DNA from: Allobaculum mucilyticum
GTDB taxonomy: Bacteria > Bacillota_I > Bacilli_A > Erysipelotrichales > Erysipelotrichaceae
Assembly (NCBI RefSeq): GCF_022701195.1
Contig: NZ_CP078089.1
Location: 372,001-436,000 of the forward strand
Length of the DNA: 64,000 bases
Direction: 5' to 3'
In this document: piece after piece, positions 1 through 64,000 of the stretch
Position numbering within the stretch: the first letter of the stretch is position 1
How the letters are laid out: each line of letters opens with the position of its first letter
Translations under genes and position numbers: made by a program
Notes under the pieces: generated by a model
Told to the model about the DNA's origin: nothing
What the model saw: the letters and a program-made list of their open reading frames with translations, nothing else
Databases searched by the model: none

Positions 1-1207
1 CCTCACACAGGAGCTGATTACGTACCATTGACCAGTTTGGAACCCTTCGTCCCTGCCATTTCTTCTCGAGCTCCACAATGCGCAGATACAAGGCCTTATA
101 AACTGAATCCTCACTTGGAAACGAGCCCTTTTTTGTTACTTTTCGCAGGCTGGAGTTAACCGACTCGATCGCATTGGTTGTATACATCACCTTTCTGACA
201 GCACTGCCGTAGTTAAACAGCTGCCGCACATGATGAAAGTTACGTTCCCACACGCCTACCGCACCAGGATAACGGCACCATTTCTCCTTAAATTCATCGA
301 AAGCAGCCTCTGCTTCTTTAGCGTTCAAAGCACCGTAGACTCTCTTGATGTCCTTGCAGAAACCGGCTTTTTCTTTGGTCGGAATGTATTTCAGAGAGTT
401 GCGGAGCAGATGAACGATGCAGCGCTGTACGGTAACGTTCGGAAATACAGCCTTAGCACCGCTTTCAAGCCCGCTTACGCCGTCCATGGACAGGAAGAAA
501 ATATCTTCTACGCCTCGTGCTCTCAGTTCGTCAAAGATCTCCATCCAAAAGTGCTTGGATTCGCTCTCGCCGATCCAGATGCCGAGGACATCTTTATAGC
601 CTTCAGTATCGTAAGCAAGAACCACATATACAGCCTGTTCTTTTGCACCGCGATCGGTTTTGACCGATACATAAAGGCAGTCGACGAATACGAAGGGGTA
701 GCACTTCTTCAGGGGACGATGACGCCACTCATCGACCACTGGATAAACGCGATCTGTGATGTTTGAGATCGTGTCCGCAGAGACAGAGAAGCCGTAGATG
801 TCCTGGATAATATCGGAGATGTCGCGCTGCGACATGCTCTGTCCATACATACGCAGAATTTTATCCTCGATATCGGAAATATCCCGGCTTCCTTTAGGAA
901 CTGCCTGCGGTTCGAATGTACCAAGGCGGTCGCGAGGAATACGCAGATCCAGCTCGCCCTGAGAAGACTTTACAGTCTTGTCCGAATAGCCGTTGCGGCG
1001 ATTCTCTGTCGATTTAGGAGCATGCGATCCGCTGGCATAGCCGAGATGCGAATCAAGTTCTCCCTGGAGCATCTCCTCAAGAACAGGGGCAAAGATTGTC
1101 TTTATGATGTCTGCGGCTTCTTTAAACGTCTGAGGCTTGTATTCCTTAACGATGGTTGAAGCAATCTGTTTCTGAAGGGTTGGTTCAGCTTTAGCTTTAC
1201 GTGGCAT
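1..1207 (-). CDS. IS256-family (mutator type) transposase, 3' end cut by window
   Basis: DDE transposase of the Transposase_mut family. Translation from ATG at 1207 (MPRKAKAEPTLQKQ) stays open to base 1, about 402 codons, close to the usual family length, so only a few residues are missing. Visible family hallmarks are the N-terminal LLQGELDSHLGY-like segment (here LEEMLQGELDSHLGY), the catalytic Asp in FVFVDCLYV, the second Asp in FLSMDGVSGL, the VQRCIVHLLRNSL stretch and a C-terminal TTNAIESVNSSLRK segment with the last acidic residue. AAGGAG lies 8 bases before the start. No frameshift or stop is seen, so it may be active. Confidence 0.93.
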   Translation of the reverse strand, partial: MPRKAKAEPTLQKQIASTIVKEYKPQTFKEAADIIKTIFAPVLEEMLQGELDSHLGYASGSHAPKSTENRRNGYSDKTVKSSQGELDLRIPRDRLGTFEPQAVPKGSRDISDIEDKILRMYGQSMSQRDISDIIQDIYGFSVSADTISNITDRVYPVVDEWRHRPLKKCYPFVFVDCLYVSVKTDRGAKEQAVYVVLAYDTEGYKDVLGIWIGESESKHFWMEIFDELRARGVEDIFFLSMDGVSGLESGAKAVFPNVTVQRCIVHLLRNSLKYIPTKEKAGFCKDIKRVYGALNAKEAEAAFDEFKEKWCRYPGAVGVWERNFHHVRQLFNYGSAVRKVMYTTNAIESVNSSLRKVTKKGSFPSEDSVYKALYLRIVELEKKWQGRRVPNWSMVRNQLLCE

Positions 1208-1298
1208 ACGTGGTCTCCTTGTAAAAATTTGTCAGGCTCAAGCTGATTGTATCAGCCTGAAATCCTGATGGAATTTACACAAAAGACCTTACACTCTC
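1..1298 (-). mobile_element. IS256-family insertion sequence, one end inside window
   Basis: The element is read on the minus strand and runs off the left window edge. Its transposase-proximal end appears to lie near 1298, where the minus strand starts GAGAGTGTAAGGTCTTTTG, a plausible IS256-type terminal inverted repeat about 90 bases before the transposase start. The other end and the target duplication lie outside the window, so the boundary is inferred from repeat style, not from a matched pair. Confidence 0.75.
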
Positions 1299-1345
1299 GA
1301 AGTTAACGTTAATAAAGAACCAATGTCATTAAGTTAAGATTTCTC

Positions 1346-1422
1346 AGACCACATCAGCGTTAAGCAGTGATGTGGTCTTTTTTCTACTCTTCAAGTCAAA
1401 TCTCGAATGATTCGAGTTTTTT
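1346..1422 (+). terminator. Tandem inward terminators at IS4 left end
   Basis: Hairpin 1: AGACCACATCA (1346-1356) pairs with TGATGTGGTCT (1368-1378), followed by a T-run. Hairpin 2: CTCGAA (1402-1407) pairs with TTCGAG (1411-1416), followed by six T. Both point toward the transposase and would block read-through from outside promoters. The same pair occurs in copy B at 62227-62303. Confidence 0.75.
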
Positions 1423-1509
1423 CACTTTTTTCTAAAAATCTATTGACAAATTTCTGCCGCCGCGCGGCTGCTTCGCAGCCGATGGGGAGAACTTAAAGGA
1501 GTTTTCCCT

Positions 1510-2820
1510 ATGACTGCTATCGCCAAAGAATGTTCTTTCTTCAGAAACACCTTCCTCAATATCATCAGCTCAGAAACGGCGAACCCTGCCAATTTTACTT
1601 CTCAGTCCGCCTTCACCCGTAAGCGGCAGATTGACCTGCATGAGCTTGTCCTTCTTCCGTTTCAGCTGACAGAGGAATCCCTCGCTGCTTCCTTTCCCTG
1701 GATCCTGTTTAAGGGCGGATCATCTGTTTCAGCCTCTGCTGTGTCTCAGGCCCGTTCCAAAATCAACTCTTCACTTTATAAAAACGTCTTCAATCGGTTT
1801 AACAAGGCAACTTCCAGCTCTGATGTTAAAACCTTCAAGGGTTATCGCCTCCTCGCTGTAGATGGAAGCGAGATTCAAGTTCTTCCTGAACAGGACAATG
1901 ACATCACCTATGGCGCTTCTAAAAAAGGCAAGAAGAGGCACTTTGTTCATTTGAATGCCGAATTCGACGCCCTCAACTCCGTCTTTACTGACGCGCTGCT
2001 TCAACCCGGCTCTGAGAAGAATGAAGATTCAGCTCTTCTTGAACTCGCTCAGCGTTCTTCATTTCAGAAAGCCATCTTCATCGCTGATCGGGGATACGAA
2101 GCTCTTATGTCTTTCTATCGCCTGCAGAAGGAACATGTCCCTTTTGTCATACGTATCAAAGACGAGACATCATCTACAAGCATTCTCAAGTACTATAAGA
2201 CTCCCGAGTCAGAAGAGTATGACATTCCTTTCAATGTGATTCTGACCAGTAAAAACAACAGGCATGTCAAAGACCATTGGGATGTCTATAAGTACATCTC
2301 TTCGTACAGGAAGCAGCCTGAATTTGACGGTCAAACGACTGAACTCCCTTTAAATATCAGGGTTGTGAGGTTCAAAGCTGCCTGCGAAGGGAATGAATCA
2401 TTCATTACCGTCTGCACCAATCTGTCGGAAGCTGAGTTTGGGACCGAGGACATCAAGCAGATCTACCGTCTGCGCTGGCAGGTTGAAGTCGGCTTCAGGG
2501 GACTGAAACGAAACACCGATCTTGAATGGACTCATTCAAGGAAGCTTGATCTGGTCCAGGCAGAGATCTATGCCAAAATGACTCTCTACAATCTTTGTTC
2601 CCGTTTGCGCAACAAGGTAGAAAGATCTCGTCAGCACCAGAAGCGCATCGCTCAGGCCAAAAAGCACAAGCAGAAGGCAGATTTCGGATTCATCATCAAA
2701 ACGATTCAACAGTGGCTGTTCAAAAAAGCCAGAATCAGCTTGAGTACACTGGAAGATCTTCTTCTGGCCAGGATATCTCCGATCAGAGAAGGAAGAGCTG
2801 ATACCAGAAAGAAGAAGTGA
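1510..2820 (+). CDS. IS4-family transposase (copy A)
   Basis: 436-residue DDE transposase (DDE_Tnp_1 fold). The first catalytic Asp is in LLAVDGSEI (about residue 119), the second in FIADRGYEAL (about 195), and the Glu lies in the IS4 signature Y-x2-R-x3-E-x6-K, seen as YRLRWQVEVGFRGLK (about 330). The C-terminus is basic. Start ATG has AAAGGAG 8 bases upstream, preceded by the GC-rich hairpin GGCTGC-TTC-GCAGCC that may limit expression. A TTGACA at 1443-1448 could be a -35 box, but no good -10 follows. Sequence is intact and identical to the protein at 62391-63701. Confidence 0.95.
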   Translation: MTAIAKECSFFRNTFLNIISSETANPANFTSQSAFTRKRQIDLHELVLLPFQLTEESLAASFPWILFKGGSSVSASAVSQARSKINSSLYKNVFNRFNKATSSSDVKTFKGYRLLAVDGSEIQVLPEQDNDITYGASKKGKKRHFVHLNAEFDALNSVFTDALLQPGSEKNEDSALLELAQRSSFQKAIFIADRGYEALMSFYRLQKEHVPFVIRIKDETSSTSILKYYKTPESEEYDIPFNVILTSKNNRHVKDHWDVYKYISSYRKQPEFDGQTTELPLNIRVVRFKAACEGNESFITVCTNLSEAEFGTEDIKQIYRLRWQVEVGFRGLKRNTDLEWTHSRKLDLVQAEIYAKMTLYNLCSRLRNKVERSRQHQKRIAQAKKHKQKADFGFIIKTIQQWLFKKARISLSTLEDLLLARISPIREGRADTRKKK

Positions 2821-3395
2821 CAGATTTGAAAACCGAAAAGTCATCAGGATGATTTTTTCAACAGGTAGAAAATCATCCTTTTCGTCATGCCTGAGACGCA
2901 AAATATAAGAAATGACAACGCTCATGAACAGGGTATACGATTTTTATCCCTCCTTAACTTAATGACATTGATAAAGAACATAAAAGAAAAACGCAGGCTC
3001 ATAGAGTTTACGGTCTGCGAAAAGAAGATATTCTTTTTGGTAAGCAAAGGCAGTTTAAGCAAATTTCCGGATTGCGTCAATGACTTTGAATGCACATCTA
3101 TATTTAGATATCAGCATCTGGTCACTTGCAAAATACTCATTATGCCGAAGAAATCTATTTGAAAAAAGATCTTGAATATCTGCCATAACATTCGTAAACA
3201 TTCGTTTGCTGGTACATACTCGTTTGAATACGAAAAGAGCCAATGTCATTAAGTTAGATAAGGTAGGTCCACTCAAACGTTAAGCTTACATGTGATTTTT
3301 GGCGTCCAGATTTCTGTCGAGCACGACGAAAAGGGTGATTATTTACCTGTTTAAAAAAATCACCTGGTGGCTTTCTCGATTCTCAGAACTTTTGG

Positions 3396-4715
3396 TCAGC
3401 GCTTCTTTTTGCGCTTATCCGCTCGCCCTGGACGAACGGACTGCGTCTTATGAAGGATCAAATTGATCAGCTTGTCTGCGGTATAAACTCCGCTGTCCCA
3501 TAGAAACGCGTGAACCGCAGTGATCAGAAATGCGTAATCTGCCTTCTGTTCCCACTTCCTCTTCATGGCATTTCGGCAGCGTTCAGCGAATTCCTGACTG
3601 TTTTCAACCTTGTTTCTGATCCGGGAATACAGGTTGTAGAGCGTCATTTTCGCGAAGACTTCTCCAATGACCAGTTCCTTCTTGCGTCCATGCACATCCT
3701 TCAGTCCAATCCGCTCTTTGATATCTCGATACGAGAGCTCAATTTGCCAGCGGAGTCGGTAGATTTCACAGAGATCCTCGGTGGTGAATTCATCAAACGG
3801 CAGGTTGGTAAAAAGTGTGATGAAAGACTCAATCCCTTCGCAGACCGTTTTATAGCGTACGACTCTGCCGTGGAGCGGCAGTTCAGTCACTCCATTCTGG
3901 AATTCCGGATGTTTTGAATAGGACGAGATGTATTTGTAGGTTTCCCAGTTTGCCTTGACATGGGAGTTGTTTTTACACGTCAAAGTCACATCGAATGGAA
4001 TGTCATATTCTTCAGTATCTGGTGTTGGATAGTGCTTCAGAATACTGGTAGAGGAAGATTCGTCCTTGATTCGGATGACGAAATGCTTATCGGTCTGATT
4101 CAGACGATAGAAAGTCATAAGCGCTTCATAGCCTCTGTCGCAAATGAAGATCGCCTTTTCTCCTTCGTATCGCTGAGCCAGCTCCAGAAAAGCTGAGTCC
4201 TCGTTCTTCTGAGAACCTGGCTGCATCACCAGATCGAGATAAACATGGTTGAGCACGTCATACAGCGGATTCGCAAGGTAAAAATGGTGCTTGGATCCCT
4301 TTTTCGATCCGCCATAGGTAGACATGTCATTCCCATCGGGGCTGACTGATAGTTCAGAACCGTCGACGCTCAATAGTCGCCATCCATGAAACGTTTTGTC
4401 ATCCTCCGAAGAGAACAAATCGTTCATGCGATAGAAGACGTGAGAGTAAAGCAAGAACCTGATTTTCTGTCTGCCCTGGGAAATGGCAGATAAAGAAACG
4501 TCGGACAGAGAATCAGGAAGAATGGGAAGAGATCGGTTGATCGAGCGATCTTCCGTCTGGTAGGCCACGGCTGCCAGATCGACAGCGGAAAGCCTGCGGG
4601 AGCGAGAGAAGTCAGAATCCGGGTGGAGCAGATTGTCAGAATTGGATGCTTCTTCTTTGATGAAGCGCTTGAGAGCAGCCGACTGCAGGTTGCAGAATGT
4701 GTTAAGTGAGGGCAT
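3396..4715 (-). CDS. IS4-family transposase (second type)
   Basis: About 439-residue DDE transposase aligned throughout with the copy A protein (shared blocks GYEALM-FYRL, VIRIKDES-SSTSILK, EYDIPF, AKMTLYNL-SR-RNKVE, QKAD). Catalytic positions: Asp in LLSVDGSELSV, Asp in FICDRGYEAL, and the YREK signature in YRLRWQIELSYRDIK. I place the start at ATG 4715 because AAAGGA lies 9 bases upstream; an in-frame GTG at 4736 would overlap that site. A GGGCCGC-GAA-GCGGCC hairpin lies just before the gene, as in copy A. The reading frame is intact. Confidence 0.93.
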   Translation of the reverse strand: MPSLNTFCNLQSAALKRFIKEEASNSDNLLHPDSDFSRSRRLSAVDLAAVAYQTEDRSINRSLPILPDSLSDVSLSAISQGRQKIRFLLYSHVFYRMNDLFSSEDDKTFHGWRLLSVDGSELSVSPDGNDMSTYGGSKKGSKHHFYLANPLYDVLNHVYLDLVMQPGSQKNEDSAFLELAQRYEGEKAIFICDRGYEALMTFYRLNQTDKHFVIRIKDESSSTSILKHYPTPDTEEYDIPFDVTLTCKNNSHVKANWETYKYISSYSKHPEFQNGVTELPLHGRVVRYKTVCEGIESFITLFTNLPFDEFTTEDLCEIYRLRWQIELSYRDIKERIGLKDVHGRKKELVIGEVFAKMTLYNLYSRIRNKVENSQEFAERCRNAMKRKWEQKADYAFLITAVHAFLWDSGVYTADKLINLILHKTQSVRPGRADKRKKKR

Positions 4716-4841
4716 AAGATTTTTCCTTTCCGTCACTTAACGGGCCGCGAAGCGGCCGCACGATTTGAGTTATAAAACAACCTGATATTCCCGAAAAACC
4801 GAATATTACAAACAAATAACCGATATGTTCTGCTAAGAAAA

Positions 4842-4889
4842 AAGACAAAAGAAAAGAGACCTCTCCTCCAATCAAGGAGGAAAGGCCTC
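4842..4889 (-). terminator. Inward terminator at transposase-proximal IS end
   Basis: On the minus strand GAGGCCTTTCCTCC pairs with GGAGGAGAGGTCTC (plus strand arms 4856-4869 and 4876-4889, 6-base loop), followed by CTTTTCTTTTGTC. It lies between the IS end and the transposase start, the same design as in copies A and B but with unrelated sequence. Confidence 0.7.
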
Positions 4890-5762
4890 AATCAACTAAA
4901 CTTAATGACATTGGAAAAGAGCAGAAATTAAATCGTGAACAATATAATTTTCCAGATTCCTTTTGATCATTCTTCCAGGAAGATTAATCAGTGATCTAAG
5001 TTCATTGGAAACAGATTTCGATGGCTTAAATTGGGAGCCGTTGGAGGTATTAGATTGACGCAGTGAATTGAACAGGCAAATTGTTATGGTCCGCTACAAT
5101 TCAAAGGATTTTTAGCAAATTATAAATTCTTTTTAATTCGTCCAGATCATCAACTTTTTCAGCTGTAGCTTTTTCGAAATAGTGAAGAAATAGTTTTATG
5201 AAGGAATCATAGGTACACATTTCAACCAGGCTCATACAGATAATGTTTCCTGGTTATGAATCCATAAATCACGAATTGCGGAATGCTTTTTCTCTTCAAG
5301 GTTTTCTTTGATATACGGATATCGGTCAAATAACTCCTGAGCAATTGAATATCCATCTTCTTGAGGATCGTTCGTTATAGCTCTGATTAACATAACTTTC
5401 AGTTGATGCTCTATTGAAAGGCAGAGATCGAGAACGATGGACCGAAAACGAGCATCAACGATAGATAACTCGGCAATATACGCAAATACAAGGCTGGAAA
5501 ATTTACCATCTTTATTCCTGACATAATTCTTTGTATAAGATTTCAGCTTGAAAAAATAATTATTATGTTGGAGGAAATCTTTTGCTTCTTCTTTGCTTAT
5601 GATTGAAAATTCAATTCTATCCTGTTCCATTTTTTCAATCTGTTCATCAAAACTAAGTTCAGGTTTAGTTAGCTCGTTATTTTTCATAGCGATTTTTGTT
5701 TAGTCCGGATAGAACGCCTCCAGAATTGTCTCTAAGTTTCCTTTCTTCAACCACTCTAATGA

Positions 5763-5821
5763 GCGGTTTTTTTCATTCATGGGGACCAGCGCAGCTGGCC
5801 GCCATGAATGAAAAAAACCGC
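5763..5821. repeat. 20-bp perfect inverted repeat hairpin
   Basis: GCGGTTTTTTTCATTCATGG (5763-5782) and its exact complement at 5802-5821 flank a 19-base loop that itself holds CCAGC-GCA-GCTGG. It directly abuts the stop codon of the gene at 5822. The stem includes A7/T7 runs, so it could act as a terminator for that minus-strand gene, but no free T-run follows the stem on either strand, which is unusual. Confidence 0.6.
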
Positions 5822-6301
5822 CTAAATGGCGGGCGCCGGACAGTATCCATTTGGATAAACGCGACGAAGATCTTCTGTAATCATTTCCCAGTCGCTTTCT
5901 GAATCATCAGCCGTACGTTCGTTCCATTCGCCAAGATAGGGGATGAATCCCATGTGGCTGGCGGTGATAATCTGAACGTGTTCGCCGCTGCCAAAGCGGG
6001 CATACAGCGGGTATCTGGAGGGAACCTCATCAAAGGCCAGAGCCAGCCGGGAAACGAGAACTTCAAAAGCTGGACCGGACAGCTCAGAATCCATACAGGA
6101 AAAGGACAGGGCGAGTCGATTCTGGCCAAAGTCTTCACGTTTGCACAGTCGTGCATGAGCGGCAGGCTTTCGATCGACATAAAGGGTGATTCCCTGCGGA
6201 TCCTGATCCACCGTCCAGCCTGCAGGAAGCGGGCGAACGCGATAAATGGACCGTCTGGGCAAAACCATCAGGACATCCTGTGTTCGGTAATACTCTGTCA
6301 T
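5822..6301 (-). CDS. Hypothetical protein, 159 residues
   Basis: I do not recognise this gene. The product is soluble, without signal peptide or membrane segment. It begins MTEYYRTQDVLMVLPRRSIYRVRPLPAGW and has alternating charged and hydrophobic segments (LYVDRKPAAHARLCKREDF, RYPLYARFGSGEHVQII) that could form a small alpha-beta fold. AAAGAAGGAG lies just upstream of ATG 6301. The stop is immediately followed by the 20-bp inverted repeat at 5763-5821. It lies alone on the minus strand between the IS cluster and the plus-strand gene at 6589. Confidence 0.6.
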   Translation of the reverse strand: MTEYYRTQDVLMVLPRRSIYRVRPLPAGWTVDQDPQGITLYVDRKPAAHARLCKREDFGQNRLALSFSCMDSELSGPAFEVLVSRLALAFDEVPSRYPLYARFGSGEHVQIITASHMGFIPYLGEWNERTADDSESDWEMITEDLRRVYPNGYCPAPAI

Positions 6302-6588
6302 AACTGCTCCTTCTTTCCGGCAGACGCCTCAAAGACGCGGGGGGATTCTGCCGTCATTCCGAATTTTTTATATGGTAATTGATTTCACGCTTCAGCGAAA
6401 GCCGTTTTCTTTTTCGGACTTCATTTCTATCATTTTCCGGCTTTTTTCTCAGACAAGTGACGTGATTTAACTATCTTTTATCGGGCAATTCTCTTTTCTG
6501 TTCCGTTCTGCTATCTTGTCTGTACTCATTCAGACTGAAAGAAAGGAAAACGGGAGTACGTATCCTCCGCATCTCCCGCACTTGATTT

Positions 6589-7086
6589 ATGAACGCAATC
6601 TCTGAACAGACAGTTTCCCCGCTTGAAGAAACCGTACACCGTCTGTACGCCACCCAGAATACAAACTGTGCTGAAACGCTTCTTGCTGCATGCAATGAAG
6701 TGTATGACCTCGATCTTCCGGAATCCTCCATCCGGCTGATGTCCGGTTTTGGATCGGGACTGTATACAGGAAACGTCTGCGGCGCCCTCTGCGGACTGAC
6801 CGCTGCACTTTCCATGCTTCTTGTTGAAGACCGTGCCCATACCTGCAAGCCGCTGCGTCCCAGCCAGGTCCTTCTTGTCCGCAATTTCCGGCAGATCCTT
6901 GGCGAAACGCAATGCGCTAAGTGTAAAGCACTTCATCACTCTGAAACAGAACGCTGCCTGAAAACCTGCCTCCTGGCAGCCCAGGCAATGAACCAGACTG
7001 TAAGCGAGCTTGAAGAACAGGGCGTTCTTGTTCTGCCTGCATCCTGCAAAGCCAAAGCAGAAAGCCAGAACGAACCAGCGAAGTAA
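6589..7086 (+). CDS. C_GCAxxG_C_C-type putative redox protein
   Basis: 165-residue protein with the spacing of the C_GCAxxG_C_C family: CAETLLAACNEVYDLDLP near residue 28, then GSGLYTGNVCGALCGLTAAL near 60, and a cysteine-rich C-terminal part with CAKCKAL and CLKTCLLAAQAM. Members are thought to be small metal- or redox-active proteins of anaerobes; no reaction is established. No strong ribosome site precedes ATG 6589, so the start is less sure than the frame. A strong hairpin terminator follows at 7148. Confidence 0.75.
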   Translation: MNAISEQTVSPLEETVHRLYATQNTNCAETLLAACNEVYDLDLPESSIRLMSGFGSGLYTGNVCGALCGLTAALSMLLVEDRAHTCKPLRPSQVLLVRNFRQILGETQCAKCKALHHSETERCLKTCLLAAQAMNQTVSELEEQGVLVLPASCKAKAESQNEPAK

Positions 7087-7147
7087 TCTTCTGGTCTGCT
7101 GCTTTCGTACCCGGACAGAAACAGTCCACAAACTGCTTAGAAAACAG

Positions 7148-7203
7148 AAACGATCCCTGAAGGATGCGCTGCACTGCAGTCTCCTTTCAGGGATCGTTTT
7201 ATT
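7148..7203 (+). terminator. Rho-independent terminator
   Basis: AAACGATCCCTGAAGGA (7148-7164) pairs with TCCTTTCAGGGATCGTTT (7182-7199), followed by TATTTCTG. It ends the 6589-7086 transcript. The stem also carries A-rich flanks on the other side, so it may serve the minus-strand gene ending at 7268 as well. Confidence 0.8.
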
Positions 7204-7267
7204 TCTGTTCTGCGGGTATGCGTAAATCAGTTCCGGGAAATACGTTTTCTGTATCCCTGTGTCTGTT

Positions 7268-9004
7268 TTACTGTTTCTTGGAGAACCAGCCTTTTTTCTC
7301 AGACGGTTCCTGACGGTCGATTTCGTCCCACTGTTCATCGAGCTCTTCATCGGTATCTTTTGCATGCAGAAGAGCCTGATATTTAGGATCGTTGTCTGCC
7401 AGACGCATGCGGGCAGCTAAAAGCAGGGCCTGCTTGCGGGACTTGTTGAGGAGTCTTGCATAGACCAGGAAAATCCACAGAGCAATCACAAAGAGCACAC
7501 CAGAAGCGATAATCACAGGCAGGAAGCCTTTGAATTCGTACTGCAGCCACATCGTCAGTGCCGAGCAGACCATGACAATAAACAGAAGGAACATGGTTGA
7601 ACGGCAGGAAGAAGAAAACTTCGTGAAGTAACGGTATTTATCTTCTTCGTTTTCAATGACCTTGGTCAGGTCGCCTTCTTTGCGTTCATTGCGGACAACG
7701 TACCAGCCGGCATCACGACGGTTGCGGCTTGGAGACGTGTCAATTTCCTTCCATCCCTCTTCTTCGAGCTGGTTCCAGTAGTCTTCGCCTGGTTCTTTTG
7801 CGAAGTAGAGAATCTTGTAATAGAAGTTATGCGGTTTGCCCTTGATGAAGTAGAATTTCTTTCCTTCATGGTGGACATAGTGGAATCCCTGGCGGGACTG
7901 TTTATTCAGATAGTCTTCTGTCTTTTTGTAGTCAGACATCAGGAAGCTCTTCCGGTCGAGATACTCGTCATATCGGTAGTCGTCAACCAGACTGGCTTTG
8001 GGATCATAGACTTCATCCTCTTCAGCCGCTTCTCTTTCTTTCTGCGCTTTGCGTTCTGCTTTTTCCTTGGCACGGCGGATGGCTTCTTCTTTTTTCTTCT
8101 TTTCCATCTGCGCCATTTTTTCGCTGAGCGAAGGCAGTTCCGTTTTCCGGGTTACGCCTCCCTGCTCTGCTGCTGCAGAAGCTTCTTCACTGTCAAAGAG
8201 ATCCTCGCCGAGTTCTTTACTTTCTTCGGATGCTTTGCCAAATCCGGACTTGAGCAGTTCCGTGAAGGTTTTCGGCTTTTCAGAAGACGGATCGATCAGT
8301 TCAGCGCTGGCGATCAGCTCTTCAAAGCTGAGTTCGCGCTCGTGACTCTGTCCATCGTCTTCCTGGTTCTGTTCCTGCTGGGAAGCTGGAAGAGAGTTAA
8401 TCAGATCTTCCATCGTTTTCATAGTTTCATCTTCCAGGAAATGATGGACGTGTTCTTCTTTTTCCAGGTTCAGCGCCATTTTTGCGGCTGCTTTTTCATC
8501 CTGCGGAACAAACTGTACGATCTCCTCTTTAAGTTCGACGGTTTCGGTTTTTTCATCGTTCTCGTCGTCCTCAAAGTTTGGAATATTCAGTTTCAAAGGC
8601 ACTTTCTTCGGGGCTGGATGTGCGGTTTCTTCTTTTCCTGTTTCCGGCTTGTTTTCACTGGATGTCAGAGCCGAGAAGGAACGGCGGATCCGCTTGCCGA
8701 GCTTTGAGCCTTTCGTGGGAGCTTTTGAAGAAATCGTTCGGGCTTCTTCAAGAACCGAGTTCATATCAAAACCATCGACCATGGGTTCTTCAATATGAAG
8801 AGACGGAATCGTACCGTCCTGAAGGAGATCAGAGAAGATTCCGGCACTCTGCACTTCATCATTCTGTCCGCGCAGGCGCTCAGTCTCTGTATTCAGCTCT
8901 GCGTCAGAACCGGCAGGATCGACAGCTGACGTACCGTCTGTTCGATCTGCACTTGCCTCGTTCAGGTCCTCGCTGCCGGGCGCCTGTTTCTGTTCGTCTG
9001 CCAT
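7268..9004 (-). CDS. Acidic two-helix membrane protein with DUF2812-like domain
   Basis: 578 residues. Residues 1-330 are low-complexity, acidic and probably disordered (runs of E/D/S, a KEEAIRRAKEKAERKAQKERE helix near 310-340). Residues about 350-460 resemble DUF2812: SDYKKTEDYLNKQSRQGFHYV, KKFYFIKGKPHNFYYKILYF, EEEGWKEI and GWYVVRNE. Two membrane helices follow (about 470-489 and 494-517), then a charged tail. DUF2812 proteins are often coded next to PadR regulators, but none is here. The function is unknown. The long N-terminal tail is far beyond a normal DUF2812 length. Confidence 0.7.
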   Translation of the reverse strand: MADEQKQAPGSEDLNEASADRTDGTSAVDPAGSDAELNTETERLRGQNDEVQSAGIFSDLLQDGTIPSLHIEEPMVDGFDMNSVLEEARTISSKAPTKGSKLGKRIRRSFSALTSSENKPETGKEETAHPAPKKVPLKLNIPNFEDDENDEKTETVELKEEIVQFVPQDEKAAAKMALNLEKEEHVHHFLEDETMKTMEDLINSLPASQQEQNQEDDGQSHERELSFEELIASAELIDPSSEKPKTFTELLKSGFGKASEESKELGEDLFDSEEASAAAEQGGVTRKTELPSLSEKMAQMEKKKKEEAIRRAKEKAERKAQKEREAAEEDEVYDPKASLVDDYRYDEYLDRKSFLMSDYKKTEDYLNKQSRQGFHYVHHEGKKFYFIKGKPHNFYYKILYFAKEPGEDYWNQLEEEGWKEIDTSPSRNRRDAGWYVVRNERKEGDLTKVIENEEDKYRYFTKFSSSCRSTMFLLFIVMVCSALTMWLQYEFKGFLPVIIASGVLFVIALWIFLVYARLLNKSRKQALLLAARMRLADNDPKYQALLHAKDTDEELDEQWDEIDRQEPSEKKGWFSKKQ

Positions 9005-9097
9005 TTCATCACCTTTTCTCTTTCTGAGCCTTTCGATTCATTCTAGACCGAAAGTTATGATCTGTCATCTTTCGAAAATTCGATAACTGTTCTGCAC

Positions 9098-9127
9098 ATT
9101 ATATTAATTTCATGTGAATTATCGAAA
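9098..9127 (-). promoter_or_regulatory. Possible promoter for the 7268-9004 gene
   Basis: On the minus strand TTTCGA (plus 9122-9127) is followed 18 bases later by TATAAT (plus 9098-9103), about 95 bases before the start codon at 9004. The -10 is perfect; the -35 is weak. Confidence 0.4.
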
Positions 9128-9180
9128 GTATGACCATTCTCCGGCGATTCTGTTTTTTGATTCATTTGTGCCGTAGGTAA

Positions 9181-9208
9181 AGAAAAATCCGGCCATCTTC
9201 CTGCCGGA
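9181..9208 (-). terminator. Terminator of the M29 aminopeptidase gene
   Basis: On the minus strand TCCGGC, a 9-base loop and GCCGGA are followed by TTTTTCTTT (plus strand arms 9188-9193 and 9203-9208). It sits 36 bases past the stop at 9244. Confidence 0.8.
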
Positions 9209-9243
9209 CTTCTCCCATAATTTTCCCCAAATAACACGCGCGT

Positions 9244-10488
9244 CTATTCGCCGGAAAATTCAGCCGTAAAGCTTCCGTCACGGAATACCGGAACGCTTGT
9301 ACCGTCTGCAGTAATGCCATCGATATTGAGGTCTTCTGCACCGACCATGAAGTCAACATGGATGGCGGACTGGTTCATTCCCTTCACTTCCAGTTCTTCA
9401 CTGCTCATGCCCTGCGCGCCTTTCATTGTTTCGCCATAGGACTGACCAAACGCAAAGTGGCATGCCGCATTTTCATCAATCAGAGTGTTGAAGTAGATGC
9501 GGCCCATCTGGCGGATCGGTGTCTTCTTGTCGACAAACGCAATTTCGCCAAGACGACTACCATTTGGATCACTGTCGAGCAGAGCGCCAAGGCTTTCATA
9601 ACCCTCATCGGCATGATAGTCGACAACTTCACCGTCTTTGAATGTAAAGCCAAAGCCATTAATCATCTGTCCGTTCCAGGAAAGCGGAAGCACAGCTTCC
9701 AGAGTACCGTTGACACCGGTTCTCGATGGCGCACTGAACAGTTCTTCTGTAGGCATATTGCAGTTGATGAAACGGCCGTCTTCGAGCTGCGTTGCACCGC
9801 CGCAGAACTGTGCGCCTTCCGGCATATCTACCCAGAGATCGGTTCCGTTTGAAGACGTCAGATGAAACTTGCGAAAGTTTCTGCCATTGAGCTTTTCGCA
9901 TTTGCGCTGCAGATCTTTTGTGTGCTCATCCCAGTTTCGATCGACATCCCCTTCTGCCCGGCAGATCTGAATCATATCGTCCCACATTCTGTCCATGGCC
10001 TGATCATCTTCCAGATCCGGGAATACTTTCTTTGCCCAGGCACCTGTTGGCACAGGGATAACAGTCCATGCCAGCGTGCCGTTATCAATTCCTGCTCTGT
10101 AGCGGTCTGCTTTGGTACGCATGGCAAGCGAGCGGCGAAGAATGCGATCCGGATCAATTCCCTTCATCGCATCGGGATCTTCACCGACCAGAGAAATAAA
10201 TGCGGCTTTCTCATCCGCCTGCTGCTGCAGACGATCAATCATCCATGCCGGAGGATTTGCAAGATCCTCATCGCTTGCATGCGTATACTGCAGACGATCC
10301 AGCACGGGATCCCCGCATACAACGCAGACATCTTTAGCGCCAGCTTTCCATGCTTCTTCGGCTACCTTTCGTATCATCTCAATCATTTCATACTGTCCCC
10401 GGATCACTACTGTCTGTCCGGGTTTTACGCATACACCGCGCTCAACTGCTGCTTTGGCAAGCTGATCCATCTGTTCATTTCGATTCAT
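9244..10488 (-). CDS. M29-family (PepS/AmpS-like) metallo-aminopeptidase
   Basis: About 414-residue cytosolic aminopeptidase of the thermophilic M29 family, which removes N-terminal residues using two metal ions. Expected ligands are visible: Glu in NMPTEELFSAP (about residue 253), Glu in LGEIAFVD, His in FNTLIDENAACHFAFG, and His/Asp in SAIHVDFMVG near the C-terminus. I choose ATG 10488 (MNRNEQMDQLAKA) because GGAGAC lies 8 bases before it; an in-frame ATG at 10512 lacks such a site. It stands alone, with its own terminator at 9181 and a 12-bp palindrome about 56 bases upstream. Confidence 0.93.
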   Translation of the reverse strand: MNRNEQMDQLAKAAVERGVCVKPGQTVVIRGQYEMIEMIRKVAEEAWKAGAKDVCVVCGDPVLDRLQYTHASDEDLANPPAWMIDRLQQQADEKAAFISLVGEDPDAMKGIDPDRILRRSLAMRTKADRYRAGIDNGTLAWTVIPVPTGAWAKKVFPDLEDDQAMDRMWDDMIQICRAEGDVDRNWDEHTKDLQRKCEKLNGRNFRKFHLTSSNGTDLWVDMPEGAQFCGGATQLEDGRFINCNMPTEELFSAPSRTGVNGTLEAVLPLSWNGQMINGFGFTFKDGEVVDYHADEGYESLGALLDSDPNGSRLGEIAFVDKKTPIRQMGRIYFNTLIDENAACHFAFGQSYGETMKGAQGMSSEELEVKGMNQSAIHVDFMVGAEDLNIDGITADGTSVPVFRDGSFTAEFSGE

Positions 10489-10543
10489 TTCCAGTCTCCT
10501 TCCTTCATCCATGCAGGCAGACGGTATTTTTGGCTGCCTGTAT

Positions 10544-10579
10544 GTTCAGAACACAGATATTCACATATGTGTTCTGAAC
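10544..10579. repeat. 12-bp perfect inverted repeat upstream of aminopeptidase
   Basis: GTTCAGAACACA (10544-10555) and TGTGTTCTGAAC (10568-10579) flank a 12-base A/T-rich spacer. No T-run follows on either side, so an operator for a dimeric regulator is as likely as an RNA hairpin. It lies 56 bases upstream of the aminopeptidase start. Confidence 0.6.
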
Positions 10580-10787
10580 CAGCCGGTATAAACGCCCTTT
10601 CGCCGGCTGAAGATCTTTCTTCGATTTATTGTACCGGAAATCTCTCAGAAGACCTGATCCGGCTCTGTCCGGCTTTTTTTGACCTGCAGAAGGCATTCGA
10701 ATCGATACAGAACTCCGAACACAGAGAAAGCCGCAGGTCTATATGGAAATCCATACAGAGCTGCGGCAGATGATCCGGCTATACAGA

Positions 10788-11009
10788 CTATGAACGGCTG
10801 TTCGAAGATGAAGAGCCGCTATCTTTTTTAGGATGATCTTTTCGATACATCTTCACAAACCGGGGTTCTTCTCCCGGATGATTTCTGTTGCACGATGTTC
10901 TGCAGGAGGTACAGTTTCCTGTGCAGTCCGGCTGATGCCGTTCATAAATAATCGCAGCAATCAGCAGTGCGGCAAGTATAAGAATGATAAACAGATCCCA
11001 TGGATTCAT
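10788..11009 (-). CDS. Small cysteine-rich single-helix membrane protein (FeoB-associated type)
   Basis: About 73 residues: one N-terminal membrane helix (WDLFIILILAALLIAAIIY) followed by DCTGNCTSCRTSCN and a basic, serine-rich tail. This helix plus Cys-x3-Cys-x2-Cys layout matches the FeoB-associated Cys-rich membrane protein family, usually next to feoB; no feo gene is in this window, so the role is open. I take ATG 11009 (MNPWDLF) because GAGGGA lies 6 bases before it; an upstream in-frame ATG at 11033 is possible. Confidence 0.65.
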   Translation of the reverse strand: MNPWDLFIILILAALLIAAIIYERHQPDCTGNCTSCRTSCNRNHPGEEPRFVKMYRKDHPKKDSGSSSSNSRS

Positions 11010-11188
11010 GTAATCCCTCATTTCTTCCTGCATGTCTTCTGTACCGGCATGCAGGTCCTTCAGTATTATCCGCTTCTCTTGTTTTATTCCGGCTTTTTCT
11101 GCTCTGTCAAAGAAAGAAGACAGAGTGCCATTTCATGAGATGCGGGCGCAAGTCTGTTCGCTGCAGAGCTTTTACATCCCTGAGTTCT

Positions 11189-12133
11189 TCATGAGCGATA
11201 GCCTGAACTGTGGCGGAAATAGAGCCATGCAACCAGGCAGACGGATACGGAAATCAGAAGCGGAACCCAGGCAACTGGCCAGGGCAGACCGGTAACGTTC
11301 ATGCCATAGAAGCCATAGACCATGTTTGGAATCGAGAGAACGAGCGTGATCACGGTCAGACGCTTCATGATGATATTCATATTGTTATTAATGACATTGG
11401 AAAAGCCGTCCTGCGTCCGGCTTGAAATATCGAGATAGATCTCGCACATCTCAATGGCCTGATTGACCTCAATCAGCACATCGTCGAGCAGTTCTTTATC
11501 CTGCTCATACATCGGAATCTGCTTGGATCGAAGAATCCGCTGGAGCGTCTGCTGTTCAGCTTTCAGAGAAGTCGAGAAGTAGATCAGACTTTTATCGAGC
11601 GTAAGCATGTCGATCAGACTCTCATTGGACATTTTCTGATACAGCTTCTGCTCGGTCTGGTTGCTCATCCGGTTAATCTGTCGAAGCGCCATCAGGTATT
11701 CCTGCGAGATGAGCAGAATGACCTGCAGAAGAAACCGGGTTTTATAATGCGTATCCAGTTTCCGGACTTTGCCGGAAATCAGAGCATCAATGGTGGAATT
11801 ATGATGGGCGGAGATCGTTACAAGCATGCCGTCCAGAAAAATCACTCCCACAGGCATCGTGATCCAGGAATCTACATTCTGTCGCGGACTATCTTCCCGT
11901 TCCGGATAGTCAACGATGACAAGCGTCTGTTTCTGATCGTCTGAATGATCGATATAGGACGATTCTTCTTCATCCAGCGATGCCCGGATAAACTCTGGCT
12001 GCACATGAAGCGTATTGAGAAGATAGTCTTTTTCCGCTTCATCTGGTTCAACGACGCAGACCCAGCAGCCTCTTGCCGGCTGTTCAATGGGTCTGAGCGT
12101 TCCGTCCAGTGCGGTTTTATAGTAAGAAATCAT
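11189..12133 (-). CDS. CorA-family divalent cation transporter
   Basis: About 314 residues. An N-terminal cytosolic domain with a long helical stalk (RQINRMSNQTEQKLYQKMSNES, LLDDVLIEVNQAIEMCEIYLD) leads to two C-terminal membrane helices. The GMN signature is present in NMVYGFYGMNVTGLPWP at the end of the first helix. The family forms pentameric Mg2+/Co2+ channels of the inner membrane. I choose ATG 12133 (MISYYKTALDG) because AAGGGAGA precedes it; the frame extends further upstream without a ribosome site. No cation transporter partner or M-box was seen. Confidence 0.92.
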   Translation of the reverse strand: MISYYKTALDGTLRPIEQPARGCWVCVVEPDEAEKDYLLNTLHVQPEFIRASLDEEESSYIDHSDDQKQTLVIVDYPEREDSPRQNVDSWITMPVGVIFLDGMLVTISAHHNSTIDALISGKVRKLDTHYKTRFLLQVILLISQEYLMALRQINRMSNQTEQKLYQKMSNESLIDMLTLDKSLIYFSTSLKAEQQTLQRILRSKQIPMYEQDKELLDDVLIEVNQAIEMCEIYLDISSRTQDGFSNVINNNMNIIMKRLTVITLVLSIPNMVYGFYGMNVTGLPWPVAWVPLLISVSVCLVAWLYFRHSSGYRS

Positions 12134-12457
12134 CGAATCTCTCCCTTTTCGAATCCGGGAAACTCCCGGTTCTGGCAGGTCTGTCTCCTTCATGATACCC
12201 GGGTGAATCATTTTTACTTTGTACAGGCCTGAAGACTTGGAGGAGCTGCGCTGCAGGACATTGGAAAAACCTGCCCGGCAGGAACAGATTTGCCCATGTA
12301 CTGGTGTATGTGCAGGGCAAATAGAATAAAACGCCTGATTCAGAACAGACAGGTTTCTGTCCGCTCTGCTCAGGCGTTCTGATCTGGTTAATTATGCTTT
12401 GGTTTCTGTCTGCGATCCGTCTTTGAGAGATCGACTTCCGGGCACCCCTGGAAAAGA

Positions 12458-13282
12458 CTACTTGTTCTGGTCAGGAAGCGAGGGCATATCCTGCTGGTTT
12501 TCAAGGATTTCGTTGATGATCAGTTCGCTTTCAAGATCGGTTCCAATCAGATTGCTTGTCGGTGTGCAGTCTTCTTCATTAGATGCTTCATCCGATTTCT
12601 GCTTTTTGGAGTCATCTTTTTTTGCGGAATCTGCTTCCGGTTCGCGGATGCCCTGCTGATCGATGACTTCTGCAATTTCTGCTGCGGTTTCAAGATTGGC
12701 GGCGCTCAGCTCTGCCTGGGCAGCCTGTTCCGGTGTAAAACCGCCGGTATTCTGCTCTTTCGATGCTTCATCCGGTTTTACAGGAAGATCCGGATTCTGC
12801 GTGTCAGGATGAGGTGCATTTCCGGCAGGAGATGGCATAGCCGGGTTCTGTTTCTTTTTGTTTTTGAAGGAAGACCAGTCGCATCCGGCTGCTTCCCAGA
12901 GGCCGGCCAGTGTAAGAATCAGACCTGTGCTGACATAAATTGCACGTTCGATTTTGGCACTGCCTGCATCTTCGAAATACGGTCCGACGAATTCGTAGTC
13001 GTAGTCATAGCCGTCATCGCCATAGTAGCGGTTGTATTCGTCAAGGCCGTGGCGCGTCATGTCGAACGTAAATCCGCTCTCGCCGGAAGCCCAGTCATCT
13101 GTATCAAATGGAATGGTCCATTCGCCTCTGCCGCTCTGTCTGCGCGGTTCAACTTCCATTTCATAATCGGAATCTACCCATGCCATGTCTTCATACGATG
13201 GAACATGGACGCAGAGTCCGCAGATCAGAACGATCACGCCTGCTGCTGTTGTAACCATTGAAACAATGTGTTTGCCTGTCAT
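12458..13282 (-). CDS. Hypothetical membrane-anchored acidic protein
   Basis: 274 residues, unrecognised. An N-terminal hydrophobic helix (VTTAAGVIVLICGLCV) is followed by about 90 probably exported residues rich in D, Y and G (YYGDDGYDYDYEFVGPYFED), a second helix (AIYVSTGLILTLAGLWEAAG) and a roughly 125-residue acidic, low-complexity cytosolic tail. The tail resembles in style, not sequence, the disordered parts of the proteins at 7268-9004 and 49696-52527. AGGAGG lies 8 bases before ATG 13282. A GATCAGC hairpin (13298-13318) sits in the 5' leader. Confidence 0.6.
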   Translation of the reverse strand: MTGKHIVSMVTTAAGVIVLICGLCVHVPSYEDMAWVDSDYEMEVEPRRQSGRGEWTIPFDTDDWASGESGFTFDMTRHGLDEYNRYYGDDGYDYDYEFVGPYFEDAGSAKIERAIYVSTGLILTLAGLWEAAGCDWSSFKNKKKQNPAMPSPAGNAPHPDTQNPDLPVKPDEASKEQNTGGFTPEQAAQAELSAANLETAAEIAEVIDQQGIREPEADSAKKDDSKKQKSDEASNEEDCTPTSNLIGTDLESELIINEILENQQDMPSLPDQNK

Positions 13283-13369
13283 AGAAAATCCTCCTGAAGA
13301 TCAGCAGTTCGCTGATCTGACATGGACGATTGTAGAAGCAGTTTCTCAATCGACCGTTAAAACAGCCCG

Positions 13370-13415
13370 GAAAATACAAAAGATGCCGTCACCCGTCTCA
13401 TACCGGATGGCGGCA
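13370..13415 (-). terminator. Terminator of the purE-fhs operon
   Basis: On the minus strand TGCCGCCATCCG and CGGGTGACGGCA pair with one mismatch and one G-U (plus strand arms 13384-13395 and 13404-13415), followed by TCTTTTGTATTTTC. It lies about 80 bases past the fhs stop. Confidence 0.75.
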
Positions 13416-13493
13416 AAAAAGTTAAGACATATGATCAGAAAATAATGTTTTCCGGATAGTGCATTGAAAAGGAATTCCGACAGGGATTATCGA

Positions 13494-15161
13494 TTAGAAG
13501 AGGCCTTTGATTACACCGTTTTCATCGATGTCCATATCCAGAGCAGACGGATGAGCCGGCAGTCCTGGCATGGTCAGTACAGTTCCAGTCAGTGCAACGA
13601 TGAAGCCTGCACCAAGGGAAGGACGCAGTTCGCGAACGGTAATATTGAAGCCTTTTGGAGCGCCCATGACTTTGGCATTGTCGCTGAGCGACATCTGTGT
13701 TTTAGCCATGCACACAGGCATATGATCCCAGCCGGCTTTATTGAAGGTCTCAATCTGCGCTTTTGCTTCATCGGTAAAGATGACATCATCGGCACCATAG
13801 ACCTTGCGGGCAATCTGGCGGATCTTTTCTTCGATCGGCTCGTTTTCATCGTAGAGCGGGGCAAACGAGTTTTCCTGAGCGCAGATGTCGATGACTTTTT
13901 CAGCCAGATCGAGCGCGCCTTCGCCGCCTTTCGCCCATACCTGAGACAGAGAGAGCGGATGTCCGTTTTCTTTGCACCAGTTTTCGAGAGCTGCGATTTC
14001 ATCCGGCGTATCGGAATCAAACCGGTTGATGGCTACGATATAGGGCAGACCAAACTGCTGAATGGTGTTAATGTGCTTAGCCAGGTTGGCACAGCCTTCC
14101 AGCATGGCTGGAATGTTTTCTTCTTTGAGGTCTTCGAACGCAACGCCGCCATGCTGCTTGAGCGCACGGATGGTTGCAACGATGACAACTGCGTCAGGAT
14201 GCAGACCGGCCATGCGGCATTTGATGTCGAGGAATTTCTCAGCACCAAGGTCAGCACCAAATCCAGCTTCCGTTACGACATAATCAGCCAGTTTCAGAGC
14301 TGTTTTGGTTGCGATAACGGAGTTGCAGCCGTGTGCGATGTTGGCGAATGGTCCGCCATGTACGAGAACAGGGTTGTGTTCAAGCGTCTGAACGAGGTTT
14401 GGCTTGATGGCATCTTTCATGACCATAGCCATTGCGCCTTCGGCTTTCAGATCGCGGCAGTAAACCGGCTTGCCGGAGTGGGTGTAGCCGATCAGCATGT
14501 TGCCAAACCGTTTTTTCAGATCCATCAGATCATCGGCAAGGCACAGAGCAGCCATGATTTCGCTGGCTACAGTGATGTTGAAACCGTCGGTACGTTCGAT
14601 GCCGTTGACGCGGCTTCCCTGACCAATGTTTACCTGACGGAGCGTACGGTCGTTCATATCGAGGCAGCGTTTGAAGGTAATGTTATCCGGGTCAAGATCG
14701 AGCTCATTTCCCTGATACATGTGGTTGTCGATCATTGCGCAGAGCAGGTTGTTTGCGGTTGTGATCGCATGCATGTCGCCGGTAAAGTGCAGGTTGATGT
14801 CTTCCATCGGAACAACCTGGGCATATCCGCCCCCTGCGGCGCCGCCTTTGAGTCCAAATACAGGACCAAGGGAAGGTTCACGCAGAGCGATCATGGTCTT
14901 TTTGCCAAGACGGCAAAGCGCATCTCCAAGACCGACTGTCGTGGTCGATTTGCCTTCGCCAGCTTTGGTCGGGTTGATCGCGGTAATAAGGATCAGCTTG
15001 CCGTCTTCACGATCTGAAAGATCCAGCGAGTGAAGATCGATTTTTGCTTTATAGCGGCCATAATTCTCAAGAGCCATGCGGTCGATGCCGGCCTTGTCCG
15101 CTACGGTTTCAATGGGTTCGAGCGCGCATTCCTGCGCGATCTGAAGATCACTTTTTGCCAT
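13494..15161 (-). CDS. fhs: Formate--tetrahydrofolate ligase
   Basis: About 555 residues, the normal family length. It joins formate to THF using ATP, giving the 10-formyl-THF used by PurN and PurH in the same operon. The P-loop-like [15 protein letters not shown] is near residue 60; other family blocks are [34 protein letters not shown] and [18 protein letters not shown] choose ATG 15161 ([11 protein letters not shown]); it overlaps the purD stop by 14 bases, with AAGGAC 7 bases upstream. It is the last gene of the operon and is followed by a terminator at 13370. Confidence 0.96.
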
Positions 15162-16401
15162 ATCCGTCCAGGTCCTTCTTTCCAATATCACTGCGGCAGA
15201 ACAGATCGTTTTTCTCGATCTTTGCCACATCGTCATACGTGGCTTTCATGGCCTCTTCAAGCGTGTCTGCCAGGTTTACAACCATCAGGACACGTCCGCC
15301 GTTTGTCACAAGCTTTCCATCCTGCAGTTTTGTTCCCATGTGATAGACATCGCCGTTCACATCGTCCAGGCCTCTGATCTCAACGCCTTTGGTAGACGAT
15401 GCCGGATAGCCGGTCGAGGCGAGAACAACGCCATGGCTTGTTTTTGAAGTCCATTTCAGCTCAGGTTTAACGCCGTTCATGACATCGAGCAGGGCCTGCA
15501 CGAAGTCGCTTTCCAGACGCGGCAGAATGACTTCTGCTTCCGGATCGCCAAAACGGGCGTTGAATTCAATTGTTTTAATGCCGTCTGCAGTCACCATCAG
15601 GCCTCCGTAAAGGAAACCGGTAAATGGAACGCCTTCAGCTTTAAGGGCTTTAGCCATTGGAACCATGATTGTTTCCATGGCGGTATTCACCAGTTCCGGC
15701 GTAATTTTGCGCACTGGAGAATAGCTGCCCATTCCGCCCGTATTCGGGCCTTTGTCGCCATCAAAAACGGCTTTATGGTCCTGCGCGCATTCAAGCGGTA
15801 CAACCAGGTCGCCGTTAACGAGCGCAATCAGCGAAAATTCGAAGCCTTCCAGATACTCTTCGATGATCACAGAGTTTCCGGGAATGGAAAATGCGATATC
15901 GATGGCATCGAGTGCTTCCTGTACATCATCGACACAGACGGTGACGCCTTTGCCGGCTTTCAGTCCGTTTTCCTTGATGACAATCGGTACGCCTTTTTCT
16001 TCGACATACGCTTTGGCAGACTCTGCATCATGGAAGGTCTGATAATCAGCAGTCGGGATGCCATATTTTTTCATCAGCGATTTGGCGAAGTCTTTGGATG
16101 ATTCAACCTGCGCTGCGCCTTTGGTCGGACCGAAAACCGCAAGAGAGCGTTTTGCGAATTCATCGGCAACACCTGCAGCAAGCGCATCTTCCGGACCGAC
16201 GATGATCAGATCTACGCCATTGTTCTGGGCAAAATCAGCCAGACCTTTAATGTCGCTGCTCTTCAGGTCAACAAGCGTGCCAAACTGCGCCATGCCCGGG
16301 TTGCCCGGCGCACAGAAGACTGTATCAACCTGCGGGGATTTTGAAGCGGCAAGCGCGAGCGCATGCTCGCGGCCGCCGGTTCCAATAACAAGAATATTCA
16401 T
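15148..16401 (-). CDS. purD: Phosphoribosylamine--glycine ligase
   Basis: 417-residue ATP-grasp enzyme making GAR from phosphoribosylamine, glycine and ATP (step 2 of IMP synthesis). N-terminal [27 protein letters not shown]-like [26 protein letters not shown] and [12 protein letters not shown] are the family blocks. It starts 18 bases after purH and overlaps fhs by 14 bases. PurF, which makes its substrate, is not in this window. Confidence 0.97.
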
Positions 16402-16419
16402 GCCTGTTCCTGTCGCTTT

Positions 16420-17955
16420 CTAGTGTTTGAAGTGACGGACGCCAGTGAAGACCATGGCGATGCCGTTGCGGTTGCACTCATCAATGGACAGCTGATCCTT
16501 GATCGATCCGCCCGGCTGAATGATTGCGGTAACGCCTGCTTTAGCAGCTTCTTCAACGGTATCGGGCATCGGGAAGAATGCATCGGAAGCCATAACGGAA
16601 CCTTTGGCTTTTTCGCCAGCCTGTTCAATGGCAATCTTCGCAGCACCGACGCGGTTCATCTGACCGGCACCTACGCCGATGGTCTGATCGTCTTTAACCA
16701 GAACGATCGCATTGGATTTAACGTGCTTAACAATGTTCCAGCCAAACAGAAGCTGTTCAAGTTCTTCTTCGGTCGGCTTGCGGTTGGTCGGGCAGGTCAG
16801 TTCGTTGACATCAAGACGATGGGTATCCATTTCCTGAACGAGCAGGCCGTCGTTGACGTTGGTGTATTTGAGAACTGTATTTGGTTCAAGAGTGGTATCG
16901 AGCTGGAGCAGACGGATGTTTTTCTTGCGGGAAAGAATCTCAAAGGCTTCATCGGTAAACGAAGGCGCAATGATGATTTCCAGGAAGATTTTCGAAAGCT
17001 TCTCAGCGAGTTCTTCGTCGACTTCATCGTTGAGGGCAACAATGCCGCCAAAGATAGAAACCGGGTCTGCATCATAGGCTTTGTCCCAGGCTTCGTTGAT
17101 TGTTTCGCCGATGCCGACGCCGCATGGGTTCATATGTTTCAGACCGACAGCGGCTTTCTGTCCGCCGTCGAATTCTTTAAGAACTTCGATGGCTGCGTTG
17201 CCGTCCTGAATGTTGTTGTAGGAAAGTTCCTTCCCGTGCAGCTGTTTTGCGCTGGCCAGGGAGTATTTCGGGTTCATTCCTTTGTAGAAGGCAGCTTTCT
17301 GGTGCGGGTTTTCGCCATAGCGCAGATCCTGCACTTTATCGAATGTGATGGTCAGGCTTTCCGGGAATTCTTCTTCGGTTTTCTTTGTCAGATAGTCTGC
17401 AATCATCGCATCGTAGCGGGCTGTATGACGGAAGACTTTTGCAGCCAGATGCTCGCGGGTTTCAAGGCTTGTTTCTCCGTTTGTCTGAATTTCTTCAAGA
17501 ACTTTTGCATAGTCAGCCGGATCGCAGATGACCGGGATATAGCGGTAGTTTTTGGAAGCGGAACGGAGCATGCTTGGACCGCCGATATCGATGTTTTCAA
17601 TAATTTCTTCGTGGGTAACGCCCTCTTTCTGCACCGTTTCCTTGAAGGGGTACAGGTTGACGCACACCAGATCGATATCCTGGATGCCCAGATCGCGGAT
17701 CGCTTTAACGTGTTCCGGGTTGTCCCGTACGCAAAGCAGTGCGCCGTGAACGGCTGGGTGAAGTGTTTTTACACGTCCGTCCATGATTTCCGGGAATCCG
17801 GTTACGTCGGAAATGGAAATGGTCTCAACGCCGGCCTGGTCGAGGGCACGGCGTGTGCCGCCTGTCGAGATGATTTCATAACCCGCATCGCGCAGGCCTT
17901 TTGCGAAATCAGTGAGCCCGGTTTTGTCTGAAACGCTGATCAGTGCTCTTTTCAT
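16420..17955 (-). CDS. purH: Bifunctional AICAR transformylase / IMP cyclohydrolase
   Basis: 511 residues, full length, carrying the last two steps to IMP. The N-terminal cyclohydrolase (about 1-190) shows [38 protein letters not shown] and the C-terminal transformylase shows [36 protein letters not shown] and [19 protein letters not shown] lies before ATG 17955. A 208-base gap with two strong hairpins separates it from purN, so expression may be adjusted relative to the upstream genes. Confidence 0.97.
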
Positions 17956-18003
17956 CGCTATTCTCCTTTTCTCTTCTCTGTCCTGTTCGGATTTCTCTCT
18001 ATG

Positions 18004-18086
18004 GCTCTGCCTGATCTGGCAGAGCGGTCAGCCGGCTTCTCTCTGTTTATCCATATATTCAATAGATAAACAGAGAAAGTTCCGGC
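18004..18086. repeat. Two hairpins in the purN-purH gap
   Basis: GCTCTGCC (18004-18011) and GGCAGAGC (18018-18025) form a perfect 8-bp stem. Next to it, arms 18031-18051 (GCCGGCTTCTCTCTG...) and 18065-18086 pair over about 20 bases with one bulge around an A/T loop. Neither has a T-run in the direction of transcription, so mRNA processing or stability elements are more likely than terminators. Confidence 0.6.
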
Positions 18087-18163
18087 ATTTTTTTCATTTC
18101 AGTTTTGAACACCCGTTCTTCCGTTCATGAAGAAAACGGGTATTCAGAGGCCGCCTCTGGCAG

Positions 18164-18751
18164 TTATTCCTGCTCAAGCTCTTTGGCAAGAGCGGCAGCT
18201 GCCATGTTGACGCCTTTGTAGAAGGTCTGATATTCCGCTGCATGGACGGCGCTTTCAAGTTCTCCAAGGCTCCATGCGGGATCAACCGGTACTTCCTGCT
18301 GCAGAATGACGGGGCCTGTATCGACGTTTTCATCGATGTAGTGAACCGTAACGCCTGTTACAGGCACTTTTGCTTCATAGGCATCCAGGATCGCGTGTGC
18401 GCCCGGGAAGCGAGGAAGCAGTGCCGGATGCAGATTGACGATCCGTCCGCCGTAGCGTTCAAGAATGGTCGGGCCGACGATTTTCATGTAGCCCGAAAGG
18501 ATAATCAGATCCGGGTCGTACTCTTCGAGCCAGCGAAGAATCCGGGTTTCGTAATCCGTCTTGTTTTCACATTCTTTAAGCTGGATGCACATCGACGGTA
18601 TATTCCAGCGGTTTGCGCGTTCAAACACGCGAACGCCTGGCTTGTCGCAGAACAGAGCGACGATGTCTACATCGAGATCGCCTCGCTTCTGCGCTTCCAT
18701 CAGCGCTTCAAAATTCGTCCCCGATCCGGAGGCAAATACGACGGCTTTCAT
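18164..18751 (-). CDS. purN: GAR formyltransferase
   Basis: 195 residues; transfers a formyl group from 10-formyl-THF to GAR. Family blocks: [13 protein letters not shown] at the N-terminus, then [23 protein letters not shown], the catalytic region [16 protein letters not shown] (catalytic Asn is in the [12 protein letters not shown]-to-NLHP segment), and [19 protein letters not shown] with the catalytic His and Asp. The start overlaps the purM stop by 4 bases (ATGA), indicating translational coupling. Confidence 0.96.
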
Positions 18752-19806
18752 CGATGGAGTTCCACCTTGCCGCTGTCGGTGACTTCGCCGATTACGTAGC
18801 TTTCCTGACCGTTTTCTTTGAGAATGGTCTGGATTTTTTCGACTTCAGCAGGATCGGCTGCAATGACGAAACCGATACCCATGTTGAAGACGTTGTACAG
18901 TTCTTCTTCGCGCAGGTTTCCCTTTTTGGCGATGAAGTCAAAGATTGCCGGACGCGGGAAAGAATCGAGATTGATCGATACGCCGAGTCCTTCCGGAAGC
19001 ATCCGCGGGATATTTTCATAGAATCCGCCGCCGGTAATATGAGCCATTCCGTGCAGGTCAGCCTTATCAAAGAGGGCTTTGACCGGACGGACATAAATTA
19101 CGGTAGGTTCAAGCAGAACATCGCCAAGACGGCGTCCGCCGAGTTCTTCAAATGTTTCATGCGGATCAAGCTGGTTGTCTTTGAACAGCACTTTGCGCAC
19201 CAGAGAGAATCCGTTGGAATGAACGCCTGAAGAAGGCAGTCCAATCAGGACATCTCCGGCTTTGACTTTCTGGTTGGTCAGCAGCTTGTCGCGTTCGACT
19301 GCACCGACACAGAAGCCGGCCAGGTCGTAATGATGAATGTCATACATGTCAGGCATTTCTGCCGTTTCGCCGCCGATCAGGGCAGCGTCGGAGAGTACGC
19401 AGCCGTCAGCAACGCCTTTGACAATCTGTTCGATGACTTCCGGATAGTTCTTGCCGACCGCAATGTAGTCCAGGAAGAACAGCGGTCTGGCCTGCTGAAC
19501 CAGAACGTCATTGACGCACATCGCAACCGCATCGATGCCGATTGTGTCGTGCTTGTCCATTTCAAAAGCGAGCATCAGCTTGGTGCCGACGCCATCCGTT
19601 CCGGAAACAAGAATCGGGTCCTTGCATCCGGCAAGTTTCGGGTCGAACATGCCGCCAAAAGCACCGATCGAATCGATCGCGCCTGGCACTTTTGTCCGTT
19701 CTACGTGCGATTTAATGCGGCGCACGCTGTCATATCCGGCTTCAAGATCGACGCCGGCTTCTCTGTATTGATCCGCATTGGATTTCTGCGTATATGGATC
19801 AGCCAT
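18748..19806 (-). CDS. purM: AIR synthase (FGAM cyclo-ligase)
   Basis: 352 residues, normal length; closes the imidazole ring of FGAM with ATP. Visible family blocks: [89 protein letters not shown] and [17 protein letters not shown] 188-base gap follows purL; an AAAGGAAAA site precedes ATG 19806. It overlaps purN by 4 bases. Confidence 0.97.
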
Positions 19807-19994
19807 TGTTCCAATTTTCCTTTCCCTGCCCGTTCAGCCCTGAAATTTTGCAGCGAACTGACGGGAGTCTGTATTCAGGCAGCCCGGATGCTTTTAAAGA
19901 TCCGGTACATCCTGATGTTTTCTGGGGCAGTCATCGCGGATCTGCATGAGAAGTCTCATACAGCCCGCTTAGTCTGCACAGTTTTGAGAGATGG

Positions 19995-22900
19995 TTAAGC
20001 TTCTTCTCCTTCGTGGGTAAAGAAGCGGACGCCGTTTTCGAAGATGTTCTGGTCGCGGTTGCCGCTGATGTTCTGGAACAGTCCGTCTTCATAGCGTTCG
20101 GAGTGGCCCATCTTGCCGAAGATCATGCCGTCTTCGGAAGTGATGCCTTCAATCGCGAGCATTGCACCGTTGAGGTTGTCTTCCGGATCCATGGATGGAT
20201 TGCCGTTTTCATCGACATACTGTGTGGCGATCTGTCCATGTTCGACTAAGGAGCGCAGCAGCTCTTCGTCAGCCATGAATTTGCCTTCGCCATGCGAGAG
20301 TGCGATCGAGAAGGTGTCGCCGGCGTTGAAATCCTGCAGCCATGGCGAAATGGTCGAAGTGACGCGGGTTCTTGCGATGCGGGAAACGTGACGGTTGATA
20401 TCGTTATGGAAGAGCGTAGCCAGTTCAGCGCCGTCTTTGTCGAGGTCGCCAAACGGGAGCAGTCCGGATTTAACCAGAGCCTGGAATCCGTTGCAGATAC
20501 CAAGGATCAGACCTTCGTTCGCACGCATGGTATTGAGTGCGTTTTTGATTTTTTCGTTGCGCAGAACGGACACGATGAATTTTCCGGATCCGTCTGGTTC
20601 GTCGCCCAGCGAGAAGCCGCCGACCAGCATGAAGATCTGTGCCTGTTCGATGGCTTTTGCCAGGGCATCGATTGATGCCTGGGCATGGTCTACGTCGAGG
20701 TTGTTGAAGACAACGGTGCGGACTTCAGCACCGGCACGACGGAATTTTTCAGCTGTATCGAATTCGCAGTTCTGACCTGGGAAGACAGGGATGACAACCA
20801 GCGGTTTTTCCACTTTGACTTTAGAATAGCGTTTTTTACCGGAAGTCAGTGCAACGTCTTCTGCTTTGAGATCGCCTGTTTCAGCTGCTTCTTTTGCCTG
20901 CATCGGATAGAGGCTGTCATAGCGCTCAACCCATGCTGCGTAAGCTTCATCAAGCGGTGTCTTTTCGCCGTTGATCGTTACAGCTTTTTCTTCAGTCGTT
21001 TCACCGATCAGCGTCCAGCCTGGGAGTGTAACCGGAGAATCGGTTTCGACAAGAATGGAGCCAATGCCAAATCCGAACGGATCGTCAAGACGGACATCTG
21101 CGCCGATTTCGCTGCCGAATGCCATGATGGCAAGAGCTGCAGCTGCGCCGCCGTCTTTGACAATGCGGGTACTCAGCACGTTGCCTGTGCTGATCTCTTT
21201 ATATAAGAAATCGAAATTTTCCTTGAGTTCATCGTAGTTGGGCGAATGATCCGCTTCTGGATGATGTTCGATGAGGTAGAGCGGATGATTTGCGCCTTTC
21301 AGAGCGGAAGAGACGACATGATCTGTTTTTTCGGTCGCAACCGCAAAGGTGATCAGCGTTGGCGGAACGTGAATGTCATTGAATGTTCCGCTCATGGAGT
21401 CCTTGCCGCCGATGGCCGGAGTGCCGAATTCCATTTCCGCTTTAAGCAGACCAAGCAGAGCCTGAAGCGGGTAGCCCCATTTCTTGGGATCTTTGCCAAG
21501 ACGTTCGAAGTATTCCTGGTTGGACAGGCGTGCACGCTTTGAATCAAAGCCAAGAGCAGCCAGACGGGCGAGTGCTTCGACAACGGAGTACTGTGCGCCA
21601 AGCCATGGCGAGTAGCTCGAAAGCTCCGGATCAAATCCGTAAACCATTGCTGAGCAGGTATTTGTAAAGCCATCGACCGGCAGCTTCTGAACGGAACCAA
21701 GTTCCGGGGTATGCTGGGTCGTTCCGCCAAATGGCATCAGAACCGTGCTCTTGCCGATGGAGGCGTCGAACATTTCCGACAGACCTCTCTGGCCGGCAAC
21801 ATTGGGTTCCTTAAGAACTTCGGTAAGCGTGGTTTCTTTTGTCTCAAACGGATTGCGGCTTTCGTCGCCGGGTTCAATATCGACATCAACGATCTGACGG
21901 ACGCCGTTTGTGTCGAGGAAGGAACGGTCGAGATCAACGATGACCTGTCCGCGCCATTTCATGACCAGACGGCCATCATCAGTAACAACAGCTACGCGTA
22001 CTGCATCCAGGTTTTCCTTTTCGCATTCCTTCAGGAAAGCTTCTTCGTCTTCCGGAGCGATGCACACAGCCATGCGCTCCTGGCTTTCCGAAATGGCAAG
22101 TTCTGTTCCGTCCAGACCTTCGTATTTCACAGGCACGGCATCCAGATTGATGTCCAGACCGTCAGCGAGTTCGCCGACCGCAACAGATACGCCGCCGGCA
22201 CCGAAGTCGTTGGCTTTCTTGATCAGACGGGTAGCTGCAGGATTGCGGAAGAGTCTCTGCAGCTTGCGCTCCATCAGCGCGTTACCCTTCTGTACTTCAG
22301 AGGAGCAGGTATCGAGCGATTTATCGTTGTGCTCTTTGGAAGAACCAGTCGCACCGCCGATACCGTCGCGTCCGGTTGCGCCGCCGATGTAGATGATGAC
22401 ATCGCCCGGCTGCGGTTTGTCGCGGCGGACATGATCTTTTGGAGCTGCGCCGATGACGCCGCCGACTTCCATGCGTTTTGCGGTGTAGCCAGGATCAAAG
22501 ACTTCTTCTACATACGTAGTTGCCAGACCGATCTGGTTTCCATAAGAGGAATAGCCTCTTGCAGCAGTTTTGGAAATCTTGGACTGCGGCAGTTTATGTT
22601 CAAGCGTTTCAGAGAGCGGTGCAGTAATGTCGCCGGCACCAGTCAGACGGACTGCCTGATAGACGTAGCTGCGTCCAGAAAGCGGGTCGCGGATCGCGCC
22701 GCCGATGCAGGTGGATGCGCCGCCGAATGGTTCGATTTCTGTTGGATGGTTGTGCGTTTCGTTTTTGAACATCAGCAGCCAGGGTTCCGGCTTGCCGTTG
22801 ACATCAACTTCAATTTCGATCGAGCAGGCATTGATTTCATCGCTGACTTCCTGATCGTCAAGCTGACCGCGCTTACGCAGAACGCGTCCGGAAATGGCAG

Positions 22901-23708
22901 CCAGATCCATCAGAGTCACCGGCTTTTCTTCACGCCCGGCCTCTTTGCGAAGAGCCAGATACAGATTCCAGGCGTCTTCCATCTGAGAAGCAAACTGCTT
23001 GTCGCTGAACTTCACGCTGCGAAGCATGGTTTCAAATGTGGTGTGACGGCAATGGTCTGACCAGTAAGTATCGAGAACGCGGATCTCTGTCAGACTTGGA
23101 TCACGGTGCTTGTGATCTCTGAACTCGCCCTGGACAAATTTCAGATCTTCAAAAGACATCGCTAGACCAAGCGACTGACGAAGCGCTTCAAGTTCGTCAT
23201 CATTCATGCCTGTGAAGCCTTCAACGACCGGTACGTCGTGAATGTCTGCGGTCTGCGAATCGTCGAGAACAGACAGATCTTTGCGGCGGGATTCAACCGG
23301 GTTGATCATGTAGCTTTCAATGGCCTTGAACTGTTCGTCATCGATTCCCTGCATGACAAGAAGGGTGCCGGAGTGAATGCGGACATCCTTCTTATTGTTG
23401 AGAAGCATCAGGCACTGCATGGCAGAATCTGCACGCTGGTCATACTGACCGGGCAGGTATTCCATTGCCAGTGTCATCGAACCGTCTGTATCAACAGACT
23501 CGAGTACTTCATCAATGGCCGGTTCGGCGAGAACCTGACCTTCGAGCAGACGCAGGTCATCTTCATCAGCATTGAAGATGTCGTAAATGACGTACTGGTC
23601 AAGATGGAAATCGCTGCCCAGACCGAGATCTTTTTTCAGGGCGTCTTCAAGTGAACGGCTTTCCACCTGGAATGCCGGCTTTTTGCCAATAAATCGACGG
23701 GTATTCAC
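19995..23708 (-). CDS. purL: FGAM synthase, single-chain form
   Basis: 1237 residues, the large one-polypeptide form rather than the split PurL/PurQ/PurS type. It has an N-terminal PurS-like domain, two AIRS-like ATP domains (YWSDHCRHTTFET, FKNETHNHPTEIEPFGGASTC, and PFGGTTQHTPE with AIGGKDSMSGTF) and a C-terminal class I glutaminase (VIPVFPGQNCEFDTA, nucleophile Cys in LGICNGFQALVKSG, His in ALSHGEGKF). The start is GTG at 23708 with GAGGAAG upstream, 3 bases after the purE stop. It converts FGAR and glutamine to FGAM. Confidence 0.97.
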   Translation of the reverse strand: MNTRRFIGKKPAFQVESRSLEDALKKDLGLGSDFHLDQYVIYDIFNADEDDLRLLEGQVLAEPAIDEVLESVDTDGSMTLAMEYLPGQYDQRADSAMQCLMLLNNKKDVRIHSGTLLVMQGIDDEQFKAIESYMINPVESRRKDLSVLDDSQTADIHDVPVVEGFTGMNDDELEALRQSLGLAMSFEDLKFVQGEFRDHKHRDPSLTEIRVLDTYWSDHCRHTTFETMLRSVKFSDKQFASQMEDAWNLYLALRKEAGREEKPVTLMDLAAISGRVLRKRGQLDDQEVSDEINACSIEIEVDVNGKPEPWLLMFKNETHNHPTEIEPFGGASTCIGGAIRDPLSGRSYVYQAVRLTGAGDITAPLSETLEHKLPQSKISKTAARGYSSYGNQIGLATTYVEEVFDPGYTAKRMEVGGVIGAAPKDHVRRDKPQPGDVIIYIGGATGRDGIGGATGSSKEHNDKSLDTCSSEVQKGNALMERKLQRLFRNPAATRLIKKANDFGAGGVSVAVGELADGLDINLDAVPVKYEGLDGTELAISESQERMAVCIAPEDEEAFLKECEKENLDAVRVAVVTDDGRLVMKWRGQVIVDLDRSFLDTNGVRQIVDVDIEPGDESRNPFETKETTLTEVLKEPNVAGQRGLSEMFDASIGKSTVLMPFGGTTQHTPELGSVQKLPVDGFTNTCSAMVYGFDPELSSYSPWLGAQYSVVEALARLAALGFDSKRARLSNQEYFERLGKDPKKWGYPLQALLGLLKAEMEFGTPAIGGKDSMSGTFNDIHVPPTLITFAVATEKTDHVVSSALKGANHPLYLIEHHPEADHSPNYDELKENFDFLYKEISTGNVLSTRIVKDGGAAAALAIMAFGSEIGADVRLDDPFGFGIGSILVETDSPVTLPGWTLIGETTEEKAVTINGEKTPLDEAYAAWVERYDSLYPMQAKEAAETGDLKAEDVALTSGKKRYSKVKVEKPLVVIPVFPGQNCEFDTAEKFRRAGAEVRTVVFNNLDVDHAQASIDALAKAIEQAQIFMLVGGFSLGDEPDGSGKFIVSVLRNEKIKNALNTMRANEGLILGICNGFQALVKSGLLPFGDLDKDGAELATLFHNDINRHVSRIARTRVTSTISPWLQDFNAGDTFSIALSHGEGKFMADEELLRSLVEHGQIATQYVDENGNPSMDPEDNLNGAMLAIEGITSEDGMIFGKMGHSERYEDGLFQNISGNRDQNIFENGVRFFTHEGEEA

Positions 23709-23711
23709 GGG

Positions 23712-24206
23712 TTATTCTTCCTCCAGTCTTGAAGCAGCGAGAACGGATTCTTTCTGGTTCTGCTTGAAGGCTTCAAGTGTTTTTTCCACTTCCGGATCGG
23801 ACAGAGCGATCATCTGTGCGGCAAGAATTGCAGCATTCTTCGCGCCGGCTTTGCCGATGGCAACTGTAGCGACCGGAACGCCCGAAGGCATCTGTACGGT
23901 CGAAAGCAGAGAATCCATGCCGCCAAGCGCGGATGTCTGCATCGGAATGCCGATGACCGGCAGAATGGTCGAGCTGGCCAGAACGCCGGCAAGGTGAGCT
24001 GCACCGCCGGCTGCGGCGATAATGACCTGAATTCCGTTTTTCTTCGCATTGCGGGAAAGTTCAAGAACGGCATCCGGCGTACGGTGCGCCGAAAGAATCC
24101 GGACTTCATAAGACAGGTTCAGCGCTTTCAGCTGATCCATGCATCCTTCCATTGCCGGCAGGTCAGACCGGCTTCCCATAACGACTAAAACTCTTGGACT
24201 GTTCAT
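23712..24206 (-). CDS. purE: N5-CAIR mutase (AIR carboxylase catalytic subunit)
   Basis: 164 residues. Active-site blocks MGSRSDLPAM, SAHRTPD and AAGGAAHLAGVLAS, IPMQTSALGGMDSLLSTVQMP fit class I PurE. Class I normally needs PurK to make N5-CAIR, but no purK is visible here; it may lie elsewhere or PurE may work with CO2 directly. AGGAGGAAA lies upstream of ATG 24206. It is the first gene of the seven-gene minus-strand operon and is preceded by a long structured leader with a terminator. Confidence 0.95.
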   Translation of the reverse strand: MNSPRVLVVMGSRSDLPAMEGCMDQLKALNLSYEVRILSAHRTPDAVLELSRNAKKNGIQVIIAAAGGAAHLAGVLASSTILPVIGIPMQTSALGGMDSLLSTVQMPSGVPVATVAIGKAGAKNAAILAAQMIALSDPEVEKTLEAFKQNQKESVLAASRLEEE

Positions 24207-24253
24207 AGCTGCTCTGTTGTTTCCTCCTCGTATCTCTTTATTCTTCTCTGTTC

Positions 24254-24295
24254 AGGCAAAAACAAAAAGCATGCCAAAATTTATCGGGGCATGCT
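24254..24295 (-). terminator. Leader terminator (attenuator) before purE
   Basis: On the minus strand AGCATGCC, a 12-base loop and GGCATGCT are followed by TTTTTGTTTTTG (plus strand arms 24268-24275 and 24288-24295). It ends about 48 bases before the purE start and so must be bypassed for the operon to be read, which implies attenuation control. Confidence 0.8.
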
Positions 24296-24361
24296 AAAAA
24301 TAGCGTTCTTATTTTTACTTTTGTGTCTAAAAGTCATGACCATAACTTCCGCCTCCAAAAG

Positions 24362-24497
24362 CCGCAACACTCGTTGCGGTTTCATCGTAAGAAAAAGGCC
24401 ACCTAAAAACAATTGGATTTTCCCGACCCGCTCAAATCCGGCACCAAATCCGGCTTTTTGTCCCAATCATGCACTTGAACCGATGAGATGAAACCGC
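24362..24497 (-). promoter_or_regulatory. Structured purE leader, candidate unassigned riboswitch
   Basis: On the minus strand an 11-bp perfect long-range stem GCGGTTTCATC (plus 24487-24497) with GATGAAACCGC (plus 24376-24386) encloses about 100 bases that contain smaller pairings (ATTGG with CCAAT, GGATTT with AAATCC, two GCCGGATTTG direct repeats). The 3' strand of the long stem overlaps a competing perfect hairpin CCGCAAC-gagt-GTTGCGG (plus 24362-24379), so the two cannot form together. This is how riboswitch expression platforms look. I could not match purine, PRPP/ykkC, ZTP or THF consensus. A 120-bp inverted-repeat DNA element is the alternative. Confidence 0.45.
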
Positions 24498-24623
24498 TTT
24501 GCACCTGTAATGAAAATTGTTTCATTGACTGTGAGCGGGCTTACAAACATGAGCCTGTCCATGATCATGCCTGAAAAAATGGTCCAAAGCCCGCACACTC
24601 GGCCCCTGACACCCGGATGCGGA

Positions 24624-24651
24624 TTGAAAGGCAAAAACGACTCGCTATAAT
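24624..24651 (+). promoter_or_regulatory. purCB promoter
   Basis: TTGAAA (24624-24629), 16-base spacer, TATAAT (24646-24651). Start would be near 24658, giving a purC leader of about 150 bases with no obvious riboswitch. Confidence 0.7.
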
Positions 24652-24807
24652 GAATGCGTTTTAAGAAATTCCTTCATCCCCCGAAATGACTGCGATCCGG
24701 TGCTCATTCTGCATGACAGAATCCGGCCAGAAAGACAGTCGCTTGAGGAGAGAAGGCAGAGAAAACAGATCCCGGCCCGAACGGCATTGGAAAGAAAGGC
24801 AATCAGC

Positions 24808-25521
24808 ATGGAACAGAAAGAACAGTTATACGAAGGAAAAGCGAAAAAAGTCTTCGCCACAGACAATCCTGAACTTGTCATCGTCGACTACAAAGACGAT
24901 GCGACCGCATTCAACGGTCTGAAAAAAGGAACCATCAAAGGCAAAGGCGCCATCAACAACCGCATGACCAACTACCTGATGAAAGTTCTCGAAGGCAAAG
25001 GCGTGCCGACACATCTCGTTGAAGAAATCGACGACCGTAAAACCGTTGTTAAAAAAGTGGACATCATTCCTCTCGAAGTCATCATCCGCAACAAAGCAGC
25101 CGGTTCGTTCTCCAAGCGCCTCGGCATTCCGGAAGGCAGCGAACTGAAATGCTCCACTCTTGAATTCAGCTACAAAGACGATGATCTGGGCGATCCGCTG
25201 ATCAACTCCTACATGGCCCGTGCCATCGGTGCAGCAACCCAGGAAGAAATCGATACAATCACCCGCTACGCATTCACCGTCAACGAAGTCCTCAAAGAGT
25301 TCTTTGATGAAATCGGCATCGAGCTGATCGACTTCAAACTTGAGTTCGGAAAAACATCCGACGGAACAATCGTTCTTGCTGACGAAATTTCTCCGGATAC
25401 CTGCCGTTACTGGGATAAGAAAACCGGCGCACATCTCGACAAAGATACATTCCGCCGCGATCTGGGCAACCCGGAAGGCGCTTATCAGGAAGTCTTCCGC
25501 CGCATGGGGTTTGACGCGTAA
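24808..25521 (+). CDS. purC: SAICAR synthase
   Basis: 237 residues; joins CAIR and aspartate with ATP. Blocks: QLYEGKAKKVFATD at the N-terminus, YKDDATAFNGLKKGTIKGKG, PLEVIIRNKAAGSF and DFKLEFGKTSDGTIVLADEISPDTCR near 180-200. I choose ATG 24808 (MEQKEQLYEG) because AAAGG lies 8 bases upstream; the frame is open for 36 more codons but without a ribosome site. It is divergent from purE and overlaps purB by one base (TAATG). Confidence 0.96.
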   Translation: MEQKEQLYEGKAKKVFATDNPELVIVDYKDDATAFNGLKKGTIKGKGAINNRMTNYLMKVLEGKGVPTHLVEEIDDRKTVVKKVDIIPLEVIIRNKAAGSFSKRLGIPEGSELKCSTLEFSYKDDDLGDPLINSYMARAIGAATQEEIDTITRYAFTVNEVLKEFFDEIGIELIDFKLEFGKTSDGTIVLADEISPDTCRYWDKKTGAHLDKDTFRRDLGNPEGAYQEVFRRMGFDA

Positions 25522-26954
25522 TGAGCCACACAGAATATACTTCTCCGCTCTCGCAGCGCTACGCCTCCAAAGAAATGAAATATCTCTTCAGTGAAGAGAA
25601 GAAATTCCAGACCTGGCGCAGACTCTGGATCGCTCTGGCTCAGGCTGAACAGGAACTCGGCCTGGACATCACCGATGAGCAGATCGAAGAACTCAAAGCC
25701 CACGCCACAGATATCAACTACGACGATGCCAAAGCCCGCGAAAAGATCGTCCGTCATGACGTTATGTCTCATGTCTATGCATACGGTCTGCAGGCTCCAA
25801 AAGCCAAAGGCATCATTCACCTCGGTGCAACCAGCTGCTATGTCGGTGACAACACCGATCTGATCATCATGCATGAAGGACTTGAACTGATTCAGTCCAA
25901 GCTTGCTGCAGTTCTTGCCCGTCTTGAGGCTTTTGCACTTGAATACAAAGACATGCCGGCTCTTGCCTTCACCCACTTCCAGCCTGCACAGCCGACAACA
26001 GTCGGCAAGCGTGCTTCGCTGTGGGCACAGGATCTCGTCATGGACTATGAAGAGATTTCCTGGCTGCTCGAGCACAAGAAACTGCTCGGACAGAAAGGTA
26101 CCACCGGAACACAGGCTTCCTTCCTTGAACTCTTTGACGGCGATTCCAAAAAAGCCGCAAAAATCGATGCCCTGATCTGCGAGAAAATGGGCTACAACGA
26201 CTGGTTCGCCGTTTCCGGACAGACGTATCCGAGAAAATACGACACCCGCGTTCTCCAGGCTCTTTCGGGCATTGCGCAGTCCGCTCACAAATTCTCCAAC
26301 GACCTGCGCCTGCTCCAGCACAAGAAAGAAATGGAAGAACCGTTTGAAAAAGGCCAGATCGGCTCTTCTGCCATGGCTTACAAGCGCAATCCGATGCGCA
26401 GCGAGCGTATGGCTGCCCTGGCCAACTATGTCATCGCTGATACGATGAACCCGGCCATCACCGCTTCTACACAGTGGTTTGAGCGTACGCTCGACGATTC
26501 CGCCAACAAGCGTATTGCGGTTGCGGAAGCCTTCCTTGCAGTTGACGGCATTCTCGATCTGTACCTCAACATCACAGACGGCCTTGTCGTCTATCCGAAA
26601 GTCGTTGAAGCCGACCTGCGCAAAGAGCTGCCGTTCATGGCAACCGAAAACATCATGATGGATGCTGTCAAAGCCGGCGGCGACCGTCAGGAGCTCCACG
26701 AAAAGATCCGTCAGCACTCCATGGAAGCTGCAAGACAGGTCAAAGAATTCGGTAAAGAAAACGACCTGCTTGAACGTATTGCAGCCGATGAATCCTTCCC
26801 TCTGACAATGGAAGAGCTCGAAGCCCGCATGAACCCTTCGCTCTACGTCGGACGCGCTCCGGAGCAGACCGAAGAATTCTTCCATAACGTGGTTGACCCG
26901 ATTCTGGAAAACCATCCAGAAGCCAGAAAGCTGACCGCTGAAATCAACGTATAA
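25521..26954 (+). CDS. purB: Adenylosuccinate lyase
   Basis: 477 residues. It removes fumarate from SAICAR and from adenylosuccinate, serving both IMP and AMP synthesis. Family blocks: TSPLSQRYAS at the N-terminus, KIVRHDVMSHVYAYG, HLGATSCYVGDNTDL, the signature GQIGSSAMAYKRNPMRSER with the catalytic Ser loop (about 285-300), and ASTQWFERTLDDSANKRI. The ATG shares its A with the purC stop. An ISL3-type element has inserted on the stop codon, but the target duplication restores TAA, so the protein is unchanged; the original terminator now lies 1.7 kb downstream. Confidence 0.97.
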   Translation: MSHTEYTSPLSQRYASKEMKYLFSEEKKFQTWRRLWIALAQAEQELGLDITDEQIEELKAHATDINYDDAKAREKIVRHDVMSHVYAYGLQAPKAKGIIHLGATSCYVGDNTDLIIMHEGLELIQSKLAAVLARLEAFALEYKDMPALAFTHFQPAQPTTVGKRASLWAQDLVMDYEEISWLLEHKKLLGQKGTTGTQASFLELFDGDSKKAAKIDALICEKMGYNDWFAVSGQTYPRKYDTRVLQALSGIAQSAHKFSNDLRLLQHKKEMEEPFEKGQIGSSAMAYKRNPMRSERMAALANYVIADTMNPAITASTQWFERTLDDSANKRIAVAEAFLAVDGILDLYLNITDGLVVYPKVVEADLRKELPFMATENIMMDAVKAGGDRQELHEKIRQHSMEAARQVKEFGKENDLLERIAADESFPLTMEELEARMNPSLYVGRAPEQTEEFFHNVVDPILENHPEARKLTAEINV

Positions 26955-27011
26955 GTTTGAGGCAATTGCGCTTCGGGTGGGTAAGTCCTTTATTACAGAA
27001 TGCTGGTGGAA

Positions 27012-27199
27012 GATCCTTCCTTCCGTCGCCTCGCTCGCGGTTTGGGGAGTTCACAGGTTCCGGATGGCCACAAGGGTTTAAGCGTCAGCGGCCCTTGTGG
27101 ACAGACGGGTTCTGTGAAATCATCCAATCCGAGCGGGGCAGGAAGGAAGGATCCCCCTTCACTTCTAGAGCTGAGCGAGCGCCCAGCCGGCGAGGCGAC
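27012..27199. repeat. Large nested palindrome at the 3' side of the ISL3 transposase
   Basis: Nested arms: GATCCTTCCTTCC (27012-27024) with GGAAGGAAGGATC (27141-27153), TTCACAG (27050-27056) with CTGTGAA (27112-27118), and CCACAAGGG (27068-27076) with CCCTTGTGG (27092-27100). A further pair, GTCGCCTCG (27025-27033) with CGAGGCGAC (27191-27199), crosses the first pair, so the arms are alternative or pseudoknotted. No coding sequence is seen here. Confidence 0.7.
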
Positions 27200-27200
27200 C

Positions 27201-28514
27201 TTATTCAAAATCTGTGTCAGCTGTATAAGCTGGTCTCAGATTTCTTCCCACGTTTGAACAGACAAGCATGATCATTCCGATCAGACTATCCACATCCTGA
27301 AAGCCATACGAACGACGAATGATCAGCTTAATCTTGTTGTTCAGAGCTTCGATCCGCGCATTCGACAAGCCGTATTTCATCGTACTCAGAATTGACTGCG
27401 TGTGGCGCCGGATCTTCCTGCTCAGCTCGACAAACTCCGGAATTCTGCAGCGGCTCGCCCAGGAAAGCCATTTTTTCAGTGCTTCTTCTACACCTTCATT
27501 CGAGCGGAAGATCGCACGAAGGGACTCCTTGATCTGATATCCGCGAAACAGTTTAGGAAAGACCTTCTGGATGTGATTCAAACTCTCCCGCTGGTATTCC
27601 GTCAGATTTTCAGGATTCTTTCCAAGTGGATATTTCGATCTCTTCAGTGTCACTGATTCTTTTTCCTTTGGTTCGGTTCCTTTCTTTGGACGTCCGACTT
27701 TCCGTTTAGGTAAAGACTTATCCTGCTCATAGGCTTCTCGCCAGATCCTTCTGCGCATCCGATCGAGAGCATCAATCGCCCATGTAACCACATGATAGGG
27801 ATCGATACAGAACTCTGCTTGAGGAGAATTCTCGTTTACCGTGTTTTTGATCCATCGAGCGCCGTCACCACTGACCATCCGGATCTGGGAGGCACAATCT
27901 TCACCGATTCGTTCATAGAACTTTTCGAAGGTGTTTTTACCAAAGCCATCGTGTGCCCAGACGACCTCGCCAGTCTGCTGGTTCACCACTGTTGTGATGT
28001 AGGTGTGACCCTTGCGATAGCTGGTTTCATCCACGCCGATCACTTCAAGGTTTTCGAACTTCTTGTCCGGATCTATTTCTTTGACCTTCTGGACTCTGGC
28101 AATGATGGTTCCAACAGTCCTCCAGTTGATCCGCATCAGCTGACAAACCAGCTTTTTGGACTGGTGAATGGCCTGAAAAGCAACCTGCTGCTCGAACTTT
28201 TTGGTGAACTTAGAACCGTGAAATGCCCATGGAACGGCTTCTGTAACAACACCGTGTTCAGCGCATTTGATTCTTTTAACATCGGCCACGATGAACACTT
28301 TGTGGGTACCCATATCGAGGGCACGCCATCTGCGGGCTCTCGTTTTGGCGTCATATCCCGGCATGTGTTGTCCGCAGTGCGGGCAGATTCCGCTTTCCTT
28401 TTTATGGAGCTTAACGTGGACAAGAACGCTGTCTTTCTGATTGTTCTCCTCAACTTTTACGATGGATACTCCTTTGAGCTTTTGAGTGTTTTTGATAAGC
28501 TGATTGTGGGTCAT
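27201..28514 (-). CDS. ISL3-family transposase
   Basis: About 437 residues. An N-terminal zinc-binding domain (ICPHCGQHMPGYD, and KRIKCAEHG near 80) is followed by a DDE domain: Asp in LEVIGVDETSYRKGHTY, Asp in MVSGDGARWI with CIDPYHVVTWAIDALD, and the C-terminal SNARIEALNNKIKLI with the catalytic Glu. These are standard ISL3 features. ATG 28514 (MTHNQLIKNTQK) is chosen with AAAGGA about 13 bases upstream; the frame is open to 28559. No disruption is seen. Confidence 0.93.
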   Translation of the reverse strand: MTHNQLIKNTQKLKGVSIVKVEENNQKDSVLVHVKLHKKESGICPHCGQHMPGYDAKTRARRWRALDMGTHKVFIVADVKRIKCAEHGVVTEAVPWAFHGSKFTKKFEQQVAFQAIHQSKKLVCQLMRINWRTVGTIIARVQKVKEIDPDKKFENLEVIGVDETSYRKGHTYITTVVNQQTGEVVWAHDGFGKNTFEKFYERIGEDCASQIRMVSGDGARWIKNTVNENSPQAEFCIDPYHVVTWAIDALDRMRRRIWREAYEQDKSLPKRKVGRPKKGTEPKEKESVTLKRSKYPLGKNPENLTEYQRESLNHIQKVFPKLFRGYQIKESLRAIFRSNEGVEEALKKWLSWASRCRIPEFVELSRKIRRHTQSILSTMKYGLSNARIEALNNKIKLIIRRSYGFQDVDSLIGMIMLVCSNVGRNLRPAYTADTDFE

Positions 28515-28710
28515 GTGAAAAATTATCCTTTCTGTGTGGGAACTAAAAGGATAACACATGTCCTTTTTACTTATCTAGACTATATCTAAAGCAGTTTCCA
28601 TCAAACGATCAGAGGGAAACTGCTTTTTTAACAACAACGGTTACCCACCGTTAGTGCAATAGAGCCATAAGTTTCTTCCATAACGAAGAACTGACCTTTA
28701 AAAAGCAACA

Positions 28711-28754
28711 GAGGATGAATCCCGATGATTGAACCGGGTTTCATCCTCTTTTTC
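28711..28754 (+). terminator. purCB terminator, displaced by the IS
   Basis: GAGGATGAA-T-CCCG and CGGG-TTCATCCTC pair (28711-28724 and 28735-28748), followed by TTTTTCTG. It lies 37 bases past the right-hand target duplication, so before the insertion it lay about 60 bases after the purB stop. Confidence 0.8.
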
Positions 28755-28943
28755 TGTTCTGTGTGTTTTACTGCTGTGCGGGCATTTGCAATCCGGTACT
28801 TTTATCCCCTGGACGTCAGCTGAAGAATCTTTTTGATAACAGACATCTCAAATTCCAGAATGGTCTTCTCACTGCACCAGAGAGATGAATATGTCTCGCC
28901 CAGCAATAATCAGTCCCGAGGTCCGAAGACACAGAACCAGGAA

Positions 28944-28990
28944 GACAAACAAAAAGGAGGAAGGAGAAGTTTTACTTCTTCCATTCCTCC
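28944..28990 (-). terminator. Terminator of the BlaI-like regulator gene
   Basis: On the minus strand GGAGGAATGGAAGAAG, loop TAAAA and CTTCTCCTTCCTCC are followed by TTTTTGTTTG. It begins 8 bases past the stop at 28999. Confidence 0.8.
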
Positions 28991-28998
28991 GGGTCAGT

Positions 28999-29376
28999 TC
29001 AGGCGAGATCCTGTACCTTTTCTTCTTCTTTGGTTTCTGGAGCAATCGCTGCCAGTCCTTCATCACTTGATTTTGAAAGTTCCTGGTTGAGGACTGCAAT
29101 CATCTGCTTTTTTTGCTCGTTGGTCATGAACTGAGAGAAATATTTCGTCATGGAAATTGAACTCTCGAAAAGCCGTGTGAGCGAATTCTTGTGATATCCA
29201 AAACCGGCAACCTTAACCATTCCGTAATTCTGCAGCTTACGCAGTGCAGCCAGCAGAGTGTTGCGGTTGATTTCCGGATTTGCTTCAAGGATATCATTGA
29301 ATGAGGCAGGACGATTGAGGTTCCAGATCGTTACCATAATTTCAAATTCTTTTCTTGATAAAACAACTGTTTTCAT
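28999..29376 (-). CDS. BlaI/MecI-like winged-helix regulator
   Basis: 125 residues. LSRKEFEIMVTIWNLNRPASFNDILE, NRNTLLAALRKLQNYGMV and GFGYHKNSLTRLFE follow the BlaI/CopY order of helix, helix, recognition helix and wing. The C-terminal half (residues 85-125) is a charged helix for dimer contact. AAGGA lies 9 bases before ATG 29376. No bla or cop target is adjacent; the gene is divergent from tpx across a 537-bp gap, so tpx or itself is the only nearby candidate target. Assignment rests on pattern, not on a search. Confidence 0.6.
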   Translation of the reverse strand: MKTVVLSRKEFEIMVTIWNLNRPASFNDILEANPEINRNTLLAALRKLQNYGMVKVAGFGYHKNSLTRLFESSISMTKYFSQFMTNEQKKQMIAVLNQELSKSSDEGLAAIAPETKEEEKVQDLA

Positions 29377-29913
29377 AGTTTCTGTCCTTCTGCACCTTAT
29401 CTGTATCCTTCTGTCGAAAGATTACTATTGATTTCTGATTCTGTCCACGCTTACGTTCGTCAGATCACTAATTCCTGTTGATCATTAAAAGGATACCACG
29501 AAAAAGACAAGAACACTAAACATAATATTAATGTAATAATTACTCATCGCATTGTTCTTAAATCTATATGAATATAATTTCCCATAATCTTGTAGAACTG
29601 TGGCATGAGAATTATTTTAAAACATAATTATTGATTGAATGTCTTTTTCTGTAACACGGTCCGTTCCGGCTGATTCACTGTGCACGGGGGCATGCAAAGT
29701 CAGGATAAATGCCGGAAACCCATACCGGTCCCGTCTGTCCGGAAAGCAGGCATCGCGCTTGTTCATGACAAATCATTCAGGAAAATAAAATCGTGATCCT
29801 GGCAGAGCAGACCATACCTGGCCGCATGAGACAGAATTCAGGCGTTCCTGTATTTACTCTCTACCAGATCATCTTTAAAAGTTTCTTAATTTTCTTTAAG
29901 AAGGAGACAAAAC
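29377..29913. other. Intergenic region between regulator and tpx
   Basis: 537 bases without a supported gene. Positions about 29500-29650 are very A/T-rich and include an inverted repeat AATTAT-N8-ATAATT near 29610-29630 that could be an operator. A poly-purine AAGAAGGAG ribosome site for tpx lies at about 29900. I see no clear promoter for tpx and no RNA gene. Confidence 0.4.
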
Positions 29914-30405
29914 ATGACGACTTTTCTGAACCAGCCCGTCACCCTGGAAGGCAGACAGCCTTCAGTCGGTGAAACAATGCCCGATTTTACCGTTCTCGAT
30001 GCCTCAATGAATCCAGTAGATCCTGTAAAAATCCCAGGAAAGAAAATTATACTCTCGGTACCCTCACTCGATACACCGGTATGCTCTCTCGAACTGGGCA
30101 AATTTCTCCACTACATGAAAAATAACCCGCAGATAAAGGTGATCTCAGTCTCCGAAGATCTGCCCTTCGCTCTGGCACGCTGGAACAAAGCGCAGGAGAA
30201 CGAAGGAACAATCCTGACGACCAGCGACTTCCCGGCTCAGGACTTTTCTTCGAAAACCGGAACCCGCATGAAAGAGAATGGCCTGCTCACCCGCGCTGCA
30301 TTCGTTGTAGATGAAGATGGAAAAATCATCTACGAGCAGTTTGTCGATGAAGTCAGCCACGAACCCGACTACATCAAAATTCTTGAAGCAGCCGGACTGC
30401 AGTAA
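29914..30405 (+). CDS. tpx: Thiol peroxidase (Tpx family), single-cysteine variant
   Basis: 163 residues of the peroxiredoxin Tpx class, which reduces hydroperoxides with electrons from thioredoxin. The peroxidatic motif is PSLDTPVCS (Cys about residue 58), and VSEDLPFALARW, SDFPAQDF, LLTRAAFVVDEDGKIIYEQ follow the family. The usual resolving Cys (RWC or RFC) is Asn here (ARWNKAQ) and the protein has no other cysteine, so it should act as a one-Cys enzyme or need an outside thiol. AAGAAGGAGA precedes ATG 29914. A terminator follows. Confidence 0.93.
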   Translation: MTTFLNQPVTLEGRQPSVGETMPDFTVLDASMNPVDPVKIPGKKIILSVPSLDTPVCSLELGKFLHYMKNNPQIKVISVSEDLPFALARWNKAQENEGTILTTSDFPAQDFSSKTGTRMKENGLLTRAAFVVDEDGKIIYEQFVDEVSHEPDYIKILEAAGLQ

Positions 30406-30429
30406 GCAAAACGGAATACGCTCATACTG

Positions 30430-30464
30430 GCGCCCTCTGCCCTAAGGCCTGGGCGCTTTTCTTC
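30430..30464 (+). terminator. tpx terminator
   Basis: GCGCCC (30430-30435) and GGGCGC (30451-30456), followed by TTTTCTTCT; 25 bases after the tpx stop. Confidence 0.75.
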
Positions 30465-30614
30465 TACCCTGACTGATAGCCTGCCATATGTTTTTTCTTC
30501 CTTACTGCGCCTGTTTGCAGCTCCTGTGGGGGCGTTTATCCTTTCCTGTTTCGTCCTCTTTCCTTTTTTCTCTTTCTTCCTGGCTGATTTCTTCCCGTCA
30601 GTTGTCTTTAAGGC

Positions 30615-30646
30615 ATGAAAAAGCCAGTCAGAAATTCTGGCTGGCT
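30615..30646 (-). terminator. infC-rpmI-rplT operon terminator
   Basis: On the minus strand AGCCAGCCAGAA and TTCTGACTGGCT pair with one mismatch (plus 30622-30646), followed by TTTTTC. It lies 33 bases past the rplT stop. Confidence 0.8.
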
Positions 30647-30678
30647 ATAAATTGATGTGTGATTGAATTCAGTCTGAA

Positions 30679-31041
30679 TTAAGCAGCTGCAAGAGCGGCT
30701 TTTGCTTCATCAACAACTTTTGTGAATGCTTCTGCATCATGGATAGCCATTTCAGAAAGCATTTTGCGGTTGATGTCGATGTTGGCAAGTTTCAGGCCAT
30801 GCATCAGTCTGGAATAGGAAATGTCGTTCAGACGGGCTGCCGCATTGATACGGGCAATCCAGATTTTGCGCATGTTGCCTTTCAGTTTGCGACGGTCATT
30901 GTAAGCATATTTGAAGCTGTGCATGACCTGCTCATTGGCAGTTTTGTAAAGGGTATGTTTGCTTCCAAAGTAGCCTTTGGCCAGCTTAAGGACTTTTTTT
31001 CTTCTTCTGCGGGAAACGATTCCGCCTTTTACTCTTGGCAT
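30679..31041 (-). CDS. rplT: Ribosomal protein L20
   Basis: 120 residues, very basic, normal length. [54 protein letters not shown] and [24 protein letters not shown] are near-universal L20 blocks. It binds 23S rRNA early in 50S assembly and in Firmicutes also represses its own operon through the leader. AGGAGGAG lies before ATG 31041. It is last in infC-rpmI-rplT. Confidence 0.98.
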
Positions 31042-31067
31042 AAGTTAATCTCCTCCTGTTTTTCGGT

Positions 31068-31262
31068 TTACTTTACAAGCATGTCTTTGATGCGCTTGTA
31101 ATCGGTAGCGTCAACGGTACCAGATTTGGCGAGGTGACGTCTCTGGTCTTTGGTTTTACCGTGGAAACGGTGAGATGTGTAAGCGTGATGTCTTTTCAGT
31201 TTTCCGGATCCCGTTTTCTTGACACGTTTGGCCAGACCTCTGTGGCTTTTCATTTTTGGCAT
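31068..31262 (-). CDS. rpmI: Ribosomal protein L35
   Basis: 64 residues: [36 protein letters not shown] and KRHLAKSG-like [14 protein letters not shown], typical of L35. GGAGGAAA precedes ATG 31262. It lies between infC and rplT with gaps of 13 and 26 bases. Confidence 0.98.
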
Positions 31263-31275
31263 GGTATTTCCTCCT

Positions 31276-31887
31276 TTATTGCTTTTCGGACTGCTTTTCA
31301 GGACTCTTAGGTTTCGCTTCAGCAGCTGCCGCAGGAGCAGCAGCCTGCTTCTTCTTTTGGGGCGCAAGTACAAGCGACATGGTGTTGCCTTCAAGTGAAG
31401 GTCTCTTTTCCACGATCGCGATGTCTTTGACCTTATCGAGGAAGTCGTTCATAATCTGACGTCCGACATCCTGCCGGGTCATCATACGTCCGCGGAATCG
31501 CATATCAATTTTGACTTTCATCCCCTGCTCGATCCATTTGCGGGCCTGACGCAGTTTTGTTTCAAAGTCATGCGTATCGACGACAGGCGACAGGCGAAGC
31601 GCCTTGAGCTCTACAGTATGCTGTTTTCTCTTTGCTTCTTTCTCTTTTTTCTGCTGCTCGAAATGGTATTTGCCATAGTCGAGGATTTTGCAGACAGCTG
31701 GACGAGCTTTGGGAGCAACGCAGAGCAGATCAAGGTTCTGTCTGTAAGCAAGTTCAAGCGCTTCCCTGCGCGATTTAACTCCCAGCTGATTGCCTTTCGC
31801 GTCGATTACAAGGACTTCGCGAAAAGGAATCTTATCATTGAACAGGTCGTTGTTAACGTTGTTCGGGGCTACTTTTCGATTATTGAT
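31276..31887 (-). CDS. infC: Translation initiation factor IF-3
   Basis: About 203 residues. IF3-N block [26 protein letters not shown], linker [19 protein letters not shown]3-C blocks [41 protein letters not shown], then an unusual 30-residue Ala/Lys/Pro tail ([17 protein letters not shown]). I place the start at ATC 31887: AAAGGAAGG lies 9 bases before it, while the upstream in-frame ATG at 31908 precedes that site and has no ribosome site of its own. A rare start codon is a known self-control device of infC. Confidence 0.9.
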
Positions 31888-31959
31888 AAGTGAATACCTT
31901 CCTTTCATGAACGGTGAACGAACTGTGCAGGACACAGTCTGGAATGGTGTATTCCGGGG

Positions 31960-32110
31960 CGTTCACTCCCCTGCCCATCTTCTTCAGAGACTCTGAAGAA
32001 GATGGCGGCATAAAAAAATGGGCGCAAAGCGCACCCTTGTCCAGTCAAATCGAATCGTTCAGGATTACGAACTGGCGTTGACCCATGCATTTCAGTATGC
32101 ATCAGGTGAG
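31960..32110 (-). promoter_or_regulatory. infC leader with attenuator (L20-leader type)
   Basis: Upstream of infC on the minus strand a terminator GGGTGCGC-TTT-GCGCCC plus ATTTTTTTA (plus 32012-32036) is followed by a near-perfect palindrome with 15-bp arms (plus 31975-31989 and 31991-32005). Position and terminator fit the Firmicute L20 autoregulatory leader. I recognise the layout, not the L20-binding core itself. Confidence 0.6.
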
Positions 32111-32427
32111 AAGGGGCTTCTTCTTTCCATTTCTTACTTGTGGATCATATCATAATCCTGTCTCTGTTGTCAAACCTTTTTCTCATCGCATTTTCGCCAG
32201 GTCGGACGGCCAGTCTATGATCCATTTCTGCGATCCATTATAGAAGAAAACGTCTCTCTTTGCGCTTACAGAATTCCTGCATTCCCTGTCTGTTTATTTC
32301 AGAGCCCCCGATCCGTCTGCAGGCTTTTATTCCCCCCCTTTGGCGGCCCATATACGGACCGAGTTTTCTTGTTATTTTGATCGATTTATTCACAATTCGT
32401 TTTTTTAATTTTTTTGTTTCGAATCTG

Positions 32428-32455
32428 TTGAAATGCCGCTCAGGTGTGTTATTAT
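32428..32455 (+). promoter_or_regulatory. tRNA-Lys promoter
   Basis: TTGAAA (32428-32433), 16-base spacer, TATTAT (32450-32455), 14 bases before the tRNA. Confidence 0.65.
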
Positions 32456-32469
32456 GTTCAGGCAATCAC

Positions 32470-32545
32470 GGATCCTTAGCTCAGCTGGCAGAGCAACTGA
32501 CTCTTAATCAGTGGGTCTAGGGTTCGAATCCCTAAGGATCCACCA
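32470..32545 (+). tRNA. tRNA-Lys, anticodon CTT
   Basis: A full cloverleaf is visible: acceptor GGATCCT with AGGATCC, D stem GCTC/GAGC, anticodon stem ACTGA/TCAGT around CTCTTAA, T arm TAGGG-TTCGAAT-CCCTA, discriminator A and encoded CCA (32543-32545). Anticodon CTT reads AAG. It has its own promoter and terminator. Confidence 0.97.
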
Positions 32546-32558
32546 TTTTGCAAGAAGC

Positions 32559-32594
32559 GCCGAATTCCATATGGAATTCGGCTTTTTCTTTTTT
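32559..32594 (+). terminator. tRNA-Lys terminator
   Basis: GCCGAATTCCAT (32559-32570) and ATGGAATTCGGC (32571-32582), followed by TTTTTCTTTTTT, 13 bases past the CCA. Confidence 0.9.
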
Positions 32595-32712
32595 CTCTCC
32601 TTTTTCCCCTTTCTTTTTCCTCTATCGGCCAGATTCAGTGAAAGCGAAAAGAAAGAAGAAAGGCGCAAAAGAAAAACGCCCGAAGGCGTTTGATATAAAT
32701 TTCGAATTTCTG

Positions 32713-33435
32713 CTACTGAAGCATTTCCATGTACGCTCTTGGATCGACTGTCTTGATCCAGCGCATCAGATCCGAATCGCCGCTCTGGTTCCGCGATGAA
32801 TGGCGCAGCAGCGAGCTGATGCCGATATCGCGCAGATACAGCCAGACACCAATGCCGATCACGCCGGCAATCAGTGCCATCATCAGCGTCATCAGAAAGG
32901 AGCGTCTGTGCAGGAAGAGAACCGATCCGATAAACCAGATGGCATTCAGACCGAATACGGACCAGCCGGTCAGAATCGTCTGAACGCTCAGAATGCAGGT
33001 TGCCAGGATGAAGCCCATGATCGAATCATCTTTTGCCCAGTGAACAAACGGAGCAAGCAGCGAACTTGCCGCTCCGGCTGCTCCCCAGAACACGAAGAGA
33101 CGTTTAAGCAGAATGCCATTCACCATCCAGGAGTACCAGTAATAGGAAACGTCCATAAAGCTGAAAAACAGAAGAACGTTCATGAATGCCGCAAACTTGT
33201 TTTTGGAATAGACAGAAATACCGATCGCACACATCATCCAGAATGGAAGATCCGAAAGCGAACGGGCCAGATCGCCCATCAGCTCTGTTCCGGGATGCAG
33301 GTCGATATACCGGGCAAATACGCCTAATGCCAGGCCGAGCAGACTGTACAGGGCACCCTGCAGAATCCAGGGAATACCTTTCGAGTGTCTCGAATCGGCT
33401 GGTTCAATATAATTGTCATAGTGAGTACGGGACAC
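32713..33435 (-). CDS. Polytopic membrane protein, unknown function
   Basis: 240 residues with about six or seven hydrophobic helices (WILQGALYSLLGLALGVFA, FWMMCAIGISVY, AFMNVLLFFSFMDVSYYWY, FVFWGAAGAASSLLA, IMGFILATCILSV, MTLMMALIAGVIGIGVWLY) and a soluble C-terminal 40 residues. No transporter or enzyme motif is visible. The stop is 168 bases beyond the tRNA. GGAGGT lies before ATG 33435. It is divergent from the phosphatase gene at 33562. Confidence 0.65.
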   Translation of the reverse strand: MSRTHYDNYIEPADSRHSKGIPWILQGALYSLLGLALGVFARYIDLHPGTELMGDLARSLSDLPFWMMCAIGISVYSKNKFAAFMNVLLFFSFMDVSYYWYSWMVNGILLKRLFVFWGAAGAASSLLAPFVHWAKDDSIMGFILATCILSVQTILTGWSVFGLNAIWFIGSVLFLHRRSFLMTLMMALIAGVIGIGVWLYLRDIGISSLLRHSSRNQSGDSDLMRWIKTVDPRAYMEMLQ

Positions 33436-33561
33436 AGATCCACCTCCAGTTTCTCTGACTGCCTGAGTCTTCAGGCAGAACTCTCATAAACCGATATACC
33501 AGCAGAATCTTACAGATTCCTGATGAAAATACTAAGCTCGCAGAAAGGAGTGCAGTGAATT

Positions 33562-34167
33562 TTGAAACTATATATGATCCGGCATGGTCAGACAAGCCGG
33601 AACCTTGAAAACCGCGTCCTTGGCCGCAGCGACCTGCCCCTGGACGAAACCGGTCTGAATCAGGCCAGAGCGGCTGCCAGGTCTTTAGCGGACGTGGAGT
33701 TTACAGCCGTCTATTCATCACCGATGCACCGGGCGATGCAGACTGCACAGGCCATCATGGATGCAAACCATCATCCAAAAAAAATTCAGAGCGTACCGGC
33801 TCTGATTGAGCAGAATTTCGGCGTATTCGAAGCGTATCCAAGAGACGATGCCCAGTACCAGAGCGAAAAGCATCAGTACTTCAAGCCATTTGAAAACGGC
33901 GAATCCTTTCTGGATGTCGCTGCCAGAGTCTATTCTTTCCTCGATCAGCTGATCGCATCATCCTCTCCGGATGAGGCCGTTCTTATTGTTGCGCATGGCG
34001 GAGTGTGCCGGGTCATCGAAAACTACTTCCATGGCATGGACAACGAAGAATTCGCTTCCTATTTCCTGAAAAACTGTGAAATCCGCCAGTTCGATACAGC
34101 CGATCTTCACCGGGATACGCTGAAACCTCTTGAAGAACAGAAAGAGAGCGGCTCATGCAGCCGTTAA
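33562..34167 (+). CDS. Histidine phosphatase family protein (phosphoglycerate mutase-like)
   Basis: 201 residues. Catalytic YMIRHGQTSRN at the N-terminus (His about residue 8), YSSPMHRAMQTAQAI with the conserved Arg, and the second His in VLIVAHGGVCRVI (about 149). Members remove phosphate from small molecules; the substrate is not known. I accept TTG 33562 with AGGAG 11 bases upstream; ATG 33574 would cut into the conserved RHG strand. The stop overlaps the next gene by 13 bases, so the two are probably co-translated. Confidence 0.9.
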   Translation: MKLYMIRHGQTSRNLENRVLGRSDLPLDETGLNQARAAARSLADVEFTAVYSSPMHRAMQTAQAIMDANHHPKKIQSVPALIEQNFGVFEAYPRDDAQYQSEKHQYFKPFENGESFLDVAARVYSFLDQLIASSSPDEAVLIVAHGGVCRVIENYFHGMDNEEFASYFLKNCEIRQFDTADLHRDTLKPLEEQKESGSCSR

Positions 34168-36662
34168 CAACCGGCATTCTTGCTCATGTCGATGCCGGAA
34201 AGACAACCTGTATTGAAAGCATGCTCTTTACAGCCGGCGTTCTGAAAAAAGCAGGACGCGTCGATCATCAGGATGCCTTTCTCGATTTTGATGAGCAGGA
34301 ACGCTCGAGAAAAATTACGATCTACTCCAAACAGGCCGGTCTGCCCTGGAAAAATCGGGCGATCGATGTCATCGATACCCCGGGTCATGCGGATTTTTCG
34401 GCAGAGATGGAGCGGACACTCTCCATTCTCGATACCGCAATCGTTCTGGTCAGCGCATTAGACGGCGTCCAGTCCCATACGCGTACAATCTGGAAATGTC
34501 TGGATGCCTATCAGGTTCCGGCAATTCTGTTTGTCAACAAGATGGATATCACGACTCGAACAAAAGACGAACTGCTTGAAGACCTGCGCAAAAACCTGTC
34601 TGAACATATCGTCGACTTAGAATCCGATGACGCGATCGAACAGTTTGCGGCTCTCGATGAAGACCTTCTCGAAGAATTTGCACAAACAGGAACGCTCTCC
34701 AGAGAGTCCATGATTTCTGCCGTCCAGTCGCGCAAAGCTTATCCGGTCCTGTTCGGCTCTGCCCTGAAGAATGACAACATTGCAGCTCTGCTTGATGCGC
34801 TGACGATTTATTCTCCGCCAAAAGAGTATCCGGAAGAATTCGGCGCCCGGGTCTATAAAGTCACCGGCGATGCATCCAATCCGCTTGTCCATATGAAAAT
34901 TACTGGCGGCAAGCTGCATGTCCGTGATTCGATCGGCGATCAGAAAGTCAATCAGATTCTGATTGTTCATGGTCAGTCTCAGAAGGCTGTGCAGGAAGCA
35001 GAAGCCGGTCAGGTTGTCAGCGTTAAAGGTCTGGACGGACTTCAGGCCGGCGATGGTCTGGGCATCGAAAAGCATTCGGCTGCCCCGCTGCTCTGTGCCA
35101 GCCTGAATTACGAGCTGATCCTGCCCGATGGTGTCGATCCGGTTTCCATGATGAGCGGTCTGCGGACGCTGATGATGGAAGATCCGTCTTTGCAGATTGA
35201 ATTCAATGAAGCCAGTCAGGCGATTACGATCCGGCTGATGGGCGAGATCCAGAAAGAAATCCTCAAAAAGCGGATCGAAGAGAAAACCGGCGTCTCTGTA
35301 GAATTTGGCACCGGAAAAATTGTCTGCCTGGAAACCATCACCGAACCTGTCTTCGGCTACGGCCACTTTGAACCGCTCCGTCACTATGCAGAGGTTCATC
35401 TGCTGCTTGAACCTGGCAAGCGCGGTTCAGGAATGACCTACTCTTCCCGTGTTCCGCGCGATGTTCTCTCTTTAACCGTTCAGCGCCAGATTCTCAGTGC
35501 GCTGTCTGATCATACCCCTAGAGGTATTCTTGGCGGATTTGCCCTGACGGATGTTCATGTCATTCTTGCAGCCGCAAGAGTCCATCAGAAACATACCCAG
35601 GGCGGCGACCTGCGCCAGGCAGCTGACCGTGCACTGCGTCAGGGTCTGATGAAAGCTGACTCAGTTCTGCTTGAACCGTTTATCCATTTTGAAATTGAAA
35701 CGCCATCCGAATCTCTCTCCCGCATTCTGTTCGAACTCGAATCCCGTCAGGCCTCTGTACAGGTTGAAGAACAGAATGACGCCCGTATGAAAGTGAGTGG
35801 ACGCGGTCCGCTGCGCCTGCTGATGAACTTTGGCAGCGAGCTGCCTTCCCTCTCCAAAGGACGGGCTTCGTCGACAATCGAAAACGACGGCTATGACGTA
35901 TGCAGCTCACCTGAAGAAATCCTCGAACAGCGCGCCTATGATCCGGAACTTGACCGCCGTCATCCGGTCGGTTCAGTCTTCTGTTCCAATGGTGCCGGTC
36001 ATTACGTCCCCTGGGATGAAGTAGAAGACCATCTGCATATCCCTGTTGTGAGCGATTCTTCCACAGTCGTCAGCACCTCGGTCAACTCGGGAAAAGTCAC
36101 GCAGGAAGAACTCAACCGCGTCTTCAATATGGCTGGCGGTTCGAACTCCAACACGAAAAAAGCGGCATCCAAACCAAAGCGCACCGAGCTTTCTCTGGAG
36201 CCGTCCAATGTAAAAACCTTCTCTTCCCTGCCGACGGTATTAATTGTCGATGGCTACAATATGATCTATTCCTGGCCCTCTTTAGCCCAAGCCCGCGCTC
36301 ATTCGCTCTTTGCGGCCAGAGAACAGCTGATTTCTATGCTGACAAACTATCAGGGCTATAAGGGCTTCTCGCTGATGGTTGTCTTTGACGGAAACCACCG
36401 CAAGGATAATCCGGGATCGACTTCCCGCAACGGCTCAGCATCGATCATCTATACGCCTTCCGGTATGAATGCCGATTCCTGGATTGAAAAGAAGACGGCA
36501 GATCTGAAAGGCAAGTTCCGCGTGATTGCCGCGACCAGCGATGCGCTGATCCAGAACTCTGTCATCAGCCACGGAGCCATCCGAATCTCTGCCCGAGAGC
36601 TTGAACGTCAGGTTCTTTCGGTCAATGCCAGTGCGTTCAAGGCTCTTAAAGAAATCCGCTGA
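34155..36662 (+). CDS. TetM/EF-G-like translational GTPase fused to a Rae1/YacP-type NYN ribonuclease domain
   Basis: 835 residues. Residues 1-645 are a ribosomal-protection-type GTPase: G1 AHVDAGKTT, switch I SRKITIYSKQ, G3 DTPGHADF, G4 NKMD, G5 GSALK, then EF-G domains II-V ending like TetM (LSKGRASSTIENDGYDV). A 45-residue linker leads to residues 692-825, a YacP/Rae1 NYN domain: LIVDGYNMIYSWP, AREQLISMLTNYQGYKG, VVFDGN, ADSWIEKK, ATSD and ISARELERQV; acidic residues at 699, 745, 774 and 796 match the family's catalytic set. Rae1 of Bacillus cuts mRNA in the ribosomal A site, the site EF-G-like factors enter. I infer a ribosome-docked mRNA endonuclease; tetracycline protection is not shown. 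The start overlaps the phosphatase gene. Confidence 0.88.
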   Translation: MQPLTTGILAHVDAGKTTCIESMLFTAGVLKKAGRVDHQDAFLDFDEQERSRKITIYSKQAGLPWKNRAIDVIDTPGHADFSAEMERTLSILDTAIVLVSALDGVQSHTRTIWKCLDAYQVPAILFVNKMDITTRTKDELLEDLRKNLSEHIVDLESDDAIEQFAALDEDLLEEFAQTGTLSRESMISAVQSRKAYPVLFGSALKNDNIAALLDALTIYSPPKEYPEEFGARVYKVTGDASNPLVHMKITGGKLHVRDSIGDQKVNQILIVHGQSQKAVQEAEAGQVVSVKGLDGLQAGDGLGIEKHSAAPLLCASLNYELILPDGVDPVSMMSGLRTLMMEDPSLQIEFNEASQAITIRLMGEIQKEILKKRIEEKTGVSVEFGTGKIVCLETITEPVFGYGHFEPLRHYAEVHLLLEPGKRGSGMTYSSRVPRDVLSLTVQRQILSALSDHTPRGILGGFALTDVHVILAAARVHQKHTQGGDLRQAADRALRQGLMKADSVLLEPFIHFEIETPSESLSRILFELESRQASVQVEEQNDARMKVSGRGPLRLLMNFGSELPSLSKGRASSTIENDGYDVCSSPEEILEQRAYDPELDRRHPVGSVFCSNGAGHYVPWDEVEDHLHIPVVSDSSTVVSTSVNSGKVTQEELNRVFNMAGGSNSNTKKAASKPKRTELSLEPSNVKTFSSLPTVLIVDGYNMIYSWPSLAQARAHSLFAAREQLISMLTNYQGYKGFSLMVVFDGNHRKDNPGSTSRNGSASIIYTPSGMNADSWIEKKTADLKGKFRVIAATSDALIQNSVISHGAIRISARELERQVLSVNASAFKALKEIR

Positions 36663-36750
36663 TGTCCCTGCTGTCTCTTCTTTTCAGAAATAGAAAAGCA
36701 GAAATCGGGAATATAGAGGTTTCAACAATTCAGAACCAGTAACAGAAAAC

Positions 36751-36785
36751 AGCGCCTGACTGCTCAGATCGAGCGGTCAGGCGCT
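36751..36785 (-). terminator. Hairpin between convergent genes
   Basis: AGCGCCTGAC (36751-36760) and GTCAGGCGCT (36776-36785) with an inner GCTC/GAGC pair. On the minus strand it is followed by GTTTTCTG, so it probably ends the lipoprotein gene at 36829; it could also slow plus-strand transcripts. Confidence 0.65.
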
Positions 36786-36828
36786 TATGTGTTTGAAATT
36801 GTAATTACTCAGATCATCGGATTTCCGG

Positions 36829-37416
36829 TTATTCGGAAAGAGCGTCTGTCGGATAGCCAAGGGTCTTCAGAACTGCGAGAACGCTATCGTTGGCACCTTC
36901 TGGAATGTCCTGAAGGGTAATGACTGTCTTCTCGTCGGAATCAGAAGCAACAACTGCGTAAACCGTGTTGTAGTCATTGAGCATCAGACGGATGGTCTTG
37001 CCGCCTTCTTCTGCAGAATTGACTTCCAGATAGCCGTCGCTTTCGAGCTGACCGAAATTCTTGGAGAATGCTTCAGTTGTCTTGTCAGCGTCTTCAAGCG
37101 TTTCAACGGATGCATCGAATGTACCGTCGTCGTTGCCAAGTACTGCAGTCTGGGCACCGTCTACGGTGTTTTCATCTTCAGCGGTATAGCCTGCATCTTT
37201 AAATGCGGTAAAAACAGAATTGGATTCAGTTTCAACCGGAGTTCCCGGGTTTTCTTCTTCTTTGGATTCTTTTACAGAAGAAACTTCGGATGTTTTTTCT
37301 TCTTTTGAAGAAGCGGAAGCTGAAGTTTTGGATGTGTCATCGCCAGAAGCTGAAGAGCAGCCGGCGGCTGCAAGGGCGATGACAAGAGCAAGAGCCGGAA
37401 TGGAATACTTTTTCAT
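36829..37416 (-). CDS. Lipoprotein, unknown function
   Basis: About 195 residues. A signal peptide MKKYSIPALALVIALAAAGC ends in the lipobox AAGC, with acylated Cys about residue 20, then a Ser/Lys/Glu-rich linker of about 45 residues and a compact domain (SNSVFTAFKDAGYTAEDENTV to ILKTLGYPTDALSE). No enzymatic motif is visible. ATG 37416 is chosen because GGGAGG lies 6 bases upstream and it starts the signal peptide. It is convergent with the GTPase-NYN gene. Confidence 0.75.
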   Translation of the reverse strand: MKKYSIPALALVIALAAAGCSSASGDDTSKTSASASSKEEKTSEVSSVKESKEEENPGTPVETESNSVFTAFKDAGYTAEDENTVDGAQTAVLGNDDGTFDASVETLEDADKTTEAFSKNFGQLESDGYLEVNSAEEGGKTIRLMLNDYNTVYAVVASDSDEKTVITLQDIPEGANDSVLAVLKTLGYPTDALSE

Positions 37417-37779
37417 AGAACCTCCCAAACGGTACAATCGACCGAATCCGGATTGCTCTTTGATCAATGCGAGTCAGTCCGGACGAAACAGCGGAACGTT
37501 TTCCGCACCTTCATTTAACGTCATCTTTGCTTTAAAGCCGCTCAAAAAGCCCGACTAGATGTCAGCGGCCATTTTCACTCTTTAATAACAGAGTAACAGC
37601 CAGAGAAGGGCTTTCTTCCTTTTTGGCTGCATGTACAGTGCTTCTGACTTGCATGTACAGCCTGCAGTGACAGTACTTTTAAAGCATCCGCTTGTGAAAA
37701 GAGCGGGAGAGTCTGCGCAAATGATCAAATCGAATTACAATAAAAGAAGAATTTAAAAAAGTGAGGAGGATCACTGATT

Positions 37780-38862
37780 ATGCTTCGTATTGGAATGCTC
37801 ACCAGCGGCGGAGACTGTCAGGCGCTCAACGCCACCATGCGCGCCATTTATCTGTCCACGATGAACAACGCAAAAGAACCTGTAGAATTTTACGGCTTTG
37901 AAGACGGCTACAAAGGCCTGATGTACAACCGCTACAGAATGCTGACGAGCAATGATTTCAATGACATTCTGACCAGAGGCGGAACTATTCTCGGAACGAG
38001 CCGCGTGCCGTTCAAAGACCTCGACAAGCCCGATGAACACGGCAATAACAAGGTCAAACTGATGAAGAACACCTACAACTCTCTCGACCTTGACTGCCTG
38101 GTTGTCCTTGGCGGAAACGGATCGCTGAAAACCGCAAACCGTCTGTCTCAGGAAGGCCTCAACGTCATCGGCATGCCGAAAACCATCGACAATGACCTGT
38201 GGGGCACCGACATGACTTTCGGCTTCCAGTCTGCAGTCGATATTACAACCCGTGCGATTGATGAAATTCACACCACCGCATCGAGCCACGGTCGCGTATT
38301 TATTATTGAAATCATGGGCCACAAAACCGGCTGGCTGCCTCTGAATGCCGGTCTTGCCGGCGGCGCAGACATCATTCTGCTCCCGGAAATTCCATATGAT
38401 CTCGACAAAGTCATTGAAGTCATTCAGAAAAAGAAAACCAACAACCACGGCCGCTTCATGATTCTTGCGGTTGCTGAGGGCGCAATTTCGATTGAAGACA
38501 AGAAATTGTCCAAAAAGGAATACCAGAAAAAACTGCAGAGCTACATTTACCCTTCTGTTTCCTACAAGCTTGCCGCAGAAATCGAAGCTGCAACCGGCAA
38601 GGAAGTCCGTGTTACAATTCCCGGACATACACAGCGAGGCGGCATGCCTGACGCATATGACCGTGTCTTTGCCAGCCGTTTAGGCAGCGAAGCCGGCCGG
38701 ATGATCTGCGAGGGCGAATACGGCTTCATGGTCGCTTACCGCAACCGTGAAATCGTCAAGGTTCCTCTTGAAGAGATCGCCGGCAAACTCAAGCTCGTTG
38801 ATCCAAATTCCTCCATTATCCAGGAAGCCCGCATGCTGGGCATCTCCTTCGGCGACCGCTAA
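37780..38862 (+). CDS. pfkA: 6-phosphofructokinase
   Basis: 360 residues; phosphorylates fructose 6-phosphate in glycolysis. MLTSGGDCQALNATMRA, GYKGLM, LTRGGTILGTSR, MPKTIDNDLWGTDMTFGFQSAVD, IEIMGHKTGWLPLNAGLAGGADI and PGHTQRGG mark the family. The phosphodonor motif reads GGNGS rather than GGDGS, and PKTIDND replaces PGTIDND, placing it in the branch related to PPi- or mixed-type enzymes; the donor (ATP or PPi) cannot be set from sequence alone. AGGAGG lies 8 bases before ATG 37780. It is a single-gene unit with a terminator. Confidence 0.93.
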   Translation: MLRIGMLTSGGDCQALNATMRAIYLSTMNNAKEPVEFYGFEDGYKGLMYNRYRMLTSNDFNDILTRGGTILGTSRVPFKDLDKPDEHGNNKVKLMKNTYNSLDLDCLVVLGGNGSLKTANRLSQEGLNVIGMPKTIDNDLWGTDMTFGFQSAVDITTRAIDEIHTTASSHGRVFIIEIMGHKTGWLPLNAGLAGGADIILLPEIPYDLDKVIEVIQKKKTNNHGRFMILAVAEGAISIEDKKLSKKEYQKKLQSYIYPSVSYKLAAEIEAATGKEVRVTIPGHTQRGGMPDAYDRVFASRLGSEAGRMICEGEYGFMVAYRNREIVKVPLEEIAGKLKLVDPNSSIIQEARMLGISFGDR

Positions 38863-38877
38863 TCGTCTGTATTTTCC

Positions 38878-38920
38878 GGACAGACAGTTTTAACGGATTG
38901 TCTGTCCTCCCTTCTTTTCT
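38878..38920 (+). terminator. pfkA terminator
   Basis: GGACAGACA (38878-38886) and TGTCTGTCC (38899-38907) followed by TCCCTTCTTTTCT. Confidence 0.7.
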
Positions 38921-39016
38921 GCCCCAAAATCAGGCGCGCCACGCGGTTAGCGAACCAGCCTGGCGTACACTGAACACAGAATACAGATCAGTCTGTAAAC
39001 AAATGAGGTGAAACTG

Positions 39017-39361
39017 ATGAACCGTATTGACTATCTTCGCAATGAAGCGGAAAACCTGAACATGGATGCACGCCGCAAAATGGCTGCTGATCTTCTCGGT
39101 GCTGAACAGAGAGCTCTTCTCAACTCGATGGTCCCGCTGGATGCTGACCACAGAGCTGTCGTTGAAGAAGAACGCACAGACCGCATTCTGATCGCGGCAG
39201 GCCTTCTTGCAGCAAGCACTGCTCTGCTCGTGACCACATGCGTTCTCGTCAACAAAGGACGCAAGAAAGCTGCCGCAAAAGCCGAACAGGCAAAAGCAGC
39301 TCTTGAAGCAGAGAAAAAAGCAATGATCCGCCGCATGGCTTCCATTAAAGGCCGTGCCTGA
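39017..39361 (+). CDS. Small single-helix membrane protein
   Basis: About 114 residues, unrecognised. An amphipathic, acidic N-terminal half (MNRIDYLRNEAENLNMDARRKMAADLLG) precedes one membrane helix (ILIAAGLLAASTALLVTTCVLV) and a Lys/Ala/Glu-rich helix (KGRKKAAAKAEQAKAALEAEKKA) likely to be a coiled coil. ATG 39017 is chosen with GAGGTG 6 bases upstream. It stands alone and has a strong terminator at 39413. Confidence 0.65.
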   Translation: MNRIDYLRNEAENLNMDARRKMAADLLGAEQRALLNSMVPLDADHRAVVEEERTDRILIAAGLLAASTALLVTTCVLVNKGRKKAAAKAEQAKAALEAEKKAMIRRMASIKGRA

Positions 39362-39412
39362 TCCGCGCTGCTGATCATTCATCGCCAGCACAGAACACAA
39401 ACCAGAAGCACA

Positions 39413-39462
39413 AACCGGCCAGATTCTGAGCTTGATCTCAGAACCTGACCGGTTCTTTTTTA
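39413..39462 (+). terminator. Terminator after the small membrane protein
   Basis: AACCGG (39413-39418) with CCGGTT (39449-39454) and inner AGATTCTGAG with CTCAGAACCT, followed by CTTTTTT. Confidence 0.8.
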
Positions 39463-39486
39463 AAATAGAATTTTTAGATTTCTGCT

Positions 39487-39984
39487 TTATTCCGGCTTGC
39501 GGACATAGCGGACATGCGAATAGGAAAAGCCGTTTTCTTCCTGACTGCCAAGTACTGTCCGTTCATACGCATTTCGATCAAATTCGGGAAACCACGTATC
39601 GGCATCAAAATCCGATTCGATTTCTGTCAGCACAAGTTCATCACACTGATCAACAAGAGCAGCATAGATCGATCCGCCCCCGATCACATAAACCGTCTGA
39701 TCGGGTTCTCTTTTTTCAAGATCAGCTAATGCCTCTTCAATGGATGTATAGCAGGTTACACCAGGATGCTGGAAAGGACGTCTTGTAATGACGATGTTTT
39801 CTCTTCCTGGCAGCGGACGTGGAAACGGATCCCAGGTCCGCCGGCCCATGATGACCGAATGACCCATGGTCTGCTCTTTAAAAAACTTCAGATCTTTCTT
39901 TAAAGAATGTCCCCAGGGCATGTCGCCTTTGAGTCCAAGTTCGCCATGACGCCCGACTGCGGCGATGGCGACAAAGCGGGTCAC
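39487..39984 (-). CDS. folA: Dihydrofolate reductase
   Basis: 165 residues; NADPH-dependent reduction of DHF to THF. Blocks: IAAVGRHGELGLKGDMPWGHSLKKDLKFFKE (the catalytic acid is the Asp of KGDMPW), VIMGRRTWDPFPRPLPGRENIVITR, VIGGGSIYAAL and LTEIESDFDADTWFPEF. The start overlaps thyA by 4 bases (ATGA), which fits its role of recycling the DHF that ThyA makes. Confidence 0.96.
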   Translation of the reverse strand: MTRFVAIAAVGRHGELGLKGDMPWGHSLKKDLKFFKEQTMGHSVIMGRRTWDPFPRPLPGRENIVITRRPFQHPGVTCYTSIEEALADLEKREPDQTVYVIGGGSIYAALVDQCDELVLTEIESDFDADTWFPEFDRNAYERTVLGSQEENGFSYSHVRYVRKPE

Positions 39985-40853
39985 TGCGTCAATGGCATCG
40001 CAAGCTTTCCTCTGTGCGAATACCCTTCAAGACGGACATCTTTAATGTCTCTGGAACTGTCAAATGCATAGAAATCCGTGATTTCCGGATTGAGCCAGAG
40101 TTTTGGAGCTGGCAGCGGTTCTGTTTCTTTCCAGCGGCGGAGCAGTTCTTTCATCTGCTCGACCTGGTCAACGTAAATATGTGCATCCTTGATCGACCAG
40201 TCCAGACGGCCGACTTTCAGACCGCACACCTGAGCGATCATGCTCATCAGAACCGCGTACTGCGTAACGTTAAACGGCAGGCCAAGACCTGTATCGCAGG
40301 AGCGCTGATGAACGAGAACATTCAGCTTTCCATCGGTTACATCCCACTCGCTGCTCCAGACGCAGCTAGGCAGAACGGCTGTATCCAGCTCTGCATCCTG
40401 CCAGAGAGAAACAACGCGCCGGCGGTCTTCCGGATCGTTTTTAAGCGAATCGATCAGCCGGTCGATCAGTCTGTATTTGCGTACGACATAGCCATAAGCA
40501 GTTCCGATTGTATGGGCCATGGACGGATCGAATTTTTTGAGAACCTTGCCGGTCTTTTCGTCTTTCCATTCGCCGTTTTCATCAATTTCCCATTTATCCC
40601 AGATGTGTACATCGCGCTCCTGAAGCCAGCGCACATCATTGCTCTGCGCCTGATAGATCCATAACATTTCCAGTACGGCCTGACGCAGAAACAGCTGCTT
40701 GACCGAGAGAATCGGAAATTCTTCTCCGACATTCAGTGTGAAATGGGCAAAAGGCAGCTTGATCGTATCCACGCCGGTCCGGTTGGACACTCTGCGTCCT
40801 TCAGTCAGAATCTGTTCGACCAGAGAGCAGTAAATATCATCCCATTTTGCCAT
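39981..40853 (-). CDS. thyA: Thymidylate synthase, divergent form
   Basis: 290 residues; converts dUMP to dTMP using methylene-THF. Catalytic Cys lies in AVLPSCVWSSEWDV, then VHQRSCDTGLGLPFNVTQYAVLMSMIAQV, DAHIYVDQVEQMKELL and the C-terminal LAMPLTQ region. Several normally fixed positions differ: LPPCH is LPSCV and QRSAD is QRSCD. Such forms occur in a side branch of the family; activity is still likely because the Cys, Arg, Asp and Asn positions are kept. The start shares its A with the HAD gene stop. Confidence 0.92.
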   Translation of the reverse strand: MAKWDDIYCSLVEQILTEGRRVSNRTGVDTIKLPFAHFTLNVGEEFPILSVKQLFLRQAVLEMLWIYQAQSNDVRWLQERDVHIWDKWEIDENGEWKDEKTGKVLKKFDPSMAHTIGTAYGYVVRKYRLIDRLIDSLKNDPEDRRRVVSLWQDAELDTAVLPSCVWSSEWDVTDGKLNVLVHQRSCDTGLGLPFNVTQYAVLMSMIAQVCGLKVGRLDWSIKDAHIYVDQVEQMKELLRRWKETEPLPAPKLWLNPEITDFYAFDSSRDIKDVRLEGYSHRGKLAMPLTQ

Positions 40854-41710
40854 TATTTCTTCGCCTCCGGTTTTCTGTTCAGCTTTCCCTGGGCGTGAGG
40901 AAGCACGGTTTCTTCGATGAAGCGGGCAATGCCTGATTCATCGTTGGTCCACGGAATGACAATGTCCGCGATTTCCTTCACAGCAGGAATCGCATTGTTC
41001 ATGGCGATACCGATTCCGGCTTTCTGAATCATTTCCATGTCGTTGCTTTCATCGCCGAAAACCGCCACGTTTTCATGATTCAGGCCATAGTGTTCGACCA
41101 GCCGGTCCAGACCGTAGCCTTTGTTGATCTTCGGGTCCATGAACTCATAGAGAACATCGCTGGTTGAAAAGCTCGTGACATCATCGAAATGAATCTGCTC
41201 GGCAATTTTCTTTACCTGCGCCTGATCTTCCGGTGTGGAACGGAGAATCAGCTTGTCGGCATCGTGATGGTTGAGGAAGTCTTCAAGATCTACGATGATC
41301 TCTTCTTCTGCGAACAGCTTGCCGACCGCAAGAGTATGTTCATTTGACCACGGGACATAGCGCTTATTGCCGATCATGACTTCCGGATGAAGCTGCGGCA
41401 TGTCCTTGTAGTATTCGAGAATCTGTAAAATCCGCTTGCCATCGAGATGAGCAAAGTTTTCTTTTTCTTTTGTCCGGCAATCATAAATCGTTCCGCCGTT
41501 GACACCGCAGATGAAGCTGATCGACTGTTCGATACCCCACTTGCGGCAGAGAATCAGCGTGCTTTCAACCGGACGTCCGGTCACAATGCCAAACAGAATG
41601 CCATACTCTTTGAGCTTGTTGATGACATCCCGTGTTTCGGCACTGACGTTCTTCTGGGTATCCAGCAGTGTACCGTCAAGATCAACGGCAATCAGTGTTA
41701 CTGGCTGCAT
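40853..41710 (-). CDS. Cof-type HAD-superfamily hydrolase
   Basis: 285 residues. HAD motif I VDLDGTLLD (nucleophile Asp about residue 9), motif II VTGRP, motif III Lys near KINKGYGLDRL, and motif IV FGDESNDMEMI. The cap between motifs II and III is the Cof (type IIB) kind. Substrates are usually sugar phosphates or flavin-type phosphates; none can be named. It is the first gene of HAD-thyA-folA, with AGGAGGA before ATG 41710. Why it accompanies the dTMP genes is unclear. Confidence 0.92.
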   Translation of the reverse strand: MQPVTLIAVDLDGTLLDTQKNVSAETRDVINKLKEYGILFGIVTGRPVESTLILCRKWGIEQSISFICGVNGGTIYDCRTKEKENFAHLDGKRILQILEYYKDMPQLHPEVMIGNKRYVPWSNEHTLAVGKLFAEEEIIVDLEDFLNHHDADKLILRSTPEDQAQVKKIAEQIHFDDVTSFSTSDVLYEFMDPKINKGYGLDRLVEHYGLNHENVAVFGDESNDMEMIQKAGIGIAMNNAIPAVKEIADIVIPWTNDESGIARFIEETVLPHAQGKLNRKPEAKK

Positions 41711-41817
41711 GGTCCTCCTCCTGTTTCTGTTTATCTGTAATTGTTATCTGTTTATTTACCACAGGAGTGCCGAGGGCATCCCTGTTTTTGTTTTATTTCT
41801 TCTTTCCGGTTCTTTGT

Positions 41818-42654
41818 TCAGCTTTTCAGCTGTGCTTCAGAAAGTTCAAGAGCCTGTCTTATGAGTCTGTTGGACTGTTCATCATCAACCAGATGATCGT
41901 TCAGGATGCCGTCAAGCTGTTCTCTCCAGAACCCCTGTTCAAGAACGATCTGTCTGGAGACAGGAAAGTTCAGATCCGGAATAAAGCCTAAAAACGACAG
42001 CCAGAAATCAATCGTGCTGATCCGGTCTGCCCGGTTTACGCTGCGGTGTTCTTCAAGCGCCTGATAGACAGCTGGCGTTACCGTCTGCGATTTCAATGCA
42101 CTGAGAGGTTCGCCGGTTGTATCGATGGGATCCTCTTTTGCGCTGACCCGGAAAATATCGATCTTGTCGGCATCGCGGACGATCTCATCAAGCGTGCGCT
42201 GAAAGCCCTGATCTTCTTGTGGGATCGCCAGTTTATTGTGCACGGAAACCGCCCGGATCACCTGTTTTTTCTCTTCGGCGCTCAGAGAATCCAGGAAAGA
42301 TACTTCTTCAAGGATCTGTGCACCAAGAGCTGCATGGTCCACGCTTTTCGCATCAAAGAAAGTGTGGAAGCGACGGACCTGTTCAAAGCGGCCGATGTCA
42401 TGAAACAGGGCCGTCAAATGAGCAAGATATCGCTCTCTGTCATTTAACTGCAGACTTTTTGCGATACGGTCTGCTGCTGCAACGACTTTCCAGGTGTGAA
42501 TGATTTTCAGACGGATCTGCGAATCTTCAGGATTGTAATTCTGCACGTAGGCATTGAACAGTTTTTCTTCACGAAGACTCTGTTCGCCGTCCTGTTTTTC
42601 TTTCCTGTTCTCTTCGAGTCGAAGATCTTCTCTGATTGTATCTGCCTGATTCAT
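41818..42654 (-). CDS. HD-domain phosphohydrolase
   Basis: 278 residues. The metal-binding HD set is visible: His in IIHTWKVVAAADRIA, HD in LTALFHDIGRFEQVRR (about residue 89), His in DAKSVDHAALGAQIL, and Asp in IVRDADKIDIFR. The N-terminal 30 residues are highly charged. HD proteins cleave phosphate esters of nucleotides or cyclic nucleotides; the exact substrate is unknown. A GCACCAT-GGCT-ATGGTGC hairpin lies just upstream of the ribosome site. Confidence 0.85.
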   Translation of the reverse strand: MNQADTIREDLRLEENRKEKQDGEQSLREEKLFNAYVQNYNPEDSQIRLKIIHTWKVVAAADRIAKSLQLNDRERYLAHLTALFHDIGRFEQVRRFHTFFDAKSVDHAALGAQILEEVSFLDSLSAEEKKQVIRAVSVHNKLAIPQEDQGFQRTLDEIVRDADKIDIFRVSAKEDPIDTTGEPLSALKSQTVTPAVYQALEEHRSVNRADRISTIDFWLSFLGFIPDLNFPVSRQIVLEQGFWREQLDGILNDHLVDDEQSNRLIRQALELSEAQLKS

Positions 42655-43036
42655 TCTGTTCCTTCTTTCCCTGCACCATGGCTATGGTGCATTTTCTTCT
42701 GGCTGACTGCCGAACAGAACCGTCGCCCTTACACAATGTGCAGAGCTGCTATGGTTCTCTTAGCAACGTCATTCTAACAGTATTCGTCCTTTCCGGCTCA
42801 GCCTTCCCTTTCTGCCCGTCCTGGAAAGCGGTTCATCGCCGGAACTTTGTCTGTACCCAGTGCCATTTTTTCTTCAGATACACCGTTAACCGATAGATCA
42901 TAAAGGCATGAGGAGTTATATCACAGGATCTGCCACACACTGAATCAGCTCTGTACGGACAGCTGCATAAAGTCGCTAAAGACAAGACCTGTAAAAAGCG
43001 AAACGCGTAAGAAAAACGAAAATTATTTACGTATAA
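42655..43036. other. Gap between HD-domain gene and lipoprotein gene
   Basis: About 380 bases with no supported gene. TGCACCAT-GGCT-ATGGTGCA at about 42674-42693 is a perfect hairpin followed on the plus strand by TTTTCTTCT. Nothing else is recognised. Confidence 0.4.
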
Positions 43037-43085
43037 ACAGGGCGGCTGCAGATACTGAATCTGCTGCCGCCCTGTACTTTTTCGG
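43037..43085 (-). terminator. Lipoprotein gene terminator
   Basis: ACAGGGCGGC-x-GCAGAT and ATCTGC-x-GCCGCCCTGT form a 16-bp stem around TCAGT (minus strand), followed by TTTAT; the plus-strand side has TACTTTTT, so it can act both ways. Confidence 0.75.
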
Positions 43086-43114
43086 ACTGCATAATCGGAC
43101 TTGGACGATGTGTC

Positions 43115-44179
43115 TTAGTCTTCCATTGTAAATTCGTCGCCCTCTTTGAGCGTGCCGTCTGCAACCTCATCAAAGAGAGCCTCGGCATGTGCCGCAAATT
43201 CGCCGTCATCATCCAGCTCATCGAGATCCAGCTTGCTGCGGACATTGACGTAAACCTTGTCATCGAGAGAAGACAGGGCATGGAAAATATTGATGTCGCT
43301 CTCTTCAAGAACGCCGTTATGATCGAAGAACATCGTATACGTTTCATCACTGACTTCATTGAGGATCAGAGTCGGCCGGTCATCGAGCGTATCGTAAGCT
43401 TCGGAAAAGCTTGCAGCAGCCTGATGGAAGGCATCAAGATCTTTGACCTTAATGACCAGTTTATAGCCGTCTTCATGCTCGCTTAAATCATAGGTGTAGA
43501 GCGAAGAGTTGCGGACCGGATCAACCGGACGGTTGTAGCCGGAAGAAATCGCAGCATCATAGATCATTGTTTCCGGCAGATCCTTCTCAGTAAGAGACGT
43601 TGTAACACGGCTGCTGATTGTACCTTTTACGCTCTCATCTCCAGCATAATGAAGGGTTGTAAAGAAGGCTTCATCGTCTTTGCCGGCGCGGATGAACAGA
43701 CCGCTTCCGCTCTGGAATTCATCGTAGGAATTGCTCAGAATCCGGTACTGTGCGCTGACCAGGTTTTCATTGGATGGTGCCAGATACATCTCGCGGGCTG
43801 TACGGTAAAGGAAATTCTCTTTAACAAACGAACTGTCATCGGCGGTCTTGTATTCATAGACTTCCCCGTCGCCTTCCAGTTCAAATGTATTCTTGCAGGC
43901 ATCAGCGGCATGGCTGAAAATGGTCGTCCAGGCATCCTTCGCTTTGGCATCATCCCCAGAAGCATTCACAAGATCATCGAGCAGCGAAACGCCTGTCTGA
44001 TCCGATGCTTTGTCAGAAACAGTCTGCGAAGTCTTTGTTTCACTCGACGGACTGTTTTTTACAGAAGATGCAGAAGCTGAAGAACCGGATACCGTACTGG
44101 CTGAGCAGCCGGCAAGCAGAGATGCTGCGGCAAGCAAAGAAAGAGCTTTACGGGAAAAAGAGCGGAAAACTGAGTTCAT
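43115..44179 (-). CDS. Lipoprotein, unknown function
   Basis: 354 residues. Signal peptide MNSVFRSFSRKALSLLAAASLLAGC with lipobox LAGC (Cys 25), a Ser/Lys/Thr-rich linker to about residue 65, then a mixed alpha-beta domain (AWTTIFSHAADACKNTFELEGD, YRILSNSYDEFQSGSGLFIRAG, YKLVIKVKDLDAFHQAAASF) that reads like an LppX/outer-lipoprotein style fold used for sensing or carrying ligands; I cannot assign it. The mature part is acidic. GGAGGCGC lies before ATG 44179. Confidence 0.75.
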   Translation of the reverse strand: MNSVFRSFSRKALSLLAAASLLAGCSASTVSGSSASASSVKNSPSSETKTSQTVSDKASDQTGVSLLDDLVNASGDDAKAKDAWTTIFSHAADACKNTFELEGDGEVYEYKTADDSSFVKENFLYRTAREMYLAPSNENLVSAQYRILSNSYDEFQSGSGLFIRAGKDDEAFFTTLHYAGDESVKGTISSRVTTSLTEKDLPETMIYDAAISSGYNRPVDPVRNSSLYTYDLSEHEDGYKLVIKVKDLDAFHQAAASFSEAYDTLDDRPTLILNEVSDETYTMFFDHNGVLEESDINIFHALSSLDDKVYVNVRSKLDLDELDDDGEFAAHAEALFDEVADGTLKEGDEFTMED

Positions 44180-44425
44180 AAAACGCGCCTCCTCATTCTG
44201 AACTGAATACAGAATTTTAAATATTAAGTGTTTGCTGTTTAATGCAGAATCAAAATCGAAAAAAACTGTTGAACCAGTCTGTCAGCGTTTATATCTTCAG
44301 AATCTCAGTCCGCAGATTCGGACAGAAAAAGCCCTGCAGACAGATCATTCTGTTTTCATTATAGGAACAATCCCTTTTCCATCCTTGCCGGTTGCCCGAA
44401 AGCAGAAGAAAGTCGCCTTCACAGA

Positions 44426-44465
44426 CGAAAAAAAAGACAGCCTGCATCAGAAAACAGGCTGTCTT
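44426..44465 (-). terminator. M18 aminopeptidase terminator
   Basis: On the minus strand AAGACAGCCTG and CAGGCTGTCTT (plus 44434-44444 and 44455-44465) are followed by TTTTTTTCG. Confidence 0.85.
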
Positions 44466-44532
44466 AATGTTTATGATGATTCTTTATCTGAATCGGATTT
44501 CTTTGTATTCCAGAACGGCTGAGTCTTCGAGC

Positions 44533-45948
44533 TTAGAGAGAAGCAGTCTGAATGTCCTTCATGTTTTTGAGGAATTCTTTGCATGCTTCAAATGCAGAGT
44601 AGACGTCGATCTTGGAGCTCAGTTCAAATGGTGCATGCATCGACATCAGCGCAGCGCCGCAGTCGATGACATCCATGCCGTAGTTAGCCAGGATATAGGC
44701 GATCGTTCCGCCGCCGCCCTGGTCGACTTTGCCAAGTTCGCCGGTCTGCCATGGGATGTTTTTGTCATCAAGCAGTTTGCGGATAGCGGCTACATATTCA
44801 GCACGGGCATCATTGCTCTGACGTTTTCCGCCAGAACCGTTGTATTTGGAGAACGCAATGCCATAGCCAAATCGGGCAGAGTTTCCATTTGGCGAAGAAG
44901 CTTCTGGGGAGTTTGGATCGTGAGCAGCTGTAACGTCGCAGGAAAGCATCGAGGAATGACGCAGGCAGCGGCGTACTTTGAGCTCAGAATAATCGCCCAT
45001 GGCGTTGAAGATTTCAGCAAGCTGATCTTCAAAGAAGGTACTGTGCATGCCGGTCGCACCGACAGAACCGATTTCTTCCTTGTCGACAAGAAGCAGAGCG
45101 CGTGTACGTGTGCAGGGCTCATCGGCAAGTTCCATCATGCCCATCAGGGATGTGTAAGCTGAAACGCGGTCATCCTGGCCATAGCCAAGAATCATCGAGC
45201 GGTCCAGACCGCATGTTCTGGCTCTGCCCTGCGGTACGAATTCGAGCTCAGCAGAAATAAAGTCATCTTCATCAATGCCGTAGCGGTCTTTGAGCAGCTG
45301 AAGAATATAGGCTTTGACCGGATCTTTATCCGTATCGGCTGCCGGAATGGAACCGGCGATGACATTGAGCGCTTCACCCTCGATGGCAGAAGAAGCCGGT
45401 TTAGCCATCTGATCTTTTGCCAGATGAATCAGCAGATCGCTGATGCAGAAGACTTCATCATCTTCATGATCGCCGATTGCGATATCCATATGGGTGCCGT
45501 CTTTGAGGCAGATGACGCCATACAGAGCCAGAGGAAGAGCGGTCCACTGGTATTTCTTGATGCCGCCATAGTAGTGGGTATCCATCAGGCAGATACCGTC
45601 CTGTTCGTAAAGAGCATGCTGCTTTACGTCAAGACGCGGGGAGTCAATATGAGCACCGATGATGTTCATGCCTTTTTCAAGCGGATCGCTGCCGATCTGA
45701 AAAAAAGCCAGCGCTTTGTCCATCATATTGAAGTACACCTTGTCCTGCGGTTTAAGAGGCAGTCCGTTTTCGGTGTATGTGTTGATATTTTTATACCCGA
45801 AGCCTTCTGCAAGACGGATCGCTTCCTTGACGCAGCGGCGTTCTGTCTTTCCTGTCGAAAGGAAATTGATGTATCCATCCGCAAAGCTGGAAATAGTTTC
45901 CAGTTCTTCAGGCGAGGCATTCAGCCAGGCATTTTTTGTTTCACTCAT
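44533..45948 (-). CDS. M18-family aspartyl aminopeptidase
   Basis: 471 residues; zinc aminopeptidase of the M18 family, preferring N-terminal acidic residues. Metal ligands: His/Asp in IIGAHIDSPRLDVK (about residue 96), Asp in GYGQDDRVSAYTSL, Glu pair in LLVDKEEIGSVGATGMHS, Asp in SCDVTAAHDPN and His in LMSMHAPFELSSKID near the C-terminus. The family forms large tetrahedral dodecamers in the cytosol. It overlaps murI by 8 bases, so the two are probably co-translated, though no pathway link is known. Confidence 0.94.
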   Translation of the reverse strand: MSETKNAWLNASPEELETISSFADGYINFLSTGKTERRCVKEAIRLAEGFGYKNINTYTENGLPLKPQDKVYFNMMDKALAFFQIGSDPLEKGMNIIGAHIDSPRLDVKQHALYEQDGICLMDTHYYGGIKKYQWTALPLALYGVICLKDGTHMDIAIGDHEDDEVFCISDLLIHLAKDQMAKPASSAIEGEALNVIAGSIPAADTDKDPVKAYILQLLKDRYGIDEDDFISAELEFVPQGRARTCGLDRSMILGYGQDDRVSAYTSLMGMMELADEPCTRTRALLLVDKEEIGSVGATGMHSTFFEDQLAEIFNAMGDYSELKVRRCLRHSSMLSCDVTAAHDPNSPEASSPNGNSARFGYGIAFSKYNGSGGKRQSNDARAEYVAAIRKLLDDKNIPWQTGELGKVDQGGGGTIAYILANYGMDVIDCGAALMSMHAPFELSSKIDVYSAFEACKEFLKNMKDIQTASL

Positions 45949-46723
45949 GTGTTACCTCCAGACGATGAATCAGTTTTTTCGAAAGCGGGAGTTTAGCCGG
46001 ATCAGAGTTGTCGACTTGTAGAGAACCAGGGCCCTGCTCATTGAGCAGACCTTTTTTATCGAGCAGGTGTTTCAGATGACGGATCGTCCCTTCATTGCCG
46101 TCTATGATCTGCACGCTTTCCCCCGCAAGCTGCTGCAGATGGTCTTTGAAAAACAGAAAATGCGTGCATCCCAGCACGATAAACTCTGCTCCTTTGCTTG
46201 CTTCCAGATAGCGCTTAAGCGCTTCATCTGCAGTTGTGGCATCATCAAGACGATCTTCTTCAACGATTCGGACTAAATCTGAACAGGCTACGGGAATAAT
46301 CTCATGACCGGCCTCAAACCGGCTTTTGAGCCGCTCAAATTTTTCTTCATGCAGCGTCAGCTCAGTCGCCCAGACCGCAATTGTCGAGGGCGTTTTGAGC
46401 ATAGCGGCGACTTTGAGTGCCGGTTCCATGCCGACAATGTCAAAATCGAAGGTTTCACGCAGCCGGGGGGCTGCTGCACTGGTTGCCGTGTTGCAGGCAA
46501 TAATGACCGCTTTGACATGCTGGTGTTCAAAATTTCGGGTAATTTCCATCGCGTAGTTTTCCACTGTCTGACGGCTTCTGGTTCCGTAGGGGTTTCTTGC
46601 CGAGTCGCCAAAATAGAGAATTGTCTCATTGGGCAGAGCTTTCGCCAGGTCCACCGCTACAGTCAGACCGCCTAGACCAGAGTCGAATACGCCGATCGGA
46701 TCCGTGGATTTCTTCGTTCTCAT
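45941..46723 (-). CDS. murI: Glutamate racemase
   Basis: About 260 residues; makes D-glutamate for peptidoglycan. IGVFDSGLGGLTVAV at the N-terminus (catalytic Asp follows), YFGDSARNPYG, the first catalytic Cys in VIIACNTATSAA and the second in IVLGCTHFLFF. I choose ATG 46723 (MRTKKSTDPIG): the family motif then starts near residue 10, and an upstream ATG at 46798 falls inside the terminator of the MATE gene. No strong ribosome site is seen at either. Confidence 0.93.
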   Translation of the reverse strand: MRTKKSTDPIGVFDSGLGGLTVAVDLAKALPNETILYFGDSARNPYGTRSRQTVENYAMEITRNFEHQHVKAVIIACNTATSAAAPRLRETFDFDIVGMEPALKVAAMLKTPSTIAVWATELTLHEEKFERLKSRFEAGHEIIPVACSDLVRIVEEDRLDDATTADEALKRYLEASKGAEFIVLGCTHFLFFKDHLQQLAGESVQIIDGNEGTIRHLKHLLDKKGLLNEQGPGSLQVDNSDPAKLPLSKKLIHRLEVTHE

Positions 46724-46772
46724 CTTTGAAATTGTATACCTCTGCGAATGATTCTGCCTGAAACTGAGTCGC

Positions 46773-46813
46773 AAAAAGGCCTTCAGCCGATTCGTCATCG
46801 AACTAGCTGAAGG
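46773..46813 (-). terminator. Terminator after the LacI-MATE unit
   Basis: On the minus strand CCTTCAGC and GCTGAAGG (plus 46806-46813 and 46780-46787) are followed by CCTTTTTGCG, 80 bases past the MATE stop. Confidence 0.7.
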
Positions 46814-46894
46814 TCTCTGTTTTTTCTGGTTACAGTTGTTTTTCTTCTGGGATGACCTGCAAAGCAGAGCTCAGCACGCAGCCCTTTCAGCATC

Positions 46895-48208
46895 TCAGGC
46901 GGTCTGCACAGACAGTACATTCATCCATTTTCTGGTCATGAAAATGATCGCGCCAAGGATCATGCGGACGGCTTCTTCCATGGAAAGCGTCAGGTACAGC
47001 GCAGCGATCGGATAACCCTGATGCAGAGCAAAGAAAGCGAGCGGAACGCCAAAGCCCCATGTTCCGACAAGATCAATTGCCATCGTCAGATTTGTCTTTC
47101 CGCCGGCACGCAGGATGCCGCCGCTGACGACCATATTCTGCACTTTGACAATCGACATCAGTGCAAATGCACAGATCAGTCCGACACCGGTCTGCCGGAT
47201 GAACTCATCCACTGAGAACAGCCTCACATAAAACGGTGCTGCCAGACAAAGCAGGGATGAAAGAATCAGAGAGCCGCAGAGCGAATAGCGGATGAGTGAG
47301 AGAGAATCCTGCCAGGCTTCTTCAAAGCGGTTCTGTCCAAGCCGCTGTCCGACAAGAACGCCCGCTGCCTGGGAAAAGCCGCTCAGAATTCCAATCAGCA
47401 TGCTCTGCAGCGGAATTGTCATCGTCATGGCAGCCGCTTCAGCCGTTCCGGTATGGCCGTAGACCATCGAATAGATGTTTTCTCCAAGTGCCCACAGACC
47501 CTCTGTAATCAGCAGCGGCAGCAGGACTTTTAAAACGATTCCAGGCTGCATGCGGCTCATGCTCAGATGCATCCAGGAAAGCTTTCTTCGAATAAACGCG
47601 AATGTCACGGTCGCCATCAGCGCCTGAGAGATCACCGAAGCCCATGCTGCGCCGGCTTCCTGCCAGCCAAAGCCGAAAATAAAGAGCGCATTCAGCCCTG
47701 TATTGGCAGCAATACCCGCAAGCGAAGCGTAAAGCGGTGCTGCAGGCTGTCCGCAGCAGCGAAGAACAACAGAATACAGCGAAGTAATTGCAGACAGAGG
47801 CAATACCCAGACATAAATCGAAAGATACCGGGCAGCCGGAGCGATAACCGCAGGATCTGGCGAATAGAGCTGGATGACTGTCTGCGGCACGATCAAAGAC
47901 GGAATGATAAAGAGCACGCAGATGGCTATGGACAGAATGAACACCTGCGTAAAGCTTCGCATCAGGGCATCCCGGCTATTCTGCCCTTCATACTGTGCGG
48001 CAAGAATGCCGGCTCCCGTTGCACATCCGGCAAGAATGGTCAGAGCCAGCGAAGCAAACTTTGCCCCGAAGCCGACTCCCGCAATAACCGATGCGCCGGA
48101 CTGCCCGATCATAATCTGATCCGCAACGGAAAAGCAGCTGACGGCAAGCGATTGTGCCGCTGTTGGCAGTGCGATCTTAAGCGTCTGTCTGAAAAAGTCT
48201 CTACGCAT
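46895..48208 (-). CDS. MATE-family efflux transporter
   Basis: About 437 residues with twelve predicted membrane helices in two repeats. FRQTLKIALPTAAQSLAVSCFSVADQIMIGQ starts the first bundle and VLKVLLPLLITEGLWALGENIYSMVYG the second, typical of MATE Na+- or H+-driven exporters of drugs or metabolites. I take ATG 48208, which overlaps the LacI-type gene by 8 bases, so pump and regulator are coupled; the pump is likely a target of that regulator. The exported substrate is unknown. Confidence 0.92.
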   Translation of the reverse strand: MRRDFFRQTLKIALPTAAQSLAVSCFSVADQIMIGQSGASVIAGVGFGAKFASLALTILAGCATGAGILAAQYEGQNSRDALMRSFTQVFILSIAICVLFIIPSLIVPQTVIQLYSPDPAVIAPAARYLSIYVWVLPLSAITSLYSVVLRCCGQPAAPLYASLAGIAANTGLNALFIFGFGWQEAGAAWASVISQALMATVTFAFIRRKLSWMHLSMSRMQPGIVLKVLLPLLITEGLWALGENIYSMVYGHTGTAEAAAMTMTIPLQSMLIGILSGFSQAAGVLVGQRLGQNRFEEAWQDSLSLIRYSLCGSLILSSLLCLAAPFYVRLFSVDEFIRQTGVGLICAFALMSIVKVQNMVVSGGILRAGGKTNLTMAIDLVGTWGFGVPLAFFALHQGYPIAALYLTLSMEEAVRMILGAIIFMTRKWMNVLSVQTA

Positions 48209-49166
48209 GACCCACACTCCTACGGATCGTCAGGCTCACGCTGCTTAAACGGTGCGATGGTTCCTGATCCAGAGATTCAATGGCCAGCCGGGCTTTTTCC
48301 TGCAGGTCCTGGCTTACTGTAGTCAGCGGCGGACACGATGTCTTTCCCGCCTCAATGCCGTCAAAGCCAATCACTGAAATATCTTCAGGAACACAGATGC
48401 CCCGTTCATAGAAAATGGACATCAGCTCGATGGCCTGCATGTCGCTCACACAGAAGACGGCTTTTACATCTGAAAAATCATAGTCCAGCAACTGCTTTCT
48501 GCGGGAAGCGGAATCCGGATGAATCATCAGCACGCGACTCTTTATTCCCGTACTTTTCAGGCCGTCAATGCGGCTTTTATCGTTGCATTCCAGGTTCGTC
48601 GTCAGAACCAGGACCTCTTCATAGCCCTGCTGCTGAAGATAGGTTCCGACCAGACGGCCGCCCAGTTCATCATCCACACAGATCGATGCGACACCTTCCA
48701 TTGCATCCGTAGAGTCGATGGCTGCCATCGGGATATGAATCCGGCTTTTGAGAGAAAGGTAATCGGCATCACAGAATCCGGCGACGACCAGTCCTTTCAT
48801 GTTCCATACAGAAGCAAATTCAGCTGCCTGATTCCAGGTGCTGACGGTCCGGATCAGCAGATCGCATCCTGCTGCGGCACATTCTTTCTGCAGACAGGAG
48901 ATGAACTTTGCATAATACGGGTTTTCCAGAGGCTTTCCTTCGTATTCGGGATGATCATTCACCGTCAGACCGATGAGCCTTGATGGATTCATTCCCATCA
49001 GAACCTCCGCCCGTTTGGGCAGATAGCCGGTCTTTTCCACCAGCTCAAGGACCCTGGCACGCGTCTGTTCGGAGACTTTTCCCTGTTTTCCATTGAGCAC
49101 ATACGAGACTGTTGCGGTAGACAGCCCGAGTGCTTCGGCAAGATCTGCCAGTCGAATTTTTTCCAT
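48201..49166 (-). CDS. LacI-family transcriptional regulator
   Basis: About 321 residues. N-terminal HTH IRLADLAEALGLSTATVSYVLNGKQGKVSEQTRARV and hinge, then a periplasmic-binding-protein-like effector domain (RLIGLTVND, GLVVAGFCDADY, PMAAIDSTDAMEGVASICVDDELGGRL, FCVSDMQAIELM, ISVIGFDGIEAG). In place of the usual sugar operon it is coupled to a MATE pump. Two GTTAA-type repeats lie 38-71 bases upstream and are the likely operators. ATG 49166 or 49172 are both possible. Confidence 0.92.
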   Translation of the reverse strand: MEKIRLADLAEALGLSTATVSYVLNGKQGKVSEQTRARVLELVEKTGYLPKRAEVLMGMNPSRLIGLTVNDHPEYEGKPLENPYYAKFISCLQKECAAAGCDLLIRTVSTWNQAAEFASVWNMKGLVVAGFCDADYLSLKSRIHIPMAAIDSTDAMEGVASICVDDELGGRLVGTYLQQQGYEEVLVLTTNLECNDKSRIDGLKSTGIKSRVLMIHPDSASRRKQLLDYDFSDVKAVFCVSDMQAIELMSIFYERGICVPEDISVIGFDGIEAGKTSCPPLTTVSQDLQEKARLAIESLDQEPSHRLSSVSLTIRRSVGHA

Positions 49167-49203
49167 ACCCACAGTTTAGAAACATGTACACTTCAGACCA
49201 AAC

Positions 49204-49237
49204 GTTAAATTGTTAACCTCCCGTTTAAATTCTTAAC
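49204..49237. promoter_or_regulatory. Tandem operator-like repeats upstream of the LacI gene
   Basis: GTTAAATTGTTAAC (49204-49217) is an inverted repeat with GTTAA half-sites; GTTTAAATTCTTAAC (49223-49237) repeats it imperfectly 5 bases on. Spacing centre to centre is about two helical turns. Autoregulation by the LacI-family protein is inferred. Confidence 0.6.
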
Positions 49238-49695
49238 CTGTCCGGACAGCACTAAAAAAGACTGTCACAACCGCATTGCTGCGGCAGACAGCCTTTAAAG
49301 TTCTGCTGAGCTGCTTCCTTGTCATCCTGCTTTGAGGGGACATTTTTCGGCCGGTATTTCCGTCTTGTCGAGGATCGCTTTGCATCCGCTGTTGCAGGTG
49401 GGATCAGACTTCAAGGAAGAGTCTGTGACCCTTCTTCTGGACCGGCTTCCTTGACGGGTGCTCCATCTTTTCTGGCAGATCTCTCAGTCAGTTTTGATGG
49501 GCATACTCTAACACGGAATTTGAGCGTTCCTTTCAAAGCACGTAAAGAGGGCCTGTTCAGTCTCTAACCCGTCCTGTTTGGTCATTTTCATATAAAACAG
49601 CACTAGGTCTGGTCATGCCGGATCTGGTGCTGAATTCTTCTTTTCAATCATTTGCGGGATTGTATTCATTTATTCCCGTTCTTTACCTGCGGTAT
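49238..49695. other. Gap between LacI gene and sensor kinase
   Basis: About 460 bases. A hairpin-like stretch AAGACTGTC-ACAACCG-CATTGCTGCGGC-AGACAGCCTT lies at about 49258-49295. A plus-strand frame of 82 codons (49319-49567, TTG start) exists but has no ribosome site or recognisable features, so I do not call it a gene. Confidence 0.4.
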
Positions 49696-52527
49696 TTATT
49701 CTGTACACTCGCCGGAATCTGTTGAATGATCTTCTTCAGCTTCTAAAGCAGATTCTTCGGCTGAAGAAGCATTCTGGCGTGCTTCTGCTTCAACCTGCAA
49801 AGACTTCATTGAAGCAGCAAGCAGCGGATCAATGGCTTCCTCACCATCGGCCGTCTGCACTTCCGCATCTGAGTCAGCCTGGTCTGCATCAAAAGCAGAT
49901 TCCTCTGTTTTTTCTGCCGCAAGCGGCTCCACGGACTCATCCTCTTCGTCCCTGGCATTCTGCTGTTCGGCTTCAAGCGATCGTATGGACGCCGCAAGGA
50001 GCGGATCGGTGATATCTGCTTCCTGATCTGAAGCCGGGTTTTCGATCGACTTCTGGCTGGCAATAAAGAGCGGGTCGGAAGAGAACCATGCGGATGAAAC
50101 TTCATCACGCGTTTCTCCCGTTACGCTGGCTGCATCCAGTTCAAGATGAAGTGCGCTTCCCGCATCCTGCGGGCTTTGCGGATTCTGTGGATTTCCCTCA
50201 TCCGCATCCCCAGCTGGCGAAGGGCCAAAGGGCAGCTCTTTTGTTACCTGCGATTCTTCATCATCAAACAGCTCTTCCTCATCGCCATCATAGACGATAG
50301 GCGATCCGACGCTGAAGGCCGGCGGATCAGTGCGGAGGTTGTGAACGATCGGATTTTCAGCGGGTTCGGACGCTTTTTCAATCTGCGGTCTGGCGTTATC
50401 GCTCAGATGCAGAGTGACATGTTCCGGCTGTTTTTCCGGATCGATTGGGAAACGCAGAATTGCAGTGAACAGATCGCCGTCCACTTTGATTTCAAACGTA
50501 CCGTCCATGACTTCAACGAAGCTTTTGACAATCGCAAGTCCTAGACCGCTTCCGCTGACCGAACGGCTCGCATCACCGCGCACGAATCGCTCCATGATCT
50601 TTTCGGGATCAAAGTCGAGAATAGTTGCCGAGGTATTGCGGATGCGCAGTTCGCAGTGCTTTTCAAAACGCTCAAGCCCAATGAAAACACGGGTTCCTTC
50701 GAGCGAGTATTTCAGTGCATTGGAGAGGATGTTGTCGATGACACGGACTGTCTTGTCCGGATCGACTTCAATCATGACCGGTCCGTACAGGCTAGAGACA
50801 ATTGTCAGGTTCTTGCGGGCCATTGAATCTTCCCACTCCACTTTGACCTGTTCGACCAGCTCACAAAGATCAATGCACGTCAGATCCAGTGCAATATCGC
50901 CGCTTGTGGCTTTGGTAATATCAAACAGATCTTCCATCAGTGCATTGAGCCTTGCCGTATAGTTCTGCAGATGGGCTGCATAGTGACGGATATCGTCCAT
51001 ATTGCTGGAAAGAGAGATCAGCTCAGAGTAGCTCTGAATGCCTGCAACAGGCGTTTTCAGGTCGTGCGAGACATTGGAAATCAGCTGTGCCTTGGTGACC
51101 TGGCTGGCCAGGCCTTCTTTGAGGGCACTTTCATAACGGTCGGAGACATGCAGCATCTCGTTATAAAGCGGCTGATAGATGCCTACACTCTGCGGCTGGA
51201 CGCTCGAGAAGTCTCCTTTGGCCAGCTGTCTGGAAGCCAGATAGACCTTGTGGTAGCTGTTCATCGATTTGTGTCCGACTGAAAAGATCAGAATCAGACA
51301 GACCGTAATGCCGGCCAGTGTACCGACCATCAGTCCGGCGATCGGGTAGCCAAAGATTTCCTGCCCGATGAAAAAGCCGGTACACATCAGGATCGCAAGA
51401 ATGGCTAATGTAATTACCGCACACAGGATCATTTTAGTTTCCGGTGCCTTGCGGTTATCCGGTTCAAGAATGGAGTTGACCCGCTTTTTCAGACGCCGGA
51501 TGAGCCATGTTGAAGCAAGGTCTTCCTCAATAAAGGCCGGGCCTTTCTTCACAGCCCGCTTGATATAGAGACAGAGCAGTGCAACAGAGAAGAAGAAGGC
51601 AGCCCACACGGTGATCACGGACAGATATGCTGCCAGTCCTGCCCACCATGATGTCATGGAGAACGACTGATAAATGCTCTTGAGAGAGCCGTCCGCACTG
51701 GACATAGTGACGTTTGCGGTAAAGGAGAAGATTGCCATCATAACAAACAGCAGAACAGCTGCCGCAAAGATCGCCTTGAGTCTGGAGATCCGCTTGAGCA
51801 GCGGGAAATCTTCTTCTCCCTTCCATGAATAGAGGAAAACCAGAAGCAGAATGATGACGCTGCCAACAGACATGCAGTAGTCAATGCCGCGCTGCGATAC
51901 AACTGCTGCAGTGCGGACAATCGAGCCGCCGTTTGGTGCGAGCGTTTTTGGAACGTAATATTCAATGGAAAAGCCGTCAGGCAGCGTCAGTGAATAGTAG
52001 TATTCGCTGCCGTACTGATTGCGCCGCTCTTCCGGGACAATCGCCGGATTGACCAGAATGGACTGGGCTCTTGAAAACAGTACGTTTGGCTGCGTGGCAC
52101 CGGCGTAGGTGATTTTTCCACCGTTGGAGCGGATCGTATAGTTCAGCGCTCCTTCTTCCTGCGAATAGGAATCCACCCAGTTGTGCCGGTACTCTTTTCC
52201 ATTGCAGCGGATAATCCAGGCCAGGTTTGAATCCCTGGTCATGGATTCAGCCGCACTTCGAAATGAGTTGCCGACATTTTCTTCAATGTACTGGGCGACT
52301 TCCGGGGTGGTCTGTTCATCGAGAACCAGCCAGTCGCATCCGGGGACAATCGACCGGGCCCGGACAATACTGACCGCTTCAAGCTGGCTGGCCAGCGCAT
52401 TGACCAGCATTTGCCGGGTTTCTTCACCCTGAATGGTTACAGTCGATGTAAACCGGGCGGAGAGCACGGACAGGGTCAGAATCGCCAGAATCAGAATGGT
52501 TGTAAATAAGCCTGCCCGTTTTTTCAT
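49696..52527 (-). CDS. Sensor histidine kinase with long acidic C-terminal tail
   Basis: 943 residues. An N-terminal helix, an extracytoplasmic domain (about 30-215), then several helices (about 218-420), a HAMP-like segment (LASRQLAKGDFSSVQ), the H-box QLISNVSHDLKTPVAGIQ (His 488), N-box DNILSNALKYS (about 598) and G-box GSGLGLAIVKSF (about 660). The kinase ends near 700. Residues 700-943 are acidic and low-complexity and carry three DPL repeats: DPLFIASQKSIE (818), DPLLAASIRSLEAE (841) and DPLLAASMKSLQVE (900). Such a tail is absent from ordinary kinases. It overlaps its response regulator by 4 bases. Confidence 0.92.
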   Translation of the reverse strand: MKKRAGLFTTILILAILTLSVLSARFTSTVTIQGEETRQMLVNALASQLEAVSIVRARSIVPGCDWLVLDEQTTPEVAQYIEENVGNSFRSAAESMTRDSNLAWIIRCNGKEYRHNWVDSYSQEEGALNYTIRSNGGKITYAGATQPNVLFSRAQSILVNPAIVPEERRNQYGSEYYYSLTLPDGFSIEYYVPKTLAPNGGSIVRTAAVVSQRGIDYCMSVGSVIILLLVFLYSWKGEEDFPLLKRISRLKAIFAAAVLLFVMMAIFSFTANVTMSSADGSLKSIYQSFSMTSWWAGLAAYLSVITVWAAFFFSVALLCLYIKRAVKKGPAFIEEDLASTWLIRRLKKRVNSILEPDNRKAPETKMILCAVITLAILAILMCTGFFIGQEIFGYPIAGLMVGTLAGITVCLILIFSVGHKSMNSYHKVYLASRQLAKGDFSSVQPQSVGIYQPLYNEMLHVSDRYESALKEGLASQVTKAQLISNVSHDLKTPVAGIQSYSELISLSSNMDDIRHYAAHLQNYTARLNALMEDLFDITKATSGDIALDLTCIDLCELVEQVKVEWEDSMARKNLTIVSSLYGPVMIEVDPDKTVRVIDNILSNALKYSLEGTRVFIGLERFEKHCELRIRNTSATILDFDPEKIMERFVRGDASRSVSGSGLGLAIVKSFVEVMDGTFEIKVDGDLFTAILRFPIDPEKQPEHVTLHLSDNARPQIEKASEPAENPIVHNLRTDPPAFSVGSPIVYDGDEEELFDDEESQVTKELPFGPSPAGDADEGNPQNPQSPQDAGSALHLELDAASVTGETRDEVSSAWFSSDPLFIASQKSIENPASDQEADITDPLLAASIRSLEAEQQNARDEEDESVEPLAAEKTEESAFDADQADSDAEVQTADGEEAIDPLLAASMKSLQVEAEARQNASSAEESALEAEEDHSTDSGECTE

Positions 52528-53255
52528 GCCCTCGGATCCTTGCGCATTTTATAGCCAAGTCCCCAGACAACCTGAATGTACTGCGGCTTTTTCGGATCTT
52601 CTTCGATCTTCTCGCGCAGCTTCCGGATATGAACGGTAATGGTTTCTGTGGAGATGGCATCTTCTTTCCAGACGAGCTCATAGATTTCCGCTGCGGAGTA
52701 AACACGCTCGGGATGACGCATGAGCAGTTCAAGAATCTGGAATTCTTTCGGTGTCAGATGAACCGGATTGCCAAAGACTGTGACCTCCTTGGTCACCGGG
52801 TTGAGAGCGAGATCGCGGTTGGTGATCAGCGAATCATCCGGCTGGTCCTTGCGGTTTTTCATGTCGAGGTAGTTCTGATAGCGGCGGATCTGCACTTTGA
52901 CACGGGCGAGCAGTTCCATAGACGAGAACGGTTTGGACAGGTAATCATCCGCACCGATGGTCAGACCGTTGATCTTGTCGACTTCGGCTGATTTTGCCGA
53001 AAGGATGATGATCGGGAAATCGTGCTCGGTTTTGCGGATCTCCTTGATCAGATTCAGACCATCCATGACCGGCATCATGATGTCAAAAATGCCCAGGTGA
53101 ATCTCATCAGGGCGTTTGAGGAATTCCTCATAGGCGATCTTGCCGTTGGCACAGGGAATGACTTCATAGCCCTGAGTTTCGAGGTAGATCGTGACAGCTT
53201 CGCGAAGGCCTTTTTCATCCTCCGCAACAAGTACGGTGTGTTTTGGCGTATTCAT
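52524..53255 (-). CDS. OmpR/PhoB-family response regulator
   Basis: 243 residues. Receiver domain with acidic pocket VAEDEKG, phospho-acceptor Asp in LGIFDIMMPVMDG (about residue 57), Ser in IILSAKS and Lys in DDYLSKPFSS; C-terminal winged helix (LALNPVTKEVTVFGNPVHLTPKEFQILELLMRHPERVYSAAEIYELVW, ETITVHIRKLREKIEEDP). Sequence style is close to VanR-like regulators. GGGAGGA lies before ATG 53255. It is coded first, with the kinase overlapping by ATGA. Confidence 0.95.
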   Translation of the reverse strand: MNTPKHTVLVAEDEKGLREAVTIYLETQGYEVIPCANGKIAYEEFLKRPDEIHLGIFDIMMPVMDGLNLIKEIRKTEHDFPIIILSAKSAEVDKINGLTIGADDYLSKPFSSMELLARVKVQIRRYQNYLDMKNRKDQPDDSLITNRDLALNPVTKEVTVFGNPVHLTPKEFQILELLMRHPERVYSAAEIYELVWKEDAISTETITVHIRKLREKIEEDPKKPQYIQVVWGLGYKMRKDPRA

Positions 53256-53484
53256 GGGTTCCTCCCTTTTCTATCGTTTCAGTTTCATCTCTTTAATCTA
53301 TACATTCTCTGCACTGTTCCGATTCATCTCCCCGATATTACGATTACGGAAATTTCAGAATCTGCACGACAGCGCAGAGCATCCGTTTTATCTTTTTCGA
53401 ACCAGACTGAAAAGACACATTCTGTTTGAGATCAGCGGGCGCAGTCTGTCCGGTTGTGGTATATAACCTGTTTCATCTTTACAC

Positions 53485-53519
53485 AACAAAAGAAAATTCT
53501 GTATCCGCGGATACAGAAT
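53485..53519 (-). terminator. Terminator of the membrane protein gene
   Basis: A perfect palindrome ATTCTGTATCCG-CGGATACAGAAT (53496-53519) touching the stop codon, followed on the minus strand by TTTCTTTTGTTG. Confidence 0.85.
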
Positions 53520-54250
53520 CAGATCAATGTTTCGTGATTATTTGGAATTTCTTCAGAAGCATGCAGATGTGCAGATGGTTTTTCTTCTTCTTTAGCAGCG
53601 CTTCTCTGTACCATGCGGACTGCCTGCTGACGCAGGGCTTTTCGCTTTGCCCTTTCAAGCATCAGATTCGAAAGCGAATTTGCAGCCGGAAGACCGGAGG
53701 GGCGTTTTGGAATTCCTTTTACATCTTTGGCATCCGGACTGGATGTAAAAGGCAGGAATACTCCGTTAATCTCCAGATGAACTGCCAGAATCAGCAGCAG
53801 AAGCAGAATGGTATACAGAAAGCGGCTTGATGCCTGTGCCATGTATCCAAGCATCAGAAGAACAAAGTAAAGAAACCAGCGGGCTGCAGTCGGCTGCAGG
53901 TCGGGTCTGACCAGCCATCTCCAGAACGGATAGGAGCATACGGTGAACAGGCCGAATGAGAACAGCGTGTACCAGAATGCACGCAGATCAAAAGCAGCGC
54001 AGAAAATCATCCCTGCCGCAGCTGCGCACAGCAGCGAAAAATATGCCGGACGTCTTCTGTATTTCTGCACATAGACAAGAAAAGAAAGCAGCAGACCCGT
54101 CAGAATGCCATAGGGAACGCGGGTATTCCAGTTATCTGTTGCCAGAGACACCACCAGAAAAGCTATGACACCGGCAGCCATCCAGAAGTACAGATAAAAA
54201 AACCGCGTAAGCAGAGCCCTGATTTTTTTCTTTTTCGTTTTTTTCGCCAA
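53519..54250 (-). CDS. Polytopic membrane protein, unknown function
   Basis: About 243 residues if it starts at TTG 54250 (then AKKTKKKKIRALL), which has GGAGGTG ideally placed 6 bases upstream; the frame is open to an ATG at 54355 that has no such site. A very basic start is followed by about seven helices (FYLYFWMAAGVIAFLVVSLA, GILTGLLLSFLVYV, YFSLLCAAAAGMIFCAAF, FWYTLFSFGLFTVCSYPFW, WFLYFVLLMLGYMA, FLYTILLLLLILAVHL) and a soluble basic C-terminus. No motif identifies a function. The stop lies within its own terminator. Confidence 0.65.
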   Translation of the reverse strand: MAKKTKKKKIRALLTRFFYLYFWMAAGVIAFLVVSLATDNWNTRVPYGILTGLLLSFLVYVQKYRRRPAYFSLLCAAAAGMIFCAAFDLRAFWYTLFSFGLFTVCSYPFWRWLVRPDLQPTAARWFLYFVLLMLGYMAQASSRFLYTILLLLLILAVHLEINGVFLPFTSSPDAKDVKGIPKRPSGLPAANSLSNLMLERAKRKALRQQAVRMVQRSAAKEEEKPSAHLHASEEIPNNHETLI

Positions 54251-54464
54251 GCCGGTCACCTCCACAACAGTGTACAGTCCTAATGCAAAAAGAACCCTTC
54301 CAAATGATGATGAATTTCCAAAGTTTTTCTTTCGGATTGAATGAAAAACTGTCATTTACCCTGTACATTTCCGCTTTCTGCGCTTTGAGCAGCAATCTGC
54401 AGAATTTCACTCCTGGCTGAACAGAATCGGCCAAAAGGAAGAAAAAAGCTGAAATCCGCCATAA

Positions 54465-54492
54465 ATCAGAAAAGGTTCCGGCAAGCGGAACC
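54465..54492 (-). terminator. his operon terminator
   Basis: On the minus strand GGTTCCG-CTTGC-CGGAACC (plus 54474-54492) is followed by TTTTCTGATTT, 43 bases past the hisE stop. Confidence 0.75.
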
Positions 54493-54535
54493 CGTCTGAA
54501 CAGATGAATAAAAATCTCTGCAGCCGTCCTTTTTT

Positions 54536-54862
54536 CTACAGATTTTCGATCGGACGGCGCTCAGCTTTGAGATTGTGCTTCTTTTTGGAACGCTTTTCCA
54601 GCTCTGCTTCGACTTCAGAATAGCTGATACCTTTTTCTGCCATCAGAACGCACAGATGATAGAGCAGATCGCCAAATTCGCCGATCAGTTCTTCTCTGGA
54701 CTGAGAAAGTGAAGCGATGATAACTTCGGTGCATTCCTCGCCGACTTTTTTAAGAATTTTGTCTTCGCCTTTGGAAAACAGGTAAGCCGTATAGCTTCCC
54801 TCTTCCGGGTTTTCCTTCCGTTCCATGACGGTTTCATACAGGTTCTGCATTTCGTTGTTCAT
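54536..54862 (-). CDS. hisE: Phosphoribosyl-ATP pyrophosphatase
   Basis: 108 residues; second step of histidine synthesis. SYTAYLFSKGEDKILKKVGEECTEVIIA and EELIGEFGDLLYHLCVLMAEKGIS carry the metal-binding Glu/Asp residues of the all-alpha NTP pyrophosphatase fold. It is a separate gene from hisI, 86 bases after it, and is the last gene of the operon. AGGAGC lies before ATG 54862. Confidence 0.96.
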   Translation of the reverse strand: MNNEMQNLYETVMERKENPEEGSYTAYLFSKGEDKILKKVGEECTEVIIASLSQSREELIGEFGDLLYHLCVLMAEKGISYSEVEAELEKRSKKKHNLKAERRPIENL

Positions 54863-54948
54863 AATTGCTCCTTAAAACCGGACAGCGGCCGGTGTATTTC
54901 GGGCAGCTCCGGTATTGTTTCTTTCTGTTAAAAAACGGACAGTCTGCT

Positions 54949-55275
54949 CTAGTCTTCATCGAGCGTTCTGTAAAAGCAGGTCCGGTTTCCGGTATGGCAG
55001 GCCGGTCCGATACTTTCCACGGTAAGCAGCAGCGTATCGCCGTCACAGTCTTTGCGGATCTCTTTGACCAGCTGGAAATGGCCGGATGTTTCGCCTTTGG
55101 TCCAGAGCGCATTGCGGCTTCTTGACCAGAAGGTGGCTTTTTTTGTTTCCAGCGTTTTTGACAGAGCCTCTTCATTCATCCAGGCCACCATCAGAACAGC
55201 GCCGTCCTTTTCATCCTGCACAACGCAGGGGATCAGGCCATTGCCTTTTTCAAAATCAAGTCCGTATGGATTCAT
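54949..55275 (-). CDS. hisI: Phosphoribosyl-AMP cyclohydrolase
   Basis: 108 residues. Zn-binding and catalytic blocks: [55 protein letters not shown] and [14 protein letters not shown] with the conserved Cys residues. It opens the adenine ring of PR-AMP (step 3). It overlaps hisF by 4 bases (ATGA). Confidence 0.97.
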
Positions 55276-56027
55276 CGTACGCGGATCCCCTTTCGTTTCA
55301 GGTCGTTTTTTACATCGAGAACGCTGAGTTCATCGTAATGGAACAGCGAAGCAGCCAGCGCTGCATCTGCTGCATCTTCTTCAAAAACTTCAGAGAAATG
55401 ATCCAGACTGCCGCATCCGCCCGAAGCGATCAGCGGGACATGAACCGCATTCCGGATGGCTTTGCACAGTTCAAGATCAAAGCCCTGTTTTGTACCATCG
55501 GCATCCATGCTGGTGAGCAGAATTTCGCCGGCACCCGCCGCAACGGCTTCTTTTGCCCATTCAACAGCATCTTTTCCGGTATCAATCCGGCCGCCGGCTT
55601 TATAGCAATGCCATGTTCCATCGGGCTGCTTTCTGGCATCGATTGCGACGACGATGCAGGACGAACCGTACATGCGCGAAGCTTCTGTAATGAGTTCGGG
55701 ATGATCAAGGGCTGCGGAGTTGAGCGAGACTTTATCTGCGCCGGAGTTCAGCAGTGCACGGATTTCTTTGATAGAAGAAATGCCGCCGCCGACTGTCAGC
55801 GGAATAAATACCTGTTCTGCAACCCGCCGAACGGTATCGACCATGGTCTTTCTGCCCTGCCAGGTTGCGGTAATATCGAGAAACACGAGCTCGTCCGCGC
55901 GCTGATCATTGTATTTTTTAGCGAGTTCGACCGGATCGCCGACCTCTTTGATACCAACAAAGTTGATGCCTTTAACGACTTTTCCATCCCGCACATCCAG
56001 GCATGGAATGATGCGCCGCGTCAGCAT
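55272..56027 (-). CDS. hisF: Imidazole glycerol phosphate synthase, cyclase subunit
   Basis: 251-residue TIM barrel. [23 protein letters not shown] with the catalytic Asp, [56 protein letters not shown] with the second catalytic Asp, and [13 protein letters not shown]. It uses ammonia from HisH to make IGP and AICAR, the latter feeding PurH. It overlaps hisA by 7 bases and hisI by 4. Confidence 0.98.
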
Positions 56028-56782
56028 GTCTTTTCTCCTTTTACCTGTACGGCTTCTTTCTGACCGGCTTTTCTGCCGGCCGCAATAGCCTGTTCAAGAT
56101 CAAGAGCACCGGAATAAAGCGCTTTGCCGGCGATGGCTCCATAGAGATCCATATCAGCCAGCTGTTCAATATCTTTTAAGGAAGAAACGCCCCCGGATGC
56201 AACCAAGTCGCAGTCTGTCAGAGCGGACAGGTGTTCCATCAGTGCAAAGGACGGCCCCTGAAGCATGCCGTCTTTGCGGATATCGGTGACGATCAGCGTC
56301 TTTACACCGGCATCTTCCATCTGCTTTACGGCATCATCGAGCAGAACACCGCCATCTTCCAGCCAGCCGGCAACTTTTACCCGACCATCTTTTGCATCAA
56401 GCGATACGGCGATTTTTCCCGGATAGTCTTTGACCAGTGATCTGAGCATATGCTCATCCTGAAGAGCAGCTGTTCCAAGAATGACCCGGCCCACGCCTCC
56501 ATCCAGATAGAGTCTGGCATCGGCTTCTGTACGGATGCCGCCGCCGATTTCAATGGGAATTCCGACTGTGCGGACGGTTTCCAGAATGTATTCATGATTG
56601 ACAGGATGACCGGCTTTTGCGCCATCCAGATCTACCATATGGATCCATTCAGATCCGGCTTTTTCAAAAGATTTTGCGGTTTCGACAATCGAATCTGCGA
56701 CCTGACTTGCCTGATCGTAGTCGCCCTGAATCAGGCGGACCGGACGGCCGGAGAGAATATCAATTGCGGGGAAAATGATCAT
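56021..56782 (-). CDS. hisA: ProFAR isomerase
   Basis: About 253-residue TIM barrel. [22 protein letters not shown] carries the catalytic Asp; further blocks are [71 protein letters not shown] with the second Asp, and [13 protein letters not shown] choose ATG 56782, which overlaps the hisH stop by 4 bases; an upstream in-frame ATG is inside hisH. Confidence 0.97.
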
Positions 56783-57423
56783 CTGCAGAACTCCTTTCCA
56801 AACCATTCCAGAATGCGCAGACCCGTAGTTCCGGATTTTTCCGGATGGAACTGGCAGCCCAGAATGTTGTCTTTTCCAACGACAGCCGGAACGGTATACG
56901 GGCCATACGAGCAGTACGCAATCAGCTCGTCAGGATTCCACCCTGTCGCCAGATAGGAATGGTCAAAATACACATATGGATCAGCAAGGACTTCATCACA
57001 GAGCGGCCATGAAGAACTGCAGAACAGCGAATTCCAGCCGATCTGCGGAACCGGCAGTGTAATCAGCGCTTCGTCTTCATGGTATTCAACCGGCTCCATG
57101 CGGATGACACTGCCCTGCAGCAGGCCAAGACCTTCATGTTCGCCAAATTCAAACGAGCGCTCATAGAGTGCCTGCATGCCAAGACAGATGCCAAGCAGCG
57201 GCGTTTTTTCTTTAAGAACTTTATTAAGGAGCCAGGCTTTCAGTCCGCTGTTTTCAAGCGCTGAAGCCATGTCGCCAAATGCACCGACACCCGGCAGAAT
57301 CAGACGTTCGCATCCGTCGAGTTCTTCCGGCGTACTGCCGATGCACGATTCAAGACCGAGATGTGCGCAGGCGCTCTGCACAGAATGCAGGTTGCCCATG
57401 CCATAGTCGATAATACCGATCAT
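56779..57423 (-). CDS. hisH: Imidazole glycerol phosphate synthase, glutaminase subunit
   Basis: 214 residues; class I glutamine amidotransferase. MIGIIDYGMGNLHSV, ILPGVGAFGDM, nucleophile Cys in LGICLGMQALYERSFE (about residue 81), and the His/Glu pair in GCQFHPEKSG near the C-terminus. It passes ammonia to HisF. The start overlaps hisB by 4 bases and the stop overlaps hisA by 4. Confidence 0.98.
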   Translation of the reverse strand: MIGIIDYGMGNLHSVQSACAHLGLESCIGSTPEELDGCERLILPGVGAFGDMASALENSGLKAWLLNKVLKEKTPLLGICLGMQALYERSFEFGEHEGLGLLQGSVIRMEPVEYHEDEALITLPVPQIGWNSLFCSSSWPLCDEVLADPYVYFDHSYLATGWNPDELIAYCSYGPYTVPAVVGKDNILGCQFHPEKSGTTGLRILEWFGKEFCR

Positions 57424-57998
57424 TCGAGCACCCCCTTGGTCGAGGGCAGCCGGTCAGAAGTCACCTCAACGCCCTGACGGATTGCACGGCCAAGTCCTTT
57501 GAAGACGGCTTCGATCTGATGGTGGTCATTCTTTCCATAAACATGAACATGAAGCGTCAGTCCGGCATTGAAAGCCAGAGCGCGCAGGAACTCTTCGACC
57601 ATCTCGGTCGAAAATCCGTTGATGGATTCCCGGTGAAATTCCCCTTCAAAAACGAGATACGGTCGGCCGGAAAAGTCGAGATCGACCTGAGCGAGCGACT
57701 CATCCATCGGCAGCCGGCAGTTTCCATAACGATTGATTCCTTTTTTATCGCCAAGCGCCTGACGGATCAGGGTACCGAGCAGAATGCCGGTATCTTCGAT
57801 CAGGTGATGATCATCAACATCAGTATCTCCATTGGCTTCAACAACTAGGTCCATCCCGGAGTGGAAGGCAAACAGCTCAAGCATATGGTTGAAAAAGCCG
57901 ATCGGCGTCTGGATTCTCGACTTGCCTGTTCCATCCAGATTCAGAGCAATATCGATCTGGGTTTCTTTTGTATTGCGTACAGATTCTGCTTTACGCAT
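57420..57998 (-). CDS. hisB: Imidazoleglycerol-phosphate dehydratase
   Basis: About 192 residues, the stand-alone dehydratase without an N-terminal phosphatase domain. Mn-binding blocks: IQTPIGFFNHMLELFAFHSGMDL, DVDDHHLIEDTGI, RPYLVFEG and HVYGKNDHHQIEAVFKGLGRAI. I choose ATG 57998 (MRKAESVRNTKET), with GGCGGTG upstream and an 8-base overlap with hisC. Because the phosphatase domain is missing, histidinol phosphatase must come from another gene. Confidence 0.97.
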   Translation of the reverse strand: MRKAESVRNTKETQIDIALNLDGTGKSRIQTPIGFFNHMLELFAFHSGMDLVVEANGDTDVDDHHLIEDTGILLGTLIRQALGDKKGINRYGNCRLPMDESLAQVDLDFSGRPYLVFEGEFHRESINGFSTEMVEEFLRALAFNAGLTLHVHVYGKNDHHQIEAVFKGLGRAIRQGVEVTSDRLPSTKGVLE

Positions 57999-59031
57999 GT
58001 GCTTCACCGCCTTTTTGAGCAAACTCTTTTAGCACATCCAGCACTCGGTCGTTTTCTTCAGGAAGACCGATCGTAATCCGGATACGGGAATGATCAGGAT
58101 AGTCACGGATGACAATTCCGTTTTCTGCAAATGCCTGTTCCAGGGCGCTAAGGCCTCCTTCAGGCATGCGCAGCGAATAGAAATTAGCCGCCATTTCGCC
58201 CAGTTCATAGGCGCCGATGGCTTCAATTTCTTTCTGGATCCGTTTCTTCTCCTCTGAGATACGCTTTACGTTTTCTTCCATGATCTGCGGATGAGCCAGA
58301 ACTGCTCTTGCTGCAAGCTGGTCGAGTGTCGAAACGGAATAGACAATTTTATATGGAAGAAGTTTTTCGATGATGGGCTTTGAGACATACAGGAAGCCGC
58401 AGCGCATGCCGGCTGCTCCCCAGGCTTTGGAGAGCGTCTGGGTGACAATCAGATTGGGAATCTGGTCGACTTCATGAAGCATCGACTGATCCGAAAAGTT
58501 CATATACGCCTCATCCATAGCCAGAATGACGGGATCAAGTGCTTTAGCGAGCTTTCTGACGCGGTCGGCAGAAAGCAGATGACCGGTCGGGTTGTTTGGA
58601 TTGGAAATCAGCACCAGTCCGGCATTGTGATCTTCTGCAAACTGAACAAAAGCATCGTCATCAAATTCGCCGTTCCAGTCCGTTGCAAATTCAGCAGTCT
58701 GCGACTGGATGCAGCCTGTATAGAAGCGGTACATGCCAAAGTCGGGGCTCAGCATGACCAGTGTTTTTCCATCGCGGCAGAATGCGGTAATCATCAGCTG
58801 AAGGAGCGCATCAGACCCATTGCCGGCAATGACCTGTTCGGGATTGAGGCCATAATACTGAGCAAAAGCCTGACGCAGCTCGAATGCATCATCATCGGGG
58901 TAGCGGTTCAGCTCTGCAAAAGCGAGCAGTGACTGAAATGTTTCCATGACTTCCGATGATGGGGTCAGTGAAGATTCATTGGCATTCAGACGCAGTCCGC
59001 AGGTTTCATGCGCCCTGTATTCAAATTCCAT
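57991..59031 (-). CDS. hisC: Histidinol-phosphate aminotransferase
   Basis: 346 residues; PLP enzyme of fold type I. LRLNANESSLTPSSEV, NRYPDDDAFELRQAFAQYYG, VIAGNGSDALLQLM, LISNPNNPTGHLLS, MDEAYMNFSD and the PLP-Lys in TLSKAWGAAGMRCGFLY (about residue 208). It makes histidinol phosphate from imidazole acetol phosphate. Its ATG shares one base with the hisD stop (TGATG). Confidence 0.97.
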   Translation of the reverse strand: MEFEYRAHETCGLRLNANESSLTPSSEVMETFQSLLAFAELNRYPDDDAFELRQAFAQYYGLNPEQVIAGNGSDALLQLMITAFCRDGKTLVMLSPDFGMYRFYTGCIQSQTAEFATDWNGEFDDDAFVQFAEDHNAGLVLISNPNNPTGHLLSADRVRKLAKALDPVILAMDEAYMNFSDQSMLHEVDQIPNLIVTQTLSKAWGAAGMRCGFLYVSKPIIEKLLPYKIVYSVSTLDQLAARAVLAHPQIMEENVKRISEEKKRIQKEIEAIGAYELGEMAANFYSLRMPEGGLSALEQAFAENGIVIRDYPDHSRIRITIGLPEENDRVLDVLKEFAQKGGEAHA

Positions 59032-60392
59032 CAGGCCTCTCCTTTCAGAGATTTTTCTGCTGCTTCTTCAGCTTTATTTTTCTGCTCTGTTCCAAATGGA
59101 TCAGCCGCCATCGAGTTCAGACGGATACGGACCGCATTGGCATGCGCTTCAAGCTCTTCTTCCTGTGCCATGCGGGTGATCTTCTGACCATGCTTGCGCA
59201 GGGCTTCCGGAGAGTAATACATATAGGAAGATTTTTTGGTAAAGGCATCAACGCCAAGAGCCGAAGAGAAACGGGCTGTACGGCTTGTGGGCAGAACATG
59301 GTTGGTTCCGCCAAAGTAGTCGCCAATTGATTCGCAGGTTGTATAGCCCAGGAACACGCTTCCGGCACTGGTCACAAGATCAAGCTTGGAATACGGATCC
59401 GCAATCTGCAGTTCGAGATGTTCCGGTGCGATTTCATTAGAGATTTCAATGGCTTCTTCAATCGAATCGCACAGAACGCTTGTTCCAAATGCGGCAAGCG
59501 ACTGCTCAACGATTTCGCGCTTAGGCAGAACGGCTGTCTGCTTTTCAAGTTCCGCATTGACTGCGTCGATTACAGACTGGCTGGTCGAAAGCAGAATGGA
59601 AGAAGCCATCGGATCGTGCTCAGCCTGCGAAAGCAGGTCAGCAGCAACGTGAGCCGGATTGGCGTTTTCATCGGCGATGACCAGAATCTCGCTTGGTCCG
59701 GCGATCATATCGATATCGACTTTGCCAAAGACCAGCTTCTTGGCAGCGGCAACAAAAATGTTTCCAGGACCAGTAATCTTGTCGACTGGTTCAATGGTTT
59801 CAGTACCGTAAGCCAGTGCTGCAACAGCCTGTGCACCGCCGGCTTTAATCACTTCATCCACGCCGGCTACAATTGCGGCTGCAGCCAGGTTTGGCGGAAT
59901 TTTTCCTTCCGTATTAGGCGGAGTCGTCATGACGATGCGTCTGACACCGGCAACTTTAGCCGGAATCGCGTTCATCAGGACGGAAGACGGATACTGTGCC
60001 CGGCCGCCCGGTACATAAATACCGACGGAATCGAGCGGAATGACGCGCCAGCCCATATAGACGCCGTCTTCTTTATCGAGCCGCTTTGGTTCAATGACCT
60101 GCGTCTGGTGGTACGCCAGAATATTGGAAGCCGCTTCGATGAGATCCTGTACGAACGCCGGATCGGCTTTAGCCGCCTGGGCGTACAGTTCGTCTGTTGA
60201 AACGACGGGATTGTCGATCGTTACGTGATCGTATTTTTCTGTCAGTTCCTTTAATGCCTGATCTTTTCCACTGCGGACCTGTTCAATGATGCCGCTTGTT
60301 TTAATCAGCATGTCCGGAGAAATTTCATAGGCTCTTGCTGCGAGGTAATCGGAAAGTTCTGTCCGGTTTTCTTTATTCAGAGATTTAAGCAC
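59031..60392 (-). CDS. hisD: Histidinol dehydrogenase
   Basis: 453 residues; NAD- and Zn-dependent oxidation of histidinol to histidine, the last step. Blocks: [74 protein letters not shown], the signature [31 protein letters not shown], and [14 protein letters not shown]. The length is slightly above the usual 430 because of a charged C-terminal tail. It overlaps hisG by 8 bases and hisC by 1. Confidence 0.98.
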
Positions 60393-61020
60393 GTCGATCC
60401 ACCGCCTTCTTCAGGTCGCTCAGGACCTGGGTAATTTCTTCTTTTTTCAGTTTCCAGCTCGCCTTGTTGACAATGACGCGGGCTGAAATTTCGCTGACAA
60501 CATCCAGGACTTCCAGGCCGTTGGCTTTGAGCGTACTGCCCGTTTCCATGATGTCGACAATTCCATCGACCAGTCCGATCAGCGGAGAGAGTTCCACCGA
60601 TCCGTCGATTTTAATGATTTCTACGTCCATGTTCCTCGAGAGGAAGTAATTGCGGGCAACATGGGGATATTTCGTTCCAATACGAACCCGGCCTTTTTTG
60701 GAAAACAGAGCTGCATCGGGCAGAGCGGCAACGATAAAGCAGCATTTGCCCGTCTGCAGATCGAGCATTTCGTAATAGTCGCCCTCGTTTTCCAGCAGAG
60801 TATCTTTGCCGACAACGCCAAGATCTGCCGCGCCATGTTCAACATAGGTGATGCAGTCATTGGATTTGACCAGGACATAGTCAATGTCGCGCTGTGTATC
60901 GGGAAGAATGAGTGCCCGCCCTTTATCGCGGACCTTTTCGGTCCCGTAGCCGGCTTCTTCAAGCATGGTGAGCGTCTTATCTTCCAGACGACCTTTTGTC
61001 AGAGCAATGCGCAGACTCAT
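60385..61020 (-). CDS. hisG: ATP phosphoribosyltransferase, short form
   Basis: 211 residues; commits PRPP and ATP to histidine synthesis. SLRIALTKGRLEDKTLTMLEEAGYG, DVEIIKIDGSVELSPLIGLVDGIVDIMETGSTLKANGLEVL is the PRPP-binding and signature region. The length shows the short HisG form without the C-terminal regulatory domain, which works with HisZ, coded just upstream with a 4-base overlap. Confidence 0.97.
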   Translation of the reverse strand: MSLRIALTKGRLEDKTLTMLEEAGYGTEKVRDKGRALILPDTQRDIDYVLVKSNDCITYVEHGAADLGVVGKDTLLENEGDYYEMLDLQTGKCCFIVAALPDAALFSKKGRVRIGTKYPHVARNYFLSRNMDVEIIKIDGSVELSPLIGLVDGIVDIMETGSTLKANGLEVLDVVSEISARVIVNKASWKLKKEEITQVLSDLKKAVDRRA

Positions 61021-62138
61021 GGCCGGACCTCCCTTCGTGTTTCCAGACCTTCAAGCGAGCTGTCTTCAAGCAGGCAGACCGCAAAGCTGTTTCGCATGTT
61101 GGCAGCTGCCTGGAAAGCCTGCAGCGCCTGCTCAGGCGGATAGGCGATCACAATTTTTGTTCGCAGATCCGAATCGGGCAAAAGCGAAACAAGCGGATCG
61201 ATTTTGACGCCAAATCCGATGGCCGGCATCGGCGTTCCGAATTTTTCCATCAGGTTGTCATAGCGTCCGCCAGTCAGCACTGCACCAGAAGCACCCGGGA
61301 CAAAGGCTTCAAAAATCAGACCGGTGTAGTAGTTAAGATGGGGCAGTTTGCCAAGATCAAAGCCGATCATACCGCCATAGCCAAGCTGTTCGAGAAATTT
61401 TCCGGTTTTGCGCAGTTCATCAAGAACGGCTTTGGTACCCCGATCAAAGGCCAGGGCTTCCGCTTCATCGAGCGCTTCAAATCCGCCTTCAAGCAGCGGC
61501 AGGTTCGAGAAGAAGCGGAAGGCTTCCTCGCTCAGATCGTGAGCTTTTAAGAAGGCTTCCAGCTCGACCATCGACTTTTTATCGCACAGACTGGCAAGCG
61601 TTTCGATCTCTTCGGGATCGTCAAACACCAGTCGCGCGCTGTTTTCAAGGAGTCTTGCATCGGAGAGTTCCAGACGGAAGTTCTGCAGACCGACCGAGCG
61701 CAGGGTTTCAAGTGCACACACCAGAATCTGCAGATCATCGTGCGAGCCGACAAGCTCCACGCCGCAGTCGCTGGTCTGAATGGCTTTTCCGCTCAGCGCC
61801 TTGCGCAGTTTCCAGACATCGGACCAGTAACAGAGGCGTAAAGGAGCGGGGGCGTTTCGCAGGGCGGTTGAAGCCAGGCGGGCAATCGGAACGGTCATGT
61901 CGATGCGCAGGGAGACGATGTCCTGGTTTTCATCGAACAGCTTGACCATCTGCCGGTCTTCCAGACTGGAAAACGCTTGATTGTACGTCTGGTAGTATTC
62001 CATCGCCGGCGTGCTGACTTCTTCAAAGCCGAATGTATCGAAGACATCGAGAATGCGCCGGCAGAGCGCTTTGCGCTTTCTGACCTCGCGGGTCAGTGTA
62101 TCCCGACATCCAAAGGGTGTTCTGAGTTCCAAAATCAT
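61017..62138 (-). CDS. hisZ: ATP phosphoribosyltransferase regulatory subunit
   Basis: 373 residues; a HisRS-like protein lacking tRNA-binding function that activates short HisG. Blocks: LRTPFGCRDTLTREVRKRKALCRRILDVFDTFGFEEVSTPAMEY, LRIDMTVPIARLAST, LRLCYWSDVWK and GVLTGGRYDNLMEKFG-like AVLTGGRYDNLMEKFG. The annotated ATG 62138 lies only 2 bases after AAAGGAG; the TTG two codons later (62132) has better spacing and may be the true start. Only 63 bases upstream an IS4 element cuts the operon from its T-box leader. Confidence 0.93.
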   Translation of the reverse strand: MILELRTPFGCRDTLTREVRKRKALCRRILDVFDTFGFEEVSTPAMEYYQTYNQAFSSLEDRQMVKLFDENQDIVSLRIDMTVPIARLASTALRNAPAPLRLCYWSDVWKLRKALSGKAIQTSDCGVELVGSHDDLQILVCALETLRSVGLQNFRLELSDARLLENSARLVFDDPEEIETLASLCDKKSMVELEAFLKAHDLSEEAFRFFSNLPLLEGGFEALDEAEALAFDRGTKAVLDELRKTGKFLEQLGYGGMIGFDLGKLPHLNYYTGLIFEAFVPGASGAVLTGGRYDNLMEKFGTPMPAIGFGVKIDPLVSLLPDSDLRTKIVIAYPPEQALQAFQAAANMRNSFAVCLLEDSSLEGLETRREVRP

Positions 62139-62201
62139 TCTCCTTTCTGCCGGAAATCCGGCATCTGAACAAGAGACGTTCCCGGGCTGACATCGTCAGG
62201 G

Positions 62202-63851
62202 CAATGTCATTAAGTTAAGATTTCTCAGACCACATCAGCGTTAAGCAGTGATGTGGTCTTTTTTCTACTCTTCAAGTCAAATCTCGAATGATTCGAGTTT
62301 TTTCACTTTTTTCTAAAAATCTATTGACAAATTTCTGCCGCCGCGCGGCTGCTTCGCAGCCGATGGGGAGAACTTAAAGGAGTTTTCCCTATGACTGCTA
62401 TCGCCAAAGAATGTTCTTTCTTCAGAAACACCTTCCTCAATATCATCAGCTCAGAAACGGCGAACCCTGCCAATTTTACTTCTCAGTCCGCCTTCACCCG
62501 TAAGCGGCAGATTGACCTGCATGAGCTTGTCCTTCTTCCGTTTCAGCTGACAGAGGAATCCCTCGCTGCTTCCTTTCCCTGGATCCTGTTTAAGGGCGGA
62601 TCATCTGTTTCAGCCTCTGCTGTGTCTCAGGCCCGTTCCAAAATCAACTCTTCACTTTATAAAAACGTCTTCAATCGGTTTAACAAGGCAACTTCCAGCT
62701 CTGATGTTAAAACCTTCAAGGGTTATCGCCTCCTCGCTGTAGATGGAAGCGAGATTCAAGTTCTTCCTGAACAGGACAATGACATCACCTATGGCGCTTC
62801 TAAAAAAGGCAAGAAGAGGCACTTTGTTCATTTGAATGCCGAATTCGACGCCCTCAACTCCGTCTTTACTGACGCGCTGCTTCAACCCGGCTCTGAGAAG
62901 AATGAAGATTCAGCTCTTCTTGAACTCGCTCAGCGTTCTTCATTTCAGAAAGCCATCTTCATCGCTGATCGGGGATACGAAGCTCTTATGTCTTTCTATC
63001 GCCTGCAGAAGGAACATGTCCCTTTTGTCATACGTATCAAAGACGAGACATCATCTACAAGCATTCTCAAGTACTATAAGACTCCCGAGTCAGAAGAGTA
63101 TGACATTCCTTTCAATGTGATTCTGACCAGTAAAAACAACAGGCATGTCAAAGACCATTGGGATGTCTATAAGTACATCTCTTCGTACAGGAAGCAGCCT
63201 GAATTTGACGGTCAAACGACTGAACTCCCTTTAAATATCAGGGTTGTGAGGTTCAAAGCTGCCTGCGAAGGGAATGAATCATTCATTACCGTCTGCACCA
63301 ATCTGTCGGAAGCTGAGTTTGGGACCGAGGACATCAAGCAGATCTACCGTCTGCGCTGGCAGGTTGAAGTCGGCTTCAGGGGACTGAAACGAAACACCGA
63401 TCTTGAATGGACTCATTCAAGGAAGCTTGATCTGGTCCAGGCAGAGATCTATGCCAAAATGACTCTCTACAATCTTTGTTCCCGTTTGCGCAACAAGGTA
63501 GAAAGATCTCGTCAGCACCAGAAGCGCATCGCTCAGGCCAAAAAGCACAAGCAGAAGGCAGATTTCGGATTCATCATCAAAACGATTCAACAGTGGCTGT
63601 TCAAAAAAGCCAGAATCAGCTTGAGTACACTGGAAGATCTTCTTCTGGCCAGGATATCTCCGATCAGAGAAGGAAGAGCTGATACCAGAAAGAAGAAGTG
63701 ACAGATTTGAAAACCGAAAAGTCATCAGGATGATTTTTTCAACAGGTAGAAAATCATCCTTTTCGTCATGCCTGAGACGCAAAATATAAGAAATGACAAC
63801 GCTCATGAACAGGGTATACGATTTTTATCCCTCCTTAACTTAATGACATTG
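62202..63851 (+). mobile_element. IS4-family insertion sequence, copy B (1650 bp, complete)
   Basis: Same 18-bp terminal repeats as copy A (62202-62219 and 63834-63851) and, by reading, the same sequence. The target duplication here is 10 bp, ATCGTCAGGG (62192-62201 and 63852-63861), one base longer than for copy A. It lies between the his T-box terminator and hisZ with its transposase pointing against the operon, so his transcripts from the leader must cross it in antisense. Confidence 0.96.
62391..63701 (+). CDS. IS4-family transposase (copy B)
   Basis: 436 residues identical to the protein at 1510-2820, with intact DDE residues and the YRLRWQVEVGFRGLK signature. The inward terminators at 62227-62303 and the GGCTGC-TTC-GCAGCC hairpin before the ribosome site are also kept. 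Orientation is opposite to the his operon. Confidence 0.95.
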   Translation: MTAIAKECSFFRNTFLNIISSETANPANFTSQSAFTRKRQIDLHELVLLPFQLTEESLAASFPWILFKGGSSVSASAVSQARSKINSSLYKNVFNRFNKATSSSDVKTFKGYRLLAVDGSEIQVLPEQDNDITYGASKKGKKRHFVHLNAEFDALNSVFTDALLQPGSEKNEDSALLELAQRSSFQKAIFIADRGYEALMSFYRLQKEHVPFVIRIKDETSSTSILKYYKTPESEEYDIPFNVILTSKNNRHVKDHWDVYKYISSYRKQPEFDGQTTELPLNIRVVRFKAACEGNESFITVCTNLSEAEFGTEDIKQIYRLRWQVEVGFRGLKRNTDLEWTHSRKLDLVQAEIYAKMTLYNLCSRLRNKVERSRQHQKRIAQAKKHKQKADFGFIIKTIQQWLFKKARISLSTLEDLLLARISPIREGRADTRKKK

Positions 63852-64000
63852 ATCGTCAGGGAAATAAAAAAGCTTCCATCCAAAGGACGAAAGCTGATTT
63901 CGTGTTCCCACCTTTATTCACGCCGGCTTCGCAGACGGCGCCTTAGCAACTGATGACAGTCTGTCCGTTAACGGGGACCTCCGGGATTCCATTTCCTGAA
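63852..64000 (-). promoter_or_regulatory. T-box leader (3' half), probably tRNA-His responsive
   Basis: On the minus strand the T-box sequence AAAGGTGGGAACACG (plus 63901-63915) is followed by an antiterminator partner CGTCCTTT and a terminator GCTTTCGTCC-TTT-GGATGGAAGC plus TTTTTTT (plus 63865-63894). AAAGG can pair with CCTTT in the antiterminator, excluding the terminator. The tRNA-sensing bases are TGGG; the last G pairs with discriminator C73, which is specific to tRNA-His, matching the downstream his operon. Stem I with the specifier codon lies beyond the window end. Confidence 0.8.
63864..63894 (-). terminator. T-box terminator
   Basis: Ten-base stem with two G-U pairs (plus arms 63872-63881 and 63885-63894), 3-base loop, then seven T. 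The IS target duplication starts 3 bases after the T-run region. Confidence 0.8.

What the first reader, a model, noticed from the sequence alone, without database searches (positions are those of the whole stretch)
34155..36662. TetM/EF-G-like GTPase fused to a Rae1-type A-site mRNA endonuclease domain
Seen: one open frame of 835 codons with all five GTPase motifs, EF-G domains II-V and, after a linker, a complete YacP/Rae1 NYN domain with its acidic residues. Known: Rae1 cuts mRNA in the ribosomal A site, and ribosomal-protection GTPases enter that same site. Inference: the fusion delivers the nuclease to the A site in a GTP-dependent way, forming a ribosome surveillance, rescue or stress factor and not a plain tetracycline-resistance protein. 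The 13-base overlap with a histidine phosphatase gene hints at a two-protein unit.
Basis: partly seen in the sequence, partly recalled or inferred. Interest (0 to 1): 0.8.

Follow-up and report, generated by a model that had tools for sequence, protein, structure and literature searches.

The report
Tet-like GTPase fused to Rae1-type nuclease
This bacterium makes one protein that joins a ribosome-type GTPase to an enzyme that probably cuts messenger RNA on ribosomes; such fusions were already in print in 2015, but they turn out to be widespread and usually the genome's only copy of that enzyme, and what they do is untested.

Summary
In detail: window 34155-36662 (+) is one 835-codon frame with EF-G/Tet-type domains G to V, a ~65-residue linker and a YacP/Rae1 NYN domain with its four Asp residues; it lacks about the last 28 residues of B. 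subtilis Rae1. The fusion is not new: Atkinson 2015 (PMC4342817) reported it in ten Clostridiales. Added here: (1) it is common in Clostridia and the window's relatives, and the trees are compatible with one origin; (2) it is usually the only YacP, and none of 80 fused Clostridia genomes searched has a separate copy of the sister GTPase, which 19 of 65 standalone-YacP genomes have; (3) the TetM domain IV tip is replaced (Pro509 by Lys in 108 of 111 rows), so it is not filed as a tetracycline-resistance protein; (4) in a related genus the protein is reduced in two ways: domains IV-V lost (two genomes), or the whole GTPase lost (six genomes), five of these six NYNs starting at the conserved linker motif. 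Best reading: a Rae1-type endonuclease tethered to a translational GTPase. Ribosome binding, cutting and any GTP control are inferred. The histidine-phosphatase pairing was seen only within the genus.

The parts
34155..36662 (+). 835-aa Tet/EF-G-like GTPase-linker-NYN fusion gene, stop included
34167..34817 (+). G domain, residues 5-221 (AHVDAGKTT, DTPGHADF, NKMD, GSALK)
   Evidence: Pfam GTP_EFTU 3.7e-50; of 111 rows, P-loop, switch and PGH residues identical in the 108 that cover them, NKxD in the 109-110 that do, S202 is Ala in 4
34878..35060 (+). domain II, residues 242-302
   Evidence: Pfam EF-G_D2
35142..35309 (+). domain III, residues 330-385
   Evidence: Pfam EFG_III
35331..35657 (+). 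domain IV, residues 393-501
   Evidence: Pfam EFG_IV
35583..35615 (+). domain IV tip HQKHTQGGDLR, residues 477-487, in the place of TetM loop III; Lys479 at TetM Pro509
   Evidence: alignments
35664..35909 (+). domain V, residues 504-585
   Evidence: Pfam EFG_C
35910..36038 (+). conserved C-terminal extension of domain V (GSVFCSNGAG...W..V...H), residues 586-628; the NYN-less sister GTPases end here
36039..36233 (+). linker, residues 629-693
   Evidence: no Pfam domain; 70 residues between positions 628 and 699 here, 53-181 in the aligned rows, median 82
36096..36140 (+). linker motif (VTQEELNRVFNMAGG; consensus d.EL..IF.rTyG), residues 648-662
   Evidence: at the N-terminus of five of six GTPase-less NYNs
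36234..36659 (+). NYN_YacP (Rae1-type) nuclease domain, residues 694-835; Asp699, Asp745, Asp774, Asp796
   Evidence: Pfam 1.2e-36; PDB 5mq8/5mq9 YacP 1.1e-19; Asp mapping; identical in 111 of 111 rows
33562..34167 (+). histidine phosphatase gene overlapping the fusion gene by 13 bases; a neighbour, not a conserved partner
   Evidence: His_Phos_1 8.3e-46; neighbourhood test
36751..36785 (+). 15-pair hairpin after the gene, terminator-like with a weak T run

Best explanation
The gene makes a Rae1-type ribosome-dependent mRNA endonuclease tethered to a translational GTPase of a Tet-like clade that is distinct from the tetracycline-resistance proteins. The GTPase binds the factor site of ribosomes with a vacant or stalled A site. 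It brings the NYN nuclease, on a linker of about 65 residues, to the mRNA at or near the A site. GTP hydrolysis then lets the protein leave. It takes the place of a separate rae1 gene and serves in mRNA quality control or stress decay. Shown here: architecture, intact catalytic residues in both halves, purifying selection, distribution compatible with one origin, near-exclusivity with separate rae1 and sister GTPase genes, changed domain IV tip, retention of the NYN where the GTPase is lost. Inferred: ribosome binding, place of cutting, role of GTP, physiology.
For: NYN_YacP 1.2e-36 and YacP crystal structures 5mq8/5mq9 at 1.1e-19. D699/D745/D774/D796 map to Rae1 D7/D53/D81/D104 and, with N702, S795, Q800 and S812, are identical in 111 of 111 rows; P-loop, switch and PGH residues are identical in the 108 rows that cover them (one pair of rows, L068 and L082, is the same protein). 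One YacP per genome as a rule: 250 of 393 Clostridia genomes match at E<=0.001 (249 over the cut-off) and 5 of the 250 show more than one match; in the window's own phylum sample all 39 over-cut-off genomes (of 392) show one. 80 of 80 fused Clostridia genomes hold one member of the close GTPase clade, the fused one, against a separate NYN-less sister GTPase in 19 of 65 standalone-YacP genomes (Fisher p 4e-8, species not independent, genomes taken from the best-scoring listing). The fused label needs one change in the GTPase tree. Atkinson 2015 describes the fusion (passages). That Rae1 acts in the ribosomal A site is stated in passages of PMC6613710 and proposed in PMC10100781.
Against: I found no experiment on any fusion protein (paper searches named in the full report). 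Six genomes of genus g4 keep the NYN without the GTPase, so the GTPase is not always needed. A Tet-type domain IV would itself fill the A site (inference), so both parts cannot sit there at once. The window's NYN lacks the Rae1 C-terminal tail; in B. subtilis Rae1 R166P was recovered among loss-of-function suppressors. The window has Lys53 and Asn772 at places conserved in its relatives. The fused group in the GTPase tree has weak direct support (47), and the NYN-less Ligilactobacillus protein lies beside it; in the NYN trees the fused rows need 3 changes or more. Separate GTPase and separate YacP are not significantly associated in genomes without the fusion (19 of 65 against 2 of 15, p 0.33).
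Confidence: 0.52

Rival explanations
1. Two separate activities are joined only for co-expression: the GTPase has its own job on the ribosome and the NYN cuts mRNA as free Rae1 does; the linker is a passive tether and GTP hydrolysis does not control cutting.
For: The two halves occur as separate genes in other Clostridia, 19 of 65 standalone-YacP genomes. G250 has them as two ORFs overlapping by 4 bases. Six genomes of genus g4 keep the NYN without the GTPase.
Against: The linker is not featureless: the EL..IF.rTyG motif is kept in most aligned relatives, in both IV-V-less proteins and in five of the six GTPase-less NYNs. In 16 of 18 informative YacP-less relatives no Tet-like GTPase is left either.
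Confidence: 0.25
2. It is a tetracycline or other antibiotic ribosome-protection protein with an added RNase, as Atkinson 2015 suggested.
For: Best NCBIfam match is tet_protect. A relative in Agathobacter is annotated as TetM/TetW/TetO/TetS family. About 31% identity to TetM over 595 residues. Distant ribosomal-protection genes can work: G307 of Clostridium saccharolyticum raised the tetracycline MIC 16-fold in E. coli (PMC7725328, table passage), but it is 51% identical to tet(44), unlike this clade.
Against: tet_protect score 380 against a cut-off of 775, while TetM scores 880. The TetM SPVSTPAD loop is replaced by KHTxGGDxR, Pro509 by Lys in 108 of 111 rows. The gene lies among housekeeping genes. 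Two fused genomes also carry two Tet genes each of the canonical level of identity.
Confidence: 0.12
3. The NYN cuts rRNA or tRNA, with the GTPase as a ribosome assembly or turnover factor.
For: Atkinson 2015 cites a proposed role of the domain in rRNA and tRNA maturation and names rRNA RNase activity as a test (passages). Standalone rae1 lies next to mrnC and rlmB in B. subtilis.
Against: B. subtilis Rae1, the closest characterised relative, is described as a ribosomal A-site mRNA endonuclease (passages).
Confidence: 0.09

Closest known systems
Tet proteins with a YacP-like NYN domain (Atkinson 2015, PMC4342817; passages read, not the whole text or its additional files)
   Same: Same domain order, Tet-type trGTPase plus YacP-like NYN.
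   Different: Reported there in ten Clostridiales as a possible RNase-based resistance; the passages read do not mention replacement of rae1, the changed tip or reduced forms. The window lies in another order, by inference Erysipelotrichales: order-mate G421 has the contig length and the protein of Longibaculum muris.
Rae1/YacP of B. subtilis (L161; PDB 5mq8/5mq9)
   Same: NYN core, four Asp residues, SAREL motif.
   Different: Standalone, 170 aa, beside rlmB and mrnC; no linker motif; has a C-terminal tail that the window's NYN lacks.
Tet(M)/Tet(O)/Tet(S)/Tet(W) ribosomal protection proteins
   Same: G to V domain order, 29-31% identity.
   Different: Loop III SPVSTPAD replaced by KHTxGGDxR; other C-terminal extension; outside the clade in the tree; no NYN.
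NYN-less sister GTPase of Clostridia (L176-L194, L196, L197, L204)
   Same: Same tip motif and the same kind of C-terminal extension, ending where the linker begins in the fusion.
   Different: About 650 aa, no linker or NYN; found in 19 of 65 genomes with a separate YacP and 2 of 15 without one.

Membership tests
Rae1/YacP (PF05991) | Profile score over the curated cut-off | tested here: met
   126.7 bits against 24.6
Rae1/YacP (PF05991) | Active-site Asp residues | tested here: met
   D7, D53, D81, D104 equivalents present, in 111 of 111 rows. That D7 and D81 are the residues mutated in print is recalled, from no call.
Rae1/YacP (PF05991) | Standalone protein of about 170 aa with C-terminal tail | tested here: not met
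   Fused; NYN alignment ends at Rae1 residue 142 of 170
Rae1/YacP (PF05991) | Ribosome-dependent mRNA cleavage at the A site | not testable with these tools
   Needs an experiment
Tet ribosomal protection protein | NCBIfam tet_protect cut-off (775 bits) | tested here: not met
   380.4 bits; three other fused proteins 389-431, two NYN-less relatives 379 and 408, TetM control 879.8
Tet ribosomal protection protein | Domain IV loop III with Pro509 | tested here: not met
   Lys479 at that place; Lys in 108 of 111 rows. Role of Pro509: passage of PMC8161019.
Tet ribosomal protection protein | Confers tetracycline resistance | not testable with these tools
   No assay possible
Tet-NYN fusion (Atkinson 2015) | Tet-type trGTPase followed by YacP-like NYN in one chain | tested here: met

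The most novel reading that the evidence does not exclude
A single-chain, GTP-licensed no-go-decay factor. The GTPase tests whether the A site is vacant, then its domain IV gives way and the NYN takes that place to cut the stalled mRNA: a bacterial counterpart of the Hbs1/Pelota-plus-nuclease logic (comparison from general knowledge). Proteins that have lost domains IV and V but keep the GTPase core, linker motif and NYN would be the stripped form in which NYN stands in for domain IV.
Probability: 0.28. Interest if true: 0.82.

Novelty: new member of a known kind. Interest (0 to 1): 0.52.

Why it matters
Clostridia and Erysipelotrichales are major gut bacteria (general knowledge). If the reading is right, many of them run ribosome-linked mRNA decay with a GTPase-nuclease hybrid instead of free Rae1, and a widespread gene annotated in at least one record as tetracycline resistance is mislabelled. 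The natural series, full fusion, fusion without domains IV-V, and NYN without the GTPase, gives ready constructs to ask which part finds the ribosome.

Tried and rejected
Histidine phosphatase as partner: a homologue beside the fused gene in 1 of 111 fused loci (same genus) and about 1 kb away in one more (the 111 hold two repeats, L172 of L103 and L082 of L068, and many loci have short flanks); rejected as a general unit. Other neighbours: clustering 789 neighbour ORFs of 111 loci gave no conserved family; the largest cluster was in 12 loci at mixed positions. Defence system: no PADLOC match for 3 proteins. Virus-borne form: no relative confirmed among 25 pattern matches in viral contigs. Of two 'Bacteriophage sp.' records with full-length matches, one (L274) is flanked by UvrD, FeoB, MraW, tRNA-synthetase and carbohydrate-kinase genes, so it looks like mis-assigned bacterial DNA; for the other (L273) two flanking ORFs were tried and gave no Pfam match.

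A link between separate YacP and separate sister GTPase in genomes without the fusion: 19 of 65 against 2 of 15, p 0.33; not shown.

The first tree of the reduced forms lost L242 and L251 to a pattern that was too strict and wrongly labelled L058, L059 and L060, which are other genera, as g4. It was rebuilt with all rows and right labels; the conclusion stood. My label 'OtrA-like' for an unannotated Streptomycetaceae stretch looks wrong: it groups with EF-G.

Structure prediction could not be run, so nothing is said about where the NYN sits relative to the GTPase.
Full report
OBSERVATION. The frame 34155-36662 (+) reads 835 codons from ATG to stop. Pfam gives GTP_EFTU, EF-G_D2, EFG_III, EFG_IV, EFG_C and NYN_YacP in that order, each over its curated cut-off. 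Two YacP crystal structures, 5mq8 and 5mq9, match the NYN part at 1.1e-19. In a pairwise alignment with the annotated B. subtilis Rae1, D699, D745, D774 and D796 fall on D7, D53, D81 and D104. The alignment stops at Rae1 residue 142 of 170, so the window's NYN lacks the Rae1 tail. The window also has Lys53 where Gly is at least 90% conserved in switch I and Asn772 where 110 of 111 rows have Thr or Ser. The genome is one contig of 3,144,153 bases and holds one YacP. Against the nearest relative (65% identity in the GTPase part, 68% in the NYN) changes are mostly synonymous: pN 0.245 and pS 0.766 in the GTPase part, pN 0.260 and pS 0.821 in the NYN; synonymous sites are near saturation. Neighbours are housekeeping genes: IF3, L20, thymidylate synthase and dihydrofolate reductase, which I recognised in the translations without a family search; phosphofructokinase; adenylosuccinate lyase further off.

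ALREADY IN PRINT. Passages of Atkinson 2015 (PMC4342817) state that Tet proteins of ten Clostridiales species have acquired a YacP-like NYN RNase domain, and suggest an RNase-based resistance. Paper searches showed no other paper on the fusion, but they cover open-licence PMC text only, and four of them listed only the top of their hits (20 of 50, 20 of 162, 15 of 185, 15 of 112). The Rae1 papers of 2017 and 2018 are not held, so I cannot say whether they mention it. In PMC7725328 (passages and one section) six predicted ribosomal-protection genes were tested in E. coli; nothing in what I read says that any belongs to this clade, and the one with a clear rise in MIC, G307, is 51% identical to tet(44).

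DISTRIBUTION. In the window's own phylum sample, 39 of 392 genomes have a YacP over the Pfam cut-off, each with one match, and 3 more have weak matches below it. A class sample of 296 adds one more genome over the cut-off. Of these 40 genomes 39, all but the window's own, were fetched: 38 have GTPase and NYN in one ORF, one of them (G058) without domains IV-V, and one (G250) has two ORFs overlapping by 4 bases. Of these 80, 72 are fused in one ORF and 8 are not. By my reading of the 8, two are cut near a contig edge (L102, L106), three are broken into two frames (L110, L136, L151), and three are standalone (L118, L119, L144). A stricter count (closed ORFs over 560 aa) leaves 70, of which 32 are Lachnospiraceae and 13 Oscillospiraceae by record title. 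In Clostridia (393 genomes) 250 match at E<=0.001, 249 over the cut-off, and 5 show more than one match; those extra matches were not examined. The listing was cut at the 150 best rows: 65 standalone, 80 fused, 5 in between. The ratio is that of the best rows, not of all.

THE FUSION STANDS ALONE. All 80 fused Clostridia genomes of that list hold one member of the close GTPase clade, the fused gene itself; none shows a separate NYN-less sister. Two of them (G525, G619) also carry two Tet genes each at 29-32% identity, the canonical level. Of 65 standalone-YacP genomes 19 hold the NYN-less sister GTPase, as do 2 of the 15 YacP-less genomes searched (15 of 143, taken in listing order). Fisher for 0 of 80 against 19 of 65 gives 4e-8, but species are not independent. 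Of 20 listed YacP-less relatives of the window, 2 (G236, G442) gave no candidate at all, not even EF-G, and are uninformative; of the other 18, 16 have no Tet-like GTPase and 2 (G443, G467) have one at 30-31% identity, the canonical level.

TREES. A GTPase tree of 86 rows (48 fused, a sample of those in hand) needs one change for the fused label. Direct support for that split is 47, because the NYN-less Ligilactobacillus protein lies beside it; with that protein included it is 99. The NYN-less Clostridial sister group of 22 rows has 97, and TetM, TetO, TetS and TetW lie outside. In the NYN tree (73 rows) the fused rows need three changes, but the tree with them and the split NYN held together is not worse (p-AU 0.85). 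One origin is compatible with the data, not proven. The fused rows of the window's family and order fall in one starred set of 22, which fits mainly vertical descent.

TIP AND LINKER. Where TetM has SPVSTPAD, the fused proteins and the sister GTPases have KHTxGGDxR. At TetM Pro509 the aligned set has Lys in 108 of 111 rows, with one Ala, one Ser and one gap (110 distinct proteins). A review passage places Pro509 in the tetracycline site (PMC8161019). NCBIfam tet_protect scores 380 bits against a cut-off of 775; three other fused proteins score 389-431 and TetM 880. The NYN-less sister proteins end at the conserved YMH element. Beyond it the fused proteins have 53 to 181 residues, window 70, before the first NYN Asp, with one conserved motif, d.EL..IF.rTyG.

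REDUCED FORMS. In genus g4 of the window's family, 32 of 36 genomes have 33 NYNs. By open-frame length 23 are full-size (5 of these 23 were fetched and seen as one ORF), 2 are cut by a contig edge (G905, G906), 2 lack domains IV and V (G058, 594 aa; G885, 603 aa; 64% identical), and 6 are short, 201-218 aa, with no GTPase part. The IV-V-less proteins keep the G motifs, the linker motif and the NYN Asp residues. Five of the six short ones (G895, G903, G910, G907, G880) start directly with the linker motif (KK[DE]E[LI]..V[YF]NSLY); the sixth, G902, has a longer and less similar start. No Tet-like GTPase was found elsewhere in these six: the best other matches are 4.6e-28 to 1.3e-19, against 1e-91 or better for the fused genes of the same genus searched along with them. 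Four of the six assemblies are only 72-78% complete, two are 94-95%. In the rebuilt NYN tree the five lie in a starred set of 5 (95) inside a starred set of 13 g4 rows (99) that also holds full fusions; G902 is placed loosely, in no starred set. Grouping the six with the 24 true standalone YacPs is rejected (p-AU 1e-10). None of those 24 starts with the linker motif (6-31 residues before DGYN). So the GTPase was lost secondarily there, and the NYN is the part that is kept.

MECHANISM. Best reading: a ribosome-dependent Rae1-type endonuclease tethered to a Tet/EF-G-like GTPase (0.52). The GTPase probably helps to find or license stalled ribosomes; the short forms show that this help can be dispensed with. 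Domain IV of a Tet-type factor and the NYN could not both fill the A site at once, so a sequential or alternative arrangement is needed.

VERDICT. Architecture known since 2015, function untested; a new member of a known kind, with new comparative evidence.

Noticed in passing
L056:3950-5734 (-) and L240:1450-3261 (-): Natural fusion proteins of 594 and 603 aa that lack domains IV and V but keep the GTPase core, linker motif and NYN.
   Followed up: partly
L239, L241, L242, L243, L232, L244: Six short NYN proteins in genus g4 without the GTPase; five start at the linker motif of the fusion.
   Followed up: partly
L057:4926-7417 (+): GTPase (684 aa) and NYN (146 aa) as two ORFs overlapping by 4 bases.
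   Followed up: partly
L176-L194, L196, L197, L204: An unnamed NYN-less Tet-like GTPase clade of Clostridia with the KHTxGGDFR tip; function unknown, outside the canonical Tet group in the tree.
   Followed up: partly
L163:1619-4420 (+): Agathobacter rectalis fusion annotated as TetM/TetW/TetO/TetS family resistance protein; probably a mislabel.
   Followed up: no
L274 (MT835514.1): Record labelled 'Bacteriophage sp.' carries a full-length fusion among bacterial housekeeping genes; it looks mis-assigned.
   Followed up: partly
Clostridia genomes G604, G658, G692, G767, G853: The five genomes with more than one YacP match; the extra matches were below the listing and not examined.
   Followed up: no
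window 32470-32545 (+): tRNA-Lys (CTT), the only RNA gene found by ARAGORN and Rfam in the window.
   Followed up: no
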